A stretch of 64,000 nt of DNA from positions 744,001 through 808,000 of the forward strand of contig NZ_CWKH01000003.1 in assembly GCF_001245615.1 (NCBI RefSeq), read 5' to 3'. The stretch comes from Mycolicibacterium neworleansense. Its GTDB lineage: Bacteria; Actinomycetota; Actinomycetes; Mycobacteriales; Mycobacteriaceae. The notes under the pieces were generated by a model that did not search any database, was not told the DNA's origin, and worked only from the letters and a program-made list of their open reading frames with translations. The translations under genes and the position numbers were made by a program. Below are positions 1 through 64,000 of the stretch, one piece after another. How positions within the stretch are numbered: the first letter of the stretch is position 1; every line of letters begins with the position of its first letter.

Positions 1-25
1 GCCGCCGCCGAGAATTGAGCGACGC

Positions 26-829
26 TCACTCGGCGAGATCGAGCACACCGTCGTCGTACGGCTCGTACATCGGCGACCCGGTGCCCGGCGGTTGCGGGGT
101 GTCCGAATGGGCCCCGCAGCCGTACTCGGCCTCCACCACATGCCCGTCGGCCGACAGGTCATTGGCGCACACACCGAACATCGTGCCCAGTGCGCCGCCG
201 AGCGGCAGGTAGAAACCACAATCGCGGCAGACCCGGCGCGTCGAGCGGGCCATCGCCGAACCCGGCCCGTAATCGCCATCGTGCCAACGCTGCGCCGCCT
301 GTGCCCGGCCCCACTCACTGAGCACCTGACGCCGGCCGAAGCCGAGGTCGAGGGGGGCGTCGTCGATCAGCGGATCGCCGGTGGCCACGTACCCCGGAAC
401 CAGACGCGGATCGTTCGGCGGCGGCGCCAGCAGATCGCCCGGCCCGAGATCGCCGGGCCGGATCCGCTCCTGCCACGGCACCCACTGCGGCGCCAGCAGC
501 GCCGTCGGGCCGGGAACGAGGACCAGCTCGCTGATCGTCGCGTGGTCGGCGCCCGGGTAGGCCGCCACCACGACAGCCCACTGCCACCCGCGGTAACCGG
601 GCAGATCGGCCAGGAACCGGTGCGTGGCCGAGGCGGCATCCTCGATGCTCGCGCCGAGGTATTCGCCCACCGCGCTCTCGCCGCTGAACTCGATCAACGC
701 CGCCCGGGCCTGCTCGGCGGCACCCAGAAGCACGGCCTCCTGCTCCGGCGACGGCGCCTCGGGGGCGGGCGTCGCGTCTGAGTCGGGAGTCTGCTCAGCA
801 GATTCGGTCACGCTTTCCATCGCCTCCAT
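26..829 (-). CDS. DUF3027 domain-containing protein
   Basis: Protein of about 267 residues matching the actinobacterial DUF3027 family (M. tuberculosis Rv0883c-like, from memory); its function is unknown. The C-terminal part contains two cysteine pairs (CRDCGFYLPLGG near residue 200 and GVCAND slightly downstream), which could bind a metal. The N-terminus is acidic and Pro/Ala-rich. The ATG at 829 was chosen because sequence upstream is low-complexity and unlike a protein; an in-frame ATG at 820 is equally possible. It is divergent from the MFS gene that follows, with about 80 bp between the starts. Confidence 0.8.
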   Translation of the reverse strand: MEAMESVTESAEQTPDSDATPAPEAPSPEQEAVLLGAAEQARAALIEFSGESAVGEYLGASIEDAASATHRFLADLPGYRGWQWAVVVAAYPGADHATISELVLVPGPTALLAPQWVPWQERIRPGDLGPGDLLAPPPNDPRLVPGYVATGDPLIDDAPLDLGFGRRQVLSEWGRAQAAQRWHDGDYGPGSAMARSTRRVCRDCGFYLPLGGALGTMFGVCANDLSADGHVVEAEYGCGAHSDTPQPPGTGSPMYEPYDDGVLDLAE

Positions 830-907
830 AGTGCCTGATCGGGGCAACCGCGGGCCACACCGGTCGCCTGTCGGCCGTCCACGCGCCGCATAAGAGAGAA
901 TCGTGGG

Positions 908-2543
908 GTGACCTACTACCCGCCGCGGCCGCCGGCCGATGACGGTGCGGAACATCCCGGAATGGCCAACTACCCCAGCGACGAGACGCCGCGCCGGCCA
1001 CGCAGGCAATCGGTGCCCAGCTCCAACCGCTGGCTGCCGCCGCTCGATGAGCAACACACCGCCGCGTACTCGGCCCCGCAGGACGCGCCCCGCTCTCACG
1101 GGGTCGGCTCAGCGGCCGGCGAAAGGGTCACCGTCACTCGGGCCGCCGCGGCGCGCAGCCGCGAAATGGGCTCGCGGATGTACGGATTCGTCCACCGCGC
1201 CGCCACCGCCGACGGCGCCGACAAATCCGGTCTGACCGCACTGACCTGGCCCGTGGTGGCGAACTTCGCCGTCGACGCGGCCATGGCCGTCGCGCTGGCC
1301 AACACGCTGTTCTTCGCCGCGGCCAGCGGTGAGTCAAAGAGCAAGGTCGCGCTGTACCTGCTGATCACCATCGCGCCGTTCGCGGTGATCGCACCACTGA
1401 TCGGCCCCGCGCTCGACCGCCTGCAGCACGGCCGCCGGATGGCGCTGGCCGCCTCGTTCGCGTTGCGCACCGTGCTGATCGTGGTGTTGATCGCCAACTA
1501 CGACGGCGCAACCGGAAGCTATCCGTCGTGGGTGCTCTACCCTTGCGCGCTCGGCATGATGGTGCTGTCCAAATCGTTCTCGGTGCTGCGCAGCGCGGTC
1601 ACCCCGCGCGTGCTGCCGCCGTCCATCGACCTGGTCCGGGTGAACTCCCGGCTGACCACCTTCGGCCTGCTCGGCGGCACCGTGGTCGGCGGCGGAATCG
1701 CCGCGGGCGCCGAATACCTGTTCAACGTGGCGCAGCTGCCCGGGGCGCTGTACGTGGTCGTCGCGGTCAGCGTCGCCGGCGCGGTGCTGGCCATGCGGAT
1801 CCCCAAGTGGGTCGAGGTCACCGAGGGCGAGGTGCCCACCACGTTGAGCTACCACGGCCAGTCCGACGGCGGCCACGAGATGCGCCGTCACCCCGGCAAG
1901 CCAAAGGCCGAACGGCAGCCGTTGGGCCGCAACACCATCACCGCGCTGTGGGGCAACTGCACCATCAAGGTGATGGTCGGATTCCTGTTCCTTTACCCCG
2001 CGTTCGTCGCCAAGTCGCACGACGCCAGCGGCTGGGAGCAGCTGCTGATCCTCGGGCTGATCGGGGCCGCGGCCGGCATCGGCAACTTCGGCGGCAACAT
2101 CGCCGCAACTGGTGGTGCGGGCCGCCGCCGCGGTCACCGCCGTCGCCCTGGCCACCGCGCTGACCGGGAACCTGCTGGTGGCCGCCGGGGCGACCCTCGT
2201 CACCTCCGCCGCCAGCGCCATCGCCAAGGCCTCGCTGGACGCGTCCCTGCAGGACGATCTGCCCGAAGCCTCGCGGGCATCGGCGTTCGGCCGGTCCGAA
2301 TCGGTGCTGCAGCTGGCCTGGGTGGCCGGCGGCGCCACCGGGGTGCTGATCTACACAGACCTCACAGTGGGGTTCACTACGATCACGGCCGTGCTGATCT
2401 TGGGCCTGGCGCAGACCATAGTGAGTTATCGCGGCGAATCACTGATCCCCGGCCTCGGCGGTAACCGCCCGGTCCACGCCGCACGAGAAGGCGGCAACCG
2501 TGCCGCGGCAGCCCCGACGACACCACAGTGGGAGTCCCGATGA
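908..2543 (+). pseudogene. MFS transporter (Rv0876c-like), frameshifted near 2105
   Basis: Membrane transporter with a hydrophilic N-terminal extension of about 90 residues followed by hydrophobic segments (for example around 1255-1345, 1365-1410 and 1670-1800). The GTG-initiated frame reads as a transporter up to about 2105, then becomes Arg/Gly-rich nonsense. Good membrane-protein sequence (LVVRAAAAVTAVALATAL) resumes one base out of phase at 2109 and runs to TGA at 2541-2543. The homologue I recall has roughly eight more residues at this junction, so a short out-of-frame deletion is the likeliest cause; a sequencing error is also possible. Its stop overlaps the start of the DUF2771 gene (ATGA). 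The substrate is unknown. Confidence 0.75.
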
Positions 2544-3055
2544 AGCGTGCCCTGGCGGTCCTTGCGGCCGTGGTCGTGCTGGCGATCGCCGGCACCACGG
2601 TCGGGGTCTGGCGGCTGCACAGTGCACACGGTGACAAGCTGCCCGAGATCAGTGCGTACTCGCACGGACACTCGGTGCGGATCGGCCCGTTCCAGTACTG
2701 CGAGGTGCTCAACCTCGACGACTGCGAGGAATCAGGCGAGACGGGCGAGCTTCGCGTCACCGAGGAAAGCCCGGTCCAGCTCTCGGTGTCCAGCGCGGTC
2801 GCGCGGGCGCCATGGCGCCTGCTGCGGGTCTACGAGAACCCGATCGACACGACGGTCACGTACTACGCACCCAAGACCACGCTGGCCGTCACCATCCCCA
2901 CGGTCGATCCCAACCGGGGCCGGCTCACCGGGCTGGCGGTCCAGATGCTGACGCTCGTACAGGATCAGAACGGCGAGGAGTTCGCCCTGCCGCACGCCGA
3001 ATGGTCGGTCAGCACGGTCTGGCCGGACCGCGACGAGCAGGCAGACCCGCGCTAA
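2540..3055 (+). CDS. DUF2771 family protein, membrane-anchored
   Basis: Protein of 171 residues resembling M. tuberculosis Rv0875c (DUF2771); its function is unknown. One N-terminal hydrophobic segment (residues about 4-22) looks like a signal anchor and puts the remainder outside the membrane. There are two close cysteines (FQYCEVLNLDDCEE, residues about 54-63) that could form a disulphide. The ATG at 2540 overlaps the transporter stop and has GGAG at 2531, so the pair is translationally coupled. It ends convergently with the glutathionyl-hydroquinone reductase-like gene, with the stops overlapping by 4 bp. Confidence 0.8.
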   Translation: MKRALAVLAAVVVLAIAGTTVGVWRLHSAHGDKLPEISAYSHGHSVRIGPFQYCEVLNLDDCEESGETGELRVTEESPVQLSVSSAVARAPWRLLRVYENPIDTTVTYYAPKTTLAVTIPTVDPNRGRLTGLAVQMLTLVQDQNGEEFALPHAEWSVSTVWPDRDEQADPR

Positions 3056-4092
3056 CCCGCTGAGTGCCCGGCCGGGACCCGTTCCCCCTCGGGCGTCGGC
3101 CCCGGCGGGGTGCCGTCACCGAAAGGCCTGCCGCCCAGGGATTCCCGGCCGTGCGGCGTCAGCCAGTTGGCCAGGTCCGGGCCCTTCGGCACGATCTGCG
3201 TCGGATTGATGTCCGAATGCACGATGTAATAGTGCTGCTTGATCTGGACGAAATCGATGGTGTCGCCGAAGCCGGGTGTCTGGAACAGATCCCGTGCGTA
3301 CGCCCACAGCACGTCCATCTCGGCCAGCTTGGACCGGTTGCACTTGAAATGCCCGTGATACACCGGGTCGAACCGGGCCAGCGTGGTGAACAGCCGGACA
3401 TCGGCTTCGGTGATGGTGTCGCCCACCAGATAACGCTGGGTGCTCAACCGCTCGGTCAACCAGTCCAGCGCAGTGAACAACCGGTCGTAGGCGGCGTCGT
3501 AGGCCTCCTGTGAGCCGGCGAAGCCGCACCGGTACACACCGTTGTTGACCTCGGTGTAGACGCGGCGGGCCACCTCATCGATCTCGGCACGCAACGGCTC
3601 GGGGTACAGCTGCGGGGCGCCCTCGCGGTGATACTCAGTCCACTCGGTGGAGAAGTCCAGCGTCATCTGGGCGAAGTCGTTGGTGACCACCGCCCCCGTG
3701 GCGACCTCGACGATCGCGGGCACGGTGATGCCCTTCGGATAGTCGGGGTCACGCTTGAAGTACGCGTCCTGCAACCGCGGGATACCCAGCACCGGATCGA
3801 CACCACCGGGATCGAGGTCGAACGTCCAACTGCGCGCATCGTGCGTCGGACCGCAGAAGCCAATGGACAGAACTCTTTCCAAGCCCAGCAGGCGTCGCAC
3901 GATGATCGTGCGGTTGGCCCACGGACAGGCCCGCGCCACGATCAGCCGGTACCGGCCCGGCTCGACGGGAAATTGGCGCCCACCTCCACCATCCTCTGCT
4001 CCTCGCGTGCGCGAAGTGATCCGGGTGGTGATGTAGTTGGTGTCGCGGTTGAACTCACCGCTGCCGGTCGCGACGTAAGAGCCCTGGGTCAT
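3052..4092 (-). CDS. Glutathione S-transferase family, ECM4/glutathionyl-hydroquinone reductase-like
   Basis: Protein of 346 residues with the features of the Xi-class GST/ECM4 family: an N-terminal thioredoxin-like fold carrying the CPWANR motif (catalytic Cys near residue 56) and an all-helical C-terminal domain. Family members reduce glutathionyl-quinones by thiol exchange. Mycobacteria make mycothiol instead of glutathione, so a mycothiol-linked substrate is inferred. It lies downstream of the cspB homologue on the same strand, separated by a strong inverted repeat. It was not in this position in M. tuberculosis as I recall, so it is probably accessory here. Confidence 0.85.
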   Translation of the reverse strand: MTQGSYVATGSGEFNRDTNYITTRITSRTRGAEDGGGGRQFPVEPGRYRLIVARACPWANRTIIVRRLLGLERVLSIGFCGPTHDARSWTFDLDPGGVDPVLGIPRLQDAYFKRDPDYPKGITVPAIVEVATGAVVTNDFAQMTLDFSTEWTEYHREGAPQLYPEPLRAEIDEVARRVYTEVNNGVYRCGFAGSQEAYDAAYDRLFTALDWLTERLSTQRYLVGDTITEADVRLFTTLARFDPVYHGHFKCNRSKLAEMDVLWAYARDLFQTPGFGDTIDFVQIKQHYYIVHSDINPTQIVPKGPDLANWLTPHGRESLGGRPFGDGTPPGPTPEGERVPAGHSAG

Positions 4093-4117
4093 ATCCCCAG
4101 TCTCCCCGTCGAGAGTT

Positions 4118-4158
4118 GACTTGTGTTCGATAAATCAACGGATCTTCGAACACAAGTC
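4118..4158. terminator. Perfect 13-bp inverted repeat between cspB and the GST-like gene
   Basis: The arms at 4118-4130 (GACTTGTGTTCGA) and 4146-4158 (TCGAACACAAGTC) are perfectly complementary around a 15-nt spacer. The repeat sits between the stop of the cspB homologue and the start of the GST-like gene, both on the minus strand. It could be a terminator, an attenuator or a binding site. There is no U-run, so termination is only inferred. It is not a LexA box, because the half-sites are in the reverse order. Confidence 0.45.
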
Positions 4159-4177
4159 GACGTTCGGCACGCGGGTA

Positions 4178-4588
4178 CTAGGCGTCGAGCTCCCGTGCGA
4201 CGGCCTTGACCACCTCGGACACCCGGCGCGCGACCTTGCGGTCGGGGTAGCGCCCCTTGCGCAGCTCCGGCTGCACGATGTCCTCGAGCAGCGTGATCAT
4301 GTCCGAAACCATGCCGTGCAGCTCATCGGGAGTGTGCTTGTGCTCGGGACGCTCGGCCTCGCGCCGGGACCGGCTCAGGCTCGGCGGCGGATCGATCAGC
4401 TTGAGGCTCAACGCCTGCGGGCCACGCCGACCCGCGGCCACGCCGAACTCCACACGTTGACCGGCCTTGAGGCCTTCGACACCCGCGGGCAACGCCGAGG
4501 ACCGCACATAGACGTCCTCACCGTCCTCCTGGGACAGGAAGCCGAAGCCCTTTTCGGCGTCGTACCACTTCACCTTGCCGGTCGGCAC
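4178..4588 (-). CDS. cspB: Cold-shock domain protein CspB-like
   Basis: Protein of 136 residues. Residues 1-66 form a cold-shock domain with a clear first RNA-binding motif (KGFGFL) and a diverged second one (DVYVRSSAL in place of VFVHFS). The charged C-terminal half is not part of the canonical domain but matches the long mycobacterial CspB (Rv0871, about 135 aa). It probably binds single-stranded RNA or DNA. It is transcribed divergently from the yccF-like gene. The ATG at 4588 directly precedes the domain. Confidence 0.9.
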
Positions 4589-4751
4589 TGCTACTCACCC
4601 GCTCGTCTTGTCAGAACTACGTACACACATAAAGTTCGCGCCCCGTCAGCGCCGGGACGCGATGCAGCGATCTTACTCGGGCCTGGCTGGGTGCTTCACC
4701 CCTATTACTCGGTACGCTTGGAACCACCTCTGGAAGAGAGATGCGCCGGTA

Positions 4752-5144
4752 ATGCGAGTGATCCTGAACATCATCTGGTTGATCTTCGGCGGCCTGTGGC
4801 TGGCGCTGGGATATCTGCTGGCCGCGTTGATCTGCTTCGTCCTGATCATCACCATCCCGTTCGGGTTCGCCTCGCTGCGCATCGCCTCGTATGCGCTGTG
4901 GCCGTTCGGCCGCACGATCGTGGACAAGCCCGGTACCCGCCCCGGGGCGCTGATCGGCAACATCATCTGGGTGCTGCTGTTCGGCATCTGGCTGGCCATC
5001 GGCCACCTGGTCAGCGCGGCGGCGATGGCCGTCACCATCATCGGAATCCCCTTGGCGCTGGCCGATCTCAAGATGATCCCGGTCTCACTGGTGCCGCTGG
5101 GCAAGGAGATCGTCCCGGTCGACTCGCTGAAGGCCGCGGCATGA
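4752..5144 (+). CDS. YccF-domain inner-membrane protein
   Basis: Protein of 130 residues with two repeated YccF modules (IIWLIFGGLWLALGYLLA and IIWVLLFGIWLAIGHLVS), each a hydrophobic hairpin followed by a glycine/proline turn (ITIPFG, ITIIGIP). It is an integral membrane protein of unknown function, comparable to M. tuberculosis Rv0870c. The ATG at 4752 was chosen because the duplicated module starts there; the open frame upstream is not protein-like. Its stop overlaps the moaA start (ATGA). Confidence 0.85.
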   Translation: MRVILNIIWLIFGGLWLALGYLLAALICFVLIITIPFGFASLRIASYALWPFGRTIVDKPGTRPGALIGNIIWVLLFGIWLAIGHLVSAAAMAVTIIGIPLALADLKMIPVSLVPLGKEIVPVDSLKAAA

Positions 5145-6217
5145 CGCTGACCTCGCTCGGATTGCCCACCGTGAACCGGTCCGGCGGGGCGCCCCTGGAG
5201 CCGGCCCCGACGAGTGGCCCGCTGGTGGACACCTACGGCCGGGTCGCCACCGACCTGCGGGTGTCGCTGACCGACAAGTGCAATCTGCGATGCACCTACT
5301 GCATGCCCGCCGAGGGGCTGGACTGGCTGCCCGGCGAGGCGCTGTTGAGCGCCGCCGAACTGAGCCGGCTGTTGCGCATCGCCGTCACCCGGCTCGGCAT
5401 CACGAGCGTGCGGTTCACCGGTGGCGAGCCGCTGGTCACCCGCCACCTCGAGGAGGTGGTGGCAGCCGCGGCATCGCTGCAGCCGCGACCGGAGATCACG
5501 CTGACCACCAACGGCATCGGGCTGGACCGACGAGCCGCGGGCCTCAAACAGGCCGGGCTGGACCGGATCAACGTGTCACTGGACAGCGTCGACGCCGCAC
5601 ACTTCGCCCGCATCACCCGCCGGGACCGGTTGGCCGACGTGCTCGACGGCCTGGCGGCCGCCAAGGCGGCCGGGCTGCAACCGGTGAAGGTCAACGCGGT
5701 ACTCGACCCGGTCTCGGGTCTCGACGACGTGGTGGACCTGCTGGGCTACTGCCTGGATCACGGATATCAGCTGCGGATCATCGAGCAGATGCCGCTGGAC
5801 GCCGGGCACACCTGGCAGCGCGGCACGGTGATCGATGCCGAGGCCATCCTGACCACGCTGCGCCGTCACTTCGATCTGCGGGCCGATCCGAAGCCGCGCG
5901 GGTCGGCCCCGGCCGAGCTGTGGCAGGTCGCCGCGAGCGCCGAACATCCGGCAGGCAGCGTCGGCGTGATCGCCTCGGTGACGCACGCCTTCTGCTCCGC
6001 CTGCGACCGCACCCGATTGACCGCCGACGGCCAGATCCGCAGCTGCCTGTTCTCCACCGAGGAGAGCGATCTGCGCGCGCTGCTGCGCGGCGGCGCCGAC
6101 GACGCCGCGATCGAGGCGGCCTGGCGGGCTGCGATGTGGGCCAAGCCCGCGGGGCACGGCATCAACGACCCGGATTTCGTTCAGCCCGTGCGGCCGATGA
6201 GCGCGATCGGCGGCTAG
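5141..6217 (+). CDS. moaA: GTP 3',8-cyclase MoaA (radical SAM)
   Basis: Catalyses the first step of molybdopterin synthesis, conversion of GTP to 3',8-cyclo-7,8-dihydroGTP. The protein has 358 residues. The radical-SAM cluster motif CNLRCTYC is at residues about 47-54, with the SAM-binding TGGEPL further on. The C-terminal cluster cysteines are in FCSACDRTRL...RSCLF (residues about 284-305), and the chain ends in the conserved GG. It corresponds to moaA2 (Rv0869c). The ATG at 5141 overlaps the yccF stop, and moaD starts directly after its stop, so yccF, moaA and moaD form one operon. Confidence 0.95.
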   Translation: MTLTSLGLPTVNRSGGAPLEPAPTSGPLVDTYGRVATDLRVSLTDKCNLRCTYCMPAEGLDWLPGEALLSAAELSRLLRIAVTRLGITSVRFTGGEPLVTRHLEEVVAAAASLQPRPEITLTTNGIGLDRRAAGLKQAGLDRINVSLDSVDAAHFARITRRDRLADVLDGLAAAKAAGLQPVKVNAVLDPVSGLDDVVDLLGYCLDHGYQLRIIEQMPLDAGHTWQRGTVIDAEAILTTLRRHFDLRADPKPRGSAPAELWQVAASAEHPAGSVGVIASVTHAFCSACDRTRLTADGQIRSCLFSTEESDLRALLRGGADDAAIEAAWRAAMWAKPAGHGINDPDFVQPVRPMSAIGG

Positions 6218-6481
6218 ATGGCAGAGCACACCGTGGCCGTGACGGTCCGTTATTTCGCTGCTGCGGCCGCCGCGGCCGGAGTTGATACGGAAACGTTAGA
6301 TTTGGCAAAGGATTCCACGATCGCGACGCTCGTCGAGCACCTCAGCGGTCGCGACACCGAACTCGCTCGAGTGTTAAAGCGCTGCTCATACCTGTTGGAC
6401 GGCGTTGCGGTCCGAGATCTGGGCAAGCCGGTGTCAACGTCTCAAACCCTGGATGTGTTACCGCCATTCGCCGGCGGCTAA
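6218..6481 (+). CDS. moaD: Molybdopterin synthase sulfur carrier MoaD
   Basis: Small subunit of molybdopterin synthase, a ubiquitin-like 87-residue protein. It ends in PPFAGG, the C-terminal Gly-Gly that is thiocarboxylated and donates sulfur. It begins at the base after the moaA stop, so it is probably translationally coupled. It corresponds to moaD2 (Rv0868c). Its partner large subunit MoaE is encoded nearby on the other strand, across rpfA. Confidence 0.95.
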   Translation: MAEHTVAVTVRYFAAAAAAAGVDTETLDLAKDSTIATLVEHLSGRDTELARVLKRCSYLLDGVAVRDLGKPVSTSQTLDVLPPFAGG

Positions 6482-6497
6482 CGTGATTTGCATCACA
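6482..6497. promoter_or_regulatory. CRP-type binding site upstream of rpfA
   Basis: The sequence CGTGATTTGCATCACA matches the mycobacterial CRP consensus TGTGA-N6-TCACA at nine of ten fixed positions. It begins right after the moaD stop and lies about 125 bp before the riboswitch leader. In M. tuberculosis the cAMP receptor protein Rv3676 is reported to regulate rpfA, so the position makes sense. Confidence 0.65.
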
Positions 6498-6619
6498 TAA
6501 CGAAATGGTCACGAGCTGGCTACAGCGCGGTGGAGCGACGCATCCACCTGCGACAACGCAAAAATAACCTGCACCTTTAAACAACTTTTAGAGTTTGCTC
6601 CGAGCCAAAACGCCCGAGG

Positions 6620-7695
<1,076 letters not shown>

Positions 7696-7698
7696 GTT

Positions 7699-8133
7699 TC
7701 AGGCCGAACCGACCCACTCGTCGGTGCCGTCGGAGAAGTACTGGTGCTTCCACACCGGTAGCCGCTCTTTGACGGTGTCGACGAGACGGGCACAGGTTTC
7801 GAACGCCGCCCTGCGATGGTCCGCTGCCACAGCGGCCACCAGGGCGGCGTCTCCTATCTGCAGGGTTCCGATGCGGTGGCTGACCGCGATGGCGCGGACG
7901 CCGGTGGCCTGTGCGGCGACCTCTGTGGCCACCTCTTGCAAGGTCTGAAGCGCATTGGGATGCGCGGAGTAGTCGAGCCGGGTGACCGAACGCCCGGCGT
8001 CGTGATCACGCACCACCCCGGAGAACCCCACCACCGCTCCGGCCGCCTCATGGGCCACCAGCGCCTCGTACTCGGTCAGCGAGATCGGGGTTTCGGTCAG
8101 CTCGACACGCAGAACAGATGCGCTGGTGCTCAT
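7699..8133 (-). CDS. moaE: Molybdopterin synthase catalytic subunit MoaE
   Basis: Large subunit of molybdopterin synthase; it converts precursor Z to molybdopterin using thiocarboxylated MoaD. The protein has 144 residues with family motifs [16 protein letters not shown] (residues about 32-47), [12 protein letters not shown] and [11 protein letters not shown] (residues about 124-134), the last containing the active-site lysine. Its ATG overlaps the mog stop, so it is the last gene of a moaC-mog-moaE operon. It corresponds to moaE2 (Rv0866). Confidence 0.95.
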
Positions 8134-8609
8134 CGGACATGGTCCTTCCCGCTGAGCTGGTCCAACGCGTGCTCCAGCACTCCGGCCAGCACACCCAGCC
8201 CGTCCTTGACTCCGCCCGGCGACCCGGGGAGGTTGATGATCAGCGTTCGCCCGGCGACACCGCAGACGCCGCGCGAGAGCACCGCGGTGGGCACCTTGTG
8301 CACGCCGGCCCGCCGGATCGCGTCGGCCAACCCGGGGATCTGATAGTCGAGTACCGACATGGTGGATTCCGGCGTGGCATCCGTGGGTGAGATGCCGGTA
8401 CCGCCGGAGGTGATGATCAGGTCGACGCGCTCGGACAGGGCGGCCCGCAGGGCGTCGGCGACGGCGTGCCCGTCGGCGACCACCATCTGCTCGGTGACGT
8501 CGTAACCGCGATCGGAAAGCCAGCCGACGATGAGAGGGCCGGTCCGGTCGTCGTACACCCCGGCTGCGGCACGGGTGGAGGCGATGATGACCCGCGCCGA
8601 ACGCGTCAC
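8130..8609 (-). CDS. mog: MogA/MoaB-family molybdopterin adenylyltransferase
   Basis: Adenylylates molybdopterin before molybdate insertion. Family motifs include [16 protein letters not shown] and the loop [16 protein letters not shown] chose the GTG at 8609 because it overlaps the moaC stop (GTGA) and starts at the conserved TRSARVII; an in-frame GTG at 8627 would add six residues. It corresponds to Rv0865 and lies between moaC and moaE. Confidence 0.92.
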
Positions 8610-9079
8610 TGAGTAGTTCTTTCCCACAATCCCGTTTTACCGCCTTCTTTGCGCAACACCTTGATGTCGTCGATGCGCGCGGCGGGGTCGACGGCCTTGA
8701 TCATGTCGTACAGCGTCAGCGCGGCGACGCTCACCGCGGTCAGGGCTTCCATCTCCACCCCGGTGCGGTCGGTGCTGCGCACGGTGGCGGTGATGGCCAC
8801 CGCGGCCTCGCGGGCGTCGAAATCCACGTCGACGCCCGTCAGGGCCAACTGATGGCACAGCGGAATCAGCTCGGGAGTCCGCTTGGCGGCCATGATCCCG
8901 GCCACCCGTGCGGTGGCCAGGGCATCACCCTTGGGCAGCCCGCCCGAGGCGATCAGGGCCACCACATCCGGGCGCGTGTGCAAGGTGCCCACGGCCACCG
9001 CGGTGCGCTTGGTGACGTCCTTGGCCGAGACGTCGACCATGTGCGCCGCGCCGGACTCGTCGAGATGCGACAGTCCCAC
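8606..9079 (-). CDS. moaC: Cyclic pyranopterin monophosphate synthase MoaC
   Basis: Converts the MoaA product into cyclic pyranopterin monophosphate. The protein has 157 residues and strong family motifs: [45 protein letters not shown] and [20 protein letters not shown], followed by [15 protein letters not shown]. It heads the moaC-mog-moaE operon and follows a 65-aa gene on the same strand. It corresponds to moaC2 (Rv0864). Confidence 0.95.
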
Positions 9080-9081
9080 CG

Positions 9082-9279
9082 TTACCTGTTGACGACAGTG
9101 ACCGACTGGATGAAGGGCAGCTCGTCGGCCGGCAATGGAAAGGTCACATCGCCGAACGGTGACAGTGCGCCGGTGCGGTCGGTGGCGAGCTCGCTTACGG
9201 CGTGATCATCGCCGTCGGAGAGCACGGGCCAGCCGTTGTCGACGTAATGGTTCTTCTTCTTGTCAGCCACGCCCCACAT
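9082..9279 (-). CDS. Small conserved protein (Rv0863-like)
   Basis: Short hydrophilic protein of up to 65 residues ([31 protein letters not shown] at the start would exceed family certainty; the true start may be the codon for VADKKKN). It is placed directly before moaC with only a 2-bp gap, as Rv0863 is before moaC2 in M. tuberculosis. There are no recognised catalytic motifs and no signal peptide. The function is unknown. Confidence 0.65.
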
Positions 9280-9337
9280 TGTGGCAGGCTCCTCATCCGG
9301 TGGCGAGACCGGCGGGCTGCTTTACGCTGGTCAGGAT

Positions 9338-11566
9338 ATGACCGCCGCACAGACTCCCGGAATCCCGCTGGGTGCCTGGCTGTCCGACCTCGACGACTTG
9401 GGCCTGATCCGCCTGCTGGAACTGCGGCCCGACCTGAGCCAGCCGCCACCCGGAACGATCGCCGCGCTTGCCGCGCGCGCCACCTCACGGCAGTCGGTGA
9501 AGGCTGCCACCGATTCCCTGGACTTCCTGCGGCTGGCCGTCCTGGATGCGCTGCTGGTCCTGCACGCCGACACCCACGCCGTCCCCGTTTCGGCGGTCAG
9601 CGATCTGCTGGGCGAGCGCGTCGGCGCCGATGAGGTGACCGCTGCGCTCGAGGATCTGCGCGAGCGGGCCCTGGTGTGGGGCGAGGCCACCGTCCGGCTG
9701 GCGCCCGAGGCGGCCGCCGGCCTGCCGTGGTTCGTCGGCCAGGCGTCAGTGGAGGTGTCCGACCGCAGCGCCGGGGAGATCGCCGCGCTCCTCGACAGCC
9801 TCGACGAGGCGCAGAGCGACCTGCTGGCCCGGCTGCTGGAGGGCTCGCCCATGGGCCGCACCCGCGACGCGGCGCCGGACACCCCACCGGACCGGCCGGT
9901 GCCGCGCCTGGTGGAGGCCGGGCTGCTGCGCCGGATCGACGACGAGACGGTGATCCTGCCGCGGGTGGTCGGCCAGGTCATGCGCGGCGAGGCGCCCGGC
10001 CCGGTGGAGTTGACCAAGCCGGTACTGCAGACGACGTCGACGACGCCTGCCGACGTGGACGCCGTAGCCGCCGGTGCGGCCATCGACCTGCTGCGCGAGA
10101 TCGACCTGATCATCGAAACCCTCGGCAGCACACCGGTTCCCGAGCTACGCAACGGCGGGCTCGGGGTGCGCGACGTCAAACGGCTGGCCAAGACCACCGG
10201 CATCGACGAACCGCGCCTGGGGCTGCTGCTGGAACTGGCCGCGGGCGCGGGACTGATCGCCGCCGGCATGCCCGACCCCGACCCCGGCGACGGTACGGGG
10301 CCCTACTGGGCGCCGACGGTGGCCGCCGACCGGTTCATCGAATCCCCGACCGCCGTGCGCTGGCACCTGCTGGCCGCAACCTGGCTGGACCTGCCGGCCC
10401 GGCCCGCCCTGATCGGCAGCCGCGGGCCGGACAACAAACCCTTTGCCGCCCTGTCGGATTCGCTGTACTCGACCGCGGCCCCACTGGACCGGCGGCTGAT
10501 GCTGAGCGTGCTGGCCGAGCTGCCGCCGGCGCGGGCGATGATGTGGCGGCGGCCGCGCTGGGCGGCGCGGCTGCAGCCGGCGACCGTCAGCGGACTGCTC
10601 GCCGAAGCGCATGCCCTGGGCATGGTGGGCCGCGGCGCGATCAGCACGCCGGCCCGCGGGCTGCTGGCCGGCGACCCCGACGAAGACGTGCTGGCCGCGA
10701 TGGACAAGGCGCTGCCCAAACCACTCGACCACTTCCTGCTGCAGGCCGACCTGACGGTGATCGTGCCCGGTCCGCTGGAGCGGGACCTGGCCGAGCACCT
10801 GGCCGAGGTGGCCACTGTCGAATCGGCGGGCGCGGCCATGGTCTACCGGATCAGCGAGGCATCCATCCGGCGCGCGCTCGATGCCGGTCGGACCGCCAGC
10901 GAGTTGCACACCCTGTTCGAGAAACACTCGAAAACACCGGTGCCGCAAGGTTTGACGTACCTCATCGACGACGTCGCGCGCCGCCACGGCCAGCTGCGGG
11001 TCGGGATGGCCACGTCGTTCCTGCGGTGCGAGGATCCAGCCCTGCTGGCTCAGGCGATCGCCTCCCCGGGCGCCGACCGCCTCGAGCTGCGGCTGCTGGC
11101 CCCAACCGTGGCGGTGTCTCAGGCACCGATCGCCGATGTGCTGACCGTGCTGCGCGAAGCCGGTTTCGCGCCGGCCGCCGAGGACTCCACCGGCACCGTC
11201 GTCGACATCAGGGCCCGCGGCGCGCGCGTCGTCGCACCGACTCGCCGCCGGGTCTACCGCCCGCCCACGCCGCCGACCGCGCAGACCCTCGGGGCGATCG
11301 TCGCGGTGCTGCGCAAGGTGGCTTCGGGACCGTTCGCCGGTGTACGTCTGGACCCGGCGATGGCCATCACCCAGCTGCAGGACGCCGCGATCAACCAGAC
11401 CGCCGTGGTGATCGGCTACGTCGACCCGGCCGGGGTGGCCACGCAGCGGGTGGTCTCCCCCATCAACGTGCGCGGCGGTCAGCTGACCGCGTTCGATCCG
11501 GCAGCCGGCCGGGTCCGCGAGTTCGCGATCCACCGCGTGACATCGGTGGTCTCGGCCGACAACTAG
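9338..11566 (+). CDS. Helicase-associated domain protein (XPB/Ssl2 N-terminal-like)
   Basis: Protein of 742 residues resembling M. tuberculosis Rv0862c. It contains the helicase-associated (helicase C-terminal XPB3/Ssl2-like) region around residues 450-560 (FLLQADLTVIVPGPLE, then VYRISEASIRRALDAG) and is rich in winged-helix-like Leu/Ala segments earlier. It has no Walker motifs, so it is not itself a helicase. It directly precedes the XPB gene on the same strand (58-bp gap) and probably works with it. The ATG at 9338 was chosen over upstream in-frame starts, which encode poor sequence. Confidence 0.88.
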   Translation: MTAAQTPGIPLGAWLSDLDDLGLIRLLELRPDLSQPPPGTIAALAARATSRQSVKAATDSLDFLRLAVLDALLVLHADTHAVPVSAVSDLLGERVGADEVTAALEDLRERALVWGEATVRLAPEAAAGLPWFVGQASVEVSDRSAGEIAALLDSLDEAQSDLLARLLEGSPMGRTRDAAPDTPPDRPVPRLVEAGLLRRIDDETVILPRVVGQVMRGEAPGPVELTKPVLQTTSTTPADVDAVAAGAAIDLLREIDLIIETLGSTPVPELRNGGLGVRDVKRLAKTTGIDEPRLGLLLELAAGAGLIAAGMPDPDPGDGTGPYWAPTVAADRFIESPTAVRWHLLAATWLDLPARPALIGSRGPDNKPFAALSDSLYSTAAPLDRRLMLSVLAELPPARAMMWRRPRWAARLQPATVSGLLAEAHALGMVGRGAISTPARGLLAGDPDEDVLAAMDKALPKPLDHFLLQADLTVIVPGPLERDLAEHLAEVATVESAGAAMVYRISEASIRRALDAGRTASELHTLFEKHSKTPVPQGLTYLIDDVARRHGQLRVGMATSFLRCEDPALLAQAIASPGADRLELRLLAPTVAVSQAPIADVLTVLREAGFAPAAEDSTGTVVDIRARGARVVAPTRRRVYRPPTPPTAQTLGAIVAVLRKVASGPFAGVRLDPAMAITQLQDAAINQTAVVIGYVDPAGVATQRVVSPINVRGGQLTAFDPAAGRVREFAIHRVTSVVSADN

Positions 11567-11624
11567 CGCGAACCGGAATAATGGGCGGGATGAGTTTTCC
11601 CGCCGTGAGTGAAATGGATCCCGC

Positions 11625-13274
11625 ATGACTGACGGCCCGCTGATCGTGCAGTCCGACAAGACGGTGCTGCTCGAGGTCGACCATGAGCAGGCCGGGGCGG
11701 CCCGCGCCGCCATCGCGCCGTTCGCCGAGCTCGAACGTGCCCCCGAGCACGTGCACACCTACCGCATCACGCCGCTGGCGCTGTGGAATGCCCGCGCGGC
11801 CGGCCACGACGCCGAGCAGGTGGTCGATGCGCTGGTCAGCTTCTCGCGCTACCCGGTGCCGCAGCCGCTGCTGGTCGACATCGTCGACACCATGGCCCGC
11901 TACGGTCGGCTACAGCTGATCAAGCACCCCGCGCACGGGTTGACTCTGGTGAGCCTGGACCGCGCGGTGCTCGAGGAGGTCCTGCGCAACAAGAAGATCG
12001 CCCCGATGCTGGGCGCGCGCATCGACGACGACACCGTGATCGTGCACAACAGCGAGCGCGGCCGGGTCAAGCAGATGCTGCTCAAGATCGGCTGGCCGGC
12101 CGAGGACCTGGCCGGCTACGTCGACGGCGAGGCGCATCCGATCGAGCTGGCCCAGGACGGCTGGCAGCTGCGCGACTACCAGGAGATGGCCGCAGACTCG
12201 TTCTGGGCGGGCGGCTCGGGTGTGGTGGTGCTGCCGTGTGGTGCGGGTAAGACGCTGGTCGGGGCGGCCGCGATGGCCAAGGCCGGCGCGACGACGCTGA
12301 TCCTGGTCACCAACACCGTGGCCGGGCGGCAGTGGAAGCGCGAGCTGGTGGCCCGCACCTCACTCACCGAGGACGAGATCGGCGAGTACTCGGGTGAGAA
12401 GAAGGAGATCCGGCCGGTCACCATCGCCACATACCAGGTGATCACCCGCCGCACCAAGGGCGAGTACAAGCATCTGGAGCTGTTCGACAGCCGCGACTGG
12501 GGGCTGATCATCTACGACGAGGTGCACCTGCTGCCCGCCCCGGTGTTCCGGATGACGGCCGATCTGCAGTCCCGGCGCCGGCTGGGCCTGACCGCGACGC
12601 TGATCCGCGAGGATGGGCGCGAAGGCGACGTGTTCTCACTGATCGGGCCGAAGCGCTACGACGCGCCGTGGAAGGACATCGAGGCCCAGGGCTGGATCGC
12701 CCCCGCCGAGTGCATCGAGGTGCGGGTGACGATGACCGACAACGAGCGGATGCTCTATGCCACCTCCGAGCCCGAGGAACGCTACAAGCTGTGCTCGACG
12801 GTGCACACCAAGATCGCGGTGGTCCGCTCGATCCTGGACCGCCATCCGGGCGAACCGACCCTGGTGATCGGTGCCTACCTGGATCAGCTGGAAGAGCTGG
12901 GCCAGGAACTGAATGCCCCGGTGATCCAGGGGTCGACGAAGAACTCCGAACGCGAGGCCCTGTTCGACGCGTTCCGGCGCGGCGAGATCTCCACCCTGGT
13001 GGTCAGCAAGGTGGCGAACTTCTCCATCGACCTACCGGAAGCATCTGTGGCCGTTCAGGTTTCGGGCACCTTCGGCTCCCGCCAGGAAGAGGCGCAGCGG
13101 CTGGGCCGGCTGCTGCGACCCAAGGCCGGCGGCGGTGGGGCGGTGTTCTACTCGGTGGTCTCACGCGATTCGCTGGATGCCGAGTATGCCGCGCACCGGC
13201 AACGGTTCCTGGCCGAGCAGGGCTACGGCTACGTGATCAAGGACGCCGACGACTTGCTGGGCCCGGCGATATGA
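11625..13274 (+). CDS. DNA repair helicase XPB
   Basis: 3'-5' superfamily 2 DNA helicase related to eukaryotic XPB/ERCC3 and M. tuberculosis Rv0861c. The protein has 549 residues. The N-terminal damage-recognition-like region comes first, then Walker A LPCGAGKT (residues about 202-210), motif II DEVH (residue about 297), motif III GLTATLIREDGRE including the RED loop typical of XPB, and C-terminal QEEAQRLGRLLRPK (motif VI). The ATG at 11625 fits the family start. It overlaps the following VOC gene by ATGA. Confidence 0.95.
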   Translation: MTDGPLIVQSDKTVLLEVDHEQAGAARAAIAPFAELERAPEHVHTYRITPLALWNARAAGHDAEQVVDALVSFSRYPVPQPLLVDIVDTMARYGRLQLIKHPAHGLTLVSLDRAVLEEVLRNKKIAPMLGARIDDDTVIVHNSERGRVKQMLLKIGWPAEDLAGYVDGEAHPIELAQDGWQLRDYQEMAADSFWAGGSGVVVLPCGAGKTLVGAAAMAKAGATTLILVTNTVAGRQWKRELVARTSLTEDEIGEYSGEKKEIRPVTIATYQVITRRTKGEYKHLELFDSRDWGLIIYDEVHLLPAPVFRMTADLQSRRRLGLTATLIREDGREGDVFSLIGPKRYDAPWKDIEAQGWIAPAECIEVRVTMTDNERMLYATSEPEERYKLCSTVHTKIAVVRSILDRHPGEPTLVIGAYLDQLEELGQELNAPVIQGSTKNSEREALFDAFRRGEISTLVVSKVANFSIDLPEASVAVQVSGTFGSRQEEAQRLGRLLRPKAGGGGAVFYSVVSRDSLDAEYAAHRQRFLAEQGYGYVIKDADDLLGPAI

Positions 13275-13618
13275 CAGTGCGGCGGGTGATGCCCGTGCTG
13301 ACGGTTTCCGACTTGTCTGTCGCCGAGGCATACACCGGGACCCTCGGGCGGACCGAGGTGATGAACCACGGCTGGATCGTCACCCTGGCCGATACCGAGC
13401 TCCGCCATCAGGTGAGCCTGATGACCAAAGATGCGACAGCGCCGGTGAATCCGTCGGTTTCGATCGAAGTCGACGACGTCGACGCCGCGTACGCGGCCGC
13501 CGTCGAGGCGGGCTTGGAGATCGTGCATCCGCTGAGCGACGAGGAGTGGGGCGTGCGGCGGTTCTTCTTCGCAGACGCGGCGGGCAACGTGGTCAACGTG
13601 CTCAGCCACCGCGGGTAG
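13271..13618 (+). CDS. VOC/glyoxalase superfamily protein
   Basis: Protein of 115 residues with a single vicinal-oxygen-chelate module pair: MPVLTVSDLSVAEAYTGTLGRTEV at the start and VRRFFFADAAGNVVNVLSH at the end. These proteins include glyoxalases, dioxygenases and drug-binding resistance proteins; the substrate cannot be read here. The start overlaps the XPB stop (ATGA), so it may be cotranscribed. Its end overlaps the convergent P450 gene by 17 bp. Confidence 0.85.
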   Translation: MTVRRVMPVLTVSDLSVAEAYTGTLGRTEVMNHGWIVTLADTELRHQVSLMTKDATAPVNPSVSIEVDDVDAAYAAAVEAGLEIVHPLSDEEWGVRRFFFADAAGNVVNVLSHRG

Positions 13619-15125
13619 ACCTCTTGCGCACCGTCATCAGCAACTCTCCGTCCGGACCGCCGGTGAAGGTGAGCTCGCGGCGTAGCCGTTGACCCGGCAC
13701 CAGGTCGAGCTCGAAACGCTGTGCGAGAGTGGCGATCACCAACGCGGCCTCGAAGCTGGCGAACCCCGAGGCGACGCACATCCGCCGGCCCGCACCGAAC
13801 GGCATCTGGGCACGGCGCTGCGGTCCGTCGAGGTTCTCCTTCAGGAACCGCTCCGGATCGTATGTGTCAGCGTTCTCCCACACCCGTTCGTTGTGGTGCA
13901 TGCTGTGGGTCAGAATGGCGACGCTGGTGCCGGCCTTGATCGGGTAATCCCCCAGCACGTCATCGGATTTCGCGACGCGGGCCACACCCATGATGGGTGG
14001 GTAGACGCGCATCGCCTCGGCCACCACGGCCTGTGTCCACGGCAGGTTCTCGACATCGTCGGCGGTGGGTTCTCGACCGCCGAGCACCTCGTCGAGTTCA
14101 CGCCCGAGCCGATCGCGCGCATCCGGGTTCTGCGACAGCAGGTACCAGGTCCACGCCAGCGCTGCCGCGGTGGTTTCGAAGCCCGCACCGAGGAACGTCA
14201 TGACCTCGTCGCGGATCTCCAGATCGCGGTAGCGGTAACCGGTTTCGGGATCCTCGGCGGCAATCAACAAGGCCAGCAGATTGTCGGTGCGCTGAATCTT
14301 GCCGCTGCGGTGGTCGGCGATGAGCTGGTCGATGAACCGTTCGATGCGCCGCAGCCCGAGCCGAGCCCGGGGTGCGACCACCCATGCGCCGCGCCGCAAC
14401 GCGTTGATCGAGAACCGCGGCGACGAAAGCCGCTCGGCGATCCGGCGCAGTGGCCGGGCCGCCCCGAGCAGGAACCCGTAGCCGAAAAGCGTCAACAGAC
14501 GGGCGAAGTCGGTGCGCATCTGCTCGGCGAGGCGGCCGTCGAGCTCGATGCCGAACATCGTGCGGGCGATGATGTCCAGGGTCACGTAGTTCATCTCGGC
14601 GGCGATGTCCACCGGCTGACCGGCGGCCAGGTTTGCCTCCCAGCGCCGGGCGGCGGCCATACCGGCCTCGGTCATCTGCGGCGCGAAGGCATCCACCTGC
14701 CGCTTGGCGAAGATCGGTTGGACCAAACGCCGGTTACGTTGCCACAGTTCATCATTGAGGTCGGTGACCAGACCCCGCCCGAACGCCACCGCCAGCAGGT
14801 CGTACTCGGCATTCTTGGCGTAGTTGTCCTGATTGGACACCAGCACGTGACGGGCGATATCGGGATTGCGGACCACCACGAACTTGGCCAGCGGTGTGCG
14901 GGCGACGACGATGTCGTCCTGGCCGGGCAGTTCGGTGGCGTACTCGTAGATGGTGTGCCGGTAGCCGGCCCGGATCGCCTTGAGGGCCAGCCACCACGAT
15001 GTGAGGTACCCGATCTCGGTGTGCTGCCAGCGCACCGGCGTCGGCGCCCAGCGCGGTGGGTGCAATGCCCCGGTCCCGCGAACTGGGCATGCGCTGTTGG
15101 CAGTTTGCGCGCTGGGCACGTTCAT
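13602..15125 (-). CDS. Cytochrome P450
   Basis: Haem monooxygenase of 507 residues. Visible motifs are the I-helix oxygen-activation motif AGFETT, the K-helix EAMR, the PERF region (YDPERF) and the haem loop FGAGRRMC with the axial Cys near residue 449. The residues after the cysteine are VAS; most P450s have Gly two positions after the Cys, so this is a mild departure. The long N-terminus and overall pattern suggest a CYP4/CYP102-like or mycobacterial CYP132/136/137-type class. No ferredoxin gene is adjacent. The substrate is unknown. Confidence 0.93.
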   Translation of the reverse strand: MNVPSAQTANSACPVRGTGALHPPRWAPTPVRWQHTEIGYLTSWWLALKAIRAGYRHTIYEYATELPGQDDIVVARTPLAKFVVVRNPDIARHVLVSNQDNYAKNAEYDLLAVAFGRGLVTDLNDELWQRNRRLVQPIFAKRQVDAFAPQMTEAGMAAARRWEANLAAGQPVDIAAEMNYVTLDIIARTMFGIELDGRLAEQMRTDFARLLTLFGYGFLLGAARPLRRIAERLSSPRFSINALRRGAWVVAPRARLGLRRIERFIDQLIADHRSGKIQRTDNLLALLIAAEDPETGYRYRDLEIRDEVMTFLGAGFETTAAALAWTWYLLSQNPDARDRLGRELDEVLGGREPTADDVENLPWTQAVVAEAMRVYPPIMGVARVAKSDDVLGDYPIKAGTSVAILTHSMHHNERVWENADTYDPERFLKENLDGPQRRAQMPFGAGRRMCVASGFASFEAALVIATLAQRFELDLVPGQRLRRELTFTGGPDGELLMTVRKRSTRGG

Positions 15126-15213
15126 CCGGCCACCTCCCCGTGAGCGCCGGACAGCCAGCCCGGACTCGGGGTATACAGTACCGGCGGTACCGGGTTAAAG
15201 CCAGCGTCAACCT

Positions 15214-15558
15214 CTAGGTGTGCGGCCCCATGCTCTTGACGACGGTAAGCAGCACCACCGAGTCCGCGAGCGCGTGCAGGCTGTGCCGGGTGCGCGGGAT
15301 CACGATGTGATCGCCGGGCGAACCCTCCCAGCTGGCTTCGGAGTTGGCCAGTCTCACCCTGCCCTCGATCACCTGGAGCGTGGCCTCACCGGGGCTCTCG
15401 TGCTCATCGAGCCCGGTGCCCTCGGTCAGCGCGATCAGCGTCTGGCGCAGCTGGTGCTCATGCCCGCCGTAGACCGTATGCGCACTGCGTCCGCTGCTGG
15501 CCGTGCGGGCTGAGGCCAACTGCTGACGGGCGATCGCGGTGAGCGAGATCTTCTCCAT
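15214..15558 (-). CDS. Cupin-domain protein
   Basis: Protein of 114 residues with one cupin barrel: the first motif resembles HESPGEATLQVIEGRVRL and the second GDHIVIPRTRHSLHA. Histidines in the usual metal-binding positions are partly retained (H in DEHESPGE and RHSLHA). The ATG at 15558 (MEKISLTAI) was preferred because the upstream in-frame segment does not look conserved. It may be a small metal-dependent enzyme or sensor; the function is unknown. Confidence 0.75.
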   Translation of the reverse strand: MEKISLTAIARQQLASARTASSGRSAHTVYGGHEHQLRQTLIALTEGTGLDEHESPGEATLQVIEGRVRLANSEASWEGSPGDHIVIPRTRHSLHALADSVVLLTVVKSMGPHT

Positions 15559-15728
15559 ACCCACAGATCGTGCCACCTCCGGTTGATGAACCGTGAACAA
15601 TTTCCCACGCTACGCCCGAACCTGCGCCGAGCGGCCCAGGACAGCACCGACCGGTGAGAGACACCACCTTCCAGCTGAGAGCCTTTCGGTCGTGGCGATA
15701 CCGGATCGGCGCACCGCACGATGGGCCG

Positions 15729-16120
15729 ATGCGCACACACCGACACGTCGCCAGAACCGCGGCGGCACTGGCGTCGGCGATGGGGATCGGCCGCTTCGTC
15801 TACACCCCGATCCTGCCGCTGATGTCGGCGCAGGCCGGTCTCACCGCCCACGATGCCGCGGTCCTGGCCACGGCGAACTATGTGGGTTATCTCGCCGGTG
15901 CGGTGGCGGGTTCGGTCTGGCCGCGGCTGGCCCGCTCGGTCACGGCGTGCCGCGTGTGCCTCCTGATCATGGCGGCCAGCCTGGCCGCGATGCCGTTGTC
16001 TACGAACACTTTCGAATGGGCAGTCCTGCGCACGGTGGCCGGATTCACCAGTGCCCTGGTGTTCGTGATCGCCGTCAACACCATGCTCGAGCACCTGCAC
16101 GGGCACCCCGCGCACCTAGC
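15729..16120 (+). pseudogene. MFS transporter (YbfB-like), 5' part, interrupted by IS481-family element
   Basis: N-terminal third of a 12-TM major facilitator transporter: MGIGRFVYTPILPLM is typical of the YbfB/YjiJ family, followed by three to four membrane segments. The frame is broken at 16120 by the insertion. Removing the element plus one copy of the 6-bp target duplication joins ...HPAHLA to GWGFGGVGAG in frame, so the parent gene was intact before insertion. Translation now runs into the element and stops at 16166. Confidence 0.9.
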
Positions 16121-17198
16121 TGTACTTGGACAGGACGTTGGTAGCAGGCGTGTTGGCTTGATGTGAGGAGAACCTCCGGGTGAGGTGTGGATTGTCTAGG
16201 TCCATTTCCCGCCGGAGGTTCTCGTGTCCCACCGTAATGCCCGCACGACGTTTCATGGTCGCCTGCTGATGGTGCGCCGCTATCAAGCTGGCTGGCCCAA
16301 GGCTCATATCGCCGCGGCAATGGGGGTGTCACGCAAGTGCGTGCATACCTGGATCAGCCGGTTTGAAGCCGAGGGCCAGGCCGGCCTGGCCGACCGGTCG
16401 TCACGTCCGCACTCGATGCCGGCCCGAACTCCGCGCCGGCTGGAAAACCAGATCGTTGCATGGCGCAAACGCCACCAGTGCGGCCCTGACGAGATCAGCG
16501 CCAAGTTGGGGGTGTGCCCACGAACAGTGTCGCGGGTGCTCAACCGCCGTCAGATGCCCTATCTACGCGACCTGGACCCGATGACCGGGCAGGTCATCCG
16601 CGCCTCGAAGGCCACAGCCGTGCGCTACGAACGACTCCGCCCCGGCGAACTGGTCCACATGGACGTCAAGAAACTGGGACGAATTCCCGACGGTGGCGGT
16701 TGGCGGGCGCACGGCCGACAGGGTGGCGGCAATCGAAGTCGCAGGAACGGAAGCGGATTCGACTATGTGCATTCGCTAGTCGATGACCATTCGCGTCTTG
16801 CCTATTCCGAAATCTTGCCTGACGAGAAAGGACCGACCTGTGCGGCATTTTTACGTCGGGCGGCCCTGAACTTCCGCTCCTACGGAATCGAGGTCATCGA
16901 AGCGGTGATGACCGACAACGCCTGGGCTTACCGCCACTCAATCCGCGACGTGTGCGCGCAGCTGGGCGCACGGCAAGTGTTCATCAAGCCGCACTGCCCG
17001 TGGCAGAACGGCAAGGTCGAGCGCCTCAACCGGACCTTGCAGACCGAATGGGCCTACAAGCGTGTGTTCGCTTCCAACGCCGACCGCGCTGCAGCCCTTG
17101 CGCCCTGGCTCAAGGACTACAACACTCAACGACGTCACAGCGCACTCGGCGGCCTCCCACCGATCAGCCGACTGACACCAACCTCATGACTCAGTACA
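16121..17198 (+). mobile_element. IS481-family insertion sequence, 1078 bp
   Basis: Complete element with one transposase gene. The ends are imperfect inverted repeats starting TGTACTT at 16121 and ending GTACA at 17198; both ends share TGTACT and an internal GTTGGT when aligned. The flanks carry a 6-bp direct duplication CCTAGC at 16115-16120 and 17199-17204. The element interrupts an MFS gene. Its intact ends, intact transposase and exact duplication point to a recent insertion. Confidence 0.93.
16224..17189 (+). CDS. IS481-family transposase
   Basis: DDE integrase-type transposase of 321 residues. The N-terminal helix-turn-helix is in residues about 22-55 (YQAGWPKAHIAAAMGVSRKCV), with a second winged helix around 80-110. 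The catalytic core has the first Asp in HMDVKK (about 147), the second in MTDNAW and the Glu in NGKVERLNRTL. The chain ends with the usual WLKDYNTQRRHSALGG...P motif. It looks full-length and potentially active. Confidence 0.95.
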   Translation: MSHRNARTTFHGRLLMVRRYQAGWPKAHIAAAMGVSRKCVHTWISRFEAEGQAGLADRSSRPHSMPARTPRRLENQIVAWRKRHQCGPDEISAKLGVCPRTVSRVLNRRQMPYLRDLDPMTGQVIRASKATAVRYERLRPGELVHMDVKKLGRIPDGGGWRAHGRQGGGNRSRRNGSGFDYVHSLVDDHSRLAYSEILPDEKGPTCAAFLRRAALNFRSYGIEVIEAVMTDNAWAYRHSIRDVCAQLGARQVFIKPHCPWQNGKVERLNRTLQTEWAYKRVFASNADRAAALAPWLKDYNTQRRHSALGGLPPISRLTPTS

Positions 17199-18039
17199 CC
17201 TAGCCGGCTGGGGATTCGGCGGGGTCGGGGCCGGAATCGCCCTGTCCGCGCTGCTGGTGCTGGCCGCCGGGGACTGGAAGGTGGCCTGGTGGGCCGCCGC
17301 GGCGGTGGCGGTCGTGCTGGGCGCCTGCGCCTGGTCGATGCCCGGCGTCCCGCACGGCAACCCAACCGCGCCGGCCGCCGATGCCCGGCCACCCCACGGC
17401 GCGTTCACCTTGCTGCTGACCAGCTACACGCTGGAAGGGATCGGATACATCATCGCCGGCACCTTCCTGGTAGCGGCCGTTGCGCAGGGCGCACCACCCT
17501 GGCTGGGCGGGAGCACGTGGCTGGTTGTCGGGCTCGCCACGGTGCCGTCGGCAGCGCTGTGGGCGGCGCTGAGCGGCAGGTGGTCACATCCGATGCTGCT
17601 GATGGCGGCGCTGGCCCTGCAGGCGGTGGGGATCGCCGTGGCCGGCGCGCTCGGCGGGGTCACCGCCGCACTGGTTGGCGCCGTGCTGTTCGGCGGGACC
17701 TTCATCGGTGTCAGCACGCTGGCCCTGGCGGCCGGGCGGCTGCTGCGGTATCCGCGCGCTGTCGCCCTCCTCACCACCGGGTACTCGGTGGGCCAGATCC
17801 TCGGGCCACTGGTGGTTGCCCCGTTGTTGCACCACGGTTTCGGACCCGCACTGCTGGTGGGTGCGGTCGTGGTGCTAGCCGCCGCGGCAGTGTCCGGGGT
17901 GATGCGGATCGTCGTCCGGCACCCAGGTATCGGGGGCGCCCAGCACGAGATCGCCTGTACCTCGGGTGAACTCGTCGACCACGGCGAGCACGGCCGGGCT
18001 GGACTCGCCACGACGCCAGACCAACGACCACGTCCATAA
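17199..18039 (+). pseudogene. MFS transporter (YbfB-like), 3' part after IS insertion
   Basis: Remaining two thirds of the interrupted transporter. It starts within the target duplication and reads AGWGFGGVGAGIALSALLVL, followed by about eight hydrophobic segments. It has lost its own start. The last 55 codons (17875-18039) run antisense through the end of the LysR gene; the final membrane segment ends near 17905, so the C-terminal extension is hydrophilic and may be non-essential. Confidence 0.88.
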
Positions 18040-18807
18040 CGGTGTCGGAGCCACCACCGGGCGCCGCACCAGGCCGGCGGGCAATGGTGCATCCTGCCCT
18101 TTGGGGTTGTTGAGGACGGGACGGCCCAGCCGCCGGACATGCTCGAAGAACGTCGGACCGGTCACGCCGCCGTCGTCCGTACGCATCACCGGCGCCCCGA
18201 ACGCGGCGGCGAACTGTTCGCCGTAGCGATTCCACGACGACCAGCTCGCCGCATCCGTATCGATCAGAACCGTGGTGTCGCGTGCAGTGACCGGGGATTC
18301 GTCGGTGCCGGCGGACAGGGCGTACAGCCGATCCACCCCGATCAGCCTGGCCTGCAACGACAACGAGTCCAGGTCGGCACCCTGAACCCAGCAGATCGCC
18401 AAGTCCAGGCTGCCCTCGGAGACCCGGGCCGCCTGGGTGTGTGACGGCATGACCCAGGTGTCCACCCGTACCTGGGCCACCCCGGCGGCCCGCTCGGCCC
18501 AATCGGTCGGACACCAGTTCACATACCCGATCCGGACCGGCTCCGACATCGCCAGACCTTGTGCGCGCCTGCGCAATTCATCCGCCTGCGCCACGAGTGC
18601 CCGCGCCTCTGGCAGCAATGAACTGCCCGCCTGAGTCAGCGCCACCGACCGGCGGTCACGGTCGAACAGGGTGACCTTGAGATCGCGCTCCAACGCCTTG
18701 ATCTGCTGGGACAGCGACGGCCCGGCGATCCGCAGGCGCTCGGCCGCCCGGCCGAAGTTCAGTTCCTCGGCGACGGTGACGAAATAGCGCAGCTGCCGTA
18801 GCTCCAC
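17875..18807 (-). CDS. LysR-family transcriptional regulator
   Basis: DNA-binding regulator of 310 residues. The N-terminal winged HTH is clear (LRQLRYFVTVAEELNFGRAAERLRIAGPSLSQQIKALERDL), followed by a periplasmic-binding-protein-like effector domain. The GTG at 18807 was chosen because it begins the conserved MELRQLRYF block; the in-frame sequence upstream is not family-like. It is divergent from the SDR gene, with 120 bp between them, and so is the likely regulator of SDR-SnoaL. Confidence 0.9.
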   Translation of the reverse strand: MELRQLRYFVTVAEELNFGRAAERLRIAGPSLSQQIKALERDLKVTLFDRDRRSVALTQAGSSLLPEARALVAQADELRRRAQGLAMSEPVRIGYVNWCPTDWAERAAGVAQVRVDTWVMPSHTQAARVSEGSLDLAICWVQGADLDSLSLQARLIGVDRLYALSAGTDESPVTARDTTVLIDTDAASWSSWNRYGEQFAAAFGAPVMRTDDGGVTGPTFFEHVRRLGRPVLNNPKGQDAPLPAGLVRRPVVAPTPLWTWSLVWRRGESSPAVLAVVDEFTRGTGDLVLGAPDTWVPDDDPHHPGHCRGG

Positions 18808-18927
18808 CGTTGCAGCGTAGTAGGCGCAGCCTCCCAGCAGAGAGCCAACAGGTCCCGTCGCGCGGACATCACCGGCACCCGCGATCACGTTGAGCCAGGC
18901 ATCCGACCAACCGAAGGAGACCATCCC

Positions 18928-19641
18928 ATGAGCACCACACCACACGTCGCAGTCATCACCGGCGCCTCCCAGGGCATCGGCGAGGCCCTGGTCGCGGGCT
19001 ACCGCAAGCTGGGTTACGCCGTCGTCGCCAACTCCCGCAACATCGGCGAGAGCGACGACCCGATGGTGCTGGCGGTGCCGGGCGACATCGGGCAGCCCGG
19101 CGTCGGCAGGCAGCTGATCGACGCCGCCGTCGAGCGCTTCGGCCGCGTCGACACCCTCGTCAACAACGCCGGCATCTTCATCGCCAAACCGTTCACCGAA
19201 TACACCGACGCCGACTACGACGCCATCACCGGCGTGAACCAGCGCGGCTTCTTCGAACTCACCCGGGCCGGCATCGCCGCCATCGAGTCACACGGCGAAG
19301 GCGGTCACGTCGTCACGATCTCCACGAGCCTCGTCGACCACGCCAACTCCCAGGTGCCCTCGGCCCTGGCATCCCTGACCAAGGGCGGGCTGAATGCCGC
19401 GACCAAGGCCCTGGCAGTCGAGTACGGCACCCGTGGCATCCGCGCCAACGCTGTCGCACTCGGCACCATCCGCACCCCGATGCACGCGCCCGAAACCCAC
19501 GCGTTCCTCTCGGCCCTGCACCCGGTCGGCCACATGGGCGATATCGACGATGTGGTCGACGCGGTGCTGTACTTGGAGCGGGCCGGCTTCGTCACCGGCG
19601 AAATCCTGCACGTGGACGGAGGCCAAAGTGCCGGGCACTGA
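18928..19641 (+). CDS. SDR-family protein lacking the catalytic tyrosine
   Basis: Short-chain dehydrogenase/reductase fold of 237 residues. The nucleotide-binding TGASQGIGEA (residues about 11-20) and NNAG are intact, and the chain ends with GEILHVDGGQSAGH. The catalytic Tyr of the YxxxK motif is replaced by Ala: the sequence reads SALASLTKGG, with the Lys kept. Such VPSALASLTKGG-type SDRs form a recognisable subgroup, so this may be normal for its branch but suggests altered chemistry. It overlaps the SnoaL gene and is divergent from LysR. Confidence 0.9.
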   Translation: MSTTPHVAVITGASQGIGEALVAGYRKLGYAVVANSRNIGESDDPMVLAVPGDIGQPGVGRQLIDAAVERFGRVDTLVNNAGIFIAKPFTEYTDADYDAITGVNQRGFFELTRAGIAAIESHGEGGHVVTISTSLVDHANSQVPSALASLTKGGLNAATKALAVEYGTRGIRANAVALGTIRTPMHAPETHAFLSALHPVGHMGDIDDVVDAVLYLERAGFVTGEILHVDGGQSAGH

Positions 19642-20035
19642 GGAGAACACGGCGGCCATCGTCCGCGCGGCCCTCGACGAGTGGAAAGCCGGCATCGACA
19701 CGCATGACCCACAGCGGGTGGCCGACGTGTTCACCGCCGACGCCATCTTCCAGGGCCTGCGGCCCTACAGCGTCGGGCGTCAGGGAGTCTTCGACTACTA
19801 CGACTCCCAGCCGCAGGGCATGACCGTGGATTTCCGCTTCCTGGAAACCCGCAGGCCCGCCGATGATGTGGCGCTGGGATACCTGGTCGCGGAATTCGCG
19901 TTCCGCGACCGGGATCCCGTGCACCTCAACCTCAGCGTGGTGGTGACCCGCACCGACGACGATTGGCGCATCGCGCACTACCAGGTCAGCCCGGTGCCGC
20001 AACCTCCTGGGCACCGATACGGGGCCGGAGATTAA
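19628..20035 (+). CDS. SnoaL-like/NTF2-fold protein
   Basis: Protein of 135 residues with an NTF2-like alpha+beta barrel pattern: VRAALDEWKAGIDTHDPQRVADVFTADAIFQG at the start and WRIAHYQVSP at the end, as in SgcJ/EcaC and SnoaL-like proteins. The GTG at 19628 overlaps the last codons of the SDR gene, so the two are coupled. It could bind or isomerise a small hydrophobic substrate shared with the SDR. The specific role is unknown. Confidence 0.82.
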   Translation: MPGTEENTAAIVRAALDEWKAGIDTHDPQRVADVFTADAIFQGLRPYSVGRQGVFDYYDSQPQGMTVDFRFLETRRPADDVALGYLVAEFAFRDRDPVHLNLSVVVTRTDDDWRIAHYQVSPVPQPPGHRYGAGD

Positions 20036-20460
20036 ATCACCCGGAGTGAATCTCCGTCGTAGCCGAACCGGCTGCGCAGCTGAACGAGCAGACGCTCGGC
20101 CTCGGCGATACGCGCGTGCAGCCGGACCAGTGCTTCCGGCACGGGCGCATCCGCCACCCGGCTGCGTTCCCGCACCCGTCGCCACCGCAGTTCGGTAGCG
20201 GCGAGAAGGTCCTTCAGCTCGGCGATCTCGTCGATCAGAATGTCCTCGAACAGCCGCGATTGGGCCACGTCAGCGCTGTGCACGGGCCTGGAACAGTCGA
20301 GGGTGGCGGCCGCGCGCGAAACCATGCGCGGCAGCGGGTTGAGCACCGCGGCCGTATCGGCCCCGACTGTCGGTGCGGAGATGCTTCCGCTACCGAATTC
20401 CCGTGATATCAGCGTCACGTGGGGATCATGGAGCACCCACCCGGCTCCCAGCGATGACAC
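20032..20460 (-). CDS. Hypothetical protein with C-terminal coiled coil
   Basis: Up to 142 residues; I do not recognise the family. The C-terminal 90 residues are charged and predicted helical (LFEDILIDEIAELKDLLAATEL, then LVRLHARIAEAERLLVQLRSRF), consistent with a coiled coil. An internal ATG at 20325 would give a 97-residue protein without the low-quality N-terminus. The stop overlaps the convergent SnoaL-like gene by 4 bp. Confidence 0.55.
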   Translation of the reverse strand: MSSLGAGWVLHDPHVTLISREFGSGSISAPTVGADTAAVLNPLPRMVSRAAATLDCSRPVHSADVAQSRLFEDILIDEIAELKDLLAATELRWRRVRERSRVADAPVPEALVRLHARIAEAERLLVQLRSRFGYDGDSLRVI

Positions 20461-20535
20461 AGGTGTAACCCGAGATAACGGCTCTGGTCATCTGCCCGTC
20501 ATGCGATGTACGTTTGACGGCCTTTGCGCCCGGGC

Positions 20536-21525
20536 CTAGCTCAGTGCGGGGATGACCTTCTGCTCGAACAGCTCGATACCGGACCGGTCATAGGCGGCCT
20601 CCGGGAAGTACAGGATCGCGTACTCACAACCGAGGTCGCGCATCCGCTGCAGCTTCTCGACGACCTGTTCGGGTGTACCGCTTGCCGATTCGGGCGCGGT
20701 GGCGTTGGCGAGCATGGCATCGACGGCAGTCTCCCCTGCCACGGGTGCCTGCCGGGCCCGTAACCGCGCGACGCGCTCGGCGACGTCGGCCTCCGAGTCG
20801 CCGATGACGGCGTTGAAGTTGGCCGACCGCACGATCGCGCCATAGTCGGTTCCGACGTCGCGGCAATGGTCGGCAAGGACCTGCGACTTGTGGGCAAAGC
20901 CCTCGGGCTCGGAGGTGAAGTTGGTGTACTGCGCGTACTTGGCTGCGATGCGCAGCGTCACCTTCTCCCCACCTCCGGCGATCCACAACGGAATACCGGT
21001 GTCCTGCAACGGCTTAGGTGCGACGATCGCGCCGTCGACCTGGTAGTGCTTGCCGTCGAAGCTGACCCGCCCGTCGCGCCAGGCGTCGCGCATGATCTGG
21101 ACACCCTCGTCGAGCCGGCCCAACCGCACGCCCGCCGACGGGAAACCGTAGCCGTAGGCCCGCCACTCGTGTTCATACCAGCCGCCGCCGATACCCATCT
21201 GCACGCGGCCGCCGGAGATGATGTCGGTGGTGGCGGCGATCTTGGCCAGGTATGCCGGATTGCGGTAGCTCATCGCGGTACACATCTGGCCCAGCTTGAT
21301 CCGCGACGTAGTGGCAGCATAGGCAGCCATCAACGACCAGGCCTCGTGCGTCGCCTCGTCGGTCGGCACCGGAACGGTGTGGAAGTGGTCGTAGACCCAC
21401 AGCGAGTCCCAGTCGCCCGCGTCAGCGTAGGAAGCCAGGTCACGCATCACCGGCCAGTGGTTTTCGGTGGGAATGTCGACGAGGTCAAGGCGCCAGCCCT
21501 GCGGGATGAAGAGTCCGAAGCGCAT
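20536..21525 (-). CDS. LLM-class flavin/F420-dependent oxidoreductase
   Basis: Luciferase-like monooxygenase-fold protein of 329 residues. It begins MRFGLFIPQGW and contains SLWVYDHF, the SGGRVQMGIGGGWYEHEWRAYG block and GIPLWIAGGGEK, which are typical of mycobacterial F420-dependent oxidoreductases. The cofactor is inferred from family, not shown directly. It is divergent from a PPOX-family gene, and such pairs are common in mycobacteria. The substrate is unknown. Confidence 0.9.
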   Translation of the reverse strand: MRFGLFIPQGWRLDLVDIPTENHWPVMRDLASYADAGDWDSLWVYDHFHTVPVPTDEATHEAWSLMAAYAATTSRIKLGQMCTAMSYRNPAYLAKIAATTDIISGGRVQMGIGGGWYEHEWRAYGYGFPSAGVRLGRLDEGVQIMRDAWRDGRVSFDGKHYQVDGAIVAPKPLQDTGIPLWIAGGGEKVTLRIAAKYAQYTNFTSEPEGFAHKSQVLADHCRDVGTDYGAIVRSANFNAVIGDSEADVAERVARLRARQAPVAGETAVDAMLANATAPESASGTPEQVVEKLQRMRDLGCEYAILYFPEAAYDRSGIELFEQKVIPALS

Positions 21526-21581
21526 GGACCCCGACTCTACGACGCCGACCCCTGTCGCGGTACGGGGCTAGCCTGGAATTC

Positions 21582-22007
21582 ATGGCCCTTTCGAAGGATG
21601 AACGCGAACAGTTTCTTGCCGAACCGCACATCGCCGCCCTCTCGGTCTACGCCGGCGACAAGCGCGGTCCGCTGACCGTCCCGATCTGGTACCAGTACAC
21701 CCCCGGTGGGGAGCCGTGGGTGTTGACCGGAGTGGGATCACGCAAGCACCGGCTGATCGAGGCGGCCGGCCATCTGACGTTGATGGTCGAGCGGCTTGAG
21801 CCGACGGTGCGCTATGTGGCCGTCGACGGTCCGGTCACCCGCATCGAGCCGGGCACCGACGAGCAGCTCGTCGAGATGACCAAGCGCTACCTGGCGCCGG
21901 AGAAGGTGGAGCCGTACCTGGAGTTCGCCCGCCGCGAGCACGGTGAGAGCGTCGCGGTGTTCTTCAAGCCCGAGCACTGGCTGTCCTCTGACCTGGGTTC
22001 GCTGTGA
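21582..22007 (+). CDS. PPOX-family (pyridoxamine-phosphate-oxidase-like) protein
   Basis: Split-barrel flavin- or F420-binding protein of 141 residues. Recognisable elements are the early IAALSVYAGDKRGPLTVPIWYQY and the GSRKHRLIEAAGHLTLMVE block. Members bind F420, FMN or haem; the exact cofactor cannot be determined from this sequence. It is followed 4 bp later by a methyltransferase gene on the same strand and is probably cotranscribed with it. Confidence 0.82.
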   Translation: MALSKDEREQFLAEPHIAALSVYAGDKRGPLTVPIWYQYTPGGEPWVLTGVGSRKHRLIEAAGHLTLMVERLEPTVRYVAVDGPVTRIEPGTDEQLVEMTKRYLAPEKVEPYLEFARREHGESVAVFFKPEHWLSSDLGSL

Positions 22008-22011
22008 CCCC

Positions 22012-22608
22012 ATGAGCTCGCGTCAGCGGCTGTACCGGTGGCTCTACCGGCTCGGGTTCACGCCCTGGGACGGTCACCCGTTGGCGCACAGTCTGACGAA
22101 ACTCGTGGACAACACCACCCACCCGTGGTCGCACCCCGGGACCGCGCTCGATCTGGGCTGCGGTACCGGGGACAACGCGGTGTACCTCGCCCGGCACGGT
22201 TGGCAGGTCACCGGCGTGGATTTTGTGGCCAAACCATTGAAGAAGGCCCGCCGCAAGGCCGCGGGCCTACCCGCCAATTTTGTCAAAGCCGATGTGACAC
22301 AACTGAGTTCATCAGGCATCGGGGCCGGCTTCCAGCTCGTCGTGGACAGCGGCTGCCTGCACGGCATGAGCTCCCCCGACCGCGATGCCTACGTCCGGGA
22401 GGTCGGAGCGGTGGCCGCCCCCGGTGCGCAACTGCTGATCGTGGCCTTCATCCCGGGCGCCGCGATGGGCGTGCCCGGCATCGGGTTCGACGAAGTCCAG
22501 CGCCGGTTCAAGGACGGCTGGACGTTGCTCTCCAGCGGAGACGAGCCGGCGCTGGACCAGAACGGCAACAACCGCGCGCGGCACTATCTGTTCGCCCGCA
22601 GCGGCTGA
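22012..22608 (+). CDS. Class I SAM-dependent methyltransferase
   Basis: Protein of 198 residues with SAM-binding motif I ALDLGCGTGDNAVYLA (residues about 43-58), the acidic residue after strand 2 in VTGVDFV, and motif II/III region VDSGCLHGM. The ATG at 22012 lies 4 bp after the PPOX stop; in-frame sequence further upstream is antisense-like noise. It resembles thiopurine/small-molecule methyltransferases by length. The substrate is unknown. Confidence 0.88.
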   Translation: MSSRQRLYRWLYRLGFTPWDGHPLAHSLTKLVDNTTHPWSHPGTALDLGCGTGDNAVYLARHGWQVTGVDFVAKPLKKARRKAAGLPANFVKADVTQLSSSGIGAGFQLVVDSGCLHGMSSPDRDAYVREVGAVAAPGAQLLIVAFIPGAAMGVPGIGFDEVQRRFKDGWTLLSSGDEPALDQNGNNRARHYLFARSG

Positions 22609-22669
22609 CTCAGCCATCAGCCCATCGTGGTTCGGCGGACCAGCCGCCGTAGTCACCTTCGACTGACCC

Positions 22670-24505
22670 TCACTCGGCACGCCCGCCGAGATGCTTGGCC
22701 AGGAACCGGTCGGCCCGGTGGTAGAAGTCGAGGCGGTTCTCGGGTTTGACGAAACCGTGGCCCTCGTTCTCGTACATCGCATACTCGTAGTCGAGGCCCC
22801 GTTCTTCCATGGCCGCCACGATCTGCTCGGACTCGGCGCGCTTCACCCGCGGATCGTTCTCACCCTGGCCGATCAGGATCGGGATCCGGATCGCGTCTAC
22901 CCGCGACAGCGGCGACCGAGACCACAGGAAGTCCGGATCCTCCCCGACTCGCTTGTGCCACAGCATGATCATCGGCTTCCAGTACTCGGGGAACGACTCG
23001 ATGAGGGTGTTGAGGTTGGACGGGCCGACCATGGAGATCGCGCAGCGGAACACGTCGGGTGTGAAGGTCGCGCCGACCAGCGCCGCGTACCCGCCGTAGG
23101 AGCCGCCGTAGATCGCCACCCGATCCCGGTCGACGATCCCCTGGCCGACGAGGTGATCGATGGCGTCCAGTAGATCCTCGTGCATCTTGGCGGCCCACTC
23201 ACGGTTGCCGGCGTTGAGAAAATCCTTGCCGTAGCCGCTGGAGCCGCGGAAGTTCACCTGCACACACAGGTAACCGCGGTTGGCGAGCCACTGCGCCTCG
23301 GGGTCGAGGCCCCAGCCGACACGGCCCCACGGCCCGCCGTGCACGTCGAGAACGGTGGGCAGATTCCTGCGGTCGACGCCCGGAGGGAATGACAGGTAGC
23401 CATGGATCGTCAGGCCGTCCCGGGCGGTGTAGCTGAACGGTTCCATCGGCACCAGCGGGTAGTCGTTGAGCTCCGGCCGGTGGTCGAACAGGAATGTCGC
23501 CGTTTGCGAACCACGATCCCAGCGGTAGAACTTCACCGGTCCCGAGTCCTGGTCGAACGCGACGAGCCACGTCGTGTCGGCGTCGTCGCGGTCGCTGATC
23601 ACCAACTCGCCCGGATGCAGCCGCTGAAGTGCCTCGATGTCGCCCCGAATCGAGTCATCGAAAATCCGGTACTCCAGCCGCTCGCCATACACCGTCACGC
23701 CCTGAATTTCTCGGGTGTCGGGATGGATGATGACACCGTCGATGTCGTAGGTGGGGTCCTCGGCGATCACCTCGGTCGAGCCGGTCTCGATGTCCATCCT
23801 AACCAGCCGGCTGGTGTTCGAACCGACCGAGGACTGCAGGTACATCGCCGTGCCGTCCTTCGTGAAGCCCACCGGCCCAGTGGATTCGGCGTCTTCGGGC
23901 CCGACCTCCAGCAGCGTCCGCCACGGAGACGTCTCGTCGTCACGCACCACGATGATCAGGCCGCCGTCGGCGGTCGGGGCGGCCGCACCCCGCACCAACA
24001 GGTCATCGTCGACGACCCAGCCCAGGTAGCCGGGATTCTCGACGACCTTGCGCAACTCACCGGTAGTCAGGTCGAGGTGATACACATCGTGCAGCTGCGG
24101 ATTGTCCTTGTTGATGCCGACGAGCACGTCGTTGGGAAACCGCTTGCGATGCGCGATGAGCCGGCACTGCACGTCATCCATCGGCGTCAGATCGCGCTCG
24201 GCACCAGTCTGCAGATCAACATCGAACAGCCGGAAGTTCTCACTGCCGTCCTTGTCCCGGATGTACATCAGGTGGCGATTGTCATGCGCCCAGAAATAAC
24301 CCTGGATCCCGCGATCGGTGTCGTGGGTGACCGGCCGCTCGACACCCGACCCGGCGTCACCGACGAAGACGTTCAACACTCCGTCGAGCGGGGCGATGAA
24401 GGACAGCCGGGTGCCGTCGGGCGATATCTGCGCCGCGCCCCGTTCCGGCTGCCCCAGCAGGACTTCGAGCGGGATGAGTTTCACGTCTCCCACACCATCG
24501 GACAT
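22670..24505 (-). CDS. S9-family serine peptidase (prolyl oligopeptidase-like)
   Basis: Peptidase of about 611 residues. A beta-propeller-like N-terminal domain (repeated TPDG/WxxD blocks) covers residues 1-370, followed by an alpha/beta-hydrolase domain. Catalytic Ser is in GGSYGGYAAL (near residue 467), the Asp region is in GENDPRV, and the His in NEGHGFVKPEN. There is no signal peptide, so it is probably cytoplasmic. The ATG at 24505 has a GGGGGCTGGGA purine stretch just upstream; an ATG at 24541 is an alternative. Confidence 0.92.
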   Translation of the reverse strand: MSDGVGDVKLIPLEVLLGQPERGAAQISPDGTRLSFIAPLDGVLNVFVGDAGSGVERPVTHDTDRGIQGYFWAHDNRHLMYIRDKDGSENFRLFDVDLQTGAERDLTPMDDVQCRLIAHRKRFPNDVLVGINKDNPQLHDVYHLDLTTGELRKVVENPGYLGWVVDDDLLVRGAAAPTADGGLIIVVRDDETSPWRTLLEVGPEDAESTGPVGFTKDGTAMYLQSSVGSNTSRLVRMDIETGSTEVIAEDPTYDIDGVIIHPDTREIQGVTVYGERLEYRIFDDSIRGDIEALQRLHPGELVISDRDDADTTWLVAFDQDSGPVKFYRWDRGSQTATFLFDHRPELNDYPLVPMEPFSYTARDGLTIHGYLSFPPGVDRRNLPTVLDVHGGPWGRVGWGLDPEAQWLANRGYLCVQVNFRGSSGYGKDFLNAGNREWAAKMHEDLLDAIDHLVGQGIVDRDRVAIYGGSYGGYAALVGATFTPDVFRCAISMVGPSNLNTLIESFPEYWKPMIMLWHKRVGEDPDFLWSRSPLSRVDAIRIPILIGQGENDPRVKRAESEQIVAAMEERGLDYEYAMYENEGHGFVKPENRLDFYHRADRFLAKHLGGRAE

Positions 24506-24563
24506 TCCCAGCCCCCCGTCATCGGCGATGCAATCAATCATGCCCACTCGACGGTAGCGGCAG

Positions 24564-25109
24564 TCAGAGGCCCAACGCCGCCATCGCGCCATCGACGGTG
24601 GCAGTGCGCAGCTGCTCGTATCCAGTGTCGGGGAACTGCAGGCAGCAGTCCTGCAGGCCGCCGAAGGCGATGACCGCGCGGGTGGACTGTTCGAGCGTCG
24701 GCCGTCGCCCGAACACCAGCACACCGAGCCGGGCCCGCCAGGCCAGCAGTTGGTCGATCAGCCCCAGATCGACCAACGTGGTCAGCTCGGACACGATCAG
24801 GATGAGATCGGCACGGTGCCGGTAGTGAAAATCGAAGTAGCCCTCGAGAAGTTCTCGCGCCGATGCCCGGGCCGCGCCCCGCTTGCGCTCCTGCTCGGCG
24901 ATGAACTCCTCACCTTCCTCGATGAGCGGTTGCAGGATGCTGCGCACCAGGTCTTCACGCGACCGGAAGTGGTAGTACAACGCGGGTTTGGTGATGCCGA
25001 GACGGTCGGCGATGTCCTGCAGGCTGGTGCGCACCACCCCCTTCTCGGCGAACAGCTCGCGCGCCACATCCAGGATGCGTTGCCGGGTATCCGGAGCAGG
25101 CTTGGCCAC
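24564..25109 (-). CDS. TetR-family repressor
   Basis: Repressor of 181 residues with an N-terminal HTH (RILDVARELFAEKGVVRTSLQDIADRLGITKPALYYHFRSREDLV) and a helical ligand domain. It is divergent from an FAD-dependent monooxygenase; the 76-bp gap holds two copies of a 20-bp operator. It most likely represses both genes and is released by a substrate of the monooxygenase. Confidence 0.92.
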   Translation of the reverse strand: MAKPAPDTRQRILDVARELFAEKGVVRTSLQDIADRLGITKPALYYHFRSREDLVRSILQPLIEEGEEFIAEQERKRGAARASARELLEGYFDFHYRHRADLILIVSELTTLVDLGLIDQLLAWRARLGVLVFGRRPTLEQSTRAVIAFGGLQDCCLQFPDTGYEQLRTATVDGAMAALGL

Positions 25110-25122
25110 GTAGCCACCCTAA

Positions 25123-25177
25123 CTTACTTAACGATAGGTAAGCTCACGACAGGAGCACTTACCGACCGTTAAGTAAG
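25123..25177. promoter_or_regulatory. Pair of inverted 20-bp operators between TetR and monooxygenase
   Basis: Site 1 (25123-25142) is CTTACTTAACGATAGGTAAG. The complement of site 1 matches site 2 (25158-25177, CTTACCGACCGTTAAGTAAG) at 17 of 20 positions, differing only in three central bases. Each site has the ends CTTAC...GTAAG of a dimer-binding palindrome. The two copies face each other across 15 bp, which fits one TetR dimer at each divergent promoter. Confidence 0.8.
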
Positions 25178-25185
25178 GGGGCATC

Positions 25186-26379
25186 GTGAAAGTACTCATC
25201 TCCGGCGCCAGCATCGCCGGGCCCGTACTCGCCTACTGGCTGTCGCGACACGGAGTCGAGGTCACCGTGGTCGAACGCTCACCCGCACTGCGCAAAACGG
25301 GCGGCCACGCCGTCGACCTGTTCCGGCCCGCCATGGAGATCTCCGAGTGCATGGGCGTGCTCTCCGACATCGAGGCGCGCGCCACCGGCACCACGCAGAT
25401 GATCATCCATCGGCCCGGCGCCGCACGGCCTGCCCGGCTGGACTACCTCAAGATCATCGGGGCCATGTCCGACCGGCACGTGGAGATCATGCGGGACGAC
25501 CTGAGCGAGATCTACTTCCGGGCCGGCCGCGACGACGTCGAGTACCTCTTCGGCGACACCATCACCTCGATCTCTCCTGATGGCGACGTGACCTTCGAGC
25601 AGCACCCACCCCGGCGATTCGACGTGGTGGTGGGGGCCGACGGGCTGCACTCCGGGGTGCGCCGTCTGGTGTTCGGCGACAACGTTTCCGAGAGCTTCCT
25701 CGGCGGATACCTCTCTGTGGTGTCGGTACCGAAGGACCTGGCCCAAGACGGTGAGATGACCGGCTACTTCAAACCCGGTCACATGGCCGGGCTCTACACC
25801 GCCGACCATCTCGACGACGCGCGCGCGGTGTTCATCTTCCGGCCGACCGAGCCGCTGGACTACGACTACCGCGACGTGGACCGTCAAAAGACGCAACTGC
25901 GCGCCGCGTTCGAGCGCATGGGCTCCGAGGTGGACCGCTGGCTCGACGAGGTGCCGCGGACGCCGACCTTCTACTTCGACGCCATCACTCAACTGGAGAT
26001 GACGACCTGGTCGCGCGGCCGGGTGACCCTCGTCGGCGACGCGGGCTACTGCCCCGGTCCCGCGGTCGGTGGCAGCACCAGCCTCGCGGTGTACGGCGCC
26101 TACGTCCTGGCCGCCGAGATGGTGCGGGCAGGTGACGATCACGCCGCGGCGTTCGCCGCCTACGAACGCACGATGCTCGCGCCGGTGGTCGGCAGCCGCA
26201 AGCTGGCCCGCGTGAACGCGAAAACCGTGGTGCCCACCACCGATTGGGGCATCCGCACGCTGGTCGGCGCCGGCCGATTGATCTCGCTGCTGCCACTGGG
26301 CCTGATCCAGTCGCTCGCCCGGCTCAACACCAAAGGCGTGCGGCTCTACGACACAATGCCGTTGCCCGTCTGGGCGTAG
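25186..26379 (+). CDS. FAD-dependent monooxygenase (PHBH-fold)
   Basis: Aromatic-hydroxylase-like flavoprotein of 397 residues. The ADP-binding motif GASIAGPVLAYWLSRHGVEVTVVE is at residues 4-28, the DG motif in VVGADGLHSGVR near residue 153, and the second FAD motif TLVGDAGYCPGPAVGGSTSLAV near 285. It resembles TetX/rifampicin-monooxygenase-type enzymes, so detoxification of an aromatic compound is plausible. The GTG at 25186 lies immediately after operator 2 and is divergent from TetR. Confidence 0.92.
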   Translation: MKVLISGASIAGPVLAYWLSRHGVEVTVVERSPALRKTGGHAVDLFRPAMEISECMGVLSDIEARATGTTQMIIHRPGAARPARLDYLKIIGAMSDRHVEIMRDDLSEIYFRAGRDDVEYLFGDTITSISPDGDVTFEQHPPRRFDVVVGADGLHSGVRRLVFGDNVSESFLGGYLSVVSVPKDLAQDGEMTGYFKPGHMAGLYTADHLDDARAVFIFRPTEPLDYDYRDVDRQKTQLRAAFERMGSEVDRWLDEVPRTPTFYFDAITQLEMTTWSRGRVTLVGDAGYCPGPAVGGSTSLAVYGAYVLAAEMVRAGDDHAAAFAAYERTMLAPVVGSRKLARVNAKTVVPTTDWGIRTLVGAGRLISLLPLGLIQSLARLNTKGVRLYDTMPLPVWA

Positions 26380-26388
26380 CGTGGCCGC

Positions 26389-26811
26389 ATGGGCGAACTT
26401 TCTGAGGATGTGATCGCTTTTCTGTCCGAAGGCACCCGCACCGCGGTGCTGAGCTGGGTGGCAACTGACGGCCGGCCGTTGTCGGCGCCGGTGTGGTTCG
26501 CGGTCGACGACGGCGAACTCGTCTTCAACACCGGCAAGAACACCGCCAAGGGCCGGGCGCTGGCCCGGGATTCGCGGGTGGTGCTGTGCATCCATGACGA
26601 CACCCCGCCGTTCTCGTTCGTCCAGGTTCAGGGTGTCGCGTCGATCAGCGAGGATCCCGACGAGTTGCTCGGTACCGCCACCCGCATCGGCGGCCGCTAC
26701 ATGGGCGCCGACCGCGCCGAGGAATTCGGCCGGCGCAACGGCGTCCCCGGAGAACTCGTGGTGCGGGTCAAACCGACGAAGGTGCACGCCGCCTTCGACG
26801 TGGCGGATTGA
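26389..26811 (+). CDS. PPOX-class F420-dependent oxidoreductase-like
   Basis: Protein of 140 residues with the split-barrel pattern GTRTAVLSWVATDGRPLSAPVWFAVDDGELVFNTGKNTAKGRALARDSRVVL divided across strands, and a terminal RVKPTKVHAAFD. It resembles mycobacterial F420-binding PPOX proteins (Rv1155/Rv2991 type). The cofactor is inferred. It starts 9 bp after the monooxygenase stop and is followed by another PPOX gene, so these three may share a transcript. Confidence 0.85.
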   Translation: MGELSEDVIAFLSEGTRTAVLSWVATDGRPLSAPVWFAVDDGELVFNTGKNTAKGRALARDSRVVLCIHDDTPPFSFVQVQGVASISEDPDELLGTATRIGGRYMGADRAEEFGRRNGVPGELVVRVKPTKVHAAFDVAD

Positions 26812-26823
26812 TGAGGAGCCGAC

Positions 26824-27270
26824 GTGGCTGAGGTTTCCGCATTCGCCGAGATGCTGTCCGGCGATCACGGGCTCTGCGTGCTGAGCACCCTGCGGGGTGA
26901 CGGCAGCATCCAATCCTCGGTGGTCAACGCCGGCGTGATGGCCCACCCCCGCACCTGCGATCCGGTCGTCGCACTCGTGGCGATCGGCGGATCACTCAAA
27001 CTCCGGCACCTGCGCACCGATCCGCGGGCCACCGTCGTCGCCCGCACCGGCTGGCAGTGGGTGACGGTCGAGGGCACGGCCGGGATCATCGGGCCCGACG
27101 ATCCCGAACCCGGCACCGACGCCGAGGCGTTGCGGCTGTTGTTGCGTGCCGTCTTCGAAGCCGCCGGCGGCACCCACGACGACTGGGATACCTATGACCG
27201 CGTCATGCGTGAGGAGCGCCGTGCCGCGGTGCTGATCACGCCGGTGCGGGTGTACTCGAACCCCGGCTGA
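26824..27270 (+). CDS. PPOX-family F420-binding protein, second copy
   Basis: Protein of 148 residues. It has the same split-barrel organisation (GLCVLSTLRGDGSIQSSVVNAGVM; LRHLRTDPRATVVARTGWQWVTVEGTA) but diverges from its neighbour, so the pair is not a recent duplication. The GTG at 26824 is 12 bp downstream of the first gene. A terminator hairpin follows at 27347-27372. Confidence 0.83.
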   Translation: MAEVSAFAEMLSGDHGLCVLSTLRGDGSIQSSVVNAGVMAHPRTCDPVVALVAIGGSLKLRHLRTDPRATVVARTGWQWVTVEGTAGIIGPDDPEPGTDAEALRLLLRAVFEAAGGTHDDWDTYDRVMREERRAAVLITPVRVYSNPG

Positions 27271-27346
27271 GATCGAAATTGCACCCAGGGTCGTGAAATC
27301 TCGAAATCAACAGCCATGAGCGCAATCTCGATACCCACGCACGCAA

Positions 27347-27372
27347 AAGCCCCCGACTTGCGCCGGGGGCTT
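27347..27372. terminator. Intrinsic terminator between PPOX and fadB
   Basis: A perfect 9-bp stem AAGCCCCCG/CGGGGGCTT with an 8-nt loop. It is bordered by A-runs on the left and a short T-rich stretch on the right. It lies between the converging PPOX and fadB genes and can serve both directions. Confidence 0.8.
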
Positions 27373-27386
27373 CTGACGTTTGGTGC

Positions 27387-29534
27387 TCAGGACTCCAGCG
27401 AGGCCGGCGGCAGGAAGCGGTCGCCGTAGCGGGCGGCCAATTCCTTGGCACGGGCCACGAAGGCCTCCTTGCCGACGCCGAGCTCACCCTGGTAGCCGAC
27501 GATGAACTGAGCCGAACCACCGGTGTACGGCGGGAAGCCGATACCCATGATCGAGCCGATGTTCGCGTCAGCGGTCGAGGTGAGCACGCCCTCGTCGATG
27601 CACTTCTGGGTCTCCAGCGCCTCGGCGAACAGCATGCGGTCGATCATGTCCTGCAGCGGGATCGAGGAGCTTCCGGAGTTGAAGGTCTCCTTCAGACCCG
27701 GCCACAGCTGCGTCCGCTTGCCGTCGACGTACTCGTAGAACCCGGCGCCCTTCAGGCGCGACGGGCGACCGAGCTCGATCATCTTCTCCACGACGGCCTC
27801 GGCCGGGTGCGGCACGTGGGTGCCGCCCGCAGCTTCAACACCTTCCTTCGTAGCGACGGCGATCTTGTGCATGAGCTCCAGGTTGAGCTCGTCGGAGAGC
27901 TGCAGCGGCGCAGCCGGGTAACCGGCCTGCGAACCCGCCTGCTCGATCGACGCGGGCTCGACGCCCTCGCCCAGCATGGCCAGCGCCTCGTTGACGAAGG
28001 TGCCGATCACGCGGCTGGTGAAGAAGCCGCGGCTGTCGTTGACCACGATCGGGGTCTTGCGGATCGCCAGGGTGTAGTCGAACACCCGGGCCAGCGCCTC
28101 GTCAGAGGTCTTCTCGCCCTTGATGATCTCCACCAGCGGCATCTTGTCGACGGGGCTGAAGAAGTGGATCCCGATGAAGTCCTCCTGGCGCTTCACGCCG
28201 GTCGCCAGACCGGTGATCGGCAGCGTGGAGGTGTTCGAGCCGAGCAGCGCGTTGGGCTCGACGATGTCCTCGATCTCCTGGAACACCTTGTGCTTGAGTT
28301 CCTGGTTCTCGAACACGGCCTCGATCACGAAGTCGACGCCCGCCAGATCCTGCGGATCGGCGGTCGGGGTGATCTTGGCGAGCAGCGCCGCGGACTTCTC
28401 CTCGGTGGTCTTCCCACGCTTGAGCGCCTTGGCCTCCAGGCCCTCCGAGTACGCCTTGCCCTTCTGGGCGGCCTCGATGGTGACGTCCTTGAGGACGACG
28501 TCGTAGCCGGCCTTGGCCGACACGTAGGCGATACCGGCGCCCATCATGCCCGCGCCCAGCACACCGATCTTCTTGATCTCCTGCTTGGCGATGCCCTCGG
28601 GACGTGAAGCGCCGCCGTTGATGGCCTGCAGGTCCAGGAAGAACGCCTGAATCATGTTCTTGGCGGTCTGGCCGGTGACCAGCGAGACGAAGTAACGGCT
28701 CTCGATGCGGCTCGCGGTGTCGAAGTCGACCTGCGCACCCTCGACAGCGGCATCCAGGATCGCCCGCGGTGCGGGCATCGGGGCGCCCTTGAGCTGCTTC
28801 TTCAGCAGGGCCGGGAAGGACGGCAGGATCGCGGCCAGCGCCGGGCTGGACGGGGTGCCACCGGGGATCTTGTAGCCCTTGACGTCCCACGGCTGGGTGT
28901 GGGCCTCGGGGTTGGCCTTGATCCACGCCTTGGCGGCGGGGATGAGCTCGTCAACCGAACCGACCAGCTCGTCGACCAGGCCGGTCTCCTTCGCCTTAGA
29001 GGGGTTGAACCGGGTGCCCTGGCTCAGTACCTCCATGAAGGCCTTCTGGATGCCGAACATGCGCACGGTGCGGGCCACGCCGCCACCGCCGGGCAGCAGG
29101 CCCAGGGTGACCTCGGGCAGACCGATCTGGCTGCCCTTGACGTCGGCGGCGATGCGGTGGTTGGTGGCCAGCGCGATCTCCAGGCCACCGCCGAGCGCGG
29201 CGCCGTTGATGGCGGCCACGACGGGCTTGGGCAGGGTCTCCAGCTTGCGCAGGTCGGCCTTGATGGTCTCGACCATCTCGAACGCCTCGGCGGCGTCGTC
29301 GGGCCCGATGTTCATCATGCCCTTGAGGTCGCCACCGGCGAAGAAGGTCTTCTTCGCGCTGGTGATGACCACACCGGTGATCGAATCCTGCTCAGCCACA
29401 AGGCGTTCCACGGCGTTGTGCATGGATTCCTTGTAGTGCTCGTTCATCACGTTGGCCGAACCGGTCGGGTCGTCCAACGTCAGGGTGACGATGCCGTCGG
29501 CATCCTTGTCCCACTGAATGGTGTTCTCAGCCAT
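27387..29534 (-). CDS. fadB: FadB: enoyl-CoA hydratase / 3-hydroxyacyl-CoA dehydrogenase
   Basis: Bifunctional beta-oxidation enzyme, alpha subunit of the trifunctional complex, 715 residues (M. tuberculosis FadB 720). Residues 1-200 are a crotonase domain with the oxyanion-hole region [14 protein letters not shown] and [15 protein letters not shown]. Residues about 315-500 form the NAD-binding hydroxyacyl-CoA dehydrogenase domain ([17 protein letters not shown]; catalytic His in [11 protein letters not shown]), followed by the C-terminal helical domain. It lies 15 bp downstream of fadA and is cotranscribed with it. Confidence 0.95.
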
Positions 29535-29549
29535 TGTTGTTCAGCCCTC

Positions 29550-30761
29550 TCAGACGCGCTCGATGATGGTGGCCACGCCCATGCCGCCGCCGATACACAG
29601 CGTGATCAGGGCACGCCGAGCGCCACGACGCTCGAGCTCGTCGACCATGGTTCCGGTGATCATGGCGCCGGTGGCGCCCAGCGGGTGGCCCATCGCGATG
29701 GCGCCACCGTTGACGTTGAGCTTCTCGTCGGGGATGTTCAGATCCTTCTGGAACTTCAGCACCACCGACGCGAAGGCCTCGTTGAGCTCGAACAGGTCGA
29801 TGTCATCGACGGTCAGGCCGGCACGGTCCAGCACCTTCTGGGTGGCCGGGGTCGGGCCGGTGAGCATGATGACCGGGTCGGCGCCGCTGGTGGCGGTGGC
29901 CACGATGCGGGCCCGCGGGGTCAGGCCCTGGCTCTGGCCGGCTGCCTCGGAGCCGATCAGCAGCAGGCCGGCACCGTCGACGATGCCCGAGCTGTTGCCA
30001 CCGGTGTGGACGTGGTTGATCTTCTCGACGTAGTGGTACTTCTGCAGCGCCACGTCGTCGAAGCCGCCCATCGCGCCCAGGCCCTCGAAAGCGGACTTCA
30101 GCTTGCCCAGGTCGGCCGCGGTGGTTCCGGGGCGCATGTGCTCGTCATGGTCCAGGACGACGAGGCCGTTCTGGTCGCGGACCGGGATGACCGACTTGGC
30201 GAAATAGCCGCCGGACCAAGCCGCCGCGGCCCGCTCCTGCGACCGCGCCGCGTAGGCGTCGACGTCGTCGCGGGAGAAGCCCTCGATGGTGGCGATCAGG
30301 TCGGCGCCGATGCCCTGCGGGACGAAGCCGATGCGGTAGTTGGTCTCCGGGTCAGACGCCCAGGCGCCGCCGTCGGAGCCCATCGGAACGCGGCTCATCG
30401 ACTCGACACCACCGGCCAGCACCAGGTCGTCCCAGCCGGAACGGACCTTCTGGGCGGCCAGGTTGACGGCCTCCAGGCCCGAGGCGCAGAAGCGGTTGAG
30501 CTGGAAACCACCGGTGGTCTCGGGCAGCTTGGCCACCAGGCCGGCGGTGCGGGCGATGTCGCCACCCTGGTCGCCGACGGGGGACACCACGCCCAGGATG
30601 ACGTCGCTGATCAGCGTCTCGTCGAGGTCGGGGTACCGGCTGCGGATCTCCTCGATCAGGCCGACAACCAGGTTGACCGGCTTGATCTCGTTGAGTGCGC
30701 CGCCGCGCTGCTTGCCACGGGGCGTGCGGATCGCCTCGTAGATGAAGGCTTCTTCGGACAT
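29550..30761 (-). CDS. fadA: FadA: acetyl-CoA acyltransferase (3-ketoacyl-CoA thiolase)
   Basis: Thiolase of 403 residues that completes beta-oxidation by releasing acetyl-CoA. The nucleophilic Cys is in [11 protein letters not shown] (near residue 92), the catalytic His in GHPLGATGA and the second Cys in [10 protein letters not shown] near the end. It is the first gene of the fadA-fadB operon and is equivalent to Rv0859. An 8-bp inverted repeat at 30859-30878 lies about 100 bp upstream. Confidence 0.95.
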
Positions 30762-30858
30762 GTCTGCTCCCCTGCCGTATCGGCGTCCAGGTTCAGGTTG
30801 GGTTGTGGAACCGTCCAGCCAATGTGGGCAGTCCTCTGAACGGCAGAGTATCAGCCTC

Positions 30859-30878
30859 GCCCAACCCGTTGGTTGGGC
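30859..30878. promoter_or_regulatory. Palindrome upstream of fadA
   Basis: The arms GCCCAACC and GGTTGGGC are perfectly complementary around a 4-nt spacer, about 98 bp before the fadA start. The size and form fit a TetR- or FadR-like operator controlling the beta-oxidation operon. No regulator gene is adjacent. Confidence 0.5.
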
Positions 30879-30986
30879 CTGTGCTCAGCATCATCTTTGA
30901 CCGGCGCTCCTGCACCGGCGGACCCAGGCGACTGATCACGCTCTCAACAGCCGGAGAGTGCCGATCGCCCATGGTTGACTCGCCGC

Positions 30987-31454
30987 ATGAACGACCTACC
31001 CGAGGAAATCGAGGTGCGGGGTTCCGTGCTGGACTGCATCCCACTCTCGGAGGAGCTTGCCTGCTGGTCGGCCACTCTGCCCGGTAGCGAACAGCGCACG
31101 GTGAGCATCGTCATCGAACCGGCAGGGCCACCGACGGATGCGGCCGTCGACTCCGCTGCGGAGGCGATCGCCCGATTCGACGAGCTCGCAGCCGCCGCTT
31201 CGCGCTATCTCGTCGCCGAGCTCACCGATCCTGTGTGGGCGCTCGACTCGGTGGACCGCGAACGGCTCGACGAGCCGGAGGCGCCGTTCGGCCTGCCCGA
31301 GGCGATCATCTGGGCCGACGGTTCCTGGATGATCCGCTTCGCCGAGTGCGGCCTCGCAATGGGCGAGGAGTTCGGCATCGGCGTGCGTTTCTCCGGGTCG
31401 GCGCCGGTCGCCATCGAGGACTTGTCTGGCGTGACCGAGGTCGAGACGGACTGA
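30987..31454 (+). CDS. Hypothetical acidic protein
   Basis: Protein of 155 residues, strongly acidic, with no signal peptide or membrane segment. Strand-like segments such as FGLPEAIIWADGSWMIRFAECGLAMGEEFGIGVRF (split over several strands) suggest a compact alpha/beta domain similar in style to DUF immunity-like proteins. I do not recognise the family. The ATG at 30987 opens at MNDLPEE; codon use is typical of the window. Confidence 0.7.
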   Translation: MNDLPEEIEVRGSVLDCIPLSEELACWSATLPGSEQRTVSIVIEPAGPPTDAAVDSAAEAIARFDELAAAASRYLVAELTDPVWALDSVDRERLDEPEAPFGLPEAIIWADGSWMIRFAECGLAMGEEFGIGVRFSGSAPVAIEDLSGVTEVETD

Positions 31455-31500
31455 CCACACTTTGGCCCTTCACCGCAGAAGCAACGGGCAGTAGGAGCCG

Positions 31501-32607
31501 TCAGGCGGAGCGGGGCTCCTCGATCGCCATCAGCGTCGGGTAATCGGTGTAGCCCGCCGGGCCGGGCGCATAGAAGGTGGCCATGTCGGGTTCATTGAGC
31601 TCGGCGCCCAGCAGTAGCCGGTCGATGAGGTCGGGGTTGGCCAGGTATGCCCGCCCCACCGCGGCCGCGCTGATCGCGCCCCATTCGGCGTAGCTCTCCA
31701 GCTGGGAGAAGTCGGTGCCGGAATTGCGGCCGGTGTTGAGGACAAAGGTGCCCGACCACAGCGCCCGGACGACGCCGAACGCGTGCTCGGCCGGATCGAT
31801 CAGCACGTGCAGGTAGGCCAGGCCCAGCGGGGCAATGCGGTCGAGCAACGCCTCGTAGGTGCCCACCGTGTCGTTCTCCCGCATGCCGCCCGCCGTGTTC
31901 CCGGGCGAGATGCGCAACCCGACGCGGCCCGCACCGATCTCGTCGACCACGGCCTCGACCACTTCGGCGGTCAGCCGGGCCCGGTTCTCCGGCGAACCGC
32001 CGTACGCATCGGTGCGCTGGTTGACCACATCGGAGGCGAACTGGTGCAGCAGGTAGCCGTTGGCGCCATGGATCTCGACGCCGTCCATGCCGGCGTCGAC
32101 AGCGCGGCGCGCGGCGGCCCGGAACTGCCCGACGATCACCGGGATCTCGGCGGTCTCGAGCGCACGCGGGGTCTGCAGCGGCTTCTTGCCGGTGGGCGTG
32201 TGGGTGACCACATCGGCCGCGATCGCCGAGGGCGCGACGGCCTCGAACCCACTGATTTCGGGGTGGGCCAGGCGGCCGACGTGCCACAGCTGGACGAACA
32301 TCTTGCCGCCCGCGGCGTGCACCGAGTCCGCGATCTCGGCCCAGCCGTGCTGATGGCGGTCGGTGTAGATGCCGGGAGTGTTCATGTAGGCACCGTTGGC
32401 GGTCTCTGCGACGGCCGTGGCCTCACTGATGATCAGGCCGGCACCGGCGCGCTGCGTGTAGTACTGCGCGGCCAGCGGTGACGGAGTGCCGTCGGCATCG
32501 GCGCGGGAACGCGTCAGCGGTGCCATGAACAGACGGTTGGCGGCGGCGGTGTCACCGACCTGGATCGGCTGCAGCAGGGCGGCGTCGGCGTTCAGTTTCT
32601 GGGTCAC
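31501..32607 (-). CDS. Old Yellow Enzyme family alkene reductase
   Basis: FMN-dependent ene-reductase of 368 residues, TIM-barrel fold. Characteristic parts are NRLFMAPLTRSRA, FVQLWHVGRLAHP, and the substrate-binding HGANGYLLHQF with the His/Asn pair (near residues 181-184), followed by NQRTDAYGGSPENRARL. It reduces electrophilic C=C bonds and may act in detoxification (NemA-like). It stands alone, convergent with the hypothetical gene before it and divergent from dapC. Confidence 0.93.
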   Translation of the reverse strand: MTQKLNADAALLQPIQVGDTAAANRLFMAPLTRSRADADGTPSPLAAQYYTQRAGAGLIISEATAVAETANGAYMNTPGIYTDRHQHGWAEIADSVHAAGGKMFVQLWHVGRLAHPEISGFEAVAPSAIAADVVTHTPTGKKPLQTPRALETAEIPVIVGQFRAAARRAVDAGMDGVEIHGANGYLLHQFASDVVNQRTDAYGGSPENRARLTAEVVEAVVDEIGAGRVGLRISPGNTAGGMRENDTVGTYEALLDRIAPLGLAYLHVLIDPAEHAFGVVRALWSGTFVLNTGRNSGTDFSQLESYAEWGAISAAAVGRAYLANPDLIDRLLLGAELNEPDMATFYAPGPAGYTDYPTLMAIEEPRSA

Positions 32608-32742
32608 GCAGTCTTAGAGCGCCGGGGGCGCGGCAATCATTCCCGCGTTGCGACCGCCGAGCCTGCGTCCAGACCGCAGTTTCGCCCGATTTCACGATCT
32701 CACCGCAGTCTCGGCCAGTCACCACGCCTACGCTCGACCAAC

Positions 32743-33909
32743 ATGACCGTCCAGAGACTGCAGCCCTTCGCCGTCACCATCTTCGCGGAGATGTCTGCGC
32801 TGGCCAGTCGGCTGGGCGCGGTCAACCTCGGCCAGGGATTCCCCGACGAGGACGGTCCGGCCGAGATGCTCAAAGTGGCCATCGACTCGATCTCCAGCGG
32901 GCACAACCAGTACCCGCCCGGCCTCGGTATCGCCGAGTTGCGGAACGCCATCGCCGCGCAGCGCAAACGCCACTACGGCATCGAATACGACCCCGACACC
33001 GAGGTGCTGGTGACCGTCGGCGCCACCGAGGCGATCGCCGCGGCGGTGATCGGCCTGGTCGAGCCAGGCTCGGAGGTCCTGGTGATCGAGCCCTTCTACG
33101 ACTCGTACTCCCCGGTGATCGCGATGGCCGGATGTGTCCGTACCGCGGTGCCCCTGGTCGCCGACGGCGCCGGGTTCGGGATCGACATACAAGGTCTGCG
33201 CCAGGCCGTGACACCCAAGACCCGAGCGCTGATCCTCAACTCTCCGCACAATCCGACCGGTGCGGTGGCCTCCGATGCCGAGCTGCGGGCCATCGCGGCG
33301 CTGGCCATCGAGCATGACCTGCTGGTGATCACCGACGAGGTCTACGAGCAGCTGGTGTTCGGTGTCCAGCACCTCCCGCTGGCCGGATATCCCGGCATGG
33401 CCGGACGCACCGTGACCATTTCCAGTGCGGCCAAGATGTTCAACGTCACCGGCTGGAAGATCGGCTGGGCCTGCGGGCCCGCCGATCTCATCGCCGGGGT
33501 GCGGGCCGCCAAGCAGTACCTGAGCTATGTGGGCGGCGGCCCGTTCCAGCCCGCGGTGGCCCACGCGCTCAACCACGAGGACGGCTGGGTGGCCGACCTG
33601 CGCGAGTCCTTCCAGGCCAAGCGGGACCGGCTGTCCAACGCACTGGCCGACATCGGGTTCGAGGTGCACGACAGCCGCGGCACATACTTCCTGTGCGCCG
33701 ACCCGCGGCCGCTGGGTTACTCCGACAGCACACAGTTCTGCGCCGAGCTGCCGCACCGGGCCGGGGTCGCCGCGATCCCGATGTCGGCGTTCTGCGATCC
33801 CGAGGCTCCGCACGCCGATCTGTGGAATCACTTGGTGCGCTTCGCTTTCTGCAAACGCGATGACACCATGGAAGAGGCGATCCGCCGGCTCGACGTGCTG
33901 CGCGTCTAG
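32743..33909 (+). CDS. dapC: PLP-dependent aminotransferase, DapC-like
   Basis: Fold-type I aminotransferase of 388 residues, matching the Rv0858c position; that enzyme is described as N-succinyldiaminopimelate aminotransferase of lysine/peptidoglycan synthesis. Motifs include NLGQGFPDEDGP, NSPHNPTGAV, the Asp/Tyr of ITDEVYEQL and the PLP lysine in SSAAKMFNVTGWKIGW (near residue 232). It overlaps the convergent WhiB gene by 4 bp. The exact substrate is inferred from synteny. Confidence 0.9.
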   Translation: MTVQRLQPFAVTIFAEMSALASRLGAVNLGQGFPDEDGPAEMLKVAIDSISSGHNQYPPGLGIAELRNAIAAQRKRHYGIEYDPDTEVLVTVGATEAIAAAVIGLVEPGSEVLVIEPFYDSYSPVIAMAGCVRTAVPLVADGAGFGIDIQGLRQAVTPKTRALILNSPHNPTGAVASDAELRAIAALAIEHDLLVITDEVYEQLVFGVQHLPLAGYPGMAGRTVTISSAAKMFNVTGWKIGWACGPADLIAGVRAAKQYLSYVGGGPFQPAVAHALNHEDGWVADLRESFQAKRDRLSNALADIGFEVHDSRGTYFLCADPRPLGYSDSTQFCAELPHRAGVAAIPMSAFCDPEAPHADLWNHLVRFAFCKRDDTMEEAIRRLDVLRV

Positions 33910-34283
33910 CGTTCGCCGCTCAGTTCGACGGCACGCTCCCTGGCGGTCATCGCACCCCAGATGCCGTAGGCCTCGGGAGCGGAAAGGGCATGCGCACGAC
34001 ACCGCTCCAGCACCGGACAGGCGCGGCAGATCGCCTTGGCCGCGTCCTCCCGGCGGCGCAGCGGGCGCCCGCGGGCTTCCTCCGGGAAGAACACCTCGGC
34101 CGGATGGTCCCGACACAGGCCGCTCTGCTGCCAACTCCACTCATCGATCGCAGGTGGTGGCAGGTTGCGCGGGGAGCGGTTGATCGGGATCGCCGGGCGG
34201 GCGGCGGTGTCGGGTATCGCCTGTCGCACAACGAATTCCGGCAGGGCCTGACGGTCGAAAAGCGTGCGGGACAAGGCGTTCAC
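33906..34283 (-). CDS. WhiB-family iron-sulfur regulator
   Basis: WhiB-like protein of about 125 residues. The four cluster cysteines are in SGLCRDH and AICRACPVLERCRAHAL, followed by the GIWGAMTARER turn and a basic tail. In most WhiB proteins the turn is G(V/I)WGG, so the second Gly is Ala here. It probably binds a redox-sensitive 4Fe-4S cluster and a sigma factor. The start is unsure: GTG at 34283 was chosen; ATG at 34352 is an alternative. Confidence 0.85.
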   Translation of the reverse strand: MNALSRTLFDRQALPEFVVRQAIPDTAARPAIPINRSPRNLPPPAIDEWSWQQSGLCRDHPAEVFFPEEARGRPLRRREDAAKAICRACPVLERCRAHALSAPEAYGIWGAMTARERAVELSGER

Positions 34284-34449
34284 CCCTTTGAGGAAAGTGG
34301 CGTTGGGCCTGCCATGCTGCCAGCCCAGGCCTAGGCGCCACCTTGTCACCATGTAAGGAATCGGCCGCAGATCGCGACACTTTGCTGCCGCATTCCGGCA
34401 CACCGCGCGCCTTCGAGTGGTATGTCCACCTCGGCTGCGCCGCCGAGCG

Positions 34450-35367
34450 CTAGGACAGGCCGGCGGCCACCGCCCACAGGGCGGCCAGGTCCTCCGGCTC
34501 GGTTCGGATCGGGCTGAGTGCCACATCAGTGGCGCCGGCGTCGAGATACCGCTGCAGCTGGACCCGCACCTGCGCCGCCGACCCGACCGCCGCCAGTTCA
34601 GCCACACTGGAAACCTGCTCGCGGGCAATGACTTTCTGATACGACGGGATGGTCTCGTAGAAGGCCAGTTGCCGCGCGGCGGCACTGCGGGCAGCATCGG
34701 CGTCGGCGGCGACGAGTGCCGGCACCATGGCCACTACGCGGGGTTGCGGCCGACCCACCGCCTCGGCTGCCGCGGTGATCGTCGGCACGATGAACTCCCC
34801 CACTGTGCGAGGCCCGGCCAGGTACGGCAGTGTCCCGTCGGCCAGTTCACCCGTGACCTGAAGGGCTTTCGGTCCCATCGCAGCCACGTACACCGGGACC
34901 GGAGCGCCGCCCGGCACACGCACGGGCCACTCGGGGTTCGCGGTGAAGGCACTGCCGTGGAAGTCGACCTCACCATCGTGAAGGATCGCGTGGAGCACCT
35001 GCAGGTGTTCGCGCAGCCGGCCCACCGGATCGGACCACACCGTGCCGAAAGCCCGGTGCTCGGGCGCATGCGAACCCAGACCGAGCCCCAGCGTGAAGTT
35101 TCCGTGCGCGGCCGCCTGTGCGGTCTGCGCGGCCGAGGCCACCAACAGCGGATGGCGGGGATTGATCGGCACCACCGACGTGCCCACGCCGAGGCCGGGC
35201 ACGGCCGCCCCGATCAGCGCGGCCAGGGTGATGGCGTCGACGTCGAATTGCTGGGCGAGCCAGATCTGATGCACCCCGGCCGCATACGCGGTGCGGGCCT
35301 GCGATATCGCGGCGTCGACGACATTGGGGGCGGATGGGTCGAGGGCAAGAACTACTCCGGTCGGCAT
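34450..35367 (-). CDS. LLM-class F420-dependent oxidoreductase
   Basis: Luciferase-like oxidoreductase of 305 residues. Distinctive are IWLAQQFDVDAITLAALIG near the start, TSVVPINPRHPLLVASAAQTAQAAAHGNFTLGLGLGSH spread over several strands, and PVYVAAMGPKALQVTGELADG. These resemble the mycobacterial TIGR03564-type group. The ATG at 35367 (MPTGVVLAL) was favoured over an earlier ATG at 35439 whose extension looks unstructured. The substrate is unknown. Confidence 0.88.
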   Translation of the reverse strand: MPTGVVLALDPSAPNVVDAAISQARTAYAAGVHQIWLAQQFDVDAITLAALIGAAVPGLGVGTSVVPINPRHPLLVASAAQTAQAAAHGNFTLGLGLGSHAPEHRAFGTVWSDPVGRLREHLQVLHAILHDGEVDFHGSAFTANPEWPVRVPGGAPVPVYVAAMGPKALQVTGELADGTLPYLAGPRTVGEFIVPTITAAAEAVGRPQPRVVAMVPALVAADADAARSAAARQLAFYETIPSYQKVIAREQVSSVAELAAVGSAAQVRVQLQRYLDAGATDVALSPIRTEPEDLAALWAVAAGLS

Positions 35368-35825
35368 AACCGCACCAACCGGCGCGCCAGTTCGGGCTAT
35401 TCCGTTCCGCTCACGCTGCGCCATACCCGCGACAGCCACCCAGCAAACTTCAGTGGAAATTCTCGGCTACGCCGAGCAAAGGCGAGACTTACCGGCTCAT
35501 TCTGCAGCCATGTCGGATTTGTCCCAGCAAATAATTTGCCGTGACGGCTCCATCAAGATCGGCAGGTCTGGATACCTGTCATTCGACCAGCGGCAATCAA
35601 ACATTCCTACGCAACGATGGGCACCTGCCACGCGGCGACTGATGTGAACCGTCGTAGTTTCCGAACCCGGCGTGGCAGACCCAGGCATGACCAGCAATAA
35701 ATTGGCAGGCACCGACGAAAATATCCCGCCGCGCCACCCCGGTACGAACACGTTCCATTTTGTGTTTTTCAGGCATTTCCCAGGTACTCTCCCGGTGTCC
35801 AAGATCACCCACCGATAGGAACTAG
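35368..35825. other. Intergenic region, AT-richer than its surroundings
   Basis: No convincing gene. The stretch is noticeably less GC-rich than neighbouring coding DNA, especially 35500-35800 (for example TTTTGTGTTTTTCAGG near 35757). It probably contains the promoter of the envelope-protein gene that starts at 35826. I see no tRNA, terminator or known riboswitch. Confidence 0.6.
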
Positions 35826-37100
35826 ATGCCCGTCACACTTCGCTCACCACTCGCAACAGGAGTCGCCCTGATCGGCGCCGGCGCCATCGCGCTCACGCCG
35901 CTATCGCCCCTTCCTGCGGATCTACCGGCGCCGGCAATCCAGTCGACGGCCGTTCAGCTAACCGCAGCGATTGATCCGCTGGAAGCGTGGGTCAAGCTGT
36001 TCACCAACACCGGGGTCAGCGCGACCACACTTGCCGAGCAGATCCTCGCCGACCCGGCACCGATCCTGACCCAGCTGCTGCACAACGGGGCCGAACACGC
36101 CCAGACGATCAGCACCATCGTCCAGGGCATGGGCAACGGTGTGGTGCAGTGGGTCAACGACCTGCCGATGTATGCGGACATGGTGAAAACCGCACTGGAC
36201 GAAGGCCGGTTCGACCTGGCCATTGCGCAGATGACATATCCACTGTTCGGGTTGGCGATCGGCATCGCGATGCCCCTGATGTCGCTGTCGTCGATCACCG
36301 TCGGCATCACTGGGAACCTCTACAACGTGGCCCAGACCATCGCCAACCCGATGACGCTGTTCGGCACCGTCCTGGGTTCGCTGCAGATCATGTCGAGCTT
36401 CAGCGGCCAGCTCGGTGTCGGCGTGCAGGCCTTCGCCGACGCGGTGAAGGGCGGCGATGCAGTCGCGGCCGTTAACGCCCTGATCGCCACGCCGGCCTTG
36501 GTTCTCAATGGGGTGATCAACGGCACGGAGTTCACGCCCGGGATCCTGACGCCCGAAAGTCCCACGATGTCCCCGTTGCCCGGCCCGATCGCCGGCGTGA
36601 TGGTGCAGGTCCGCCGGGCCATCGCCCAGGCGATCGGCGCGCCGGCGCCCGCCGCCAAAGTGGCTGCGCTCACCGCGCCCACCGACACGGCGACCACCGA
36701 GGATCCAGCCGCGCTGCCGTCGGCTACCGCCGACACCGTGGCCGTCAGCCTGGCCACGGAGCCCGAGGTGAAGGCCACCGTCGTCAAGGTCGCCGAACAG
36801 GCCACCGTGACCGACACGGAGACAACGGTTTCCGACACCGAGACCACCAGCACCGACGAGACCACCGAGACCCCGGTGGTGCGCAGCAGCGTCAAGTCCA
36901 CGACCGGCAAGACGGCTGTCGCCGCCGAGAAGCTTCGCAGCGACATCAAGACGTCTGCCGATTCGGTCGGCAAGAAGGTGAATTCGACGGTCTCGAAGAT
37001 CCGCGATGGGCTCAAGAAGGCCACTGCCAAGCCCAGCGCCAAGAAGGCCGATGGCGGCACCGACAGCGCCGGCTCGGGCTCCGTCAAGGACAGCGAGTAA
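35826..37100 (+). CDS. Secreted envelope protein, GjpA-porin-like
   Basis: Protein of 424 residues with an N-terminal signal-like segment (residues about 8-30) and a middle region (about 45-240) of amphipathic and hydrophobic helices with conserved-looking NDLPMYADMVKTAL and GITGNLYNVAQTIANPMTLFG. The C-terminal third is Thr/Asp/Glu- and then Lys-rich and low in complexity. Proteins of this layout in Mycolicibacterium are usually annotated outer-membrane porin GjpA; I assign it on that memory and not on a catalytic motif. It is followed by a terminator hairpin. Confidence 0.65.
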   Translation: MPVTLRSPLATGVALIGAGAIALTPLSPLPADLPAPAIQSTAVQLTAAIDPLEAWVKLFTNTGVSATTLAEQILADPAPILTQLLHNGAEHAQTISTIVQGMGNGVVQWVNDLPMYADMVKTALDEGRFDLAIAQMTYPLFGLAIGIAMPLMSLSSITVGITGNLYNVAQTIANPMTLFGTVLGSLQIMSSFSGQLGVGVQAFADAVKGGDAVAAVNALIATPALVLNGVINGTEFTPGILTPESPTMSPLPGPIAGVMVQVRRAIAQAIGAPAPAAKVAALTAPTDTATTEDPAALPSATADTVAVSLATEPEVKATVVKVAEQATVTDTETTVSDTETTSTDETTETPVVRSSVKSTTGKTAVAAEKLRSDIKTSADSVGKKVNSTVSKIRDGLKKATAKPSAKKADGGTDSAGSGSVKDSE

Positions 37101-37115
37101 CCGCACCCCATGGCC

Positions 37116-37149
37116 GTCGGCCCCGCCATCCTCCACCGGCGGGGCCGAC
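37116..37149. terminator. Terminator hairpin between GjpA-like and SRPBCC genes
   Basis: A perfect 12-bp stem GTCGGCCCCGCC/GGCGGGGCCGAC with a 10-nt loop. It lies between two converging genes and has no U-run, which is common for mycobacterial terminators. Confidence 0.75.
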
Positions 37150-37159
37150 TTGCCGGGAA

Positions 37160-37603
37160 TCAGCGCTGCTGTGAATGCCTCATGACGCGCTGACGCAACC
37201 GCTCGATGGCGACGTCGAGCACGAGTGTCCGTCCGCGCTTGATCAGGAACTCCGGGATCGGCATCGCGAGGTCGACGATGATGTCGAAGCGCACGCGCGT
37301 CTTGTCCACCTCGGGCGTCAGGTTGTATTCGACGTGCTGCCCGCGCTGCTGCAGGTTGGGCTCGGCATCCCACAACATCCAGTGGTCGCCCCAATGGAAT
37401 TCGAGCAGCTCTTTGTCCGTGATGCCCAGCAGCCGCATCGTCGCCTTGACGTGGTGCGGCCTGCCGTCGGGATAGCGGTCGATGACCTCGACGCGACGAT
37501 GCAGCGCAGACCAGGACGGCAGCGCGGCAACATCGGCGAGCACCTCCATGATCGCCTCCGGCGAGGCGTCGAAGACCGCCTCGCGTGATGCCTGCACGGC
37601 CAC
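37160..37603 (-). CDS. SRPBCC-family protein (Rv0854/Rv0856/Rv0857-like)
   Basis: START/polyketide-cyclase-like fold of 147 residues with a hydrophobic ligand pocket. Family features are AIMEVLADVAALPSWSALHRRVEVIDRYPDGRPHHVKATM (divided between helices and strands) and the final RTLVLDVAIERLRQRV helix. M. tuberculosis has several such genes beside far, and a frameshifted paralogue lies at 42882-43324. The ligand is unknown. Confidence 0.88.
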   Translation of the reverse strand: MAVQASREAVFDASPEAIMEVLADVAALPSWSALHRRVEVIDRYPDGRPHHVKATMRLLGITDKELLEFHWGDHWMLWDAEPNLQQRGQHVEYNLTPEVDKTRVRFDIIVDLAMPIPEFLIKRGRTLVLDVAIERLRQRVMRHSQQR

Positions 37604-37684
37604 GCCTCCAAATCTAGCGAAGCGCGCCGCCCATGGCTGCGGTTCGCCGAAGCGAAGCCGTCAGGGACAAGCCTGCGCGGCCGG

Positions 37685-38563
37685 TCAGCCGGGTTGTCGC
37701 GCGACGATCACCGGTGACATGGCCGAATGCACCACCGCGGAACTGACCGAGCCGAGCAGCAATCCGGTGAAACCGCCCCGGCCACGGTTGCCGACCACCA
37801 CCAGTTGCGCGCTCTCGGCCTGCGCCAGCAACTGACGAGCCGGCTTGTCGGGCATGACCACGCGGCGCACCACCACATCGGGGTATCGCTCGCACCACCC
37901 GGCCAGCTGCTCGGCCAGGGCACGCTCGGCCTCCGCGCTCAGGTCTTCCCACTTGAGGTCGGGGAACTCGAAGTTCAGATCGGTCCAGGTGTGCACCACC
38001 ACTAGTTCCACACCGCGCCGCGACGCCTCGTCGAAGGCGATCTCCGTGGCGAACTCCGAGGCGCGCGACCCGTCCACCCCCACCACCACGGGTCCGTCCG
38101 ACGGGGGTTCGCGCTCGGGAATCACCGCAACCGGTCCGTGGGCATGCGCCGCGAGGCTCGAGCTGACCGATCCGAGCAACCGGCGTCCCCACTTACTCAG
38201 ACCACGCGAACCCACGACCACCAGATCGGCGCGCCGCGAGTACTCGATCAGCGTGGCCACCGCGTGCCCGGGAACCGCCTTCGCGATGATCCGAGGTTCC
38301 TGATGGCCGGCGATCGCCTTGACCGCGACTCCGCGCGCGGCATCCAGAATCTTCTGGCCTTGCTGATCCTGGTAATCCCAATAGTCTTGGGGCAGAGCGA
38401 CATCCAGCCAGACGGGTGACGCCGCTCCCGGGAGCGCGTACACCAGGGTGAGCCCGACGCCCCGCAACACCGCGTTGCGAGCCGCCCAGGCGACGGCGGC
38501 ATCCGAGGCGGGCGACCCGTCGACGCCGACGACGATGCCGTGGCGGACGTCATGTTCACTCAT
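37685..38563 (-). CDS. Universal stress protein (tandem Usp domains)
   Basis: Protein of 292 residues with two Usp domains. Each has the nucleotide-binding pattern: VVGVDGSPASDAAVAWAARNA and VVVGSRGLSKWGRRLLGSVS in domain 1, VVVGVDGSRASEFATEIAFDEA and VVVGNRGRGGFTGLLLGSVSSAVV in domain 2, so ATP binding is expected. It is the second gene of a pair with overlapping ends (8 bp), downstream of a DosR-like box. Confidence 0.92.
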   Translation of the reverse strand: MSEHDVRHGIVVGVDGSPASDAAVAWAARNAVLRGVGLTLVYALPGAASPVWLDVALPQDYWDYQDQQGQKILDAARGVAVKAIAGHQEPRIIAKAVPGHAVATLIEYSRRADLVVVGSRGLSKWGRRLLGSVSSSLAAHAHGPVAVIPEREPPSDGPVVVGVDGSRASEFATEIAFDEASRRGVELVVVHTWTDLNFEFPDLKWEDLSAEAERALAEQLAGWCERYPDVVVRRVVMPDKPARQLLAQAESAQLVVVGNRGRGGFTGLLLGSVSSAVVHSAMSPVIVARQPG

Positions 38564-39458
38564 TCGAATCTCCTTGTGCAGCGCGGCAGATCATCACCGG
38601 CACCGGGCTGTGGTGCAGGAGGTTGAGACTGGTCGAACCCAGCAGGACGCCGGCCAGCGCGTTGCGGCCCCGGGAACCGACCACCACGAGCCCGGAGTCG
38701 GCGACATGCTTCAGCAGTGCCTTGCCAGGGGATTCCGGCTCGATGAAACACTTCGCGTCGACGCCCGGGTGACGTTTGTGGTGAACGTCAACGGTCTCGG
38801 TGAGGTCGGCCAGTTCGGCGGACTCCACGCCATCCCAGTCGATCAGCAGCGGGATGGTGACGCCGGTCTGGGTCGGCGCGGCCAAAGACAACGACCGCAC
38901 CGCGTTGACCGTCAGCCCGAAGCCATCGGCGAATTCGAATGCCGTCTCCAGCGCGGCCTGCGCAGCAGGGCTGTCATCGACCCCGACCACGACGGGACCG
39001 TCGTCCGGAGCCACGTTCTCCCCTCGGAAGGCGACCACTGGGCACGCCGCCCGGGTCGCCACGGACAGCGCCGTCGACCCGAGCAACAGTGCCGCGGCCG
39101 GAGTCACCTTCTTACCGCCGAGCACGACGAGACTCGCATCGGCGCTGGCGTCGATCAACACCTGGTCGGCGGGCTCGTTGAACGACACCGTGGACACCGG
39201 CAACTCCGGATGATCGCCGCGCACGGCCTCGGTGGCGGCCTTCAGGAAGGCGTCCGCCATGTCGCGCTGATAGGACATCATCGCCGCGGTGAACGCGGCC
39301 GCGGTCTGGGTCAGATTGCGGCCCACAGACGGCAGCGCGTGCACGATGCGCAGCGGCGCGCCGAAACGTGCGGCGACCGCACCGGCCCAACGGGCCGCAT
39401 CGAGCGCCCCGTCGCTGCCGTCGATTCCGACCACTACAGGTGCGTTGGAGGAAGTCAC
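38556..39458 (-). CDS. Universal stress protein (tandem Usp domains), first of pair
   Basis: Protein of 300 residues with tandem Usp domains (VVVGIDGSDGALDAARWAGAVA; VVVGVDDSPAAQAALETAFEFA; final GSRGRNALAGVLLGSTSLNLLHHS). It resembles Rv2005c/Rv2623-type hypoxia-induced stress proteins. It is the promoter-proximal member of the pair. A partial DosR-type palindrome lies 36-49 bp upstream of the start. Confidence 0.92.
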   Translation of the reverse strand: MTSSNAPVVVGIDGSDGALDAARWAGAVAARFGAPLRIVHALPSVGRNLTQTAAAFTAAMMSYQRDMADAFLKAATEAVRGDHPELPVSTVSFNEPADQVLIDASADASLVVLGGKKVTPAAALLLGSTALSVATRAACPVVAFRGENVAPDDGPVVVGVDDSPAAQAALETAFEFADGFGLTVNAVRSLSLAAPTQTGVTIPLLIDWDGVESAELADLTETVDVHHKRHPGVDAKCFIEPESPGKALLKHVADSGLVVVGSRGRNALAGVLLGSTSLNLLHHSPVPVMICRAAQGDSNE

Positions 39459-39491
39459 ACGTTCATCGTGGCTGCTGCGCGCCGCAATGGC

Positions 39492-39509
39492 CAGGGACCA
39501 AAGGCCTCA
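39492..39509. promoter_or_regulatory. DosR-like box upstream of the universal stress protein pair
   Basis: GGGACCAAAGGCCT at 39494-39507 matches the DosR consensus GGGACTWWAGTCCC at 11 of 14 positions. It is placed 36-49 bp before the minus-strand start at 39458. Usp genes are common DosR targets in mycobacteria. The match is partial, so function is inferred. Confidence 0.45.
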
Positions 39510-39517
39510 GGTGCGTG

Positions 39518-40609
39518 TCAGGTCCAGCCGATGTCGGCGATGTCGGTGCTCGACTGCGGCGGCTGCCCGGGTGCGCCCGGCGGGGTACGGGAGAACCGCG
39601 GAGCCGGGGCGGCCTGCGCGACACCGTCGACTGTGATCAGTGTCGAGCGGTCCAGCAGATGCTGGCTCTTGGCCGCCTCACCCCAGGTGAGCACCGGTGT
39701 CACGCAGGCATCGGTACCGGCGAAGATCTCGGTCCACTCGTCACGCGTCTTGGTGGCGAACCGCTCGGTGAAGATGGCCCGCATCTCGTCGTAGCGGGCC
39801 AGCTCGAACTGCCCCGGAATCTCGCCGGCGTCCAGCCCGAGACCCGCGACCAGTTGCGCGAAGAACTGCGGCTCGATCGACCCGACCGCCATGTAGCCGC
39901 CGTCGGAGGTCTCATAGGTCCGGTAGTACGGGGCGCCGCCGTCGAGCAGGAACGACTCGCGTTCGTCGCGCAACGATCCGGTGGCCCGCATCGTCCACAT
40001 CATCTGCGACAACATGCTGACCCCGTCGACCATCGCGGCATCGATCACCTGGCCCTTGCCCGAGTGCTCCCGCTCGTACAGCGCGGTGACGATACCGATG
40101 ACGACGAGCATCGAGCCGCCACCGAAATCCGCGACCAGGTTGAGCGGGGCCACCGGCGGGCGGTCGCGGTAGCCGATCGCCGACAGCGCGCCCGTCTGCG
40201 ACAGGTAGTTGATGTCATGGCCGGCGGTAGTGGCCAGCGGCCCGTCCTGGCCCCAGCCTGTGATCCGGGCGAAGACCAACCGCGGGTTGACGGCCTCACA
40301 GTCAGCCGGACCGATGCCGAGGCGCTCACAGGTGCCGGGCCGGAAACAGTCCAACAGCACATCGGCTTTGGCGACCAGATCCAGCAGCTTGCCCGGCTCG
40401 CTCTTCACATCGAGGTCGACGATGCGCTTGCCCCGGTGCAGCAGATCCACGTTCTCGGCAGGCATGGTCAGGCCACCCGGGCGACGCACCCGCACCACGT
40501 CGGCGCCCAGATCCGACAGCATCATCGCGGCGTGTGGCCCGGGGCCGATGCCGCCGAGTTCGATAACTCGCACTCCGGCGAGCGGTCCGGTGTTGGTCAT
40601 GCGAGGCAC
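39518..40609 (-). CDS. far: CoA transferase family III (Far/alpha-methylacyl-CoA racemase-like)
   Basis: Protein of 363 residues of the CaiB/BaiF family, in the position of M. tuberculosis Rv0855 (far, fatty-acid-CoA racemase). It begins PLAGVRVIELGGIGPGPHAAMML and contains DVLLDCFRPGTCERLGIG and NLVADFGGGSML. Catalytic Asp is expected near residue 155 in that last motif. It is divergent from the keto acid decarboxylase gene with 8 bp between the starts. Confidence 0.92.
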   Translation of the reverse strand: MPRMTNTGPLAGVRVIELGGIGPGPHAAMMLSDLGADVVRVRRPGGLTMPAENVDLLHRGKRIVDLDVKSEPGKLLDLVAKADVLLDCFRPGTCERLGIGPADCEAVNPRLVFARITGWGQDGPLATTAGHDINYLSQTGALSAIGYRDRPPVAPLNLVADFGGGSMLVVIGIVTALYEREHSGKGQVIDAAMVDGVSMLSQMMWTMRATGSLRDERESFLLDGGAPYYRTYETSDGGYMAVGSIEPQFFAQLVAGLGLDAGEIPGQFELARYDEMRAIFTERFATKTRDEWTEIFAGTDACVTPVLTWGEAAKSQHLLDRSTLITVDGVAQAAPAPRFSRTPPGAPGQPPQSSTDIADIGWT

Positions 40610-40617
40610 ACTAAAGG

Positions 40618-42285
40618 ATGGGCGAAAACCTCTACACCGTCGGTGACTATCTGCTGGACCGGCTCGCAGAACTCGGGGTGACCGAGGTGTTCGGCGTCCC
40701 CGGCGATTACCAACTGGAATTCCTCGACCACATCCTCGCCCACCCGACGCTGCGGTGGGTGGGCGGCGCCAACGAACTCAACGCCGGCTATGCGGCCGAC
40801 GGCTACGGCCGGCTACGCGGCATGGCCGCCCTGGTCACCACATTCGGCGTCGGTGAACTGTCGGCGGCCAACGCGGTCGCCGGCAGCTACGCCGAACACG
40901 TACCGGTGGTGCACATCGTCGGCGCACCCTCCAAGGATTCCCAGGGTGCGCGACGCATCGTGCACCACACCCTCGGCGACGGCGACTTCGAGCACTTCCT
41001 GCGGATCAGTCGTGAGATCACCTGCGCCCAAGCCAATCTGGCGCCGGCGACGGCAACCCGCGACATCGACCGCGTGCTCTCCGAGGTGCGAGAACAGAAA
41101 CGGCCCGGCTACCTGTTGATCGCCACGGATGTGGCCCGGTTCCCCACCGAACCTCCCGCCGCGCCGCTGCCCCGCTACACCGGCGGCACGAGTCCGCGAG
41201 CCCTTTCGATGTTCACCGCCGCGGCGGCCGAATTGATCGCTGACCACCGGCTGACCGTGCTCGCCGATTTCCTGGTGCACCGCATGGACTGCGTCGACCA
41301 ACTCAACAAGCTGCTGGCAGCCGACACCGTGCCGCACGCCACCCTGATGTGGGGCAAGAGCCTGGTCGACGAGAGCTCGCCGAATTATCTGGGCATCTAC
41401 GCGGGTGCGGCCAGCGAAGATTCGGTGCGCGGGGCGATCGAGGACGCGCCGGTGCTGGTAACCGCCGGGGTGCTGTTCACCGATATGGTCAGCGGGTTCT
41501 TCAGCCAGCGCCTCGACCCGGCACGCACTGTCGACATCGGCGTCAACCAGAGCGTCGTGGCCGGGCAGGTGTACGCCCCACTGGACATGGCCGCAGCACT
41601 CGACGCCATCACCGCGATCCTCGCCGAGCGCGGCATCACCTCACCCGCGCTGCCCCCGCTCACCACCCGCACAGCCGCCGACCCTCCGGCCCGAGACGCC
41701 GCGCTGACCCAGGAATCCTTGTGGGACAGGCTTTCTGAGGCCCTCACCCCTGGCAACGTGGTGCTGGCCGACCAGGGCACGTCGTTCTACGGAATGGCCG
41801 GACACCGGCTGGCCTCCAGGGTGACATTCATCGGCCAACCCCTGTGGGGCTCGATCGGCTACACCCTGCCGGCCGCCCTCGGCGCCGGACTCGCCGACCG
41901 CGACCGCCGGACCGTGCTGCTGATCGGCGACGGCGCCGCCCAGCTGACCATCCAGGAGCTGGGGGCCTTCGGCCGTGAGGGCTTGGCACCCGTCATCGTG
42001 GTGGTCAACAACGACGGCTACACCGTGGAACGCGCAATCCACGGTGTCACAGCCGAATACAACGACATAACCGGATGGCGCTGGACGGAGCTGCCCGCCG
42101 CGCTGGGCGTCCCCGACGCGCTGACGTTCCGGGTCAGCACCTACGGCGAACTCGACGATGCACTCACGGCAGCGGCCGCGACACCCGACCGCATGGTGTT
42201 GGTCGAGGTGATGCTGGGCCGGATGGACATCCCGCCCCTGCTGACCGAGCTGGCACAGTCCGCCTCGGACGCCAACTCCAGTTAG
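40618..42285 (+). CDS. kdc: Thiamine-diphosphate-dependent 2-keto acid decarboxylase
   Basis: Protein of 555 residues, in the position of M. tuberculosis Rv0853c (alpha-keto-acid decarboxylase). The PYR domain has the catalytic Glu in [15 protein letters not shown], and the PP domain has the ThDP/Mg2+ motif [35 protein letters not shown] (about residues 439-474). It converts branched or aromatic 2-keto acids to aldehydes. The chain length matches the family. Confidence 0.93.
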
Positions 42286-42392
42286 CCCGGCGAGGCCGAA
42301 CCGTGAATTCGAGTAGGCAATTACTCTATTCGCGACGGCACCCACCCGGTTGAGATGGCAAATGAACTGCTGATCTCACGGGAGGACATCCG

Positions 42393-42872
42393 GTGCCCAC
42401 AGAAATCTTCGCCAAAATCGGTGACATCAAAGGTGAATCGGTCGATTCCCGGCATCGGGACGAGATCGACGTGGTGTCGTTCTCGTGGGGTGTCGCCGCC
42501 GGCGGATCCCCGGCGGCGGGCGGCGGTGCCGGCGCGGGCAAGGCGACGTTTCAGGATCTGCTGATCGTCCACACCATCGACAGCGCCACGCCCGCGCTGC
42601 TGTCGGCCTGCGCCAGCGGGCGGCATCTGGCCCAAGCGACGATCAGCCACCGCAAGGCCGGTGAGAACCAGCAGGACTTCCTGACGGTGAAGCTCACCGA
42701 TGTGACGATCAACGCCGTCACCCAGACCGGCCTGGAGGCCCAGCCCTACACCGAAACGGTGACCCTGCGGTATGCGAAGGTCGACCTGCACTACCGGCGG
42801 CGACGGCCCGACGGATCCTTGGACGAGGGCCAGCACTTCACTTTCGACGTGCGAACCAACCGGCCCGGATGA
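42393..42872 (+). CDS. Hcp-like protein (type VI secretion tube protein fold)
   Basis: Protein of 159 residues resembling the Hcp1/DUF796 family: IFAKIGDIKGESVDSRHRDEIDVVSFSWGV at the start and TFDVRTN at the end are typical of the ring-forming beta barrel. A Gly/Ala insertion (AGGSPAAGGGAGAG) is in the usual loop. Actinobacteria lack a type VI system, and no sheath, VgrG or ATPase gene is nearby, so its role is open. The GTG at 42393 has GGAGGA seven bases upstream. Confidence 0.82.
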   Translation: MPTEIFAKIGDIKGESVDSRHRDEIDVVSFSWGVAAGGSPAAGGGAGAGKATFQDLLIVHTIDSATPALLSACASGRHLAQATISHRKAGENQQDFLTVKLTDVTINAVTQTGLEAQPYTETVTLRYAKVDLHYRRRRPDGSLDEGQHFTFDVRTNRPG

Positions 42873-42881
42873 CGAACGCGC

Positions 42882-43324
42882 TCAGCCCTTCTTGACCTTG
42901 AGCACCTGTTTGCGCAGACCCTCGGTGGCGGTTTCGACGCCGCCCTTCATGGTCCGCTTGAGAATGAAGCCCGGCAGCGGCACCGAAAGGTCGATCGTGA
43001 TGTCGAACCGGACCTTGGTCTTGTCGCCGTCGGGAGTCAGGGTGTAGCTGGCGTCCTGGGCCTTGAGCTGGCCGGCACTCACCAGAGTCCAGCTGACCTT
43101 GTTCTCGCCCCAGGTGTATTCGATCACCTGCTCGTCGGTCAGGCCCGCGGCCTTGACGGTCATCTTGACCTGCTTGGGACGCCCGTCGTCGTAGCTCTCC
43201 AGGATCTCGGCCCGCTGGTACTGCGGCGACCAGGTGGGCGTCGCCTCCACATCGGCCACAACGTCGAGGATCTCCTGCGGGGTCGCCTCGATATGACTAC
43301 TTCACGCGAATCGCTGGTTGCCAT
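42882..43324 (-). pseudogene. SRPBCC-family protein with 2-bp frameshift
   Basis: Paralogue of the 37160-37603 gene. From ATG 43324 the frame reads MATSDSREVVI, then leaves the family sequence. The correct frame (IEATPQEILDVVADVEATPTW) begins two bases out of phase. The plus strand reads GATATG at 43290-43295, where a single AT would restore one continuous frame of 146 residues, the exact size of its relatives. So a 2-bp AT duplication, or a sequencing error, breaks the gene. Alternatively translation could start at the internal GTG near 43259. Confidence 0.8.
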
Positions 43325-43357
43325 GCGGCGAGATTACTCGGGGCTACGCTGCAGGAT

Positions 43358-43705
43358 ATGAGCAATGCCGTCGATCCGACCGCTCGGCCCAGCGGACCCG
43401 GATGTGCCGAGTGCACCGCCGACGGAGGTTGGTGGGTGCATCTGCGGCGCTGCGCGGCCTGCGGGCACATCGGGTGCTGCGATGATTCGCCGGCCCGTCA
43501 CGCGTCGGCGCACTGGCGTGAAAGCCGACACCCGATCATCCGCTCGTTCGAGCCGGGCGAGGACTGGTTCTGGAACTTCGAGACCAACGACTACTACGAC
43601 GGGCCGGAGCTGGCGCCGCCACAGCATCATCCCGATGATCAGCCGGTGCCAGGACCGAAGGGGCGCGTGCCCAAGGATTGGGTCGAGCAGCTACGCAACC
43701 GCTAG
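43358..43705 (+). CDS. UBP-type zinc finger protein
   Basis: Protein of 115 residues carrying a ZnF-UBP domain: CAECTADGGWWVHLRRCAACGHIGCCDDSPARHASAHWRESRHPIIRSFEPGEDWFW in segments, with the Cys and His ligands present. The domain binds ubiquitin C-termini in eukaryotes; in bacteria the partner is unknown. It is convergent with the FAD oxidoreductase gene, with a 4-bp overlap. Confidence 0.9.
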   Translation: MSNAVDPTARPSGPGCAECTADGGWWVHLRRCAACGHIGCCDDSPARHASAHWRESRHPIIRSFEPGEDWFWNFETNDYYDGPELAPPQHHPDDQPVPGPKGRVPKDWVEQLRNR

Positions 43706-45258
43706 TCGCCGAGCACGGCCTTGGCTGCGTTGTAACCCGGAATGAAGGTGATCCCCGGGCCACCGTGGCACCCGGCGCTGGCCAGATACAGCCCGTCGAT
43801 GGGAATCGGTTGACCGACATACCCTTTCGGCCCCGGACGGTTGGGCCCCATCTGCTCGGGATGAATCAGGCCGTGGCAGTAGTCGCCGCCCGGCGCGCCG
43901 AACATGGTCCCCATGTGGCGCGGGGTGAACGTGGTGTGACGGAGGATCCGGCGCTCGAAATCCGGTGCCAACCTGGTGATCTTCTCGATCACGCGCCGGC
44001 CCATCTCGGCTTTCATCTCGCCGTACCCGGTGGCGGACTCCTCGACCGGGAACCACAACGCGAACGCCGAGGCCGCGTGTTTACCCGCCGGAGCCAGCGT
44101 CGGATCATGTGCTGACGGAATTTGGAAGGCGATCGCCGGATCGGCGGGCACGATCCCGTGGCGGGCATCCTGCCATTGCTGCTGCAGCTCCTCGGGAGTG
44201 CTGAAAAGGCCGATGGCGGCCTGCATCTCAGGGTCGTTGAGCATCTCGTAGGGAGCGTCGAAGGTGGGAGCACCGTCGAGGGCGAAGTGCATCTGCAAAT
44301 AACTGCCGCGGTGATCGATGCGGGTGTACCGCTCACGCACCTCGACCGGCAACGCCTCGGGATCGATGAGCCCGGTGACCGTGGTGTCCGGAGCGATCGC
44401 CGACACCACGACGGGGGCGGTGATCGTCGCGCCGCCGGCCAGGCGGATCCCGGTGATCCGGCCGCCGTCGACCGATATCCGCTCGACGCTGCTGCGCAAC
44501 CGCAGCTCGCCACCGGCGGCGGTGAACACCGACTGCAGATGTTCGGTCAGGGCGCCGATCCCGCCCGCGAGCTTCTTCATCAGCATGGCGTTCTCGTCGG
44601 GCACCGCCAGACCGTAGGCGAGGGCGGCCGCGCTGCCGGGCGTCTCGGGACCCCGGTAGGTGGTGTTGACCGCCAGGAACGCCAGCATGCCGCGCAGCGC
44701 GCCGTGTTTGTCCCGGTCCGGTAGATACCGGTCCAGGACATCGCTGACCGACCCGAACAACAGGTCATCGATCGCTGCGCGCTCGGATTCTGTTGCCGCG
44801 CAGGCATACATCTCATCGATAGTGCGGGGCGGGCGCCCGGCGTCGAACCGGCCCAGCGCCCGGGTGGGCGCCAGACTCCAGGCCATCAGTCCGGCCATCC
44901 CGGCCACCGCGTCGGCGCCGTGCACCTCACCGAGGTGGGCGAGCATCTTCATCGGGTCCGCGTAATAGACCACCGGCGGGTCGCCGATGCCGCGAAGGGA
45001 TACCGACATGACCTCCAGGTCCACGGTCGGCAGGGTGTCCAGCCCGAGTTCGGTGCTGACCACCGCCGAGGTGGGGAACTGCAGCGAGCCGGCGATCTCG
45101 AACCGGTAGCCGTCGAACAGCTCGACGGTGGAGGCCATGCCACCGGCGTACCGCTTGGCCTCAAGGCAGAGGGTGCGCATTCCAGCACGCGCCAACAGGG
45201 CCGCAGCGGCCAGGCCGTTGTGCCCGGCGCCGATCACGATCGCGTCGTAGTCCGCCAT
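43702..45258 (-). CDS. FAD-dependent oxidoreductase, phytoene-desaturase/carotenoid-isomerase-like
   Basis: Protein of about 518 residues with the dinucleotide-binding motif YDAIVIGAGHNGLAAAALLARAGMRTLCLE at residues 3-32, and the C-terminal FAD motif PIDGLYLASAGCHGGPGITFIPG near 480-505, typical of CrtI-like amine-oxidoreductases. The ATG at 45258 begins this core. A TetR gene lies upstream on the same strand; palindromic operators lie just upstream of each. The substrate is unknown (pigment- or isoprenoid-like by family). Confidence 0.88.
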   Translation of the reverse strand: MADYDAIVIGAGHNGLAAAALLARAGMRTLCLEAKRYAGGMASTVELFDGYRFEIAGSLQFPTSAVVSTELGLDTLPTVDLEVMSVSLRGIGDPPVVYYADPMKMLAHLGEVHGADAVAGMAGLMAWSLAPTRALGRFDAGRPPRTIDEMYACAATESERAAIDDLLFGSVSDVLDRYLPDRDKHGALRGMLAFLAVNTTYRGPETPGSAAALAYGLAVPDENAMLMKKLAGGIGALTEHLQSVFTAAGGELRLRSSVERISVDGGRITGIRLAGGATITAPVVVSAIAPDTTVTGLIDPEALPVEVRERYTRIDHRGSYLQMHFALDGAPTFDAPYEMLNDPEMQAAIGLFSTPEELQQQWQDARHGIVPADPAIAFQIPSAHDPTLAPAGKHAASAFALWFPVEESATGYGEMKAEMGRRVIEKITRLAPDFERRILRHTTFTPRHMGTMFGAPGGDYCHGLIHPEQMGPNRPGPKGYVGQPIPIDGLYLASAGCHGGPGITFIPGYNAAKAVLGD

Positions 45259-45284
45259 CGACAGAGGCTGACACCGAGCCTGCA

Positions 45285-45306
45285 GTTTTGTCAATCATGA
45301 CAAAAC
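45285..45306. promoter_or_regulatory. Palindromic operator before the FAD oxidoreductase gene
   Basis: GTTTTGTCA-N4-TGACAAAAC, with nine-base perfect arms, lies 27-48 bp upstream of the gene start at 45258. Its core TGTCA-N4-TGACA recurs upstream of the TetR gene, so this is the likely TetR site. Confidence 0.75.
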
Positions 45307-45307
45307 A

Positions 45308-45913
45308 TCAATCAAGGCCGGTGCGTAGCGTCTCCAGCGCGGCCCGGCACATCCGCGCCAGTTCCGGCAGCGAACGCTCCCCCGCCTCGTCGCCGACCAT
45401 CCACAGCTCCATGGCGCCGAACACCGCGGCCGCCACGCATCTGGCCGTCACCACGATCCGCAGCCGCTCATCCCCTTGCGGCACCCGCCCCCGGCGCGCC
45501 ACGAGCAGCTCGGCCACCGCATCGGCGAAATCGGACTCGACCTGCCGGATGTGTCGCACGATCCGGTCGGGATCGAGCTCGACCGCACGCATGCCGGCGA
45601 TCTTCGTCACGGCGTCGACGTCATACGGGAAGGCCAGGACCGCGGACTGCACCGAGTCGAGGATCGATTCTCCTGCCGGCCGCTCGGCCAGCGCGGCCCG
45701 AAACCAGTGCAGGCCCGCGTCGTAATCGGCGAACAGCAGATCGTGCTTGGACGTGAAGTGCCGGTAGAAGGTGCGCAGAGACACCCCGGCGTCAGCGGCG
45801 ATCTGTTCGGCCGAGGTGTCCTCGACCCCCTGGGCCAGGAACCGCACCAATGCGGCCTGACGCAGCGCCTCGCGCGTGCGCTCACTGCGCGCGGTCTGCG
45901 CGGGTCTGACCAT
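45308..45913 (-). CDS. TetR-family regulator of the adjacent oxidoreductase
   Basis: Repressor of 201 residues with N-terminal HTH (RTREALRQAALVRFLAQGVEDTSAEQIAADAGVSLRTFYRHFTSKHDLL). ATG 45913 was chosen because it is shortly before the HTH. It lies directly upstream of the FAD oxidoreductase gene on the same strand. Matching operators at 45285-45306 and 45959-45972 suggest it regulates that gene and itself, and perhaps the divergent DUF2834 gene. Confidence 0.9.
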   Translation of the reverse strand: MVRPAQTARSERTREALRQAALVRFLAQGVEDTSAEQIAADAGVSLRTFYRHFTSKHDLLFADYDAGLHWFRAALAERPAGESILDSVQSAVLAFPYDVDAVTKIAGMRAVELDPDRIVRHIRQVESDFADAVAELLVARRGRVPQGDERLRIVVTARCVAAAVFGAMELWMVGDEAGERSLPELARMCRAALETLRTGLD

Positions 45914-45958
45914 GGCAGTGAAATTACCGCACCACCGCCGATCCCCCACCGCACGAAA

Positions 45959-45972
45959 TGTCAATATTGACA
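45959..45972. promoter_or_regulatory. Perfect 14-bp palindrome upstream of TetR gene
   Basis: TGTCAATATTGACA is a perfect palindrome 46 bp before the TetR start and 30 bp before the divergent gene start. It shares the TGTCA-N4-TGACA core with the operator before the oxidoreductase gene. Confidence 0.75.
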
Positions 45973-46001
45973 AAACTTGGATTCGAGAGTGTGCTCACGC
46001 C

Positions 46002-46478
46002 ATGGTGTCGCTCATCGTTCATGCAGTGCTGGGCGTGGCCGTCGTCGCGCTCGTGATCCGTCTCAACCCACAAATCTTCTCCCGGCCACCCGGGCCGGCG
46101 TTGTCCCGCGTCGAGCTGGCCTACTACCTCGTCGGGCTCGCCTCGATCCCGATCTGCTGGTACTTCAACATGCGGTTCGTCGCGGATTACGCCCAGCCGG
46201 GCGGCAACCCGATCTGGGGCCCGGGAAGCTGGGCCGAGTTCATCTCACTCGGGTACACCAACCCGGCGGCCGGCTCGGCCAGTGCCGACTACACGATCGC
46301 CAATGTCATTCTGCTGCCGCTGTTCACGATCATCGACGGGCTGCGTCGCGGGATCCGGCACCCCTGGCTGTTCTTCGTGTCGAGCCTGTTCACCAGCTTC
46401 GCGTTCGCGTTCGCCTTCTACTTCGCCACACTCGAACGGCAGCGCCGCCACCAACAGGCGGCAGTCGCCATCAGCTGA
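46002..46478 (+). CDS. DUF2834-type membrane protein
   Basis: Protein of 158 residues with four predicted membrane segments (about residues 2-18, 38-58, 95-112 and 122-142). Its PGNPIWGPGSWAEF-like loop and length match DUF2834 proteins. The function is unknown. The ATG at 46002 follows a palindromic operator, so it may be controlled by the neighbouring TetR. Its stop overlaps the next, convergent TetR gene by 8 bp. Confidence 0.78.
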   Translation: MVSLIVHAVLGVAVVALVIRLNPQIFSRPPGPALSRVELAYYLVGLASIPICWYFNMRFVADYAQPGGNPIWGPGSWAEFISLGYTNPAAGSASADYTIANVILLPLFTIIDGLRRGIRHPWLFFVSSLFTSFAFAFAFYFATLERQRRHQQAAVAIS

Positions 46479-47070
46479 GCGGCATCAGCATCGCGGTGCA
46501 GGCCAGCACCGCGTCCTCGGTGATCTCCCCGACCTGACCACCGCTCTCCACGGTGATCGCGGTCAGCTCACGCAACCCGCCGAGCATCATGATGGTGCGT
46601 CGCCGCGAGATGGACACCCCGGCAGAGCGGAACGCCTCGTTGTTCGTCATGGCCTGCACCATGCCGATGAAATGCTCCATCGACTCGCGCTGCAATGCCC
46701 GCGCCGCGGTACCCAGCGTCGGGAGATCGCGGATCCAGGCCAACATCAATTCGGGGTGGGCCTCATAGGAGGCGATCCATGCCTCGACCGCCTGGCGGAC
46801 CTGAGCCTGCCAGGGCGCACTACGGTCGACCCCACGGGCCACCTCACGCACGTGCTTGGTGTTGACGCTGGTCAGCAGCGCGACAAAGCACTCCTCGCGG
46901 CTGGCGAAGTGCTCATAGAAGGTACGGCGCGACGTCTTGGCCCGCCGCACGATGTCGGCGACCGTGGTGTTCTGATAGCCGTCCTCGACGATCGATTCGA
47001 TCATGGCGTCGAGCAGACGCGACCGGAACGCGCTCTTGTCGGCCTCAACCGACGTCGTGGGACTGTTCAT
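46471..47070 (-). CDS. TetR-family regulator
   Basis: Regulator of 199 residues with HTH (SRLLDAMIESIVEDGYQNTTVADIVRRAKTSRRTFYEHFASREECF) and a helical C-terminal domain. The neighbours are convergent or on the same strand, so the target is not obvious; it may be autoregulatory or control a distant locus. Confidence 0.9.
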   Translation of the reverse strand: MNSPTTSVEADKSAFRSRLLDAMIESIVEDGYQNTTVADIVRRAKTSRRTFYEHFASREECFVALLTSVNTKHVREVARGVDRSAPWQAQVRQAVEAWIASYEAHPELMLAWIRDLPTLGTAARALQRESMEHFIGMVQAMTNNEAFRSAGVSISRRRTIMMLGGLRELTAITVESGGQVGEITEDAVLACTAMLMPLS

Positions 47071-47094
47071 CTCGGGCTGTCATGGTAGTGCCGG

Positions 47095-47337
47095 TCAGCG
47101 GCGCACGGTGGGGCTGTGCCCGACACTGGACCGCGAACCTGGGTGGGCGGCCGGCGGACGGTTCTGCCTGAAGCTTCGACAGACACCCAGATTGCCACCC
47201 ACGCACGGCACCCCGTTGACCGTCGGCACGGGGCCACCGGACCGATTACCGGTCGGATCCAGGGCAGCCGGTTCCGCAGCGGCAGACGGCGCGAAGACCA
47301 CCGCCAGTGCGCAGACACCGATCACCATCCGGCGCAT
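47095..47337 (-). CDS. Small secreted protein
   Basis: Protein of 80 residues: signal peptide (residues 1-21, cleaved after SAAA-E), then a mature part PTVNGVPCVGGNLGVCRSF with two cysteines likely to form a disulphide, and a Pro/Arg-rich end. Similar short proteins of unknown function occur in mycobacteria. It lies 23 bp upstream of a secreted YdcF-like gene stop on the same strand. Confidence 0.65.
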   Translation of the reverse strand: MRRMVIGVCALAVVFAPSAAAEPAALDPTGNRSGGPVPTVNGVPCVGGNLGVCRSFRQNRPPAAHPGSRSSVGHSPTVRR

Positions 47338-47359
47338 ACCGGCAGCGTAACGCCGTCCG

Positions 47360-47929
47360 TCAGCCGATCGGTGTCAATGGGCTGAGCACATCCCGCACGA
47401 ACTGGGCGATGTTCACCGACGGATTGCCGTCCGGGAAGCTCACCGTGGCCAGCACATTGCCGCCGGCGTCGGCGAAGTTCTGGTCGGCGCGGCCCTGATG
47501 CGTCGACGAGGTCACCACGATGATGCCGGTCGCGCCCGCCTTCTTGGCCAGCGGAACGGAGAACTGCGCGTTCTGCACGGTGCTGTTCGCCCGGTCCTCG
47601 ACGATGATCCGGCTGGCCGGAAGACCAAGCATGACAAGTAGATTGCGCATCTGCGCGGCCTCGGTCTGACCGTTCTGCGGGTTGCCACCGGTGACGATCA
47701 CCGGTGCCTGTGGGAACGCCTGCGCGATGGCGAGGCCGGTCAGGGTGCGGTGATACAGGATGGCCCGCATCGAGCCGTCGGGCTTCAGCCCGTAGCCGAG
47801 GATGACGATGGCGGGCTTGGTGAAGTCCTTGCCTGCCACTGCCGGCGCGGCCTGTGCGGTCACCGGCGCGGCCGTCAGCGCGAAGGCACATGCCAGCGCG
47901 ACGACGAGCATCCTCAGCCGGTTACCCAA
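47360..47929 (-). CDS. Secreted YdcF/DUF218-family protein
   Basis: Protein of 189 residues with a signal peptide (residues about 1-27, ending AQAAPA). The DUF218 core is AIVILGYGLKPDGSMRAILYHRTL, VIVTGGNPQNGQTEAAQMRNLL and IIVEDRANSTVQNAQFS, as in ElyC/SanA/YdcF proteins linked to envelope maintenance. Acidic and Asn residues at the usual active-site positions are present. It is divergent from the DUF692 operon, 249 bp away. Confidence 0.88.
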   Translation of the reverse strand: MGNRLRMLVVALACAFALTAAPVTAQAAPAVAGKDFTKPAIVILGYGLKPDGSMRAILYHRTLTGLAIAQAFPQAPVIVTGGNPQNGQTEAAQMRNLLVMLGLPASRIIVEDRANSTVQNAQFSVPLAKKAGATGIIVVTSSTHQGRADQNFADAGGNVLATVSFPDGNPSVNIAQFVRDVLSPLTPIG

Positions 47930-48178
47930 TCTCAGCCCCCGATCGCTGCGACAACTGTGAATGTCGTTGTCAATGAGGTTGATGTTACCGATCTGGCCAA
48001 TGTGGCGTCGGAGTCCGCTGATCCGTTCCCGGACGATGGCACCGATTTTCCTCAGACAACGGCCACCAACTCCTCAGTGAGTCCTGTCCCGCACCGTGCA
48101 CGCTGGCTGAAAGTTGTGACCGGTAAGGGAATTGACGCAGGCAGGGTGATCTCAACCGAATACCAGGAGGTGACTGCG

Positions 48179-49084
48179 ATGCCGATCGAGGAGCTGATCG
48201 ACAGGTACGCGACGGCAATGCCGGCGACGGCCTACGGATATCTGGCCGCGCTGGCCACGACCGTGATCTTCGCGGTGGTGTGGCGGATCGCGACGACGCC
48301 GCGTCGGCGTGCGGCCACCGAACCGATCAGCCCGACCGAGCTGGCGTTCCTCCGGTCCGACATCGCCCCGGTGGTGACCGCACTGGCGGGCCTGCGCGCC
48401 GCCGGGCGGATCACCGGCGACAGACGGGTGGACCACAGCGTGCGTAGCCCGGAGGCCGACCGGTTCACCACACAGGTGCTCGAACGGGTCGCCGCCGACA
48501 CACAGCACACTGTGCCCGGCCTGTACGCCGCATCCGAGGATGACCTGGCCGTCTTGGAGGAGGAACTGAGCCGGCGGGGCCTGGTGCGAACCCGGGCCGA
48601 ACGGGCCCGCATGCGTTGGGGCACGGCACCGTCGATCATCATGACGGCGATCGGTATCGCCTACGCCGTGTACCTGGCAACTCAGTTGTCTGATCGCCCC
48701 GAGGACGCGGTGCCCCTCGTGGCCGTGGTGATCGCCACCGTCCTGTACGGCGCAGTGGTGCTGCCACACCTGTTGGGGGTGAATCGGCTGACCCGCGCGG
48801 GCCGTCGTCTGCTGGCCGCCCGGCAGAACGAACTGGCCTACCTGGAGCCGGCGAAGCGACCCGCCTTCGACACCTACGGCCCGGCTGCGGTGGCGATGTC
48901 GGTGGCTCTGTTCGGTACCGGCGCCCTGTGGGCCGTGGACGCCGGCTACTCGACCTCGGTGCAACTGGCCGGGGACTCCTCCGGCGGATCCGACGGTGGC
49001 GGCTGCGGCGCCTCGTGTGGCGGCGACGGTGGTGGTGGCGGCGGCTGCGGTGGCTGTGGCGGGTGCGGAGGTTGCGGCGGATGA
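48179..49084 (+). CDS. TIGR04222-like membrane protein with Cys/Gly tail
   Basis: Protein of 301 residues. It has one N-terminal membrane segment (about 17-39), a soluble region, then membrane segments around 158-178, 184-206 and 243-264. The last 30 residues are almost only Gly and Cys (six Cys: GGGC, GASC, GGGC, then three GGC units). This layout matches TIGR04222 proteins, whose low-complexity Cys/Gly tails I recall beside DUF692 genes. The ATG has AGGAGG eight bases upstream. The stop overlaps the next ATG (ATGA). Confidence 0.85.
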   Translation: MPIEELIDRYATAMPATAYGYLAALATTVIFAVVWRIATTPRRRAATEPISPTELAFLRSDIAPVVTALAGLRAAGRITGDRRVDHSVRSPEADRFTTQVLERVAADTQHTVPGLYAASEDDLAVLEEELSRRGLVRTRAERARMRWGTAPSIIMTAIGIAYAVYLATQLSDRPEDAVPLVAVVIATVLYGAVVLPHLLGVNRLTRAGRRLLAARQNELAYLEPAKRPAFDTYGPAAVAMSVALFGTGALWAVDAGYSTSVQLAGDSSGGSDGGGCGASCGGDGGGGGGCGGCGGCGGCGG

Positions 49085-49947
49085 GCGCCTCGGACCGTAC
49101 CGTGCCCGCGCTGGGCGATGTGGGCATCGGGTGGCGACGCGAGATCGCCGGCGTGGTTGCCGATCTGCGGCCCGGGTTCTGCGAGGTGATCGCCGAGTCG
49201 ATGCCGATGCGTCGCCGTCGAGTCCACCCGGACCCGGCACTGGCGGAACTTGTCGCCCGCGGCGTCCCGGTCATCCCGCACGGTGTCGCACTCTCGCTGG
49301 GCGGTGCAGAACCCGTGCAGCCCAAGCGGGTCCGGCGGCTGGCGGCATGCGTACAGGCGCTCGGCGCTCCGCTGGTCAGCGAGCACATCGCCTTTGTCCG
49401 GGCCGGCGGGATCGAGGCCGGGCATCTGCTGCCGGTGCCCCGCACGCGGGAGGCACTCGACGTGCTGGCCGCCAACATCGGGCGCACCCGGCGCGAACTG
49501 CCGGTGCCACTGGCACTGGAGAACATCGCGTCGTTCGTGGAGTGGCCGGAGTCAGATCTGACCGAGTCGGAGTTCCTCACCGAGTTGGTGGAGCGCACCG
49601 GTGTGCTGCTCGTGCTCGACGTGGCCAACGTGTACGCCAATGCCCGCAACCGCGGCCGCGATCCGCTGCGGGAGTTGGCGCGGTTGCCGGTCGAGCAGGT
49701 GGCCTACAGCCACGTCGCGGGCGGCCGCGATGGCGAGGATTTCTACCATGACACCCACACGGAGCGGACGCCGGCGGAGGTGTTGGACCTGGTCACCGCG
49801 CTGCGGGAGCGGGTGGACACCCCGTTCATGCTGGAGCGTGACGGCCGGTTCCCGCCCGCCGCAGAGCTTTTCGACGAGCTCGACGCGATCGCCGCGGCGG
49901 CGGGAGCCGCGTCGATCACCCCCGACGCACGAAAGGTGTGGGCATGA
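49081..49947 (+). CDS. DUF692/MNIO-family multinuclear iron enzyme
   Basis: TIM-barrel protein of 288 residues of the MbnB/TglH/BufB superfamily, whose characterised members oxidatively modify cysteine in peptides using two or three iron ions. Candidate metal ligands are H67 (PHGVALSLGG), H102 (SEHIAF), E147/N148 (LENIASF), D180 and N183 (LDVANVY), H211 (YSHVAGG), D224/H226 (DTHT) and E252 (MLERDG). The usual second Asn of LDVNN is Ala, and the usual NHG is NRG. It overlaps genes on both sides. Confidence 0.93.
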   Translation: MSASDRTVPALGDVGIGWRREIAGVVADLRPGFCEVIAESMPMRRRRVHPDPALAELVARGVPVIPHGVALSLGGAEPVQPKRVRRLAACVQALGAPLVSEHIAFVRAGGIEAGHLLPVPRTREALDVLAANIGRTRRELPVPLALENIASFVEWPESDLTESEFLTELVERTGVLLVLDVANVYANARNRGRDPLRELARLPVEQVAYSHVAGGRDGEDFYHDTHTERTPAEVLDLVTALRERVDTPFMLERDGRFPPAAELFDELDAIAAAAGAASITPDARKVWA

Positions 49948-50159
49948 GTGAGACGTTGGCTCAGCGGCAAGCCGCTCTGGTCCGCGCCCTGGTGGCCGGT
50001 GGCACGGTACCGCCGGGCTTGGATCCGGCCGCGGTGGCCGCGGCCGGCGAGGTGTGCCGCCACAAGCGGGATGCGCACGTCGACGCTGTCAGGCGGCGCC
50101 GGTGGTCGCCGGATTACCGGCGCCGCCTGACCCGCATGACACGATGGTCCGATGACTGA
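49944..50159 (+). CDS. 71-aa protein, candidate partner of the MNIO enzyme
   Basis: Small basic protein beginning [20 protein letters not shown]. The N-terminal half resembles the helical start of DUF2063/BufC-MbnC partner proteins, but it is too short for a full partner domain. A conserved-looking Arg cluster ([15 protein letters not shown]) ends the chain. The ATG overlaps the DUF692 stop, and its own stop overlaps the L,D-transpeptidase start, which supports a real gene in one operon. The function is inferred from location only. Confidence 0.75.
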
Positions 50160-50973
50160 GTGGACGAGGGGCAGGCTTTTCCGCGCTTTGCGGGCAGCCG
50201 GGGCGGCCTCCATGGTGGGTTGTGCGTTGTTATTGGGCGCCGGTGCCGCACAAGCAGATCCGGCACCGTTCGAGCCGCCGAGGCTCGTCCCCGCCGACGG
50301 CTCGACCGTCGGTGTGGCCCAGCCGATCATCATCAACTTCCCCGGGCCGGTCGAGGACGCCGGTGCCACCGAGAACGCCATCCATGTCTCGTCGGTGCCG
50401 GAAGTTCCCGGCAAGTTCTACTGGATCACCCCGACGCAACTGCGTTGGCGTCCGCTGAGCTTCTGGCCCGCCCACACCTCGGTCACCGTCGATGCCGCGG
50501 GCACCGTGTCCAACTTCAACACCGGGGACACGCTGGTGGCCACGGCCAACGACACCACCCACCAACTGACCGTCACCCGCAACGGGACGGTGGAGAAAAC
50601 CATCCCGATGTCGATGGGCATGGCATCCGGCGGCCACCAGACTCCGAACGGCACCTTCTACGTTCAGGAGAAGATGCCCTCGGTGGTGATGGATTCGTCG
50701 ACCTATGGCGTCCCGGTCAACTCGCCCAACGGATACAAGTTGACGGTCGATCTGGCCGTCCGGTTCGACGACAGCGGCGACTTCGTCCACAGCGCTCCGT
50801 GGTCGGTTTCCGATCAGGGCAAGCGCAACGTCAGTCACGGCTGCATCAACATCAGCCCGGCCAACGCGAAGTGGTTCTTCGACAACTTCCGCCCCGGCGA
50901 TCCCATCATCGTGCAGAACTCCACCGGCGGTACCTACACCCGCTACGACGGCTCCAACGATTGGCAGATCTAG
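50152..50973 (+). CDS. L,D-transpeptidase (secreted)
   Basis: Protein of 273 residues. Signal peptide (residues about 10-34, ending GAAQA), an Ig-like domain (about 40-125) and a YkuD catalytic domain with HGCINIS near residues 228-234 holding the nucleophilic Cys. Such enzymes make 3-3 cross-links in mycobacterial peptidoglycan. It overlaps the 71-aa gene by 8 bp and so belongs to the DUF692 operon. It resembles LdtMt1/LdtMt3-type proteins by length. Confidence 0.95.
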
Positions 50974-51104
50974 ACCTCGAGACCGCCGGAGTCGGTGGTG
51001 CCGTCGCGGGCGCTGCCGACTTCCGAGGTCTCTCGCCGGCGCCAGAGAGAAGGAAGGTCTTCAGCCGCAACGTGCGCGAGCTGCGCCTCCTATGTCTGGG
51101 CGGG

Positions 51105-52040
51105 TTAATCCCAGAACGGTGGGCGGCCTTGTTGAATCCACGTTTTCCAGGTTTGTTCCCAGGCTTGGGGGTCGATGCTGGGCAGGTTGGTGACGGAGAG
51201 GTTGGTCAGGTTGGGTGCGGTGAGCACGGGACGGGTGTCGGACAGGTTTTTGAGGTCGTCGATGATGAGGTCGGTTAGGTCGGTCAGCGCGCTCATGTCG
51301 GGGAGGTTGGTGACCTCGCGTAGGTGGTAGAGGTGTAGGTGGCGCAGGCTGGTGACTTGGGAGACGGGGCTGAGGTCGGACAATGCTCCAACTTTGAAGA
51401 ACGACAGTTTCTCCACCTGGGTGTCGGCCAGGGCGCTGATGTCGGTGATGCTGCCGCGGTTCATGTAGAAGGTGCGCAAGCCGGCCGGTAGGAAGTCGAG
51501 GCCGGGGAGTTTGCGGGCGTATCCCAGGCTCAAGGTGGTCAGGTTAGGCAGCGTTTTGAGGGTGTCGAGGTCGCGGACTTGGCCGTCGAGCATCAGATAG
51601 TCGAGCCCGGCGAGTTCCCCGATCGGCGCGGCTGATAGCCGTGCCGGGCTTTTGAAGATCTGCAGCCATGTGCAGGCCTTCAGGTGTTGCAGTCCGTCAA
51701 GGGATTTCAGATAGAACAGATTGCAGGCGAATCGCTGCAGGCTCGGGAAGAACCGCAGAAACTCCAGATCGGTGATCGGGCGCTCAACGAATGAGCGGGA
51801 ACTCCACTCTGGCGTTTCAAGCTGTGACACATAGACTTTTTTGTCGGGATAATCAGTGATGAATTCGGCGACTGTGCGGAAGTCGTCGTCGGTGAGGGGC
51901 TCATCGATCGCAACCCCTGGCGACTCCGGCGACAATGGCGCCAGCATCTCAGCCGTGAGCGGCGAGGAGACGTCGCGGTAGCTTTCCGTGCTGTCTGGAC
52001 GATGCTCGTTGCCCACCCGGGCTCCCTTCGACTGATGCAC
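51105..52040 (-). CDS. Leucine-rich-repeat protein, possible immunity factor
   Basis: Protein of 311 residues. After an unstructured N-terminus (about 75 residues) there are about eight degenerate leucine-rich repeats from residue 85 to 290 (LEFLRFFPSLQRFAC, LKSLDGLQHL, LDTLKTLPNLTTLSL, LTDLTDLIIDDLKNL). There is no signal peptide. It lies 98 bp downstream of a Hint-HNH toxin gene on the same strand, the usual position of an immunity gene. No known immunity motif is visible. Confidence 0.8.
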   Translation of the reverse strand: MHQSKGARVGNEHRPDSTESYRDVSSPLTAEMLAPLSPESPGVAIDEPLTDDDFRTVAEFITDYPDKKVYVSQLETPEWSSRSFVERPITDLEFLRFFPSLQRFACNLFYLKSLDGLQHLKACTWLQIFKSPARLSAAPIGELAGLDYLMLDGQVRDLDTLKTLPNLTTLSLGYARKLPGLDFLPAGLRTFYMNRGSITDISALADTQVEKLSFFKVGALSDLSPVSQVTSLRHLHLYHLREVTNLPDMSALTDLTDLIIDDLKNLSDTRPVLTAPNLTNLSVTNLPSIDPQAWEQTWKTWIQQGRPPFWD

Positions 52041-52137
52041 TCGTGGTCCGTCCTCGTAGCGTCGGCGGGCCTGGGGCCAAGATAACCCCGAGGCCTCACG
52101 ACTCGCTTGTATCGGGCGTTACGCCACCGATTGCGCG

Positions 52138-54606
52138 CTACTTCGGTTTGTTATGGTGCTTTTTGCTTTTTTTGTTTTTCTTCTTCTTTTTGTCTTTCTT
52201 CTTTTTCTTGTCAGCCTTTTTCTTGCCGTCCTTCTTTTTTCCACTGTCACGGGATTTGCCGGTGGCCGACGCCGTCTCTTGGGCTCGGTCGTTACGTGCT
52301 GCGGCTTGCGGACGAAGATTGGGTGAGTGGATCACACCGTCCGGCGGCTCACCGTGCTGTCGGACGTACTGCTGAATTATCCTTCTCGAGTCTCGGCCGA
52401 CATCTTCTTGGACGGCTGCCCATTCTTCGGGCGATTTGTCGCTCTTGCCGGCGGGGCCGTTGCATCGAGCACAGAGAATCTTGGTGTCTTCACCGTTCCT
52501 ACCGCCGGTGCCGCCCTGCGATTTCGGTTGGGTGTCGTGGTCGAACTGAGCACGGTTCGGCGGAATCTTGTCTCCCCGTACTGTCTTGCCTTCCTGGCGG
52601 TAGACCCGTTGGGCGCAGTGCGGATTTTCGCAGCGCAGGTTACCGTCGGGGCTCTTGGATACCCGGTCGGCGGTGACCTGGTCCTTGGTTTTCGGCGCGA
52701 TGTCCTTGCCGGTGGTATCGGGTTTTGGCTTAGCGGCGTCGGGAACCGGAAGGTCGGGGCCGGCTGGGCAGTTGTGGACCAGGACTGGGGCGGCTGGGGT
52801 GGTGACGTAGAAGGTGTGGGTGGTCTCGATGGTGAGGTCCCACATGTCAGCGTCACCGGCCACCGGGGTGGTCATCTCGACCTGTGCGACAACACCGTTG
52901 GGTGTGTAGAGGGCGTCGCCGGGCTGGAGGTCTTGGGCATCGGTCCAGCCGGGCCCATACGCCTGGGTGGGTGTCGTGGTGGCCGCGAGAGCACTGGCCG
53001 TGTTGTGGAGGCGGGTGGGGCTGTAGAACGGGTGGCCGCTGGTGGTGTTGATGACCGCAGAAACACCGGCAGTGTTGGTGATGGCCAGGTCGAGCAGGTC
53101 GGTGTCGTGGTTGACCAGCACCGCCTGCACAGTCTGCGGTCCGGACCGACCCGAGAAGGGGTCGGTGGACCACACCAGGTCACCGACGCCGAGTTGGCTG
53201 ATGGATCGACTGGTCCCATCGGCGAGCAGTACCTGCGTGTCCGGGGTGAACGACTGCCCCGCACACGGGATCTCAGCGGGCTTGGCCGCGGGCGGGGCAT
53301 TGGGCGATTTTGGCGAAACCCCTGGTGTCACTGGCGGTTTCGCGGTGCCGGCAGCTGCTACTTGATCGGCCAACTGGGCGGGTGGGGTGGGTGCGGTCTT
53401 GGCGACGTCCACGACATCGTCGGCGTGCTTGGCCAGTTGTTCGACGGCCAGCTCGGCGCCTTCCTTGACGACCTTTTTGGCCGCGCCCTGCGGGGTGACC
53501 ATCGATGCGGCGCCCAGCACGTCCGAGGCGATACCGAGGGCTTGGTTGTCGGGCAGTGCGGCCGCGGCGATGTCCACGGCGGCACTGGAGATGTTGACGG
53601 TGGCCGAGGCGATCATGGCCGCACCTGCCGGGCCACCGACACCGGTCACCGCCAACGCGACACCGCCCACCAGCATGGCCGATTCCAGCGGGTTCTCCTT
53701 GACGAACCCGCCCACGGCTTTCGCCCCCGAGACGGTGGCCGAGGCGGCGGTCTTGGCCATCGACATCCCGGTGTCAGCCAGTGAGCTGACGGTATCGGTA
53801 AACGAGTCAAGGAATCCTTGGGGCAGCGGTGCGCCGCCGGCACCACCCAGGTGCAGCGGCGGATCGACATAGACCGGCCACATGGTGTCGGGGCGGGGGT
53901 CGATGACCTCGGCCAACACATACAGCTGCGGGGCCAGCTGCTTGACCACATACGAACTCGGGACGAGTTTCCCGGTGGCGTCGCGGGTTTCGGCCGGAGA
54001 GAACATGCCGATCGTTTCGGCGGCTGGGGTCGCCCGATTGATGGTCAGATAGCCGTTGGTGTGGGCCAACATCACGGTGTCGGCCGGAGTCCGCACGAAG
54101 GTGGTCACCATCCGCGGCCCGGCCGGATCACCGATCCGGGCCACCGTGCGGATGCCGGTGGCGGTGTTCTCAGCCAACATGTCGAAGCCGGCACCGGCAT
54201 TCGGATACACGACCTGTCCACCCGGAGTGTGCTCGGCAGCTCCCAAACCACCCGGCAGCACGATCTGCACCGGACCGGCCGCTGTCTGCGAGGTCAGGCC
54301 GGCCACCGGCTGATCAGGTAAACCCGCGCGGCGCCGCTCGGGCGACACTTTCAGATCCGAGCCGACCGCCGATTCGGTGAACGCGCCGACCGCGGCCTCG
54401 GCGAACCCCTGCGCCGCTGACACCGTCCGCATCACCTGATCGGCCTGCCGCGACGGTGCCGGTGCGATCAGGTGCAGGCCGCCGACGGTGACCGCCACCG
54501 CGCACAGCACCGCCAGCCAGCGCACCGGCCACCTCAACCATATGATTTGCTGATGCTCGTGCAGGAAGTTTCCTGCGCCCAGTCTGCGGCGTCGGTGTCC
54601 ATGCAT
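52138..54606 (-). CDS. Polymorphic toxin: Hint domain plus HNH nuclease with Lys tail
   Basis: Protein of 822 residues. A single N-terminal membrane segment (residues about 28-48) is followed by a region of unclear fold (50-420). A Hint domain (about 452-615) starts CAGQSFTPDTQVLLADG and ends VLVHNC, with NTTSGHPF inside. An HNH-type nuclease (about 655-740) has RCENPHC, FDHDTQPKSQGG and ILCARCN motifs. The chain ends in about 35 residues that are mostly Lys, read from a pyrimidine-rich plus strand at 52140-52255. It is a predicted pretoxin whose nuclease is released by Hint cleavage. Confidence 0.88.
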   Translation of the reverse strand: MHGHRRRRLGAGNFLHEHQQIIWLRWPVRWLAVLCAVAVTVGGLHLIAPAPSRQADQVMRTVSAAQGFAEAAVGAFTESAVGSDLKVSPERRRAGLPDQPVAGLTSQTAAGPVQIVLPGGLGAAEHTPGGQVVYPNAGAGFDMLAENTATGIRTVARIGDPAGPRMVTTFVRTPADTVMLAHTNGYLTINRATPAAETIGMFSPAETRDATGKLVPSSYVVKQLAPQLYVLAEVIDPRPDTMWPVYVDPPLHLGGAGGAPLPQGFLDSFTDTVSSLADTGMSMAKTAASATVSGAKAVGGFVKENPLESAMLVGGVALAVTGVGGPAGAAMIASATVNISSAAVDIAAAALPDNQALGIASDVLGAASMVTPQGAAKKVVKEGAELAVEQLAKHADDVVDVAKTAPTPPAQLADQVAAAGTAKPPVTPGVSPKSPNAPPAAKPAEIPCAGQSFTPDTQVLLADGTSRSISQLGVGDLVWSTDPFSGRSGPQTVQAVLVNHDTDLLDLAITNTAGVSAVINTTSGHPFYSPTRLHNTASALAATTTPTQAYGPGWTDAQDLQPGDALYTPNGVVAQVEMTTPVAGDADMWDLTIETTHTFYVTTPAAPVLVHNCPAGPDLPVPDAAKPKPDTTGKDIAPKTKDQVTADRVSKSPDGNLRCENPHCAQRVYRQEGKTVRGDKIPPNRAQFDHDTQPKSQGGTGGRNGEDTKILCARCNGPAGKSDKSPEEWAAVQEDVGRDSRRIIQQYVRQHGEPPDGVIHSPNLRPQAAARNDRAQETASATGKSRDSGKKKDGKKKADKKKKKDKKKKKNKKSKKHHNKPK

Positions 54607-55258
54607 TCGATCCCCCGATCAGCAACGAACACGCAACGGTAGCCAGCTACGTGTTATCCGATGGCACGGACTGTAAGCAACGCGATCAACAAACGTCAAC
54701 TACCTCGAGTAATAAAGCACAAACGTCGGTCGATCTCCGCATCCTCTTCCCTCCTAGCAAATATCTATCCGCCCTCCGTCAGCTACCAGTCTTTGGCCCC
54801 CGAGCCAATCCTCAGATAGTTGCTCACGGCGTCGGTTTGATGTTGCTCACATTGATGCGCACTGGCGGTCCGGCCCCAGCGGGGAGTCGATCGCCACCGC
54901 CCGGCCGGAGCCAATCTCGGCCTTCCGGGGCGATTCCCAGCGGGTCTGTTGCGCGGCGCCCAGCTGGGAACTCAGGGTGTCTTCGGCGGCACTAATTCCT
55001 CACCACCGCGGCGCCGAACGACGTCGCACGCTTCGACGACAACACCGGCGCGTACACGCTCGAACGCGACCGATGCTCCGAATCCCGTTTCCGCCCAGTG
55101 AAACAAGGATCCCGGCTTCACCTTGCGCACCTACGCGCACAGTACGAACGATGCTCTCGCCGACGCGGCGGCCATGATCGGCTCGATCACGACCGGGAGG
55201 AAAAAGAACAGCGAAGTGACTGAGCAGACGCGAGGTGGGATGACACAGATCCAGATAC
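54607..55258. other. Intergenic region between toxin gene and tRNA-Phe
   Basis: About 650 bp without a convincing gene. Base composition is lower in GC and patchy (for example GTGTTATCCGATGGCACGG at the left). It separates the toxin gene start from the tRNA-Phe terminator. I see no attachment-site duplication, CRISPR or RNA motif. Confidence 0.6.
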
Positions 55259-55285
55259 AGAAAAACCCACCGTCGCCAGTGGGTT
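55259..55285 (-). terminator. Intrinsic terminator after tRNA-Phe
   Basis: On the minus strand the 7-bp stem AACCCAC/GTGGGTT with an 8-nt loop is followed by a run of five U, a classical rho-independent terminator. It ends the Glu-Asp-Phe tRNA transcript. Confidence 0.85.
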
Positions 55286-55292
55286 CTCTCAG

Positions 55293-55366
55293 TGGCCAGG
55301 GCCGGGATCGAACCGGCGACCTTCCGCTTTTCAGGCGGACGCTCGTACCAACTGAGCTACCTGGCC
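55293..55366 (-). tRNA. tRNA-Phe (GAA)
   Basis: Minus-strand cloverleaf beginning GGCCAGGTAGCTCAG and ending GGTTCGATCCCGGCCCTGGCC plus discriminator A. The anticodon loop CTGAAAA gives anticodon GAA. It is the last of three tRNAs in the same orientation. Confidence 0.95.
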
Positions 55367-55410
55367 GGAAGGCACCGGCTCTTGCAAACCGAACTGCCTC
55401 GCCGTGATGG

Positions 55411-55484
55411 CGACCCTGACGGGACTCGAACCCGCGACCTCCGCCGTGACAGGGCGGCGCGCTAACCAACTGCGCCACAGGGCC
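55411..55484 (-). tRNA. tRNA-Asp (GTC)
   Basis: Minus-strand cloverleaf beginning GGCCCTGTGGCGCAG with T-arm GGGTTCGAGTCCC and anticodon loop CTGTCAC (GTC). It is the middle tRNA of the cluster. Confidence 0.95.
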
Positions 55485-55520
55485 TTGCTTTCCTGCGTTG
55501 CTCCGCGTTGCCGCGTTGCG

Positions 55521-55593
55521 TACCCCCAACGGGATTCGAACCCGTGCTACCGCCGTGAAAGGGCGGCGTCCTAGGCCACTAGACGATGGGGGC
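55521..55593 (-). tRNA. tRNA-Glu (TTC)
   Basis: Minus-strand cloverleaf beginning GCCCCCATCGTCTAG with T-arm GGGTTCGAATCCC and anticodon loop CTTTCAC (TTC). It is the first tRNA of the minus-strand transcript. Confidence 0.95.
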
Positions 55594-55726
55594 CTAATCC
55601 GAATCTCTCCGGGGTGTTCACAACGTGTCCGTTGGGAGCTTCGATAGCTTAGGGTACGGATGCCCAAATCTTCAAACCCGGTGGTCGCAACACTAATTTC
55701 TCCCATCTTGTACCCTGTCTTCTCGC

Positions 55727-55802
55727 GCCCCTATAGCTCAGTTGGTAGAGCTACGGACTTTTAATCCGCAGGTCGTAGGTTCGAGCCCTACTGGGGGCAC
55801 CA
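55727..55802 (+). tRNA. tRNA-Lys (TTT)
   Basis: Plus-strand cloverleaf beginning GCCCCTATAGCTCAG with T-arm AGGTTCGAGCCCT and anticodon loop CTTTTAA (TTT); the CCA end is encoded at 55800-55802. It is divergent from the other three tRNAs and followed by a hairpin at 55806-55823. Confidence 0.95.
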
Positions 55803-55805
55803 GAC

Positions 55806-55823
55806 ACCCGCCGCAAGGCGGGT
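55806..55823 (+). terminator. Hairpin after tRNA-Lys
   Basis: A 7-bp stem ACCCGCC/GGCGGGT with a GCAA tetraloop starts four bases after the tRNA CCA end. It is probably its terminator, although no U-run follows. Confidence 0.65.
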
Positions 55824-55848
55824 CAGGTGCGGTTATGCACTGCCCCGT

Positions 55849-56214
55849 CTACGCGCTCCGCGCGGTCGCAATCTCGTCGGCCAGCGGCGCGATCGCGGCG
55901 ATTATCTGACCAACGAGGATCTCGGGCACTCCCGCCTCGGCCAGGCTGTCGCCCAGGTGGCCGGCCACGAGGTTGAAATGGTGCATGGTGATGCCGCGGC
56001 CCTGATGGACCTGCCGCATGGGTGCACCGCTGTACGCGACGGGTCCGCCCAACGCGGCGGCGAAGAATTCCACCTGCCTACCCTTGAGCCGGGCCATGTT
56101 GGTTCCCGCGAAGAAGGCGGACAGCTGCTCGTCGGCCAGCACCCGCCGGTAGAAGTCGTCCACGACGGTCTCGAGTGCCTCGGCCCCACCGATCTGGTCA
56201 TAGATGGTCGTCAT
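55849..56214 (-). CDS. glbN: Truncated haemoglobin trHbN
   Basis: Group I truncated haemoglobin of 121 residues. It closely resembles M. tuberculosis Glb[26 protein letters not shown] with the B10 tyrosine, [16 protein letters not shown] and [19 protein letters not shown] containing the proximal His (near residue 69-70). It detoxifies nitric oxide with oxygen. The ATG at 56214 was chosen because the homology starts there; the long upstream open frame is antisense noise. M. tuberculosis GlbN has a short extra N-terminus. Confidence 0.92.
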
Positions 56215-56281
56215 GGCCTCAGCATCGAGGCACACGGTTGCCCCGCAATTACCCCGGCGTAGCCGCTCCGCTACAACGCAC

Positions 56282-56800
56282 TCACAGCGTTTTGGCGCGG
56301 TGCCGCCGGACGGCGTCGCGGTTGGCGCAGTTGTGGGTGCAGTATCTCTGGGTCCCGGGCCGGCTGAAATCGACGAAGGCGTTGGCACATTCGGCCAACG
56401 CGCACCGGCGAATCCTGTGCATGCCCCGGTCGGTGAGGTACTGCGCGGCGGCGGCGCTGGTCGCACCGGCCAGAGTGGCGGTGAACCCGGCGTCGGGGTC
56501 GCGGTAGTGCAGATGCCAGCCACTACCGTCGTGGTCGGTGATCGACGGTTTGGCCGTGTGCCGGGACAGCATCTGGTTGAGCAGCCGAACCCTTTCGTGC
56601 TCGGTTGGCGCATCGACGACAGCCGCCCACTGGCGCAGGAACTTTCGCAGTTGTTCCAGATCCTCGCCGGTGGCCGGACTTTGCGCGGGCATACCCCGTG
56701 AGGTCCACCGATCTTCCAGGTCGGCGGCGGTGGTTACAGGCCGGTTGAGCAAGTCGGTCACGTTCTGCAGCAGCGGCTCGACGTAAGGGTTTACACGCAC
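56282..56800 (-). CDS. CGNR zinc-finger/ABATE-domain regulator-like protein
   Basis: Protein of 172 residues: an ABATE-like N-terminal region and a C-terminal CGNR-type zinc finger with [10 protein letters not shown] and [16 protein letters not shown]. The characteristic CGNR is CANR here. Such proteins are probably stress-related DNA-binding regulators. It is divergent from an MFS gene with only 25 bp between the starts, which suggests it regulates that transporter. Confidence 0.88.
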
Positions 56801-56825
56801 AAGCGCATTACATCAGCCTGGCACC

Positions 56826-58222
56826 GTGACGTCCATACCCCAGCTGTCAGACTCCGCTCAGCCTGTCGCGGCCATCAGCCCACGAACCGATTGGCGTCCG
56901 CTGCTGGCGTGCTGCGCGGCGACGTTCCTGCTGCTGGCCTACACCACCGTCGTGACCGTCAGTGTGGCGGGAATCGCCGACGATCTCGGTGCCGGTTTCG
57001 CTGTCGCGCAATGGATCATCGATGTCTACACGCTCGTGCTCGCCGCCCTGGTGCTGGCCATGGGAACCCTCGGGGACCGACTGGGTCACCGGCGGCTGTT
57101 CCTGATCGGACTCGCAGCATTGGCCGCGGCCTCGGTGGCCTGCGCCCTCGCCGGTTCGGGCGCCTTGCTGGTCGGGGCCCGTGCCGCCCAGGGAGTCGGT
57201 GGGGCAGCGCTCTTCGCCACTGCCGTGCCGCTGTTGACGCAGTGCTATGCCGGTCGCGCCCGCGCGGTGTCGTTCGCGGTGTGGGGTGCCTGCGCGGGCG
57301 CCGGTAGCACCGTGGGCACCATCGCCGGCGGAGCGGTCATCGAGTTCGTGGGCTGGCGCTGGCTGTTCGTCGGGGCGCTGCCGGTGTGCCTCATCGCCTT
57401 GGTCGCCGGATTCATCTCACTCCCCCGCGAATCCCACAGAGGCGGGCCGATCGATTTGGCGGGCACATTGCTCATCACCACGGCGATGACCGGAGTCACC
57501 TTCGCGATGATCAACGCCGGAGAACACGGGTGGGCATCGGTCGGCACCATCTCGGGCGTCCTGGTGGGGCTCGGTTCGGCGGCGGCGTTCGTTCCGAGCC
57601 AGCGCCGCGCTGCGCATCCAGTGCTGCCCGCCGGCCTGTTTGCCACTCGAGGATTCACCGCCGTGCTCATCGCCGGGTTCTCCTACTACTTCGCCGCATT
57701 CGCGGCGCTGCCGGTGTTGTCCCGGTGGTTGCAGACCACCGAGGCCATGCGCCCGTTGCAGGCCGCCCTCGTCCTGACCATCCAACTCGTGGCGTTCATC
57801 GCGGTAACGCTGCTGTTCAGTGCCCGGCTGCACGATGCGCCGCGCAGCTGGGTCCTGGGCGGGGGCACGGTCCTCACCGGTCTGGCATGCCTGTCCGGTG
57901 CCGCCCTGGCAGCTCGTCCGGAGTGGACGACGCTGATCGCCGCGCTGGCGATCACCGGCATCGGCGCGGGCATCGTGTCGCCTGTGCTGCCCGCGGTCGG
58001 GGCCATCGCCACGTTCAGCGACCGCGATGACACCGCGGTCTTGGCTTGCGAGTCCCACGCCCCATCGGGATCGCGTTGTGCGGCACCCTCGCCCAGCCAC
58101 CCCACCCCGGGGCGGACATTTCCACATCCGGCCTGGTCGCGGCTCTCGTCACCGCCGGGGGCGTCGCACTCTGCGGCGGAACGCTCAGCATCGCCCTGCT
58201 CCGCTCCGCCGAAGTCACATGA
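56826..58222 (+). pseudogene. MFS drug transporter (DHA2-like), frameshifted near 58045
   Basis: Multi-pass membrane transporter with an N-terminal TM, the motif GTLGDRLGHRR (motif A, near residue 78), WGACAGAG and GWRWLFVGALPV (motif C-like). From GTG 56826 the frame is good to about 58045 (VGAIATFSDRD). It then becomes unlike membrane protein, while the C-terminal helix sequence IGIALCGTLAQ and ALVTAGGVALCGGTLSIALL continues one base out of phase, ending at TGA 58220-58222. A net single-base loss is enough to explain it. Without correction the product ends at 58241 with a junk tail. Confidence 0.8.
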
Positions 58223-58320
58223 ATCGCCGTCATACGAATAAGCCACGTGCCCGCGCGCCGTCGGGAGCGCCCCTTTATCGTTGATGGCCACGGGTCGGCA
58301 GCCGAATGAAGGAGTCACCG

Positions 58321-58671
58321 ATGTTCTCCCGGGGCGTGAAAACTCGAGTCTTCGCGACCGCGGTCGGCGTTGTCGCGCTGACGGCGTCATTCGGGGTCTC
58401 GCCGGCACACGCGGACGCCCAGGACGACCAGTTCTTCGCCATCGTCAACGATCTGAAAATTCCCACCACCTCCGCCGAAGAGGCCGGCACGGTCGGCCGC
58501 GGCGTCTGTGACGCGCTCACGAAAGGCAGGATCGAGCCCGCGCGCACGGTGCGGGGAGTCATCAGCCAGCTGATGAATCAGGCGGGCATCGACAAGCATC
58601 AGGCGGCGAACCTGGTGCGGGGTGCGGTCAAGGTCTACTGCCCGCAGAACGCCCCGCTCGTCGGCCGCTGA
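58321..58671 (+). CDS. Secreted DUF732 protein
   Basis: Protein of 116 residues with a signal peptide (about residues 1-32, ending SPAHA) and the mycobacterial DUF732 domain (DDQFFAIVNDLKIPTTSAEEAGTVGRGVCDALTKG, with a second cysteine in VYCP). Two cysteines probably pair. The function is unknown. ATG 58321 follows an in-frame ATG at 58306 with five fewer convincing residues; either is possible. Confidence 0.88.
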   Translation: MFSRGVKTRVFATAVGVVALTASFGVSPAHADAQDDQFFAIVNDLKIPTTSAEEAGTVGRGVCDALTKGRIEPARTVRGVISQLMNQAGIDKHQAANLVRGAVKVYCPQNAPLVGR

Positions 58672-58703
58672 GGCCCTACGAGCGAGGGCTCTGACGCCAG
58701 GCG

Positions 58704-59714
58704 CTAAACCTTGGGGCAGTAGTGCATCCCGTTGTCGCGGTGCTCGATCGGCGGCAGATTGCGCGCCGGCGTGTGCACCAAGGGAGCGTCGGCCGGGATC
58801 CGTCCCTTGGCCCGGTCCCATGCGCTGCGGGCCCGTGGATGCATGCGCCGCCGGACCGGCACCAGTTTGAACACCTTGCCGATCACCTTGCCCAGCAATC
58901 GATGAATCCTCTCGTCGCGCTCGGACCAGGTGTATCCCATCAGCTCTCGCACTGCCGGGTGGTAGAGGCCGACGGTGAACCAGACGAACATCGGGTGCAC
59001 CAGATACTTGCGCTGCACCGCCCACATCCAGTCGGGCATCTTCGCCGCGAACGGCGGCTTCGGCAGCTCGCTGAGGTCCAGCACGTCGCGGGCCGCCTGG
59101 TTGTTCTCTAACACGTTGCGGCACATGTGTTCCCAATAGACCTGGAAGTCCTCCCAGGTTTCCGGCACGGGCCGCATGCTCATCCCGTACATCGAGTACC
59201 ACTGCTTGTGCTCCTCGAACAGCTGGCGCTTGTCAGCTTCGGAGATCCCGCCCGCGAGCCGTTCCGCCACGATGATCGTGCCGACGAAGAATGTCGAGTG
59301 CGCCCAGTAGAAGACCTCGGGATTCAACGCGTGGTAGCGGCGCCCCTGAGCATCGATCCCTTTGATGTCGACGTGGTAGTCGCGCACCTCGGCGCCGGTC
59401 TGTGGCGCGCGGTCTCCGTCGAACACCACGCCACCGATGGGGTACAGCGAGCGCAACAGCCGGGGCCAACGCTCCTGGAAGAAGATCGAGTGCTCCATCA
59501 CGGCCGCTCCGAGCTGCGGGTGCATGTTCTGCATCGATCCGGCCCACGGCCCCTGGAGCATGCCCCGCCAATCGCCGAAGTACTTCCAGGTCAGCGATTC
59601 CGGCCCGAGCGGGATCGGCGGTGCGTCGTACCCGCCCGGCCCCACCGGACAACCTGCCGCCACCGGAGCGGATCCGCTGGTCACGGGGCATGTCTCAGAA
59701 GTATCTTGTGTCAC
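58704..59714 (-). CDS. MpaB-family oxygenase (DUF2236)
   Basis: Protein of about 336 residues of the oxygenase-MpaB family (latex-clearing-protein-like DUF2236): WKYFGDWRGMLQGPWAG, MEHSIFFQERWPRLLRSLYP, and RRYHALNPEVFYWAHSTFFVG with His/Glu residues that may bind haem or metal. It has no signal peptide but does have a hydrophilic N-terminus. GTG 59714 was chosen; an upstream TTG at 59735 is possible. It is divergent from a TetR gene with an operator in between. Confidence 0.88.
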   Translation of the reverse strand: MTQDTSETCPVTSGSAPVAAGCPVGPGGYDAPPIPLGPESLTWKYFGDWRGMLQGPWAGSMQNMHPQLGAAVMEHSIFFQERWPRLLRSLYPIGGVVFDGDRAPQTGAEVRDYHVDIKGIDAQGRRYHALNPEVFYWAHSTFFVGTIIVAERLAGGISEADKRQLFEEHKQWYSMYGMSMRPVPETWEDFQVYWEHMCRNVLENNQAARDVLDLSELPKPPFAAKMPDWMWAVQRKYLVHPMFVWFTVGLYHPAVRELMGYTWSERDERIHRLLGKVIGKVFKLVPVRRRMHPRARSAWDRAKGRIPADAPLVHTPARNLPPIEHRDNGMHYCPKV

Positions 59715-59757
59715 AGGTGCGCTTTCTGCCGGCAAGACGATGGTCCTGTTTCAAAAA

Positions 59758-59777
59758 GTGACTACATATGTTGTCAC
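59758..59777. promoter_or_regulatory. Palindromic operator between MpaB and TetR genes
   Basis: GTGACTACATATGTTGTCAC is an imperfect 20-bp palindrome with 18 of 20 positions symmetric. It lies 44-63 bp before the MpaB start and 19-38 bp before the TetR start, a normal place for TetR autoregulation and repression of the divergent gene. Confidence 0.75.
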
Positions 59778-59795
59778 GAGAGCTTAGGAGTAGAT

Positions 59796-60380
59796 GTGCC
59801 ATCCGGTCAACGACGCGGCCGATGGTCGGGGGTTCCGCTACCGGAACGCACGGCCCGTCGCCGCGACGATCTGATCGCCGCAGGCGTCACATTGCTGGGC
59901 AAAGCCGACGGCCCGGCCCTGACCGTGCGCGCGGTGTGCCGCGCGGCCGAACTCACCGAGCGGTACTTCTATGAGAGCTTCAGCGACCGGGACGCCTTCG
60001 TCCGGGCGGTCTACGACGACGTGTGCGCGCGGGCGATGGCGGCGCTGACCACCGCCGTCACCCCTCGCGACGCGGTGGAGCGATTCGTCGCGCTCATGGT
60101 CGACGACCCGACCCGCGGCCGCGTGCTGCTGCTGGCCCCCGAATCCGAACCGGTGCTGACGCGCTCAGGCGCGGAGTGGATGCCCGACTTCATCGGCCTG
60201 TTGCAACGCAAACTCACCCGCATCGCCGACCCGGTGCGTCAGGCCATGGTGGCCACCAGCCTGATCGGGGCCCTGACGGCGTTGTTCACCGCCTATCTCG
60301 ACGACAGGCTGCCGGCCAGCCGCGAACAGTTCATCGACTACTGCGTCGACATGCTGCTCGGGCGGGTCGGCAGTTTCTGA
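59796..60380 (+). CDS. TetR-family regulator divergent from MpaB gene
   Basis: Regulator of 194 residues with HTH (RRRDDLIAAGVTLLGKADGPALTVRAVCRAAELTERYFYESFSDRDAFV). GTG 59796 was chosen; TTAGGAG lies five bases upstream. Divergent orientation and the intervening palindrome make the MpaB gene its likely target. Confidence 0.9.
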   Translation: MPSGQRRGRWSGVPLPERTARRRDDLIAAGVTLLGKADGPALTVRAVCRAAELTERYFYESFSDRDAFVRAVYDDVCARAMAALTTAVTPRDAVERFVALMVDDPTRGRVLLLAPESEPVLTRSGAEWMPDFIGLLQRKLTRIADPVRQAMVATSLIGALTALFTAYLDDRLPASREQFIDYCVDMLLGRVGSF

Positions 60381-60394
60381 ACAGTCTCCGGCAC

Positions 60395-60835
60395 CTATTC
60401 GTCAGGGGTGCTGGCCTCGGCGATCCCCTCCTGCTCGGCCTGGGCCGCCTCGTCGGCCGCCTGCTTGGCCTCGCGGCCGGCCGGGCTGGCCACCGACGCA
60501 CCCGGATGTTCTTCGGTGGCGTGGTCGCCGTCGCAGTTGAGCGCCACCTGGGTCACGTCTTCTCTGTACTCGTAGTAGGTGTCGGAGGTCTGCGGCACCA
60601 GTTGCCGGACAGTCCAGGCGTTGGTGACGATGCACTCATCGCGCGGCAACCGGCTACCCACGGTCACCGCCACATGCGCGGTGCCGCCACCGTCCTCGAT
60701 TGCGGTGACGGCATCGCTGTATGTCTGCCCCACGACATCCGGCGCAGCGCCGGCGGTCCCGGCCCCCACAACCGCGAAGGCGAACCCCGCCGCCGACGCA
60801 CCGATGACACTTCCGAACCCGATCGCGATCTTCAT
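60395..60835 (-). CDS. Secreted PASTA-like protein, copy 3 of 3
   Basis: Protein of 146 residues: signal peptide (about 1-30) and a mature part PDVVGQTYSDAVTAIEDGGGTAHVAVTVGSRLPRDECIVTNAW resembling a PASTA-type motif, with conserved cysteines in DECIVT and LNCDGD. The C-terminus shares the pattern HPGASVASPAGREAKQAADEA...STPDE with the other two copies. The function is unknown; cell-wall binding is inferred from the PASTA-like pattern. Confidence 0.8.
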   Translation of the reverse strand: MKIAIGFGSVIGASAAGFAFAVVGAGTAGAAPDVVGQTYSDAVTAIEDGGGTAHVAVTVGSRLPRDECIVTNAWTVRQLVPQTSDTYYEYREDVTQVALNCDGDHATEEHPGASVASPAGREAKQAADEAAQAEQEGIAEASTPDE

Positions 60836-61015
60836 CTGGCCCGACCTTCCCCGTCCGGTGATCTCTCCCGGAGAGGTGGGGTGCCAGCGTTTGTCGCCCG
60901 CGCTCGTCAGCAGCCCCTCGTTCCGCGGCAGGTGCCGCGAAAAACTCTTTGGGAGCTGACGTCAATTTTAAGCGGACAGGAGGCTCACATCGAGCAATTA
61001 AGCCCGGCTTGATGG

Positions 61016-61441
61016 CTACTCGTCGGGCGTACTGGCCTCGGCGAGCTCTTCCTCCTCGGCCGCGGCGGCCTCGTCAGCGGCCTTCTTTGCCTCGCGTCCT
61101 GCCGGGCTGGCGACCGACGCACCCGGATGAGTGGCCGAGGCATACCCGCCGTCGCAGTTGAGGGAGAGCATCACCTCATCCTCGGCATGGGTGTACTCGT
61201 CGCCGGCGTCGCGCACGAACGGGGCGTCCCAGGCGTGGGTCACCACACAGTCATCCTGCGACAACTTGCCACCCACGGTCACCGCGACCTTGGCGGTACC
61301 ACCCTCGTCCTCGATCGCCGAAGAGGCGTCTCCGTATGTCTCCCCGACGACATCAGGGGCGGCAGCCGCCACGCCGGCTCCCGACAGGCCGACGGCAGCG
61401 AAAGCCGCCACCCCGGCCCCGAACATCGCGAGTTTCTTCAT
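61016..61441 (-). CDS. Secreted PASTA-like protein, copy 2 of 3
   Basis: Protein of 141 residues with signal peptide and the motif PDVVGETYGDASSAIEDEGGTAKVAVTVGGKLSQDDCVVTHAW; cysteines and the final STPDE are conserved with the other copies. The ATG at 61441 begins MKKLAMFGAG; an in-frame extension upstream lacks a signal-like start. It lies on the same strand as copies 1 and 3. Confidence 0.8.
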   Translation of the reverse strand: MKKLAMFGAGVAAFAAVGLSGAGVAAAAPDVVGETYGDASSAIEDEGGTAKVAVTVGGKLSQDDCVVTHAWDAPFVRDAGDEYTHAEDEVMLSLNCDGGYASATHPGASVASPAGREAKKAADEAAAAEEEELAEASTPDE

Positions 61442-61577
61442 GAGCGTTCGACCCCTCACGGTCATCTCGGACTGCAACATCAGTCCGCGAGATTACCGAG
61501 CGGTGAACGAAAAGCGGTGGCGCAGAAGGGAACTATATGTGAACGCTACGTGTCGTCGAGCTGACCGAAGATGCGCC

Positions 61578-62042
61578 CTACTCGTCGGGCGTGCTGACCT
61601 GTTCGAGCTGCTCTTGCTCGGCAGCTGCGGCCTCCGCCTCGGCCTGAGCCTCGGCCTCGGCCTCGTCGGCGGCGGCCTTGGCCTGCCGGCCGGCCGGGCT
61701 GGCGACCGAGGCACCCGGGTGATTGGCGGTCGCGTGGTCACCGTCGCAGTTCAACGCGACCATGACCTCGCTGTCGGCATGTCCGAAAGAGCCGCCGCTG
61801 TCACGCACGAACGGGGCGTCCCACGCGTTGGTGACGATGCACTCATCCTGGGACAGCTTGCCGCCCACCGTGACCGCCACCTTGGCGCTGGCGCCGCTAT
61901 CCTCGATCGCGCTCGCGGCGTCCGAGTACGTTTGGCCGACGACGTCAGGCGCGGCGGCCGCGACACCGGCACCGAACAGCAGGGACAACGCCGCTCCGGT
62001 GGTAACTGCAGCAGCTCCGGCACCAACGACAAGCTTCTTCAC
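61578..62042 (-). CDS. Secreted PASTA-like protein, copy 1 of 3
   Basis: Protein of 154 residues, the largest copy, beginning MKKLVVGAGAAAV with a signal peptide. It shares PDVVGQTYSDAASAIEDSGASAKVAVTVGGKLSQDECIVTNAWDAPFV with copy 2 and has a longer acidic Ala/Glu linker before the conserved STPDE end. It is divergent from desA1; the region between (62043-62233) is moderately AT-rich and probably holds the desA1 promoter. Confidence 0.8.
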   Translation of the reverse strand: MKKLVVGAGAAAVTTGAALSLLFGAGVAAAAPDVVGQTYSDAASAIEDSGASAKVAVTVGGKLSQDECIVTNAWDAPFVRDSGGSFGHADSEVMVALNCDGDHATANHPGASVASPAGRQAKAAADEAEAEAQAEAEAAAAEQEQLEQVSTPDE

Positions 62043-62233
62043 GTGTGCCCAACCTCCGAACGTGGGTATCCGACAGATGTTCCCGCGGATCCTACAGTCG
62101 CCGCGGGCGTGACGCAGGGCTCATGAAAGTCCCGGCGGGGCAACTTGATGTCACTGGTTTACACAGATATATTGACTGCAACCAACAGGTACAGATAACT
62201 AGCGTCGCCACGGACGCGAGAGGGTGAGGGCAT

Positions 62234-63235
62234 ATGTCGCAGGAATACACCGACCTGCAGCTCCTGCACGAACTCGAGCCTGTCGTTGAGACGAGCATCA
62301 ATCGGCACATGCGGATGCGCAAGGACTGGAACCCGCACGACTTCATCCCCTGGTCGGACGGCAAGAACTACTACGCACTCGGCGGCCAGGATTGGGATCC
62401 CGAGCAGTCGAAACTGTCCGAGGTCGCCAAGACCGCGATGGTGCAGAACCTGCTCACCGAGGACAACCTGCCCTCGTATCACCGCGAGATCGCGATGAAC
62501 ATGGGCATGGACGGCGCCTGGGGCAACTGGGTCAACCGCTGGACCGCCGAGGAGAACCGCCACGGCATCGCCCTGCGTGACTACCTCGTCGTGACCCGCG
62601 CCGTCGATCCCGTCGAGCTGGAAGAGCTGCGCGTCGAGCAGGTCACCCGCGGCTTCTCTCCCGGCCAGAACCAGCAGGGCGACCTGTTTGCCGAGAGCCT
62701 GTTCGACTCGGTGATGTACGTGTCGTTCCAGGAGCTCGCCACCCGCGTGAGCCACCGCAACACCGGCAAGGCCTGCGACGACCCGATCGCCGATCAGCTG
62801 CTGCAGCGCATCTCCGCCGACGAGAACCTGCACATGATCTTCTACCGGGACGTCTCGGCGGCCGGCCTGGACATCGCCCCCAACCAGGGCATGGCCTCGC
62901 TGCACCGCGTGCTGGACAACTTCAAGATGCCCGGATACACCGTGCCCGATTTCCGCCGTAAGGCCGTCGTCATCGCCGTGGGCGGCGTCTACGACCCGCG
63001 TATCCACCTGGACGACGTGGTGATGCCCGTCCTGCGCAAGTGGCGCATCTTCGAGCGTGAGGACTTCACCGGCGAGGGCGCACGTCTGCGCGACGACCTC
63101 GGCCGCATCGTCGAAGAGCTCGAGGACGCCTGCGACAAGTTCGAGGTCGCCAAGGAGCGTCGCCTGGAGCGCGAGCGCAAGGTGGCCGAGAAGAAGGCCA
63201 TGAAGAACCTGCTGGTGTCGTCATCGTCCTCGTAA
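62234..63235 (+). CDS. desA1: Acyl-ACP desaturase DesA1
   Basis: Soluble diiron desaturase of 333 residues, matching M. tuberculosis DesA1 (Rv0824c), needed for mycolic acid unsaturation. The diiron ligands are in TAEENRHGIALRDYL (EENRH, residues about 96-110) and ISADENLHMIFYRD (DENLH). It begins MSQEYTDLQLLHELEPVVE and ends in a charged Lys/Glu helix and a serine tail. The promoter region has AT-rich elements but I could not assign the known repressor site. Confidence 0.95.
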   Translation: MSQEYTDLQLLHELEPVVETSINRHMRMRKDWNPHDFIPWSDGKNYYALGGQDWDPEQSKLSEVAKTAMVQNLLTEDNLPSYHREIAMNMGMDGAWGNWVNRWTAEENRHGIALRDYLVVTRAVDPVELEELRVEQVTRGFSPGQNQQGDLFAESLFDSVMYVSFQELATRVSHRNTGKACDDPIADQLLQRISADENLHMIFYRDVSAAGLDIAPNQGMASLHRVLDNFKMPGYTVPDFRRKAVVIAVGGVYDPRIHLDDVVMPVLRKWRIFEREDFTGEGARLRDDLGRIVEELEDACDKFEVAKERRLERERKVAEKKAMKNLLVSSSSS

Positions 63236-63264
63236 GCACCCCTGTCGAATCGGCCCGATCCCAA

Positions 63265-64000
63265 CTGCGGATCGGGCCGTTCGCGTTGCCCAGTCCCGTC
63301 GTCCTGGCCCCCATGGCCGGGGTGACCAATGTGGCGTTCCGCACACTGTGCCGCGAGCTCGAGATCGCCCGCGCCGGGACGGTCAGCGGGCTGTACGTGT
63401 GCGAGATGGTCACCGCGCGCGCCCTGGTCGAGCGCCATCCGGTGACCATGCACATGACGACCTTCGCGCCCGACGAGTCGCCGCGGTCGTTGCAGCTCTA
63501 CACCGTGGACCCGGAAACGACGTACCGCGCGGCCAAGATGATCGCCGACGAGGGCATGGCCGACCACATCGACATGAACTTCGGTTGCCCGGTACCCAAG
63601 GTCACCAAGCGTGGCGGCGGATCGGCGCTGCCCTACAAGCGGCGCCTGTTCGGCCAGATCGTGGCCGCCGCGGTGCGCGGGGTCGAAGGCACCGACATTC
63701 CGGTGACGGTGAAGTTCCGGATCGGCATCGACGACGCCCACCACACTCACCTTGACGCCGGACGGATCGCCGAACAGGAGGGCGCGGCAGCCGTCGCGCT
63801 GCATGCGCGCACCGCCGCGCAGCGCTATTCCGGCACCGCCGACTGGGACCAGATCGCCGCGCTGAAGGCCCATGTCACGAGCATTCCGGTGCTCGGCAAC
63901 GGCGACATCTTCGAGGCCGACGACGCACTGGCCATGATGGCCGCCACCGGCTGTGACGGCGTGGTGATCGGCCGCGGTTGCCTGGGCCGCCCATGGCTGT
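63265..64000 (+). CDS. dusB: tRNA-dihydrouridine synthase DusB, 5' part
   Basis: Partial protein continuing past the window end, homologous to Rv0823c. FMN TIM-barrel motifs: PVVLAPMAGVTNVAFR, the active-site Cys in DMNFGCPVPKVTKRGGGSALP, VTVKFRIGIDD, ALHARTAAQRYSGTADWD and IPVLGNGDIF, VVIGRGCLGRPW. Homology begins at LRIGPFAL (63265). No ATG, GTG or TTG lies in frame between 63130 and that point; the first standard in-frame start is TTG at 63286, inside the homologous region. The gene follows desA1 closely. Confidence 0.9.
   Translation, partial: MRIGPFALPSPVVLAPMAGVTNVAFRTLCRELEIARAGTVSGLYVCEMVTARALVERHPVTMHMTTFAPDESPRSLQLYTVDPETTYRAAKMIADEGMADHIDMNFGCPVPKVTKRGGGSALPYKRRLFGQIVAAAVRGVEGTDIPVTVKFRIGIDDAHHTHLDAGRIAEQEGAAAVALHARTAAQRYSGTADWDQIAALKAHVTSIPVLGNGDIFEADDALAMMAATGCDGVVIGRGCLGRPWL

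Follow-up and report, generated by a model that had tools for sequence, protein, structure and literature searches.

A conserved MNIO cassette with a cysteine-tailed membrane protein, located beside an L,D-transpeptidase gene in Mycolicibacterium neworleansense

In the 64,000-nucleotide stretch of Mycolicibacterium neworleansense DNA analysed here (the window), an L,D-transpeptidase (LDT) gene is preceded by three genes, which encode a Gly/Cys-tailed TIGR04222 membrane protein, an enzyme of the DUF692/MNIO family and a 71-aa protein. This gene set is conserved, the small protein falls into a family of MNIO partners, and cysteines in the tail correlate with MNIO. On balance, we favour the view that the three genes are a self-contained MNIO cassette lying by the LDT gene, in which the MNIO, aided by its small partner, would most likely oxidise cysteines in the disordered tail of the membrane protein encoded in the same operon. 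The product would be a membrane-tethered tail with modified cysteines, of the thiooxazole type by analogy with bufferins, perhaps facing the cytoplasm, on the enzyme's side, and possibly able to bind a soft metal such as copper. We regard it as probable that the MNIO substrate is the tail; bufferin-like chemistry, by analogy, and a metal-buffering role are each put forward tentatively. TIGR04222-MNIO clusters were described by Antoine et al. 2025 (PMC12452194) as occurring mostly in Actinomycetota, with the TIGR04222 gene mostly before the MNIO gene. In the part of that paper dealing with these clusters, the C-terminal Gly/Ser/Cys tail, predicted to be periplasmic, is proposed as the MNIO substrate, many clusters are said to be without a partner gene, and whether such partnerless clusters work is left open. 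An earlier note on the window had stated that no function was described for the combination, which stands for the function, while the TIGR04222-MNIO combination itself was published in 2025 (PMC12452194). The features are as follows.

48114..48125, + strand: promoter-proximal element with core TTGTGACCGGTA, 65 bp upstream of the TIGR04222 gene
48179-49084, + strand: TIGR04222 membrane protein, 301 aa (NCBIfam TIGR04222, 118.4 bits against a cut-off of 43)
48971..49081, + strand: Gly/Cys tail of the TIGR04222 protein, residues 265-301, with C-G-G at the stop codon
49081-49947, + strand: DUF692/MNIO enzyme, 288 aa (PF05114, 260.6 bits against a cut-off of 25)
49944-50159, + strand: small protein, putative two-helix MNIO partner remnant, 71 aa (partner-family HMMs)
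50152-50973, + strand: L,D-transpeptidase, 273 aa (YkuD, 85.7 bits against a cut-off of 23.4; Big_10, 84.4 bits)

Conservation of the three genes

The four ORFs overlap by 4, 4 and 8 bp in order, and their coordinates agree with the end-to-start arrangement (two ATGA junctions, then 8 bp) given in the earlier note. Judged from sequence comparison, the unit consists of the TIGR04222 protein, the MNIO and the small protein, with the LDT outside it. The three genes are found together in 26/26 close relatives (loci L198-L223; 17 mycobacterial and 9 others, the latter including Tsukamurella and Micromonosporaceae), and since these loci were selected by MNIO alone, the gene order is not due to chance. 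The search caught only loci retaining one of two peptide patterns, and '26/26' thus applies to close relatives; some genomes are present in both of the collections used (L208/G021, L217/G049 and L210/G109). The intact cassette in all 26 relatives upholds the association of the DUF692 enzyme with the Cys/Gly-tailed membrane protein that the earlier note had drawn. That note had also proposed a search for co-occurrence across mycobacteria, with or without the transpeptidase; the three genes stay together in 17/17 mycobacterial relatives, whereas the LDT accompanies them in 12/17. A plasmid-borne cassette (Tsukamurella 'plasmid 20', H1) was set aside, as H1 has metH, mshC and dapA and looks like a chromosome mislabelled as a plasmid.

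Upstream of the cassette, TTG[TG]GACCGGTA is present in 17/18 mycobacterial copies including that of the window, with a variant in L217, and in 0/8 Tsukamurella copies and 0/1 Micromonosporaceae copies. Allowing up to one mismatch, AANTTGTGACCGGTA has a single occurrence in the whole genome. The region upstream of the cassette gave no match to patterns for IdeR, Zur, CsoR or RicR boxes, and a scan for sigma-70 promoters found none.

The enzyme, its partner and the cysteine tail

When aligned with the solved DUF692 proteins 3bww and 8hci, the MNIO retains most of the His/Glu/Asn/Asp motifs, which contain putative metal ligands, and these motifs are invariant in 6/6 mycobacterial copies; the protein is likely an iron enzyme and a candidate modifier of the tail cysteines. 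Its nearest NCBIfam equivalog is BufB (181.2 bits, under the NF050167 cut-off of 310), and the gene order substrate, MNIO, partner is that of the bufferin system BufA-BufB-BufC. In contrast to bufferins, the candidate substrate is an integral multi-helix membrane protein and not a peptide with a signal peptide, the partner is without a DUF2063 signature, and the MNIO stays below the BufB cut-off. Absorbance near 305 nm is reported for bufferins (PMC12452194).

The 71-aa protein matches no Pfam or NCBIfam family over cut-off. It is recognised by an HMM of 24 full-length partners built with the window's genus excluded (E 3.8e-12, 42.4 bits, residues 3-49; 23/24 members drawn from the class sample) and by a second HMM, made from 11 partners of loci without TIGR04222 (E 5.1e-9, Z=10,000). 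On sequence, it is an N-terminal two-helix remnant of an actinobacterial MNIO partner family that resembles PME-type 2: its gene directly follows the MNIO gene and it has no DUF2063 signature, both of which fit a PME-type 2 partner. This type includes TglI, and its examples from Micromonospora and Saccharothrix have 158 and 115 aa (PMC12452194). The short helical protein encoded directly after the MNIO, with no Pfam DUF2063 signature, is shared with these, whereas the mycobacterial and Tsukamurella version is shortened to ~60-76 aa, comprising the first two helices only, and may be among the unassigned small proteins termed 'adjamnio-V' in that paper. Neither the 71-aa protein nor five other actinobacterial partners matched any family, DUF2063 (PF09836) included, over cut-off. 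The DUF2063 partner of G337 was recovered by the same family search (6.5e-22), and in a profile comparison five DUF2063 partners aligned co-linearly but with low support (probability 4%, E 0.0098), too low to claim DUF2063 homology. When structural similarity to NGO1945 (3dee) or TglI was considered, the L221 long partner, as modelled (mean pLDDT 69.9, pTM 0.36), gave no hit in the PDB at E <= 10. The placement of the 71-aa protein in this family is new, and the family is present as a frame at 39/39 TIGR04222-paired MNIO places of the class sample, often fused to the MNIO. A C-terminal MNIO extension of at least 60 aa, taken as fusion, occurs at 28/57 MNIO places (23/39 of the TIGR04222-paired ones); an alternative count of 33 is not trusted.

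The last 50 residues of the TIGR04222 protein contain 6 Cys and 24 Gly, which bears out the description of the first gene in the earlier note as encoding a membrane protein with a Cys/Gly tail, and the tails end in CGG in 26/26 loci (L198-L223). In a class sample of 246 actinobacterial genomes with 57 MNIO places, a TIGR04222 gene lies within 5 kb on the same strand at no fewer than 39/57 places. This count rests on 80 TIGR04222 matches, above the cut-off by themselves or together with their neighbours, and on 57 MNIO matches; weaker TIGR04222 matches were omitted, as were the second parts of split matches and two additional fragments of a single MNIO. Since some of the first-look candidates were scored in most genomes (up to 22 in the genus sample, up to 11 in the class sample), TIGR04222 counts are lower bounds. 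On the MNIO strand, a matched-domain profile detected no TIGR04222-like frame up to 6 kb away at any of the 18 unpaired places, nor did it detect one in L027, L038-L040 or L197.

Membrane-anchored Cys-tail ORFs lie within 2.5 kb on the same strand at 32/57 MNIO places, with one elsewhere in the same stretches and none in 296,100 strand-bases of control. Among the matches scored, Gly-rich TIGR04222 tails have at least three Cys in 30/30 cases beside an MNIO and in 5/15 not beside one (Fisher p 9e-7), and in 33/38 against 2/7 when an MNIO anywhere in the genome is considered (Fisher p 0.003); both values ignore relatedness, and the thresholds for tail counts were set after the tails had been inspected. 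Left out of the 30/30 are G290 (no Cys, just below the Gly/Ser limit) and 13 MNIO-paired tails that are not Gly-rich. The genomes of three of the five unpaired Cys tails have an MNIO elsewhere (G213, G306 and G224), G193 is close to a contig end, and the G292 tail looks like a reading-frame artefact. That tail cysteines track MNIO presence is a new observation, as is the finding, at five MNIO loci without TIGR04222, of single-helix membrane proteins with a similar tail (~83-104 aa, starts chosen by eye), which have an Arg-rich stretch immediately after the helix.

Location of the tail and target of the enzyme

The AlphaFold2 model of the TIGR04222 protein (mean pLDDT 79.6; no match in the PDB at E <= 0.001) has three long hydrophobic helices (16-39, 150-169 and 174-199), with a helical soluble part separating the first from the second, and a disordered tail (265-301, pLDDT <50). 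Positive charge is found on the side of the soluble domain in 27/27 proteins, counted on flanks of unequal length. In the model, positive charges follow the third helix, and the tail would therefore be outside only if a fourth segment crosses the membrane. This segment is weakly hydrophobic (<1.6) in 28/35 Cys-tail homologues, a set including partial matches (e.g. G193, G206 and G292) whose last segment may not be comparable, and it is broken into three short helices in the model. The Arg-rich stretch of the single-helix proteins also predicts an inside C-terminus. Within the window's own family, f1, the picture is least clear: segment 235-253 of the window protein matches helix 2 in hydrophobicity (1.63 and 1.59, respectively), and the fourth segment is hydrophobic (1.63-2.46) in 4/4 members in the class sample, making a periplasmic tail quite possible in f1. 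Confidence in a cytoplasmic tail is reduced accordingly, and we consider this placement evenly balanced. The charge and homologue evidence nevertheless favours an inside tail, which is new and in clear conflict with the periplasmic prediction published for such clusters (PMC12452194).

The strongest alternative is that the tail is modified before translocation and acts on the outer face as a membrane-tethered, bufferin-like metal buffer, a possibility we hold to be real though not the favoured one. It agrees with the Cys tails predicted to be periplasmic and with bufferins acting outside (PMC12452194), and a fourth helix, suggested by the hydrophobicity of segment 235-253 and of f1, may exist; the weak fourth segment of most homologues, the charges after the third helix and the Arg-rich stretches of the single-helix proteins argue against it. 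A broader idea, which we rate as rather unlikely, is that one class of actinobacterial MNIO products is never exported: exchangeable anchors, TIGR04222 or an unrelated single helix, would hold a Gly/Cys tail at the cytoplasmic membrane face, its cysteines being turned by the MNIO and a minimal partner into a surface-bound metal or redox ligand.

Alternatively, the MNIO may have a target other than the tail, such as non-Cys residues of small membrane proteins or another protein, leaving the tail cysteines free to bind metal or form disulfides. No Cys tail is found within 2.5 kb at 25/57 MNIO places of the class sample, of which 13 belong to family f19 (MNIO plus partner; 'Streptomyces-like' at a guess), five others have a partner (G290, G213, G224-C1, G154 and G306-C116) and seven have none, so that 18 places have MNIO and partner but no Cys tail close by. 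At one of these, G290, a TIGR04222 gene adjoins the MNIO and its tail is devoid of Cys. A different MNIO type is present in G050, G088 and G092, followed in the two examined by a partner and then a 56-aa Cys-less single-helix protein, a cluster seen in L038 and L040. In addition, modification by known MNIOs extends to Asp, Asn or Phe (PMC12452194). Against another target speak the tracking of MNIO presence by tail cysteines and the fact that the tail is the part common to the TIGR04222 and single-helix proteins, and we regard this alternative as improbable in comparison with oxidation of the tail by the MNIO.

The neighbouring L,D-transpeptidase and implications

The closest solved structures to the LDT are LdtMt2 and LdtMt1 (221.9 bits to LdtMt2 chain 3tur), with which it shares a YkuD plus an Ig-like domain; compared with these it shows nothing unusual other than its location behind the cassette. 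Its translation contains SHGCIN, which includes SHGC, the catalytic motif of the YkuD domain. The LDT adjoins the cassette in 12/26 relatives (12/17 mycobacterial, 0/9 others), with an 8-bp overlap in L205 and L217, a 4-bp overlap in L200 and a gap of 21-39 bp in nine, and the overlap is not conserved. Among the 118 genomes of the genus sample, six have the cassette, three of them without an LDT in the stretch fetched. Another 10 genomes have LDT homologues (71-82% identity) and, in the stretches fetched, no cassette, and G020 has an LDT (89%) at the same site and no cassette. Regarding G020, a 'natural deletion' of the cassette was withdrawn after tree comparison: L198 lies outside G020 in the LDT protein tree (94/75, not starred), cassette carriers can form one clade excluding G020 in the LDT DNA tree with outgroup (support 43/0), and the oxidoreductase tree has midpoint rooting only, so that loss is not distinguished from original absence. 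The LDT, of housekeeping type, is a local neighbour of the cassette in one mycobacterial group, and the two can occur apart; the earlier note had counted presence of the transpeptidase in this place only here against its model, and the restriction found is to this group and not to one genome. A single functional cell-wall unit of cassette and LDT, coupled to 3-3 cross-linking as the earlier note had suggested, is consistent with the same-strand adjacency in 12/17 cassette-bearing mycobacterial relatives and the 8-bp overlap in the window, but is very improbable given the 5/17 mycobacterial and 9/9 other relatives with no adjacent LDT, an overlap retained in 3/12, the cassette-free site of G020 and the 10 further genomes, and LDT coupling is rejected on this distribution.

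A misleading lead is thereby removed, as the data give no grounds for linking the cassette to 3-3 cross-linking. Compared with the clusters of PMC12452194, which likewise have a Cys-tailed TIGR04222 gene adjoining an MNIO gene, part of the topology evidence here favours a cytoplasmic tail, and the question of partners raised there gets an answer at the sequence level, with a partner frame at all sampled TIGR04222-paired places, either fused or, in mycobacteria and Tsukamurella, truncated. As substrates, the single-helix proteins can be expressed far more easily than a multi-helix protein. Should the tail prove to be modified, the reach of MNIO chemistry would widen from exported peptides to proteins fixed in the membrane.

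A three-gene cassette and its L,D-transpeptidase neighbour

Four genes overlap end to start in the window, by 4, 4 and 8 bp in order, and the arrangement proposed in the earlier note proved correct in both coordinates and overlaps.

Features of the four-gene region
48114-48125: conserved promoter element TTGTGACCGGTA
48179-49084, + strand: TIGR04222 membrane protein (118.4 bits, cut-off 43)
49081-49947, + strand: DUF692/MNIO enzyme (260.6 bits, cut-off 25)
49944-50159, + strand: 71-aa protein with no family match in Pfam or NCBIfam
50152-50973, + strand: L,D-transpeptidase (LDT), YkuD plus Ig-like domain, closest to LdtMt2 and LdtMt1 in a comparison with solved structures

Scanning titled genomes with a mycobacterial MNIO alignment gave 26 related loci: 17 mycobacterial (many of them presumably from the M. 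fortuitum group), eight from Tsukamurella and one from Micromonosporaceae. The order TIGR04222, MNIO, small protein, a co-occurrence that the earlier note had proposed checking, is kept in all 26. The LDT, which that note had coupled to the unit, follows the cassette in only 12, all mycobacterial, with an overlap of 8 bp in two, 4 bp in one and a gap in nine; the cassette-LDT overlap is thus not conserved. Among 118 genomes sampled from the genus, ten have an MNIO and six a TIGR04222 protein over the cut-off, each of the six beside an MNIO; the remaining four MNIOs are of other types (37% identical in G066, about 45% in G050, G088 and G092). Three of the six (G077, G087 and G109) carry the cassette with neither an LDT nor a DUF218 gene in the stretch fetched, and all 118 genomes contain LDT-like genes of one kind or another.

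One genome, G020 (100% complete), has the LDT without the cassette. It gave no MNIO match, and none of the candidates scored matched TIGR04222; at the corresponding site DUF218, TIGR04222, MNIO and small gene are all absent, and a TIGR04222 profile search of the stretch found nothing. Its LDT is 89% identical, and the upstream genes it adjoins are shared with the window and identically ordered. The LDT protein tree (support 94/75) hints at cassette loss, and the LDT DNA tree does not separate loss from original absence; whether the cassette was lost or never there, the LDT is present at this site without it. The unit is three genes, and the neighbouring LDT does not belong to the MNIO cluster. 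Copper inhibits L,D-transpeptidases, which by itself is no reason to link the window's LDT with the cassette.

Of 18 mycobacterial copies, 17 have the element TTG[TG]GACCGGTA 60-80 bp upstream of the first gene. Because it also precedes the copies lacking the LDT (all five), the cassette appears to carry its own promoter region. A longer form of the TTGTGACCGGTA element occurs once in the window's genome, and none of four metal-regulator patterns matched in the cassette control region.

Some neighbouring genes were also noted. About 3.4 kb separate DUF218 from the cassette's TIGR04222 gene at three related loci (L200, L201 and L203), an interval holding, by eye, Nudix-, nicotinamide phosphoribosyltransferase- and phosphoribosyl-pyrophosphate synthetase-like genes in L200. 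The minus strand of the window encodes, at 52138-54606, a protein of 822 aa in which a pretoxin HINT domain is accompanied by a C-terminal region that is Cys-rich and, by eye, nuclease-like, and by a Lys-rich end; an adjoining gene, 51105-52040, encodes a leucine-rich-repeat protein. The former looks like an interbacterial polymorphic toxin and the latter like its possible immunity protein.

The small protein as a truncated partner

In a class-wide sample (246 genomes, 57 MNIO places), a conserved partner protein follows the MNIO enzyme or is fused to its C-terminus, and C-terminal extensions of at least 60 aa are found at 28 of the 57 places. A profile of 24 full-length partners, with the window's genus and Tsukamurella loci left out, matched the 71-aa protein at 3.8e-12 (shuffle control: 1 of 960 at E <= 0.01) and placed a partner near 50 of the 57 MNIOs. 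A second profile, of 11 partners all from loci without TIGR04222, found a member wherever an MNIO is paired with TIGR04222 (39 of 39 places, worst E 4.6e-9); it also matched the small protein of the window and those of its relatives, 27 of 27 in all. The match in the window spans residues 3-49, which correspond to helices one and two in the model of the longer partner. By position and in having no DUF2063 signature, the family fits the 'PME-type 2' partners of Antoine et al. (PMC12452194), who place partners in at least 10% of clusters; profile and model fold comparisons did not confirm a structural relation between partner and DUF2063. At L153 (G255), an MNIO without the usual partner is followed by a 106-aa protein that, by eye, resembles a Nif11-type peptide precursor with a C-terminal CSC motif.

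Tails, anchors and membrane topology

At 39/57 MNIO places of the class sample a TIGR04222 gene lies on the same strand no more than 5 kb away, and an MNIO is near 44 of 80 TIGR04222 places. Among Gly/Ser/Cys-rich TIGR04222 tails, at least three Cys are present in 30/30 beside an MNIO versus 5/15 elsewhere (tail thresholds were set with the tails already in view); the other ten consist largely of Gly/Asp/Ser and have little or no Cys. All 26 tails of the related loci end in C-G-G. In PMC12452194, TIGR04222 proteins are put forward as candidate MNIO substrates, and 490 of 1372 TIGR04222 genomes are counted as having no MNIO gene.

Five MNIO loci without TIGR04222 (L138 and L141, which are alike, L149, L152 and L197 from Tsukamurella) instead encode, nearby on the same strand, proteins with one membrane helix, an Arg-rich stretch and a similar Gly/Cys tail. 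Searches of Pfam and NCBIfam with four of the five gave no family over the cut-off, and no description of such single-helix tail proteins was found in the parts of PMC12452194 covered. At 32/57 MNIO places a membrane-anchored Cys-tail ORF lies on the same strand no further than 2.5 kb away, compared with one elsewhere in the same stretches and none in the control. TIGR04222 and single-helix proteins have the tail in common, not the anchor. Three and two Cys-tail membrane ORFs surround one MNIO in L150 (G346) and L117 (G241), respectively, which suggests several substrates for one enzyme. The Tsukamurella tyrosinosolvens NCTC13231 'plasmid 20' (L196) and 'plasmid 17' (L197) records hold housekeeping genes (e.g. 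metH, mshC, dapA and dapC), so they probably represent parts of the chromosome.

No membrane-anchored Cys tail was found within 2.5 kb at the other 25 places. Thirteen belong to one family (f19) with MNIO and partner, ten of them with a tail-less TIGR04222 nearby; at a further five (G290, G213, G224-C1, G154 and G306-C116) a partner is present, and at seven it is absent. In G050 and G088 (L038 and L040), downstream of a second mycobacterial MNIO type come a partner and a 56-aa protein that has a single helix and no Cys; the L038 copy of this protein is weakly similar to the YxzE-like bacteriocin family (6e-4, below cut-off). Any model must accommodate MNIO function without tail cysteines at these places.

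The AlphaFold2 model of the window's TIGR04222 protein (mean pLDDT 79.6) has three long hydrophobic helices (16-39, 150-169 and 174-199), the first and second separated by a helical soluble part, followed by three short helices at 235-260 and a disordered tail. In 27/27 sequences, the side that includes the soluble part and the stretch following helix 3 has 9-14 Lys and Arg near the membrane, versus 0-3 opposite (flank lengths are unequal). By the positive-inside rule the positively charged side is the cytoplasm, so both parts would be cytoplasmic, and in the model the tail would be too unless segment 235-253 crosses the membrane. In 28/35 Cys-tail homologues the equivalent segment has a Kyte-Doolittle value below 1.6 (median 1.11), evidence against a crossing for the family as a whole, and the single-helix proteins likewise point to a cytoplasmic tail. 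Since the segment is hydrophobic in the window's own family f1 (1.63-2.46 in 4/4) and mostly weakly so in homologues, the window's tail may lie on either side with about equal probability. PMC12452194 predicts that the tail is periplasmic and that large domains lie outside the cytoplasm; such domains are hard to reconcile with the charge distribution.

Place among MNIO clusters

Among the matches listed for MNIO wording with Mycobacterium from 2022 on, none concerned mycobacteria by title and start of abstract. With its truncated partner, the locus represents a variant of an already known kind of MNIO cluster. The most useful new points, all testable, are the partner at every sampled TIGR04222-paired place, the exchangeable anchors and the conflict over topology.
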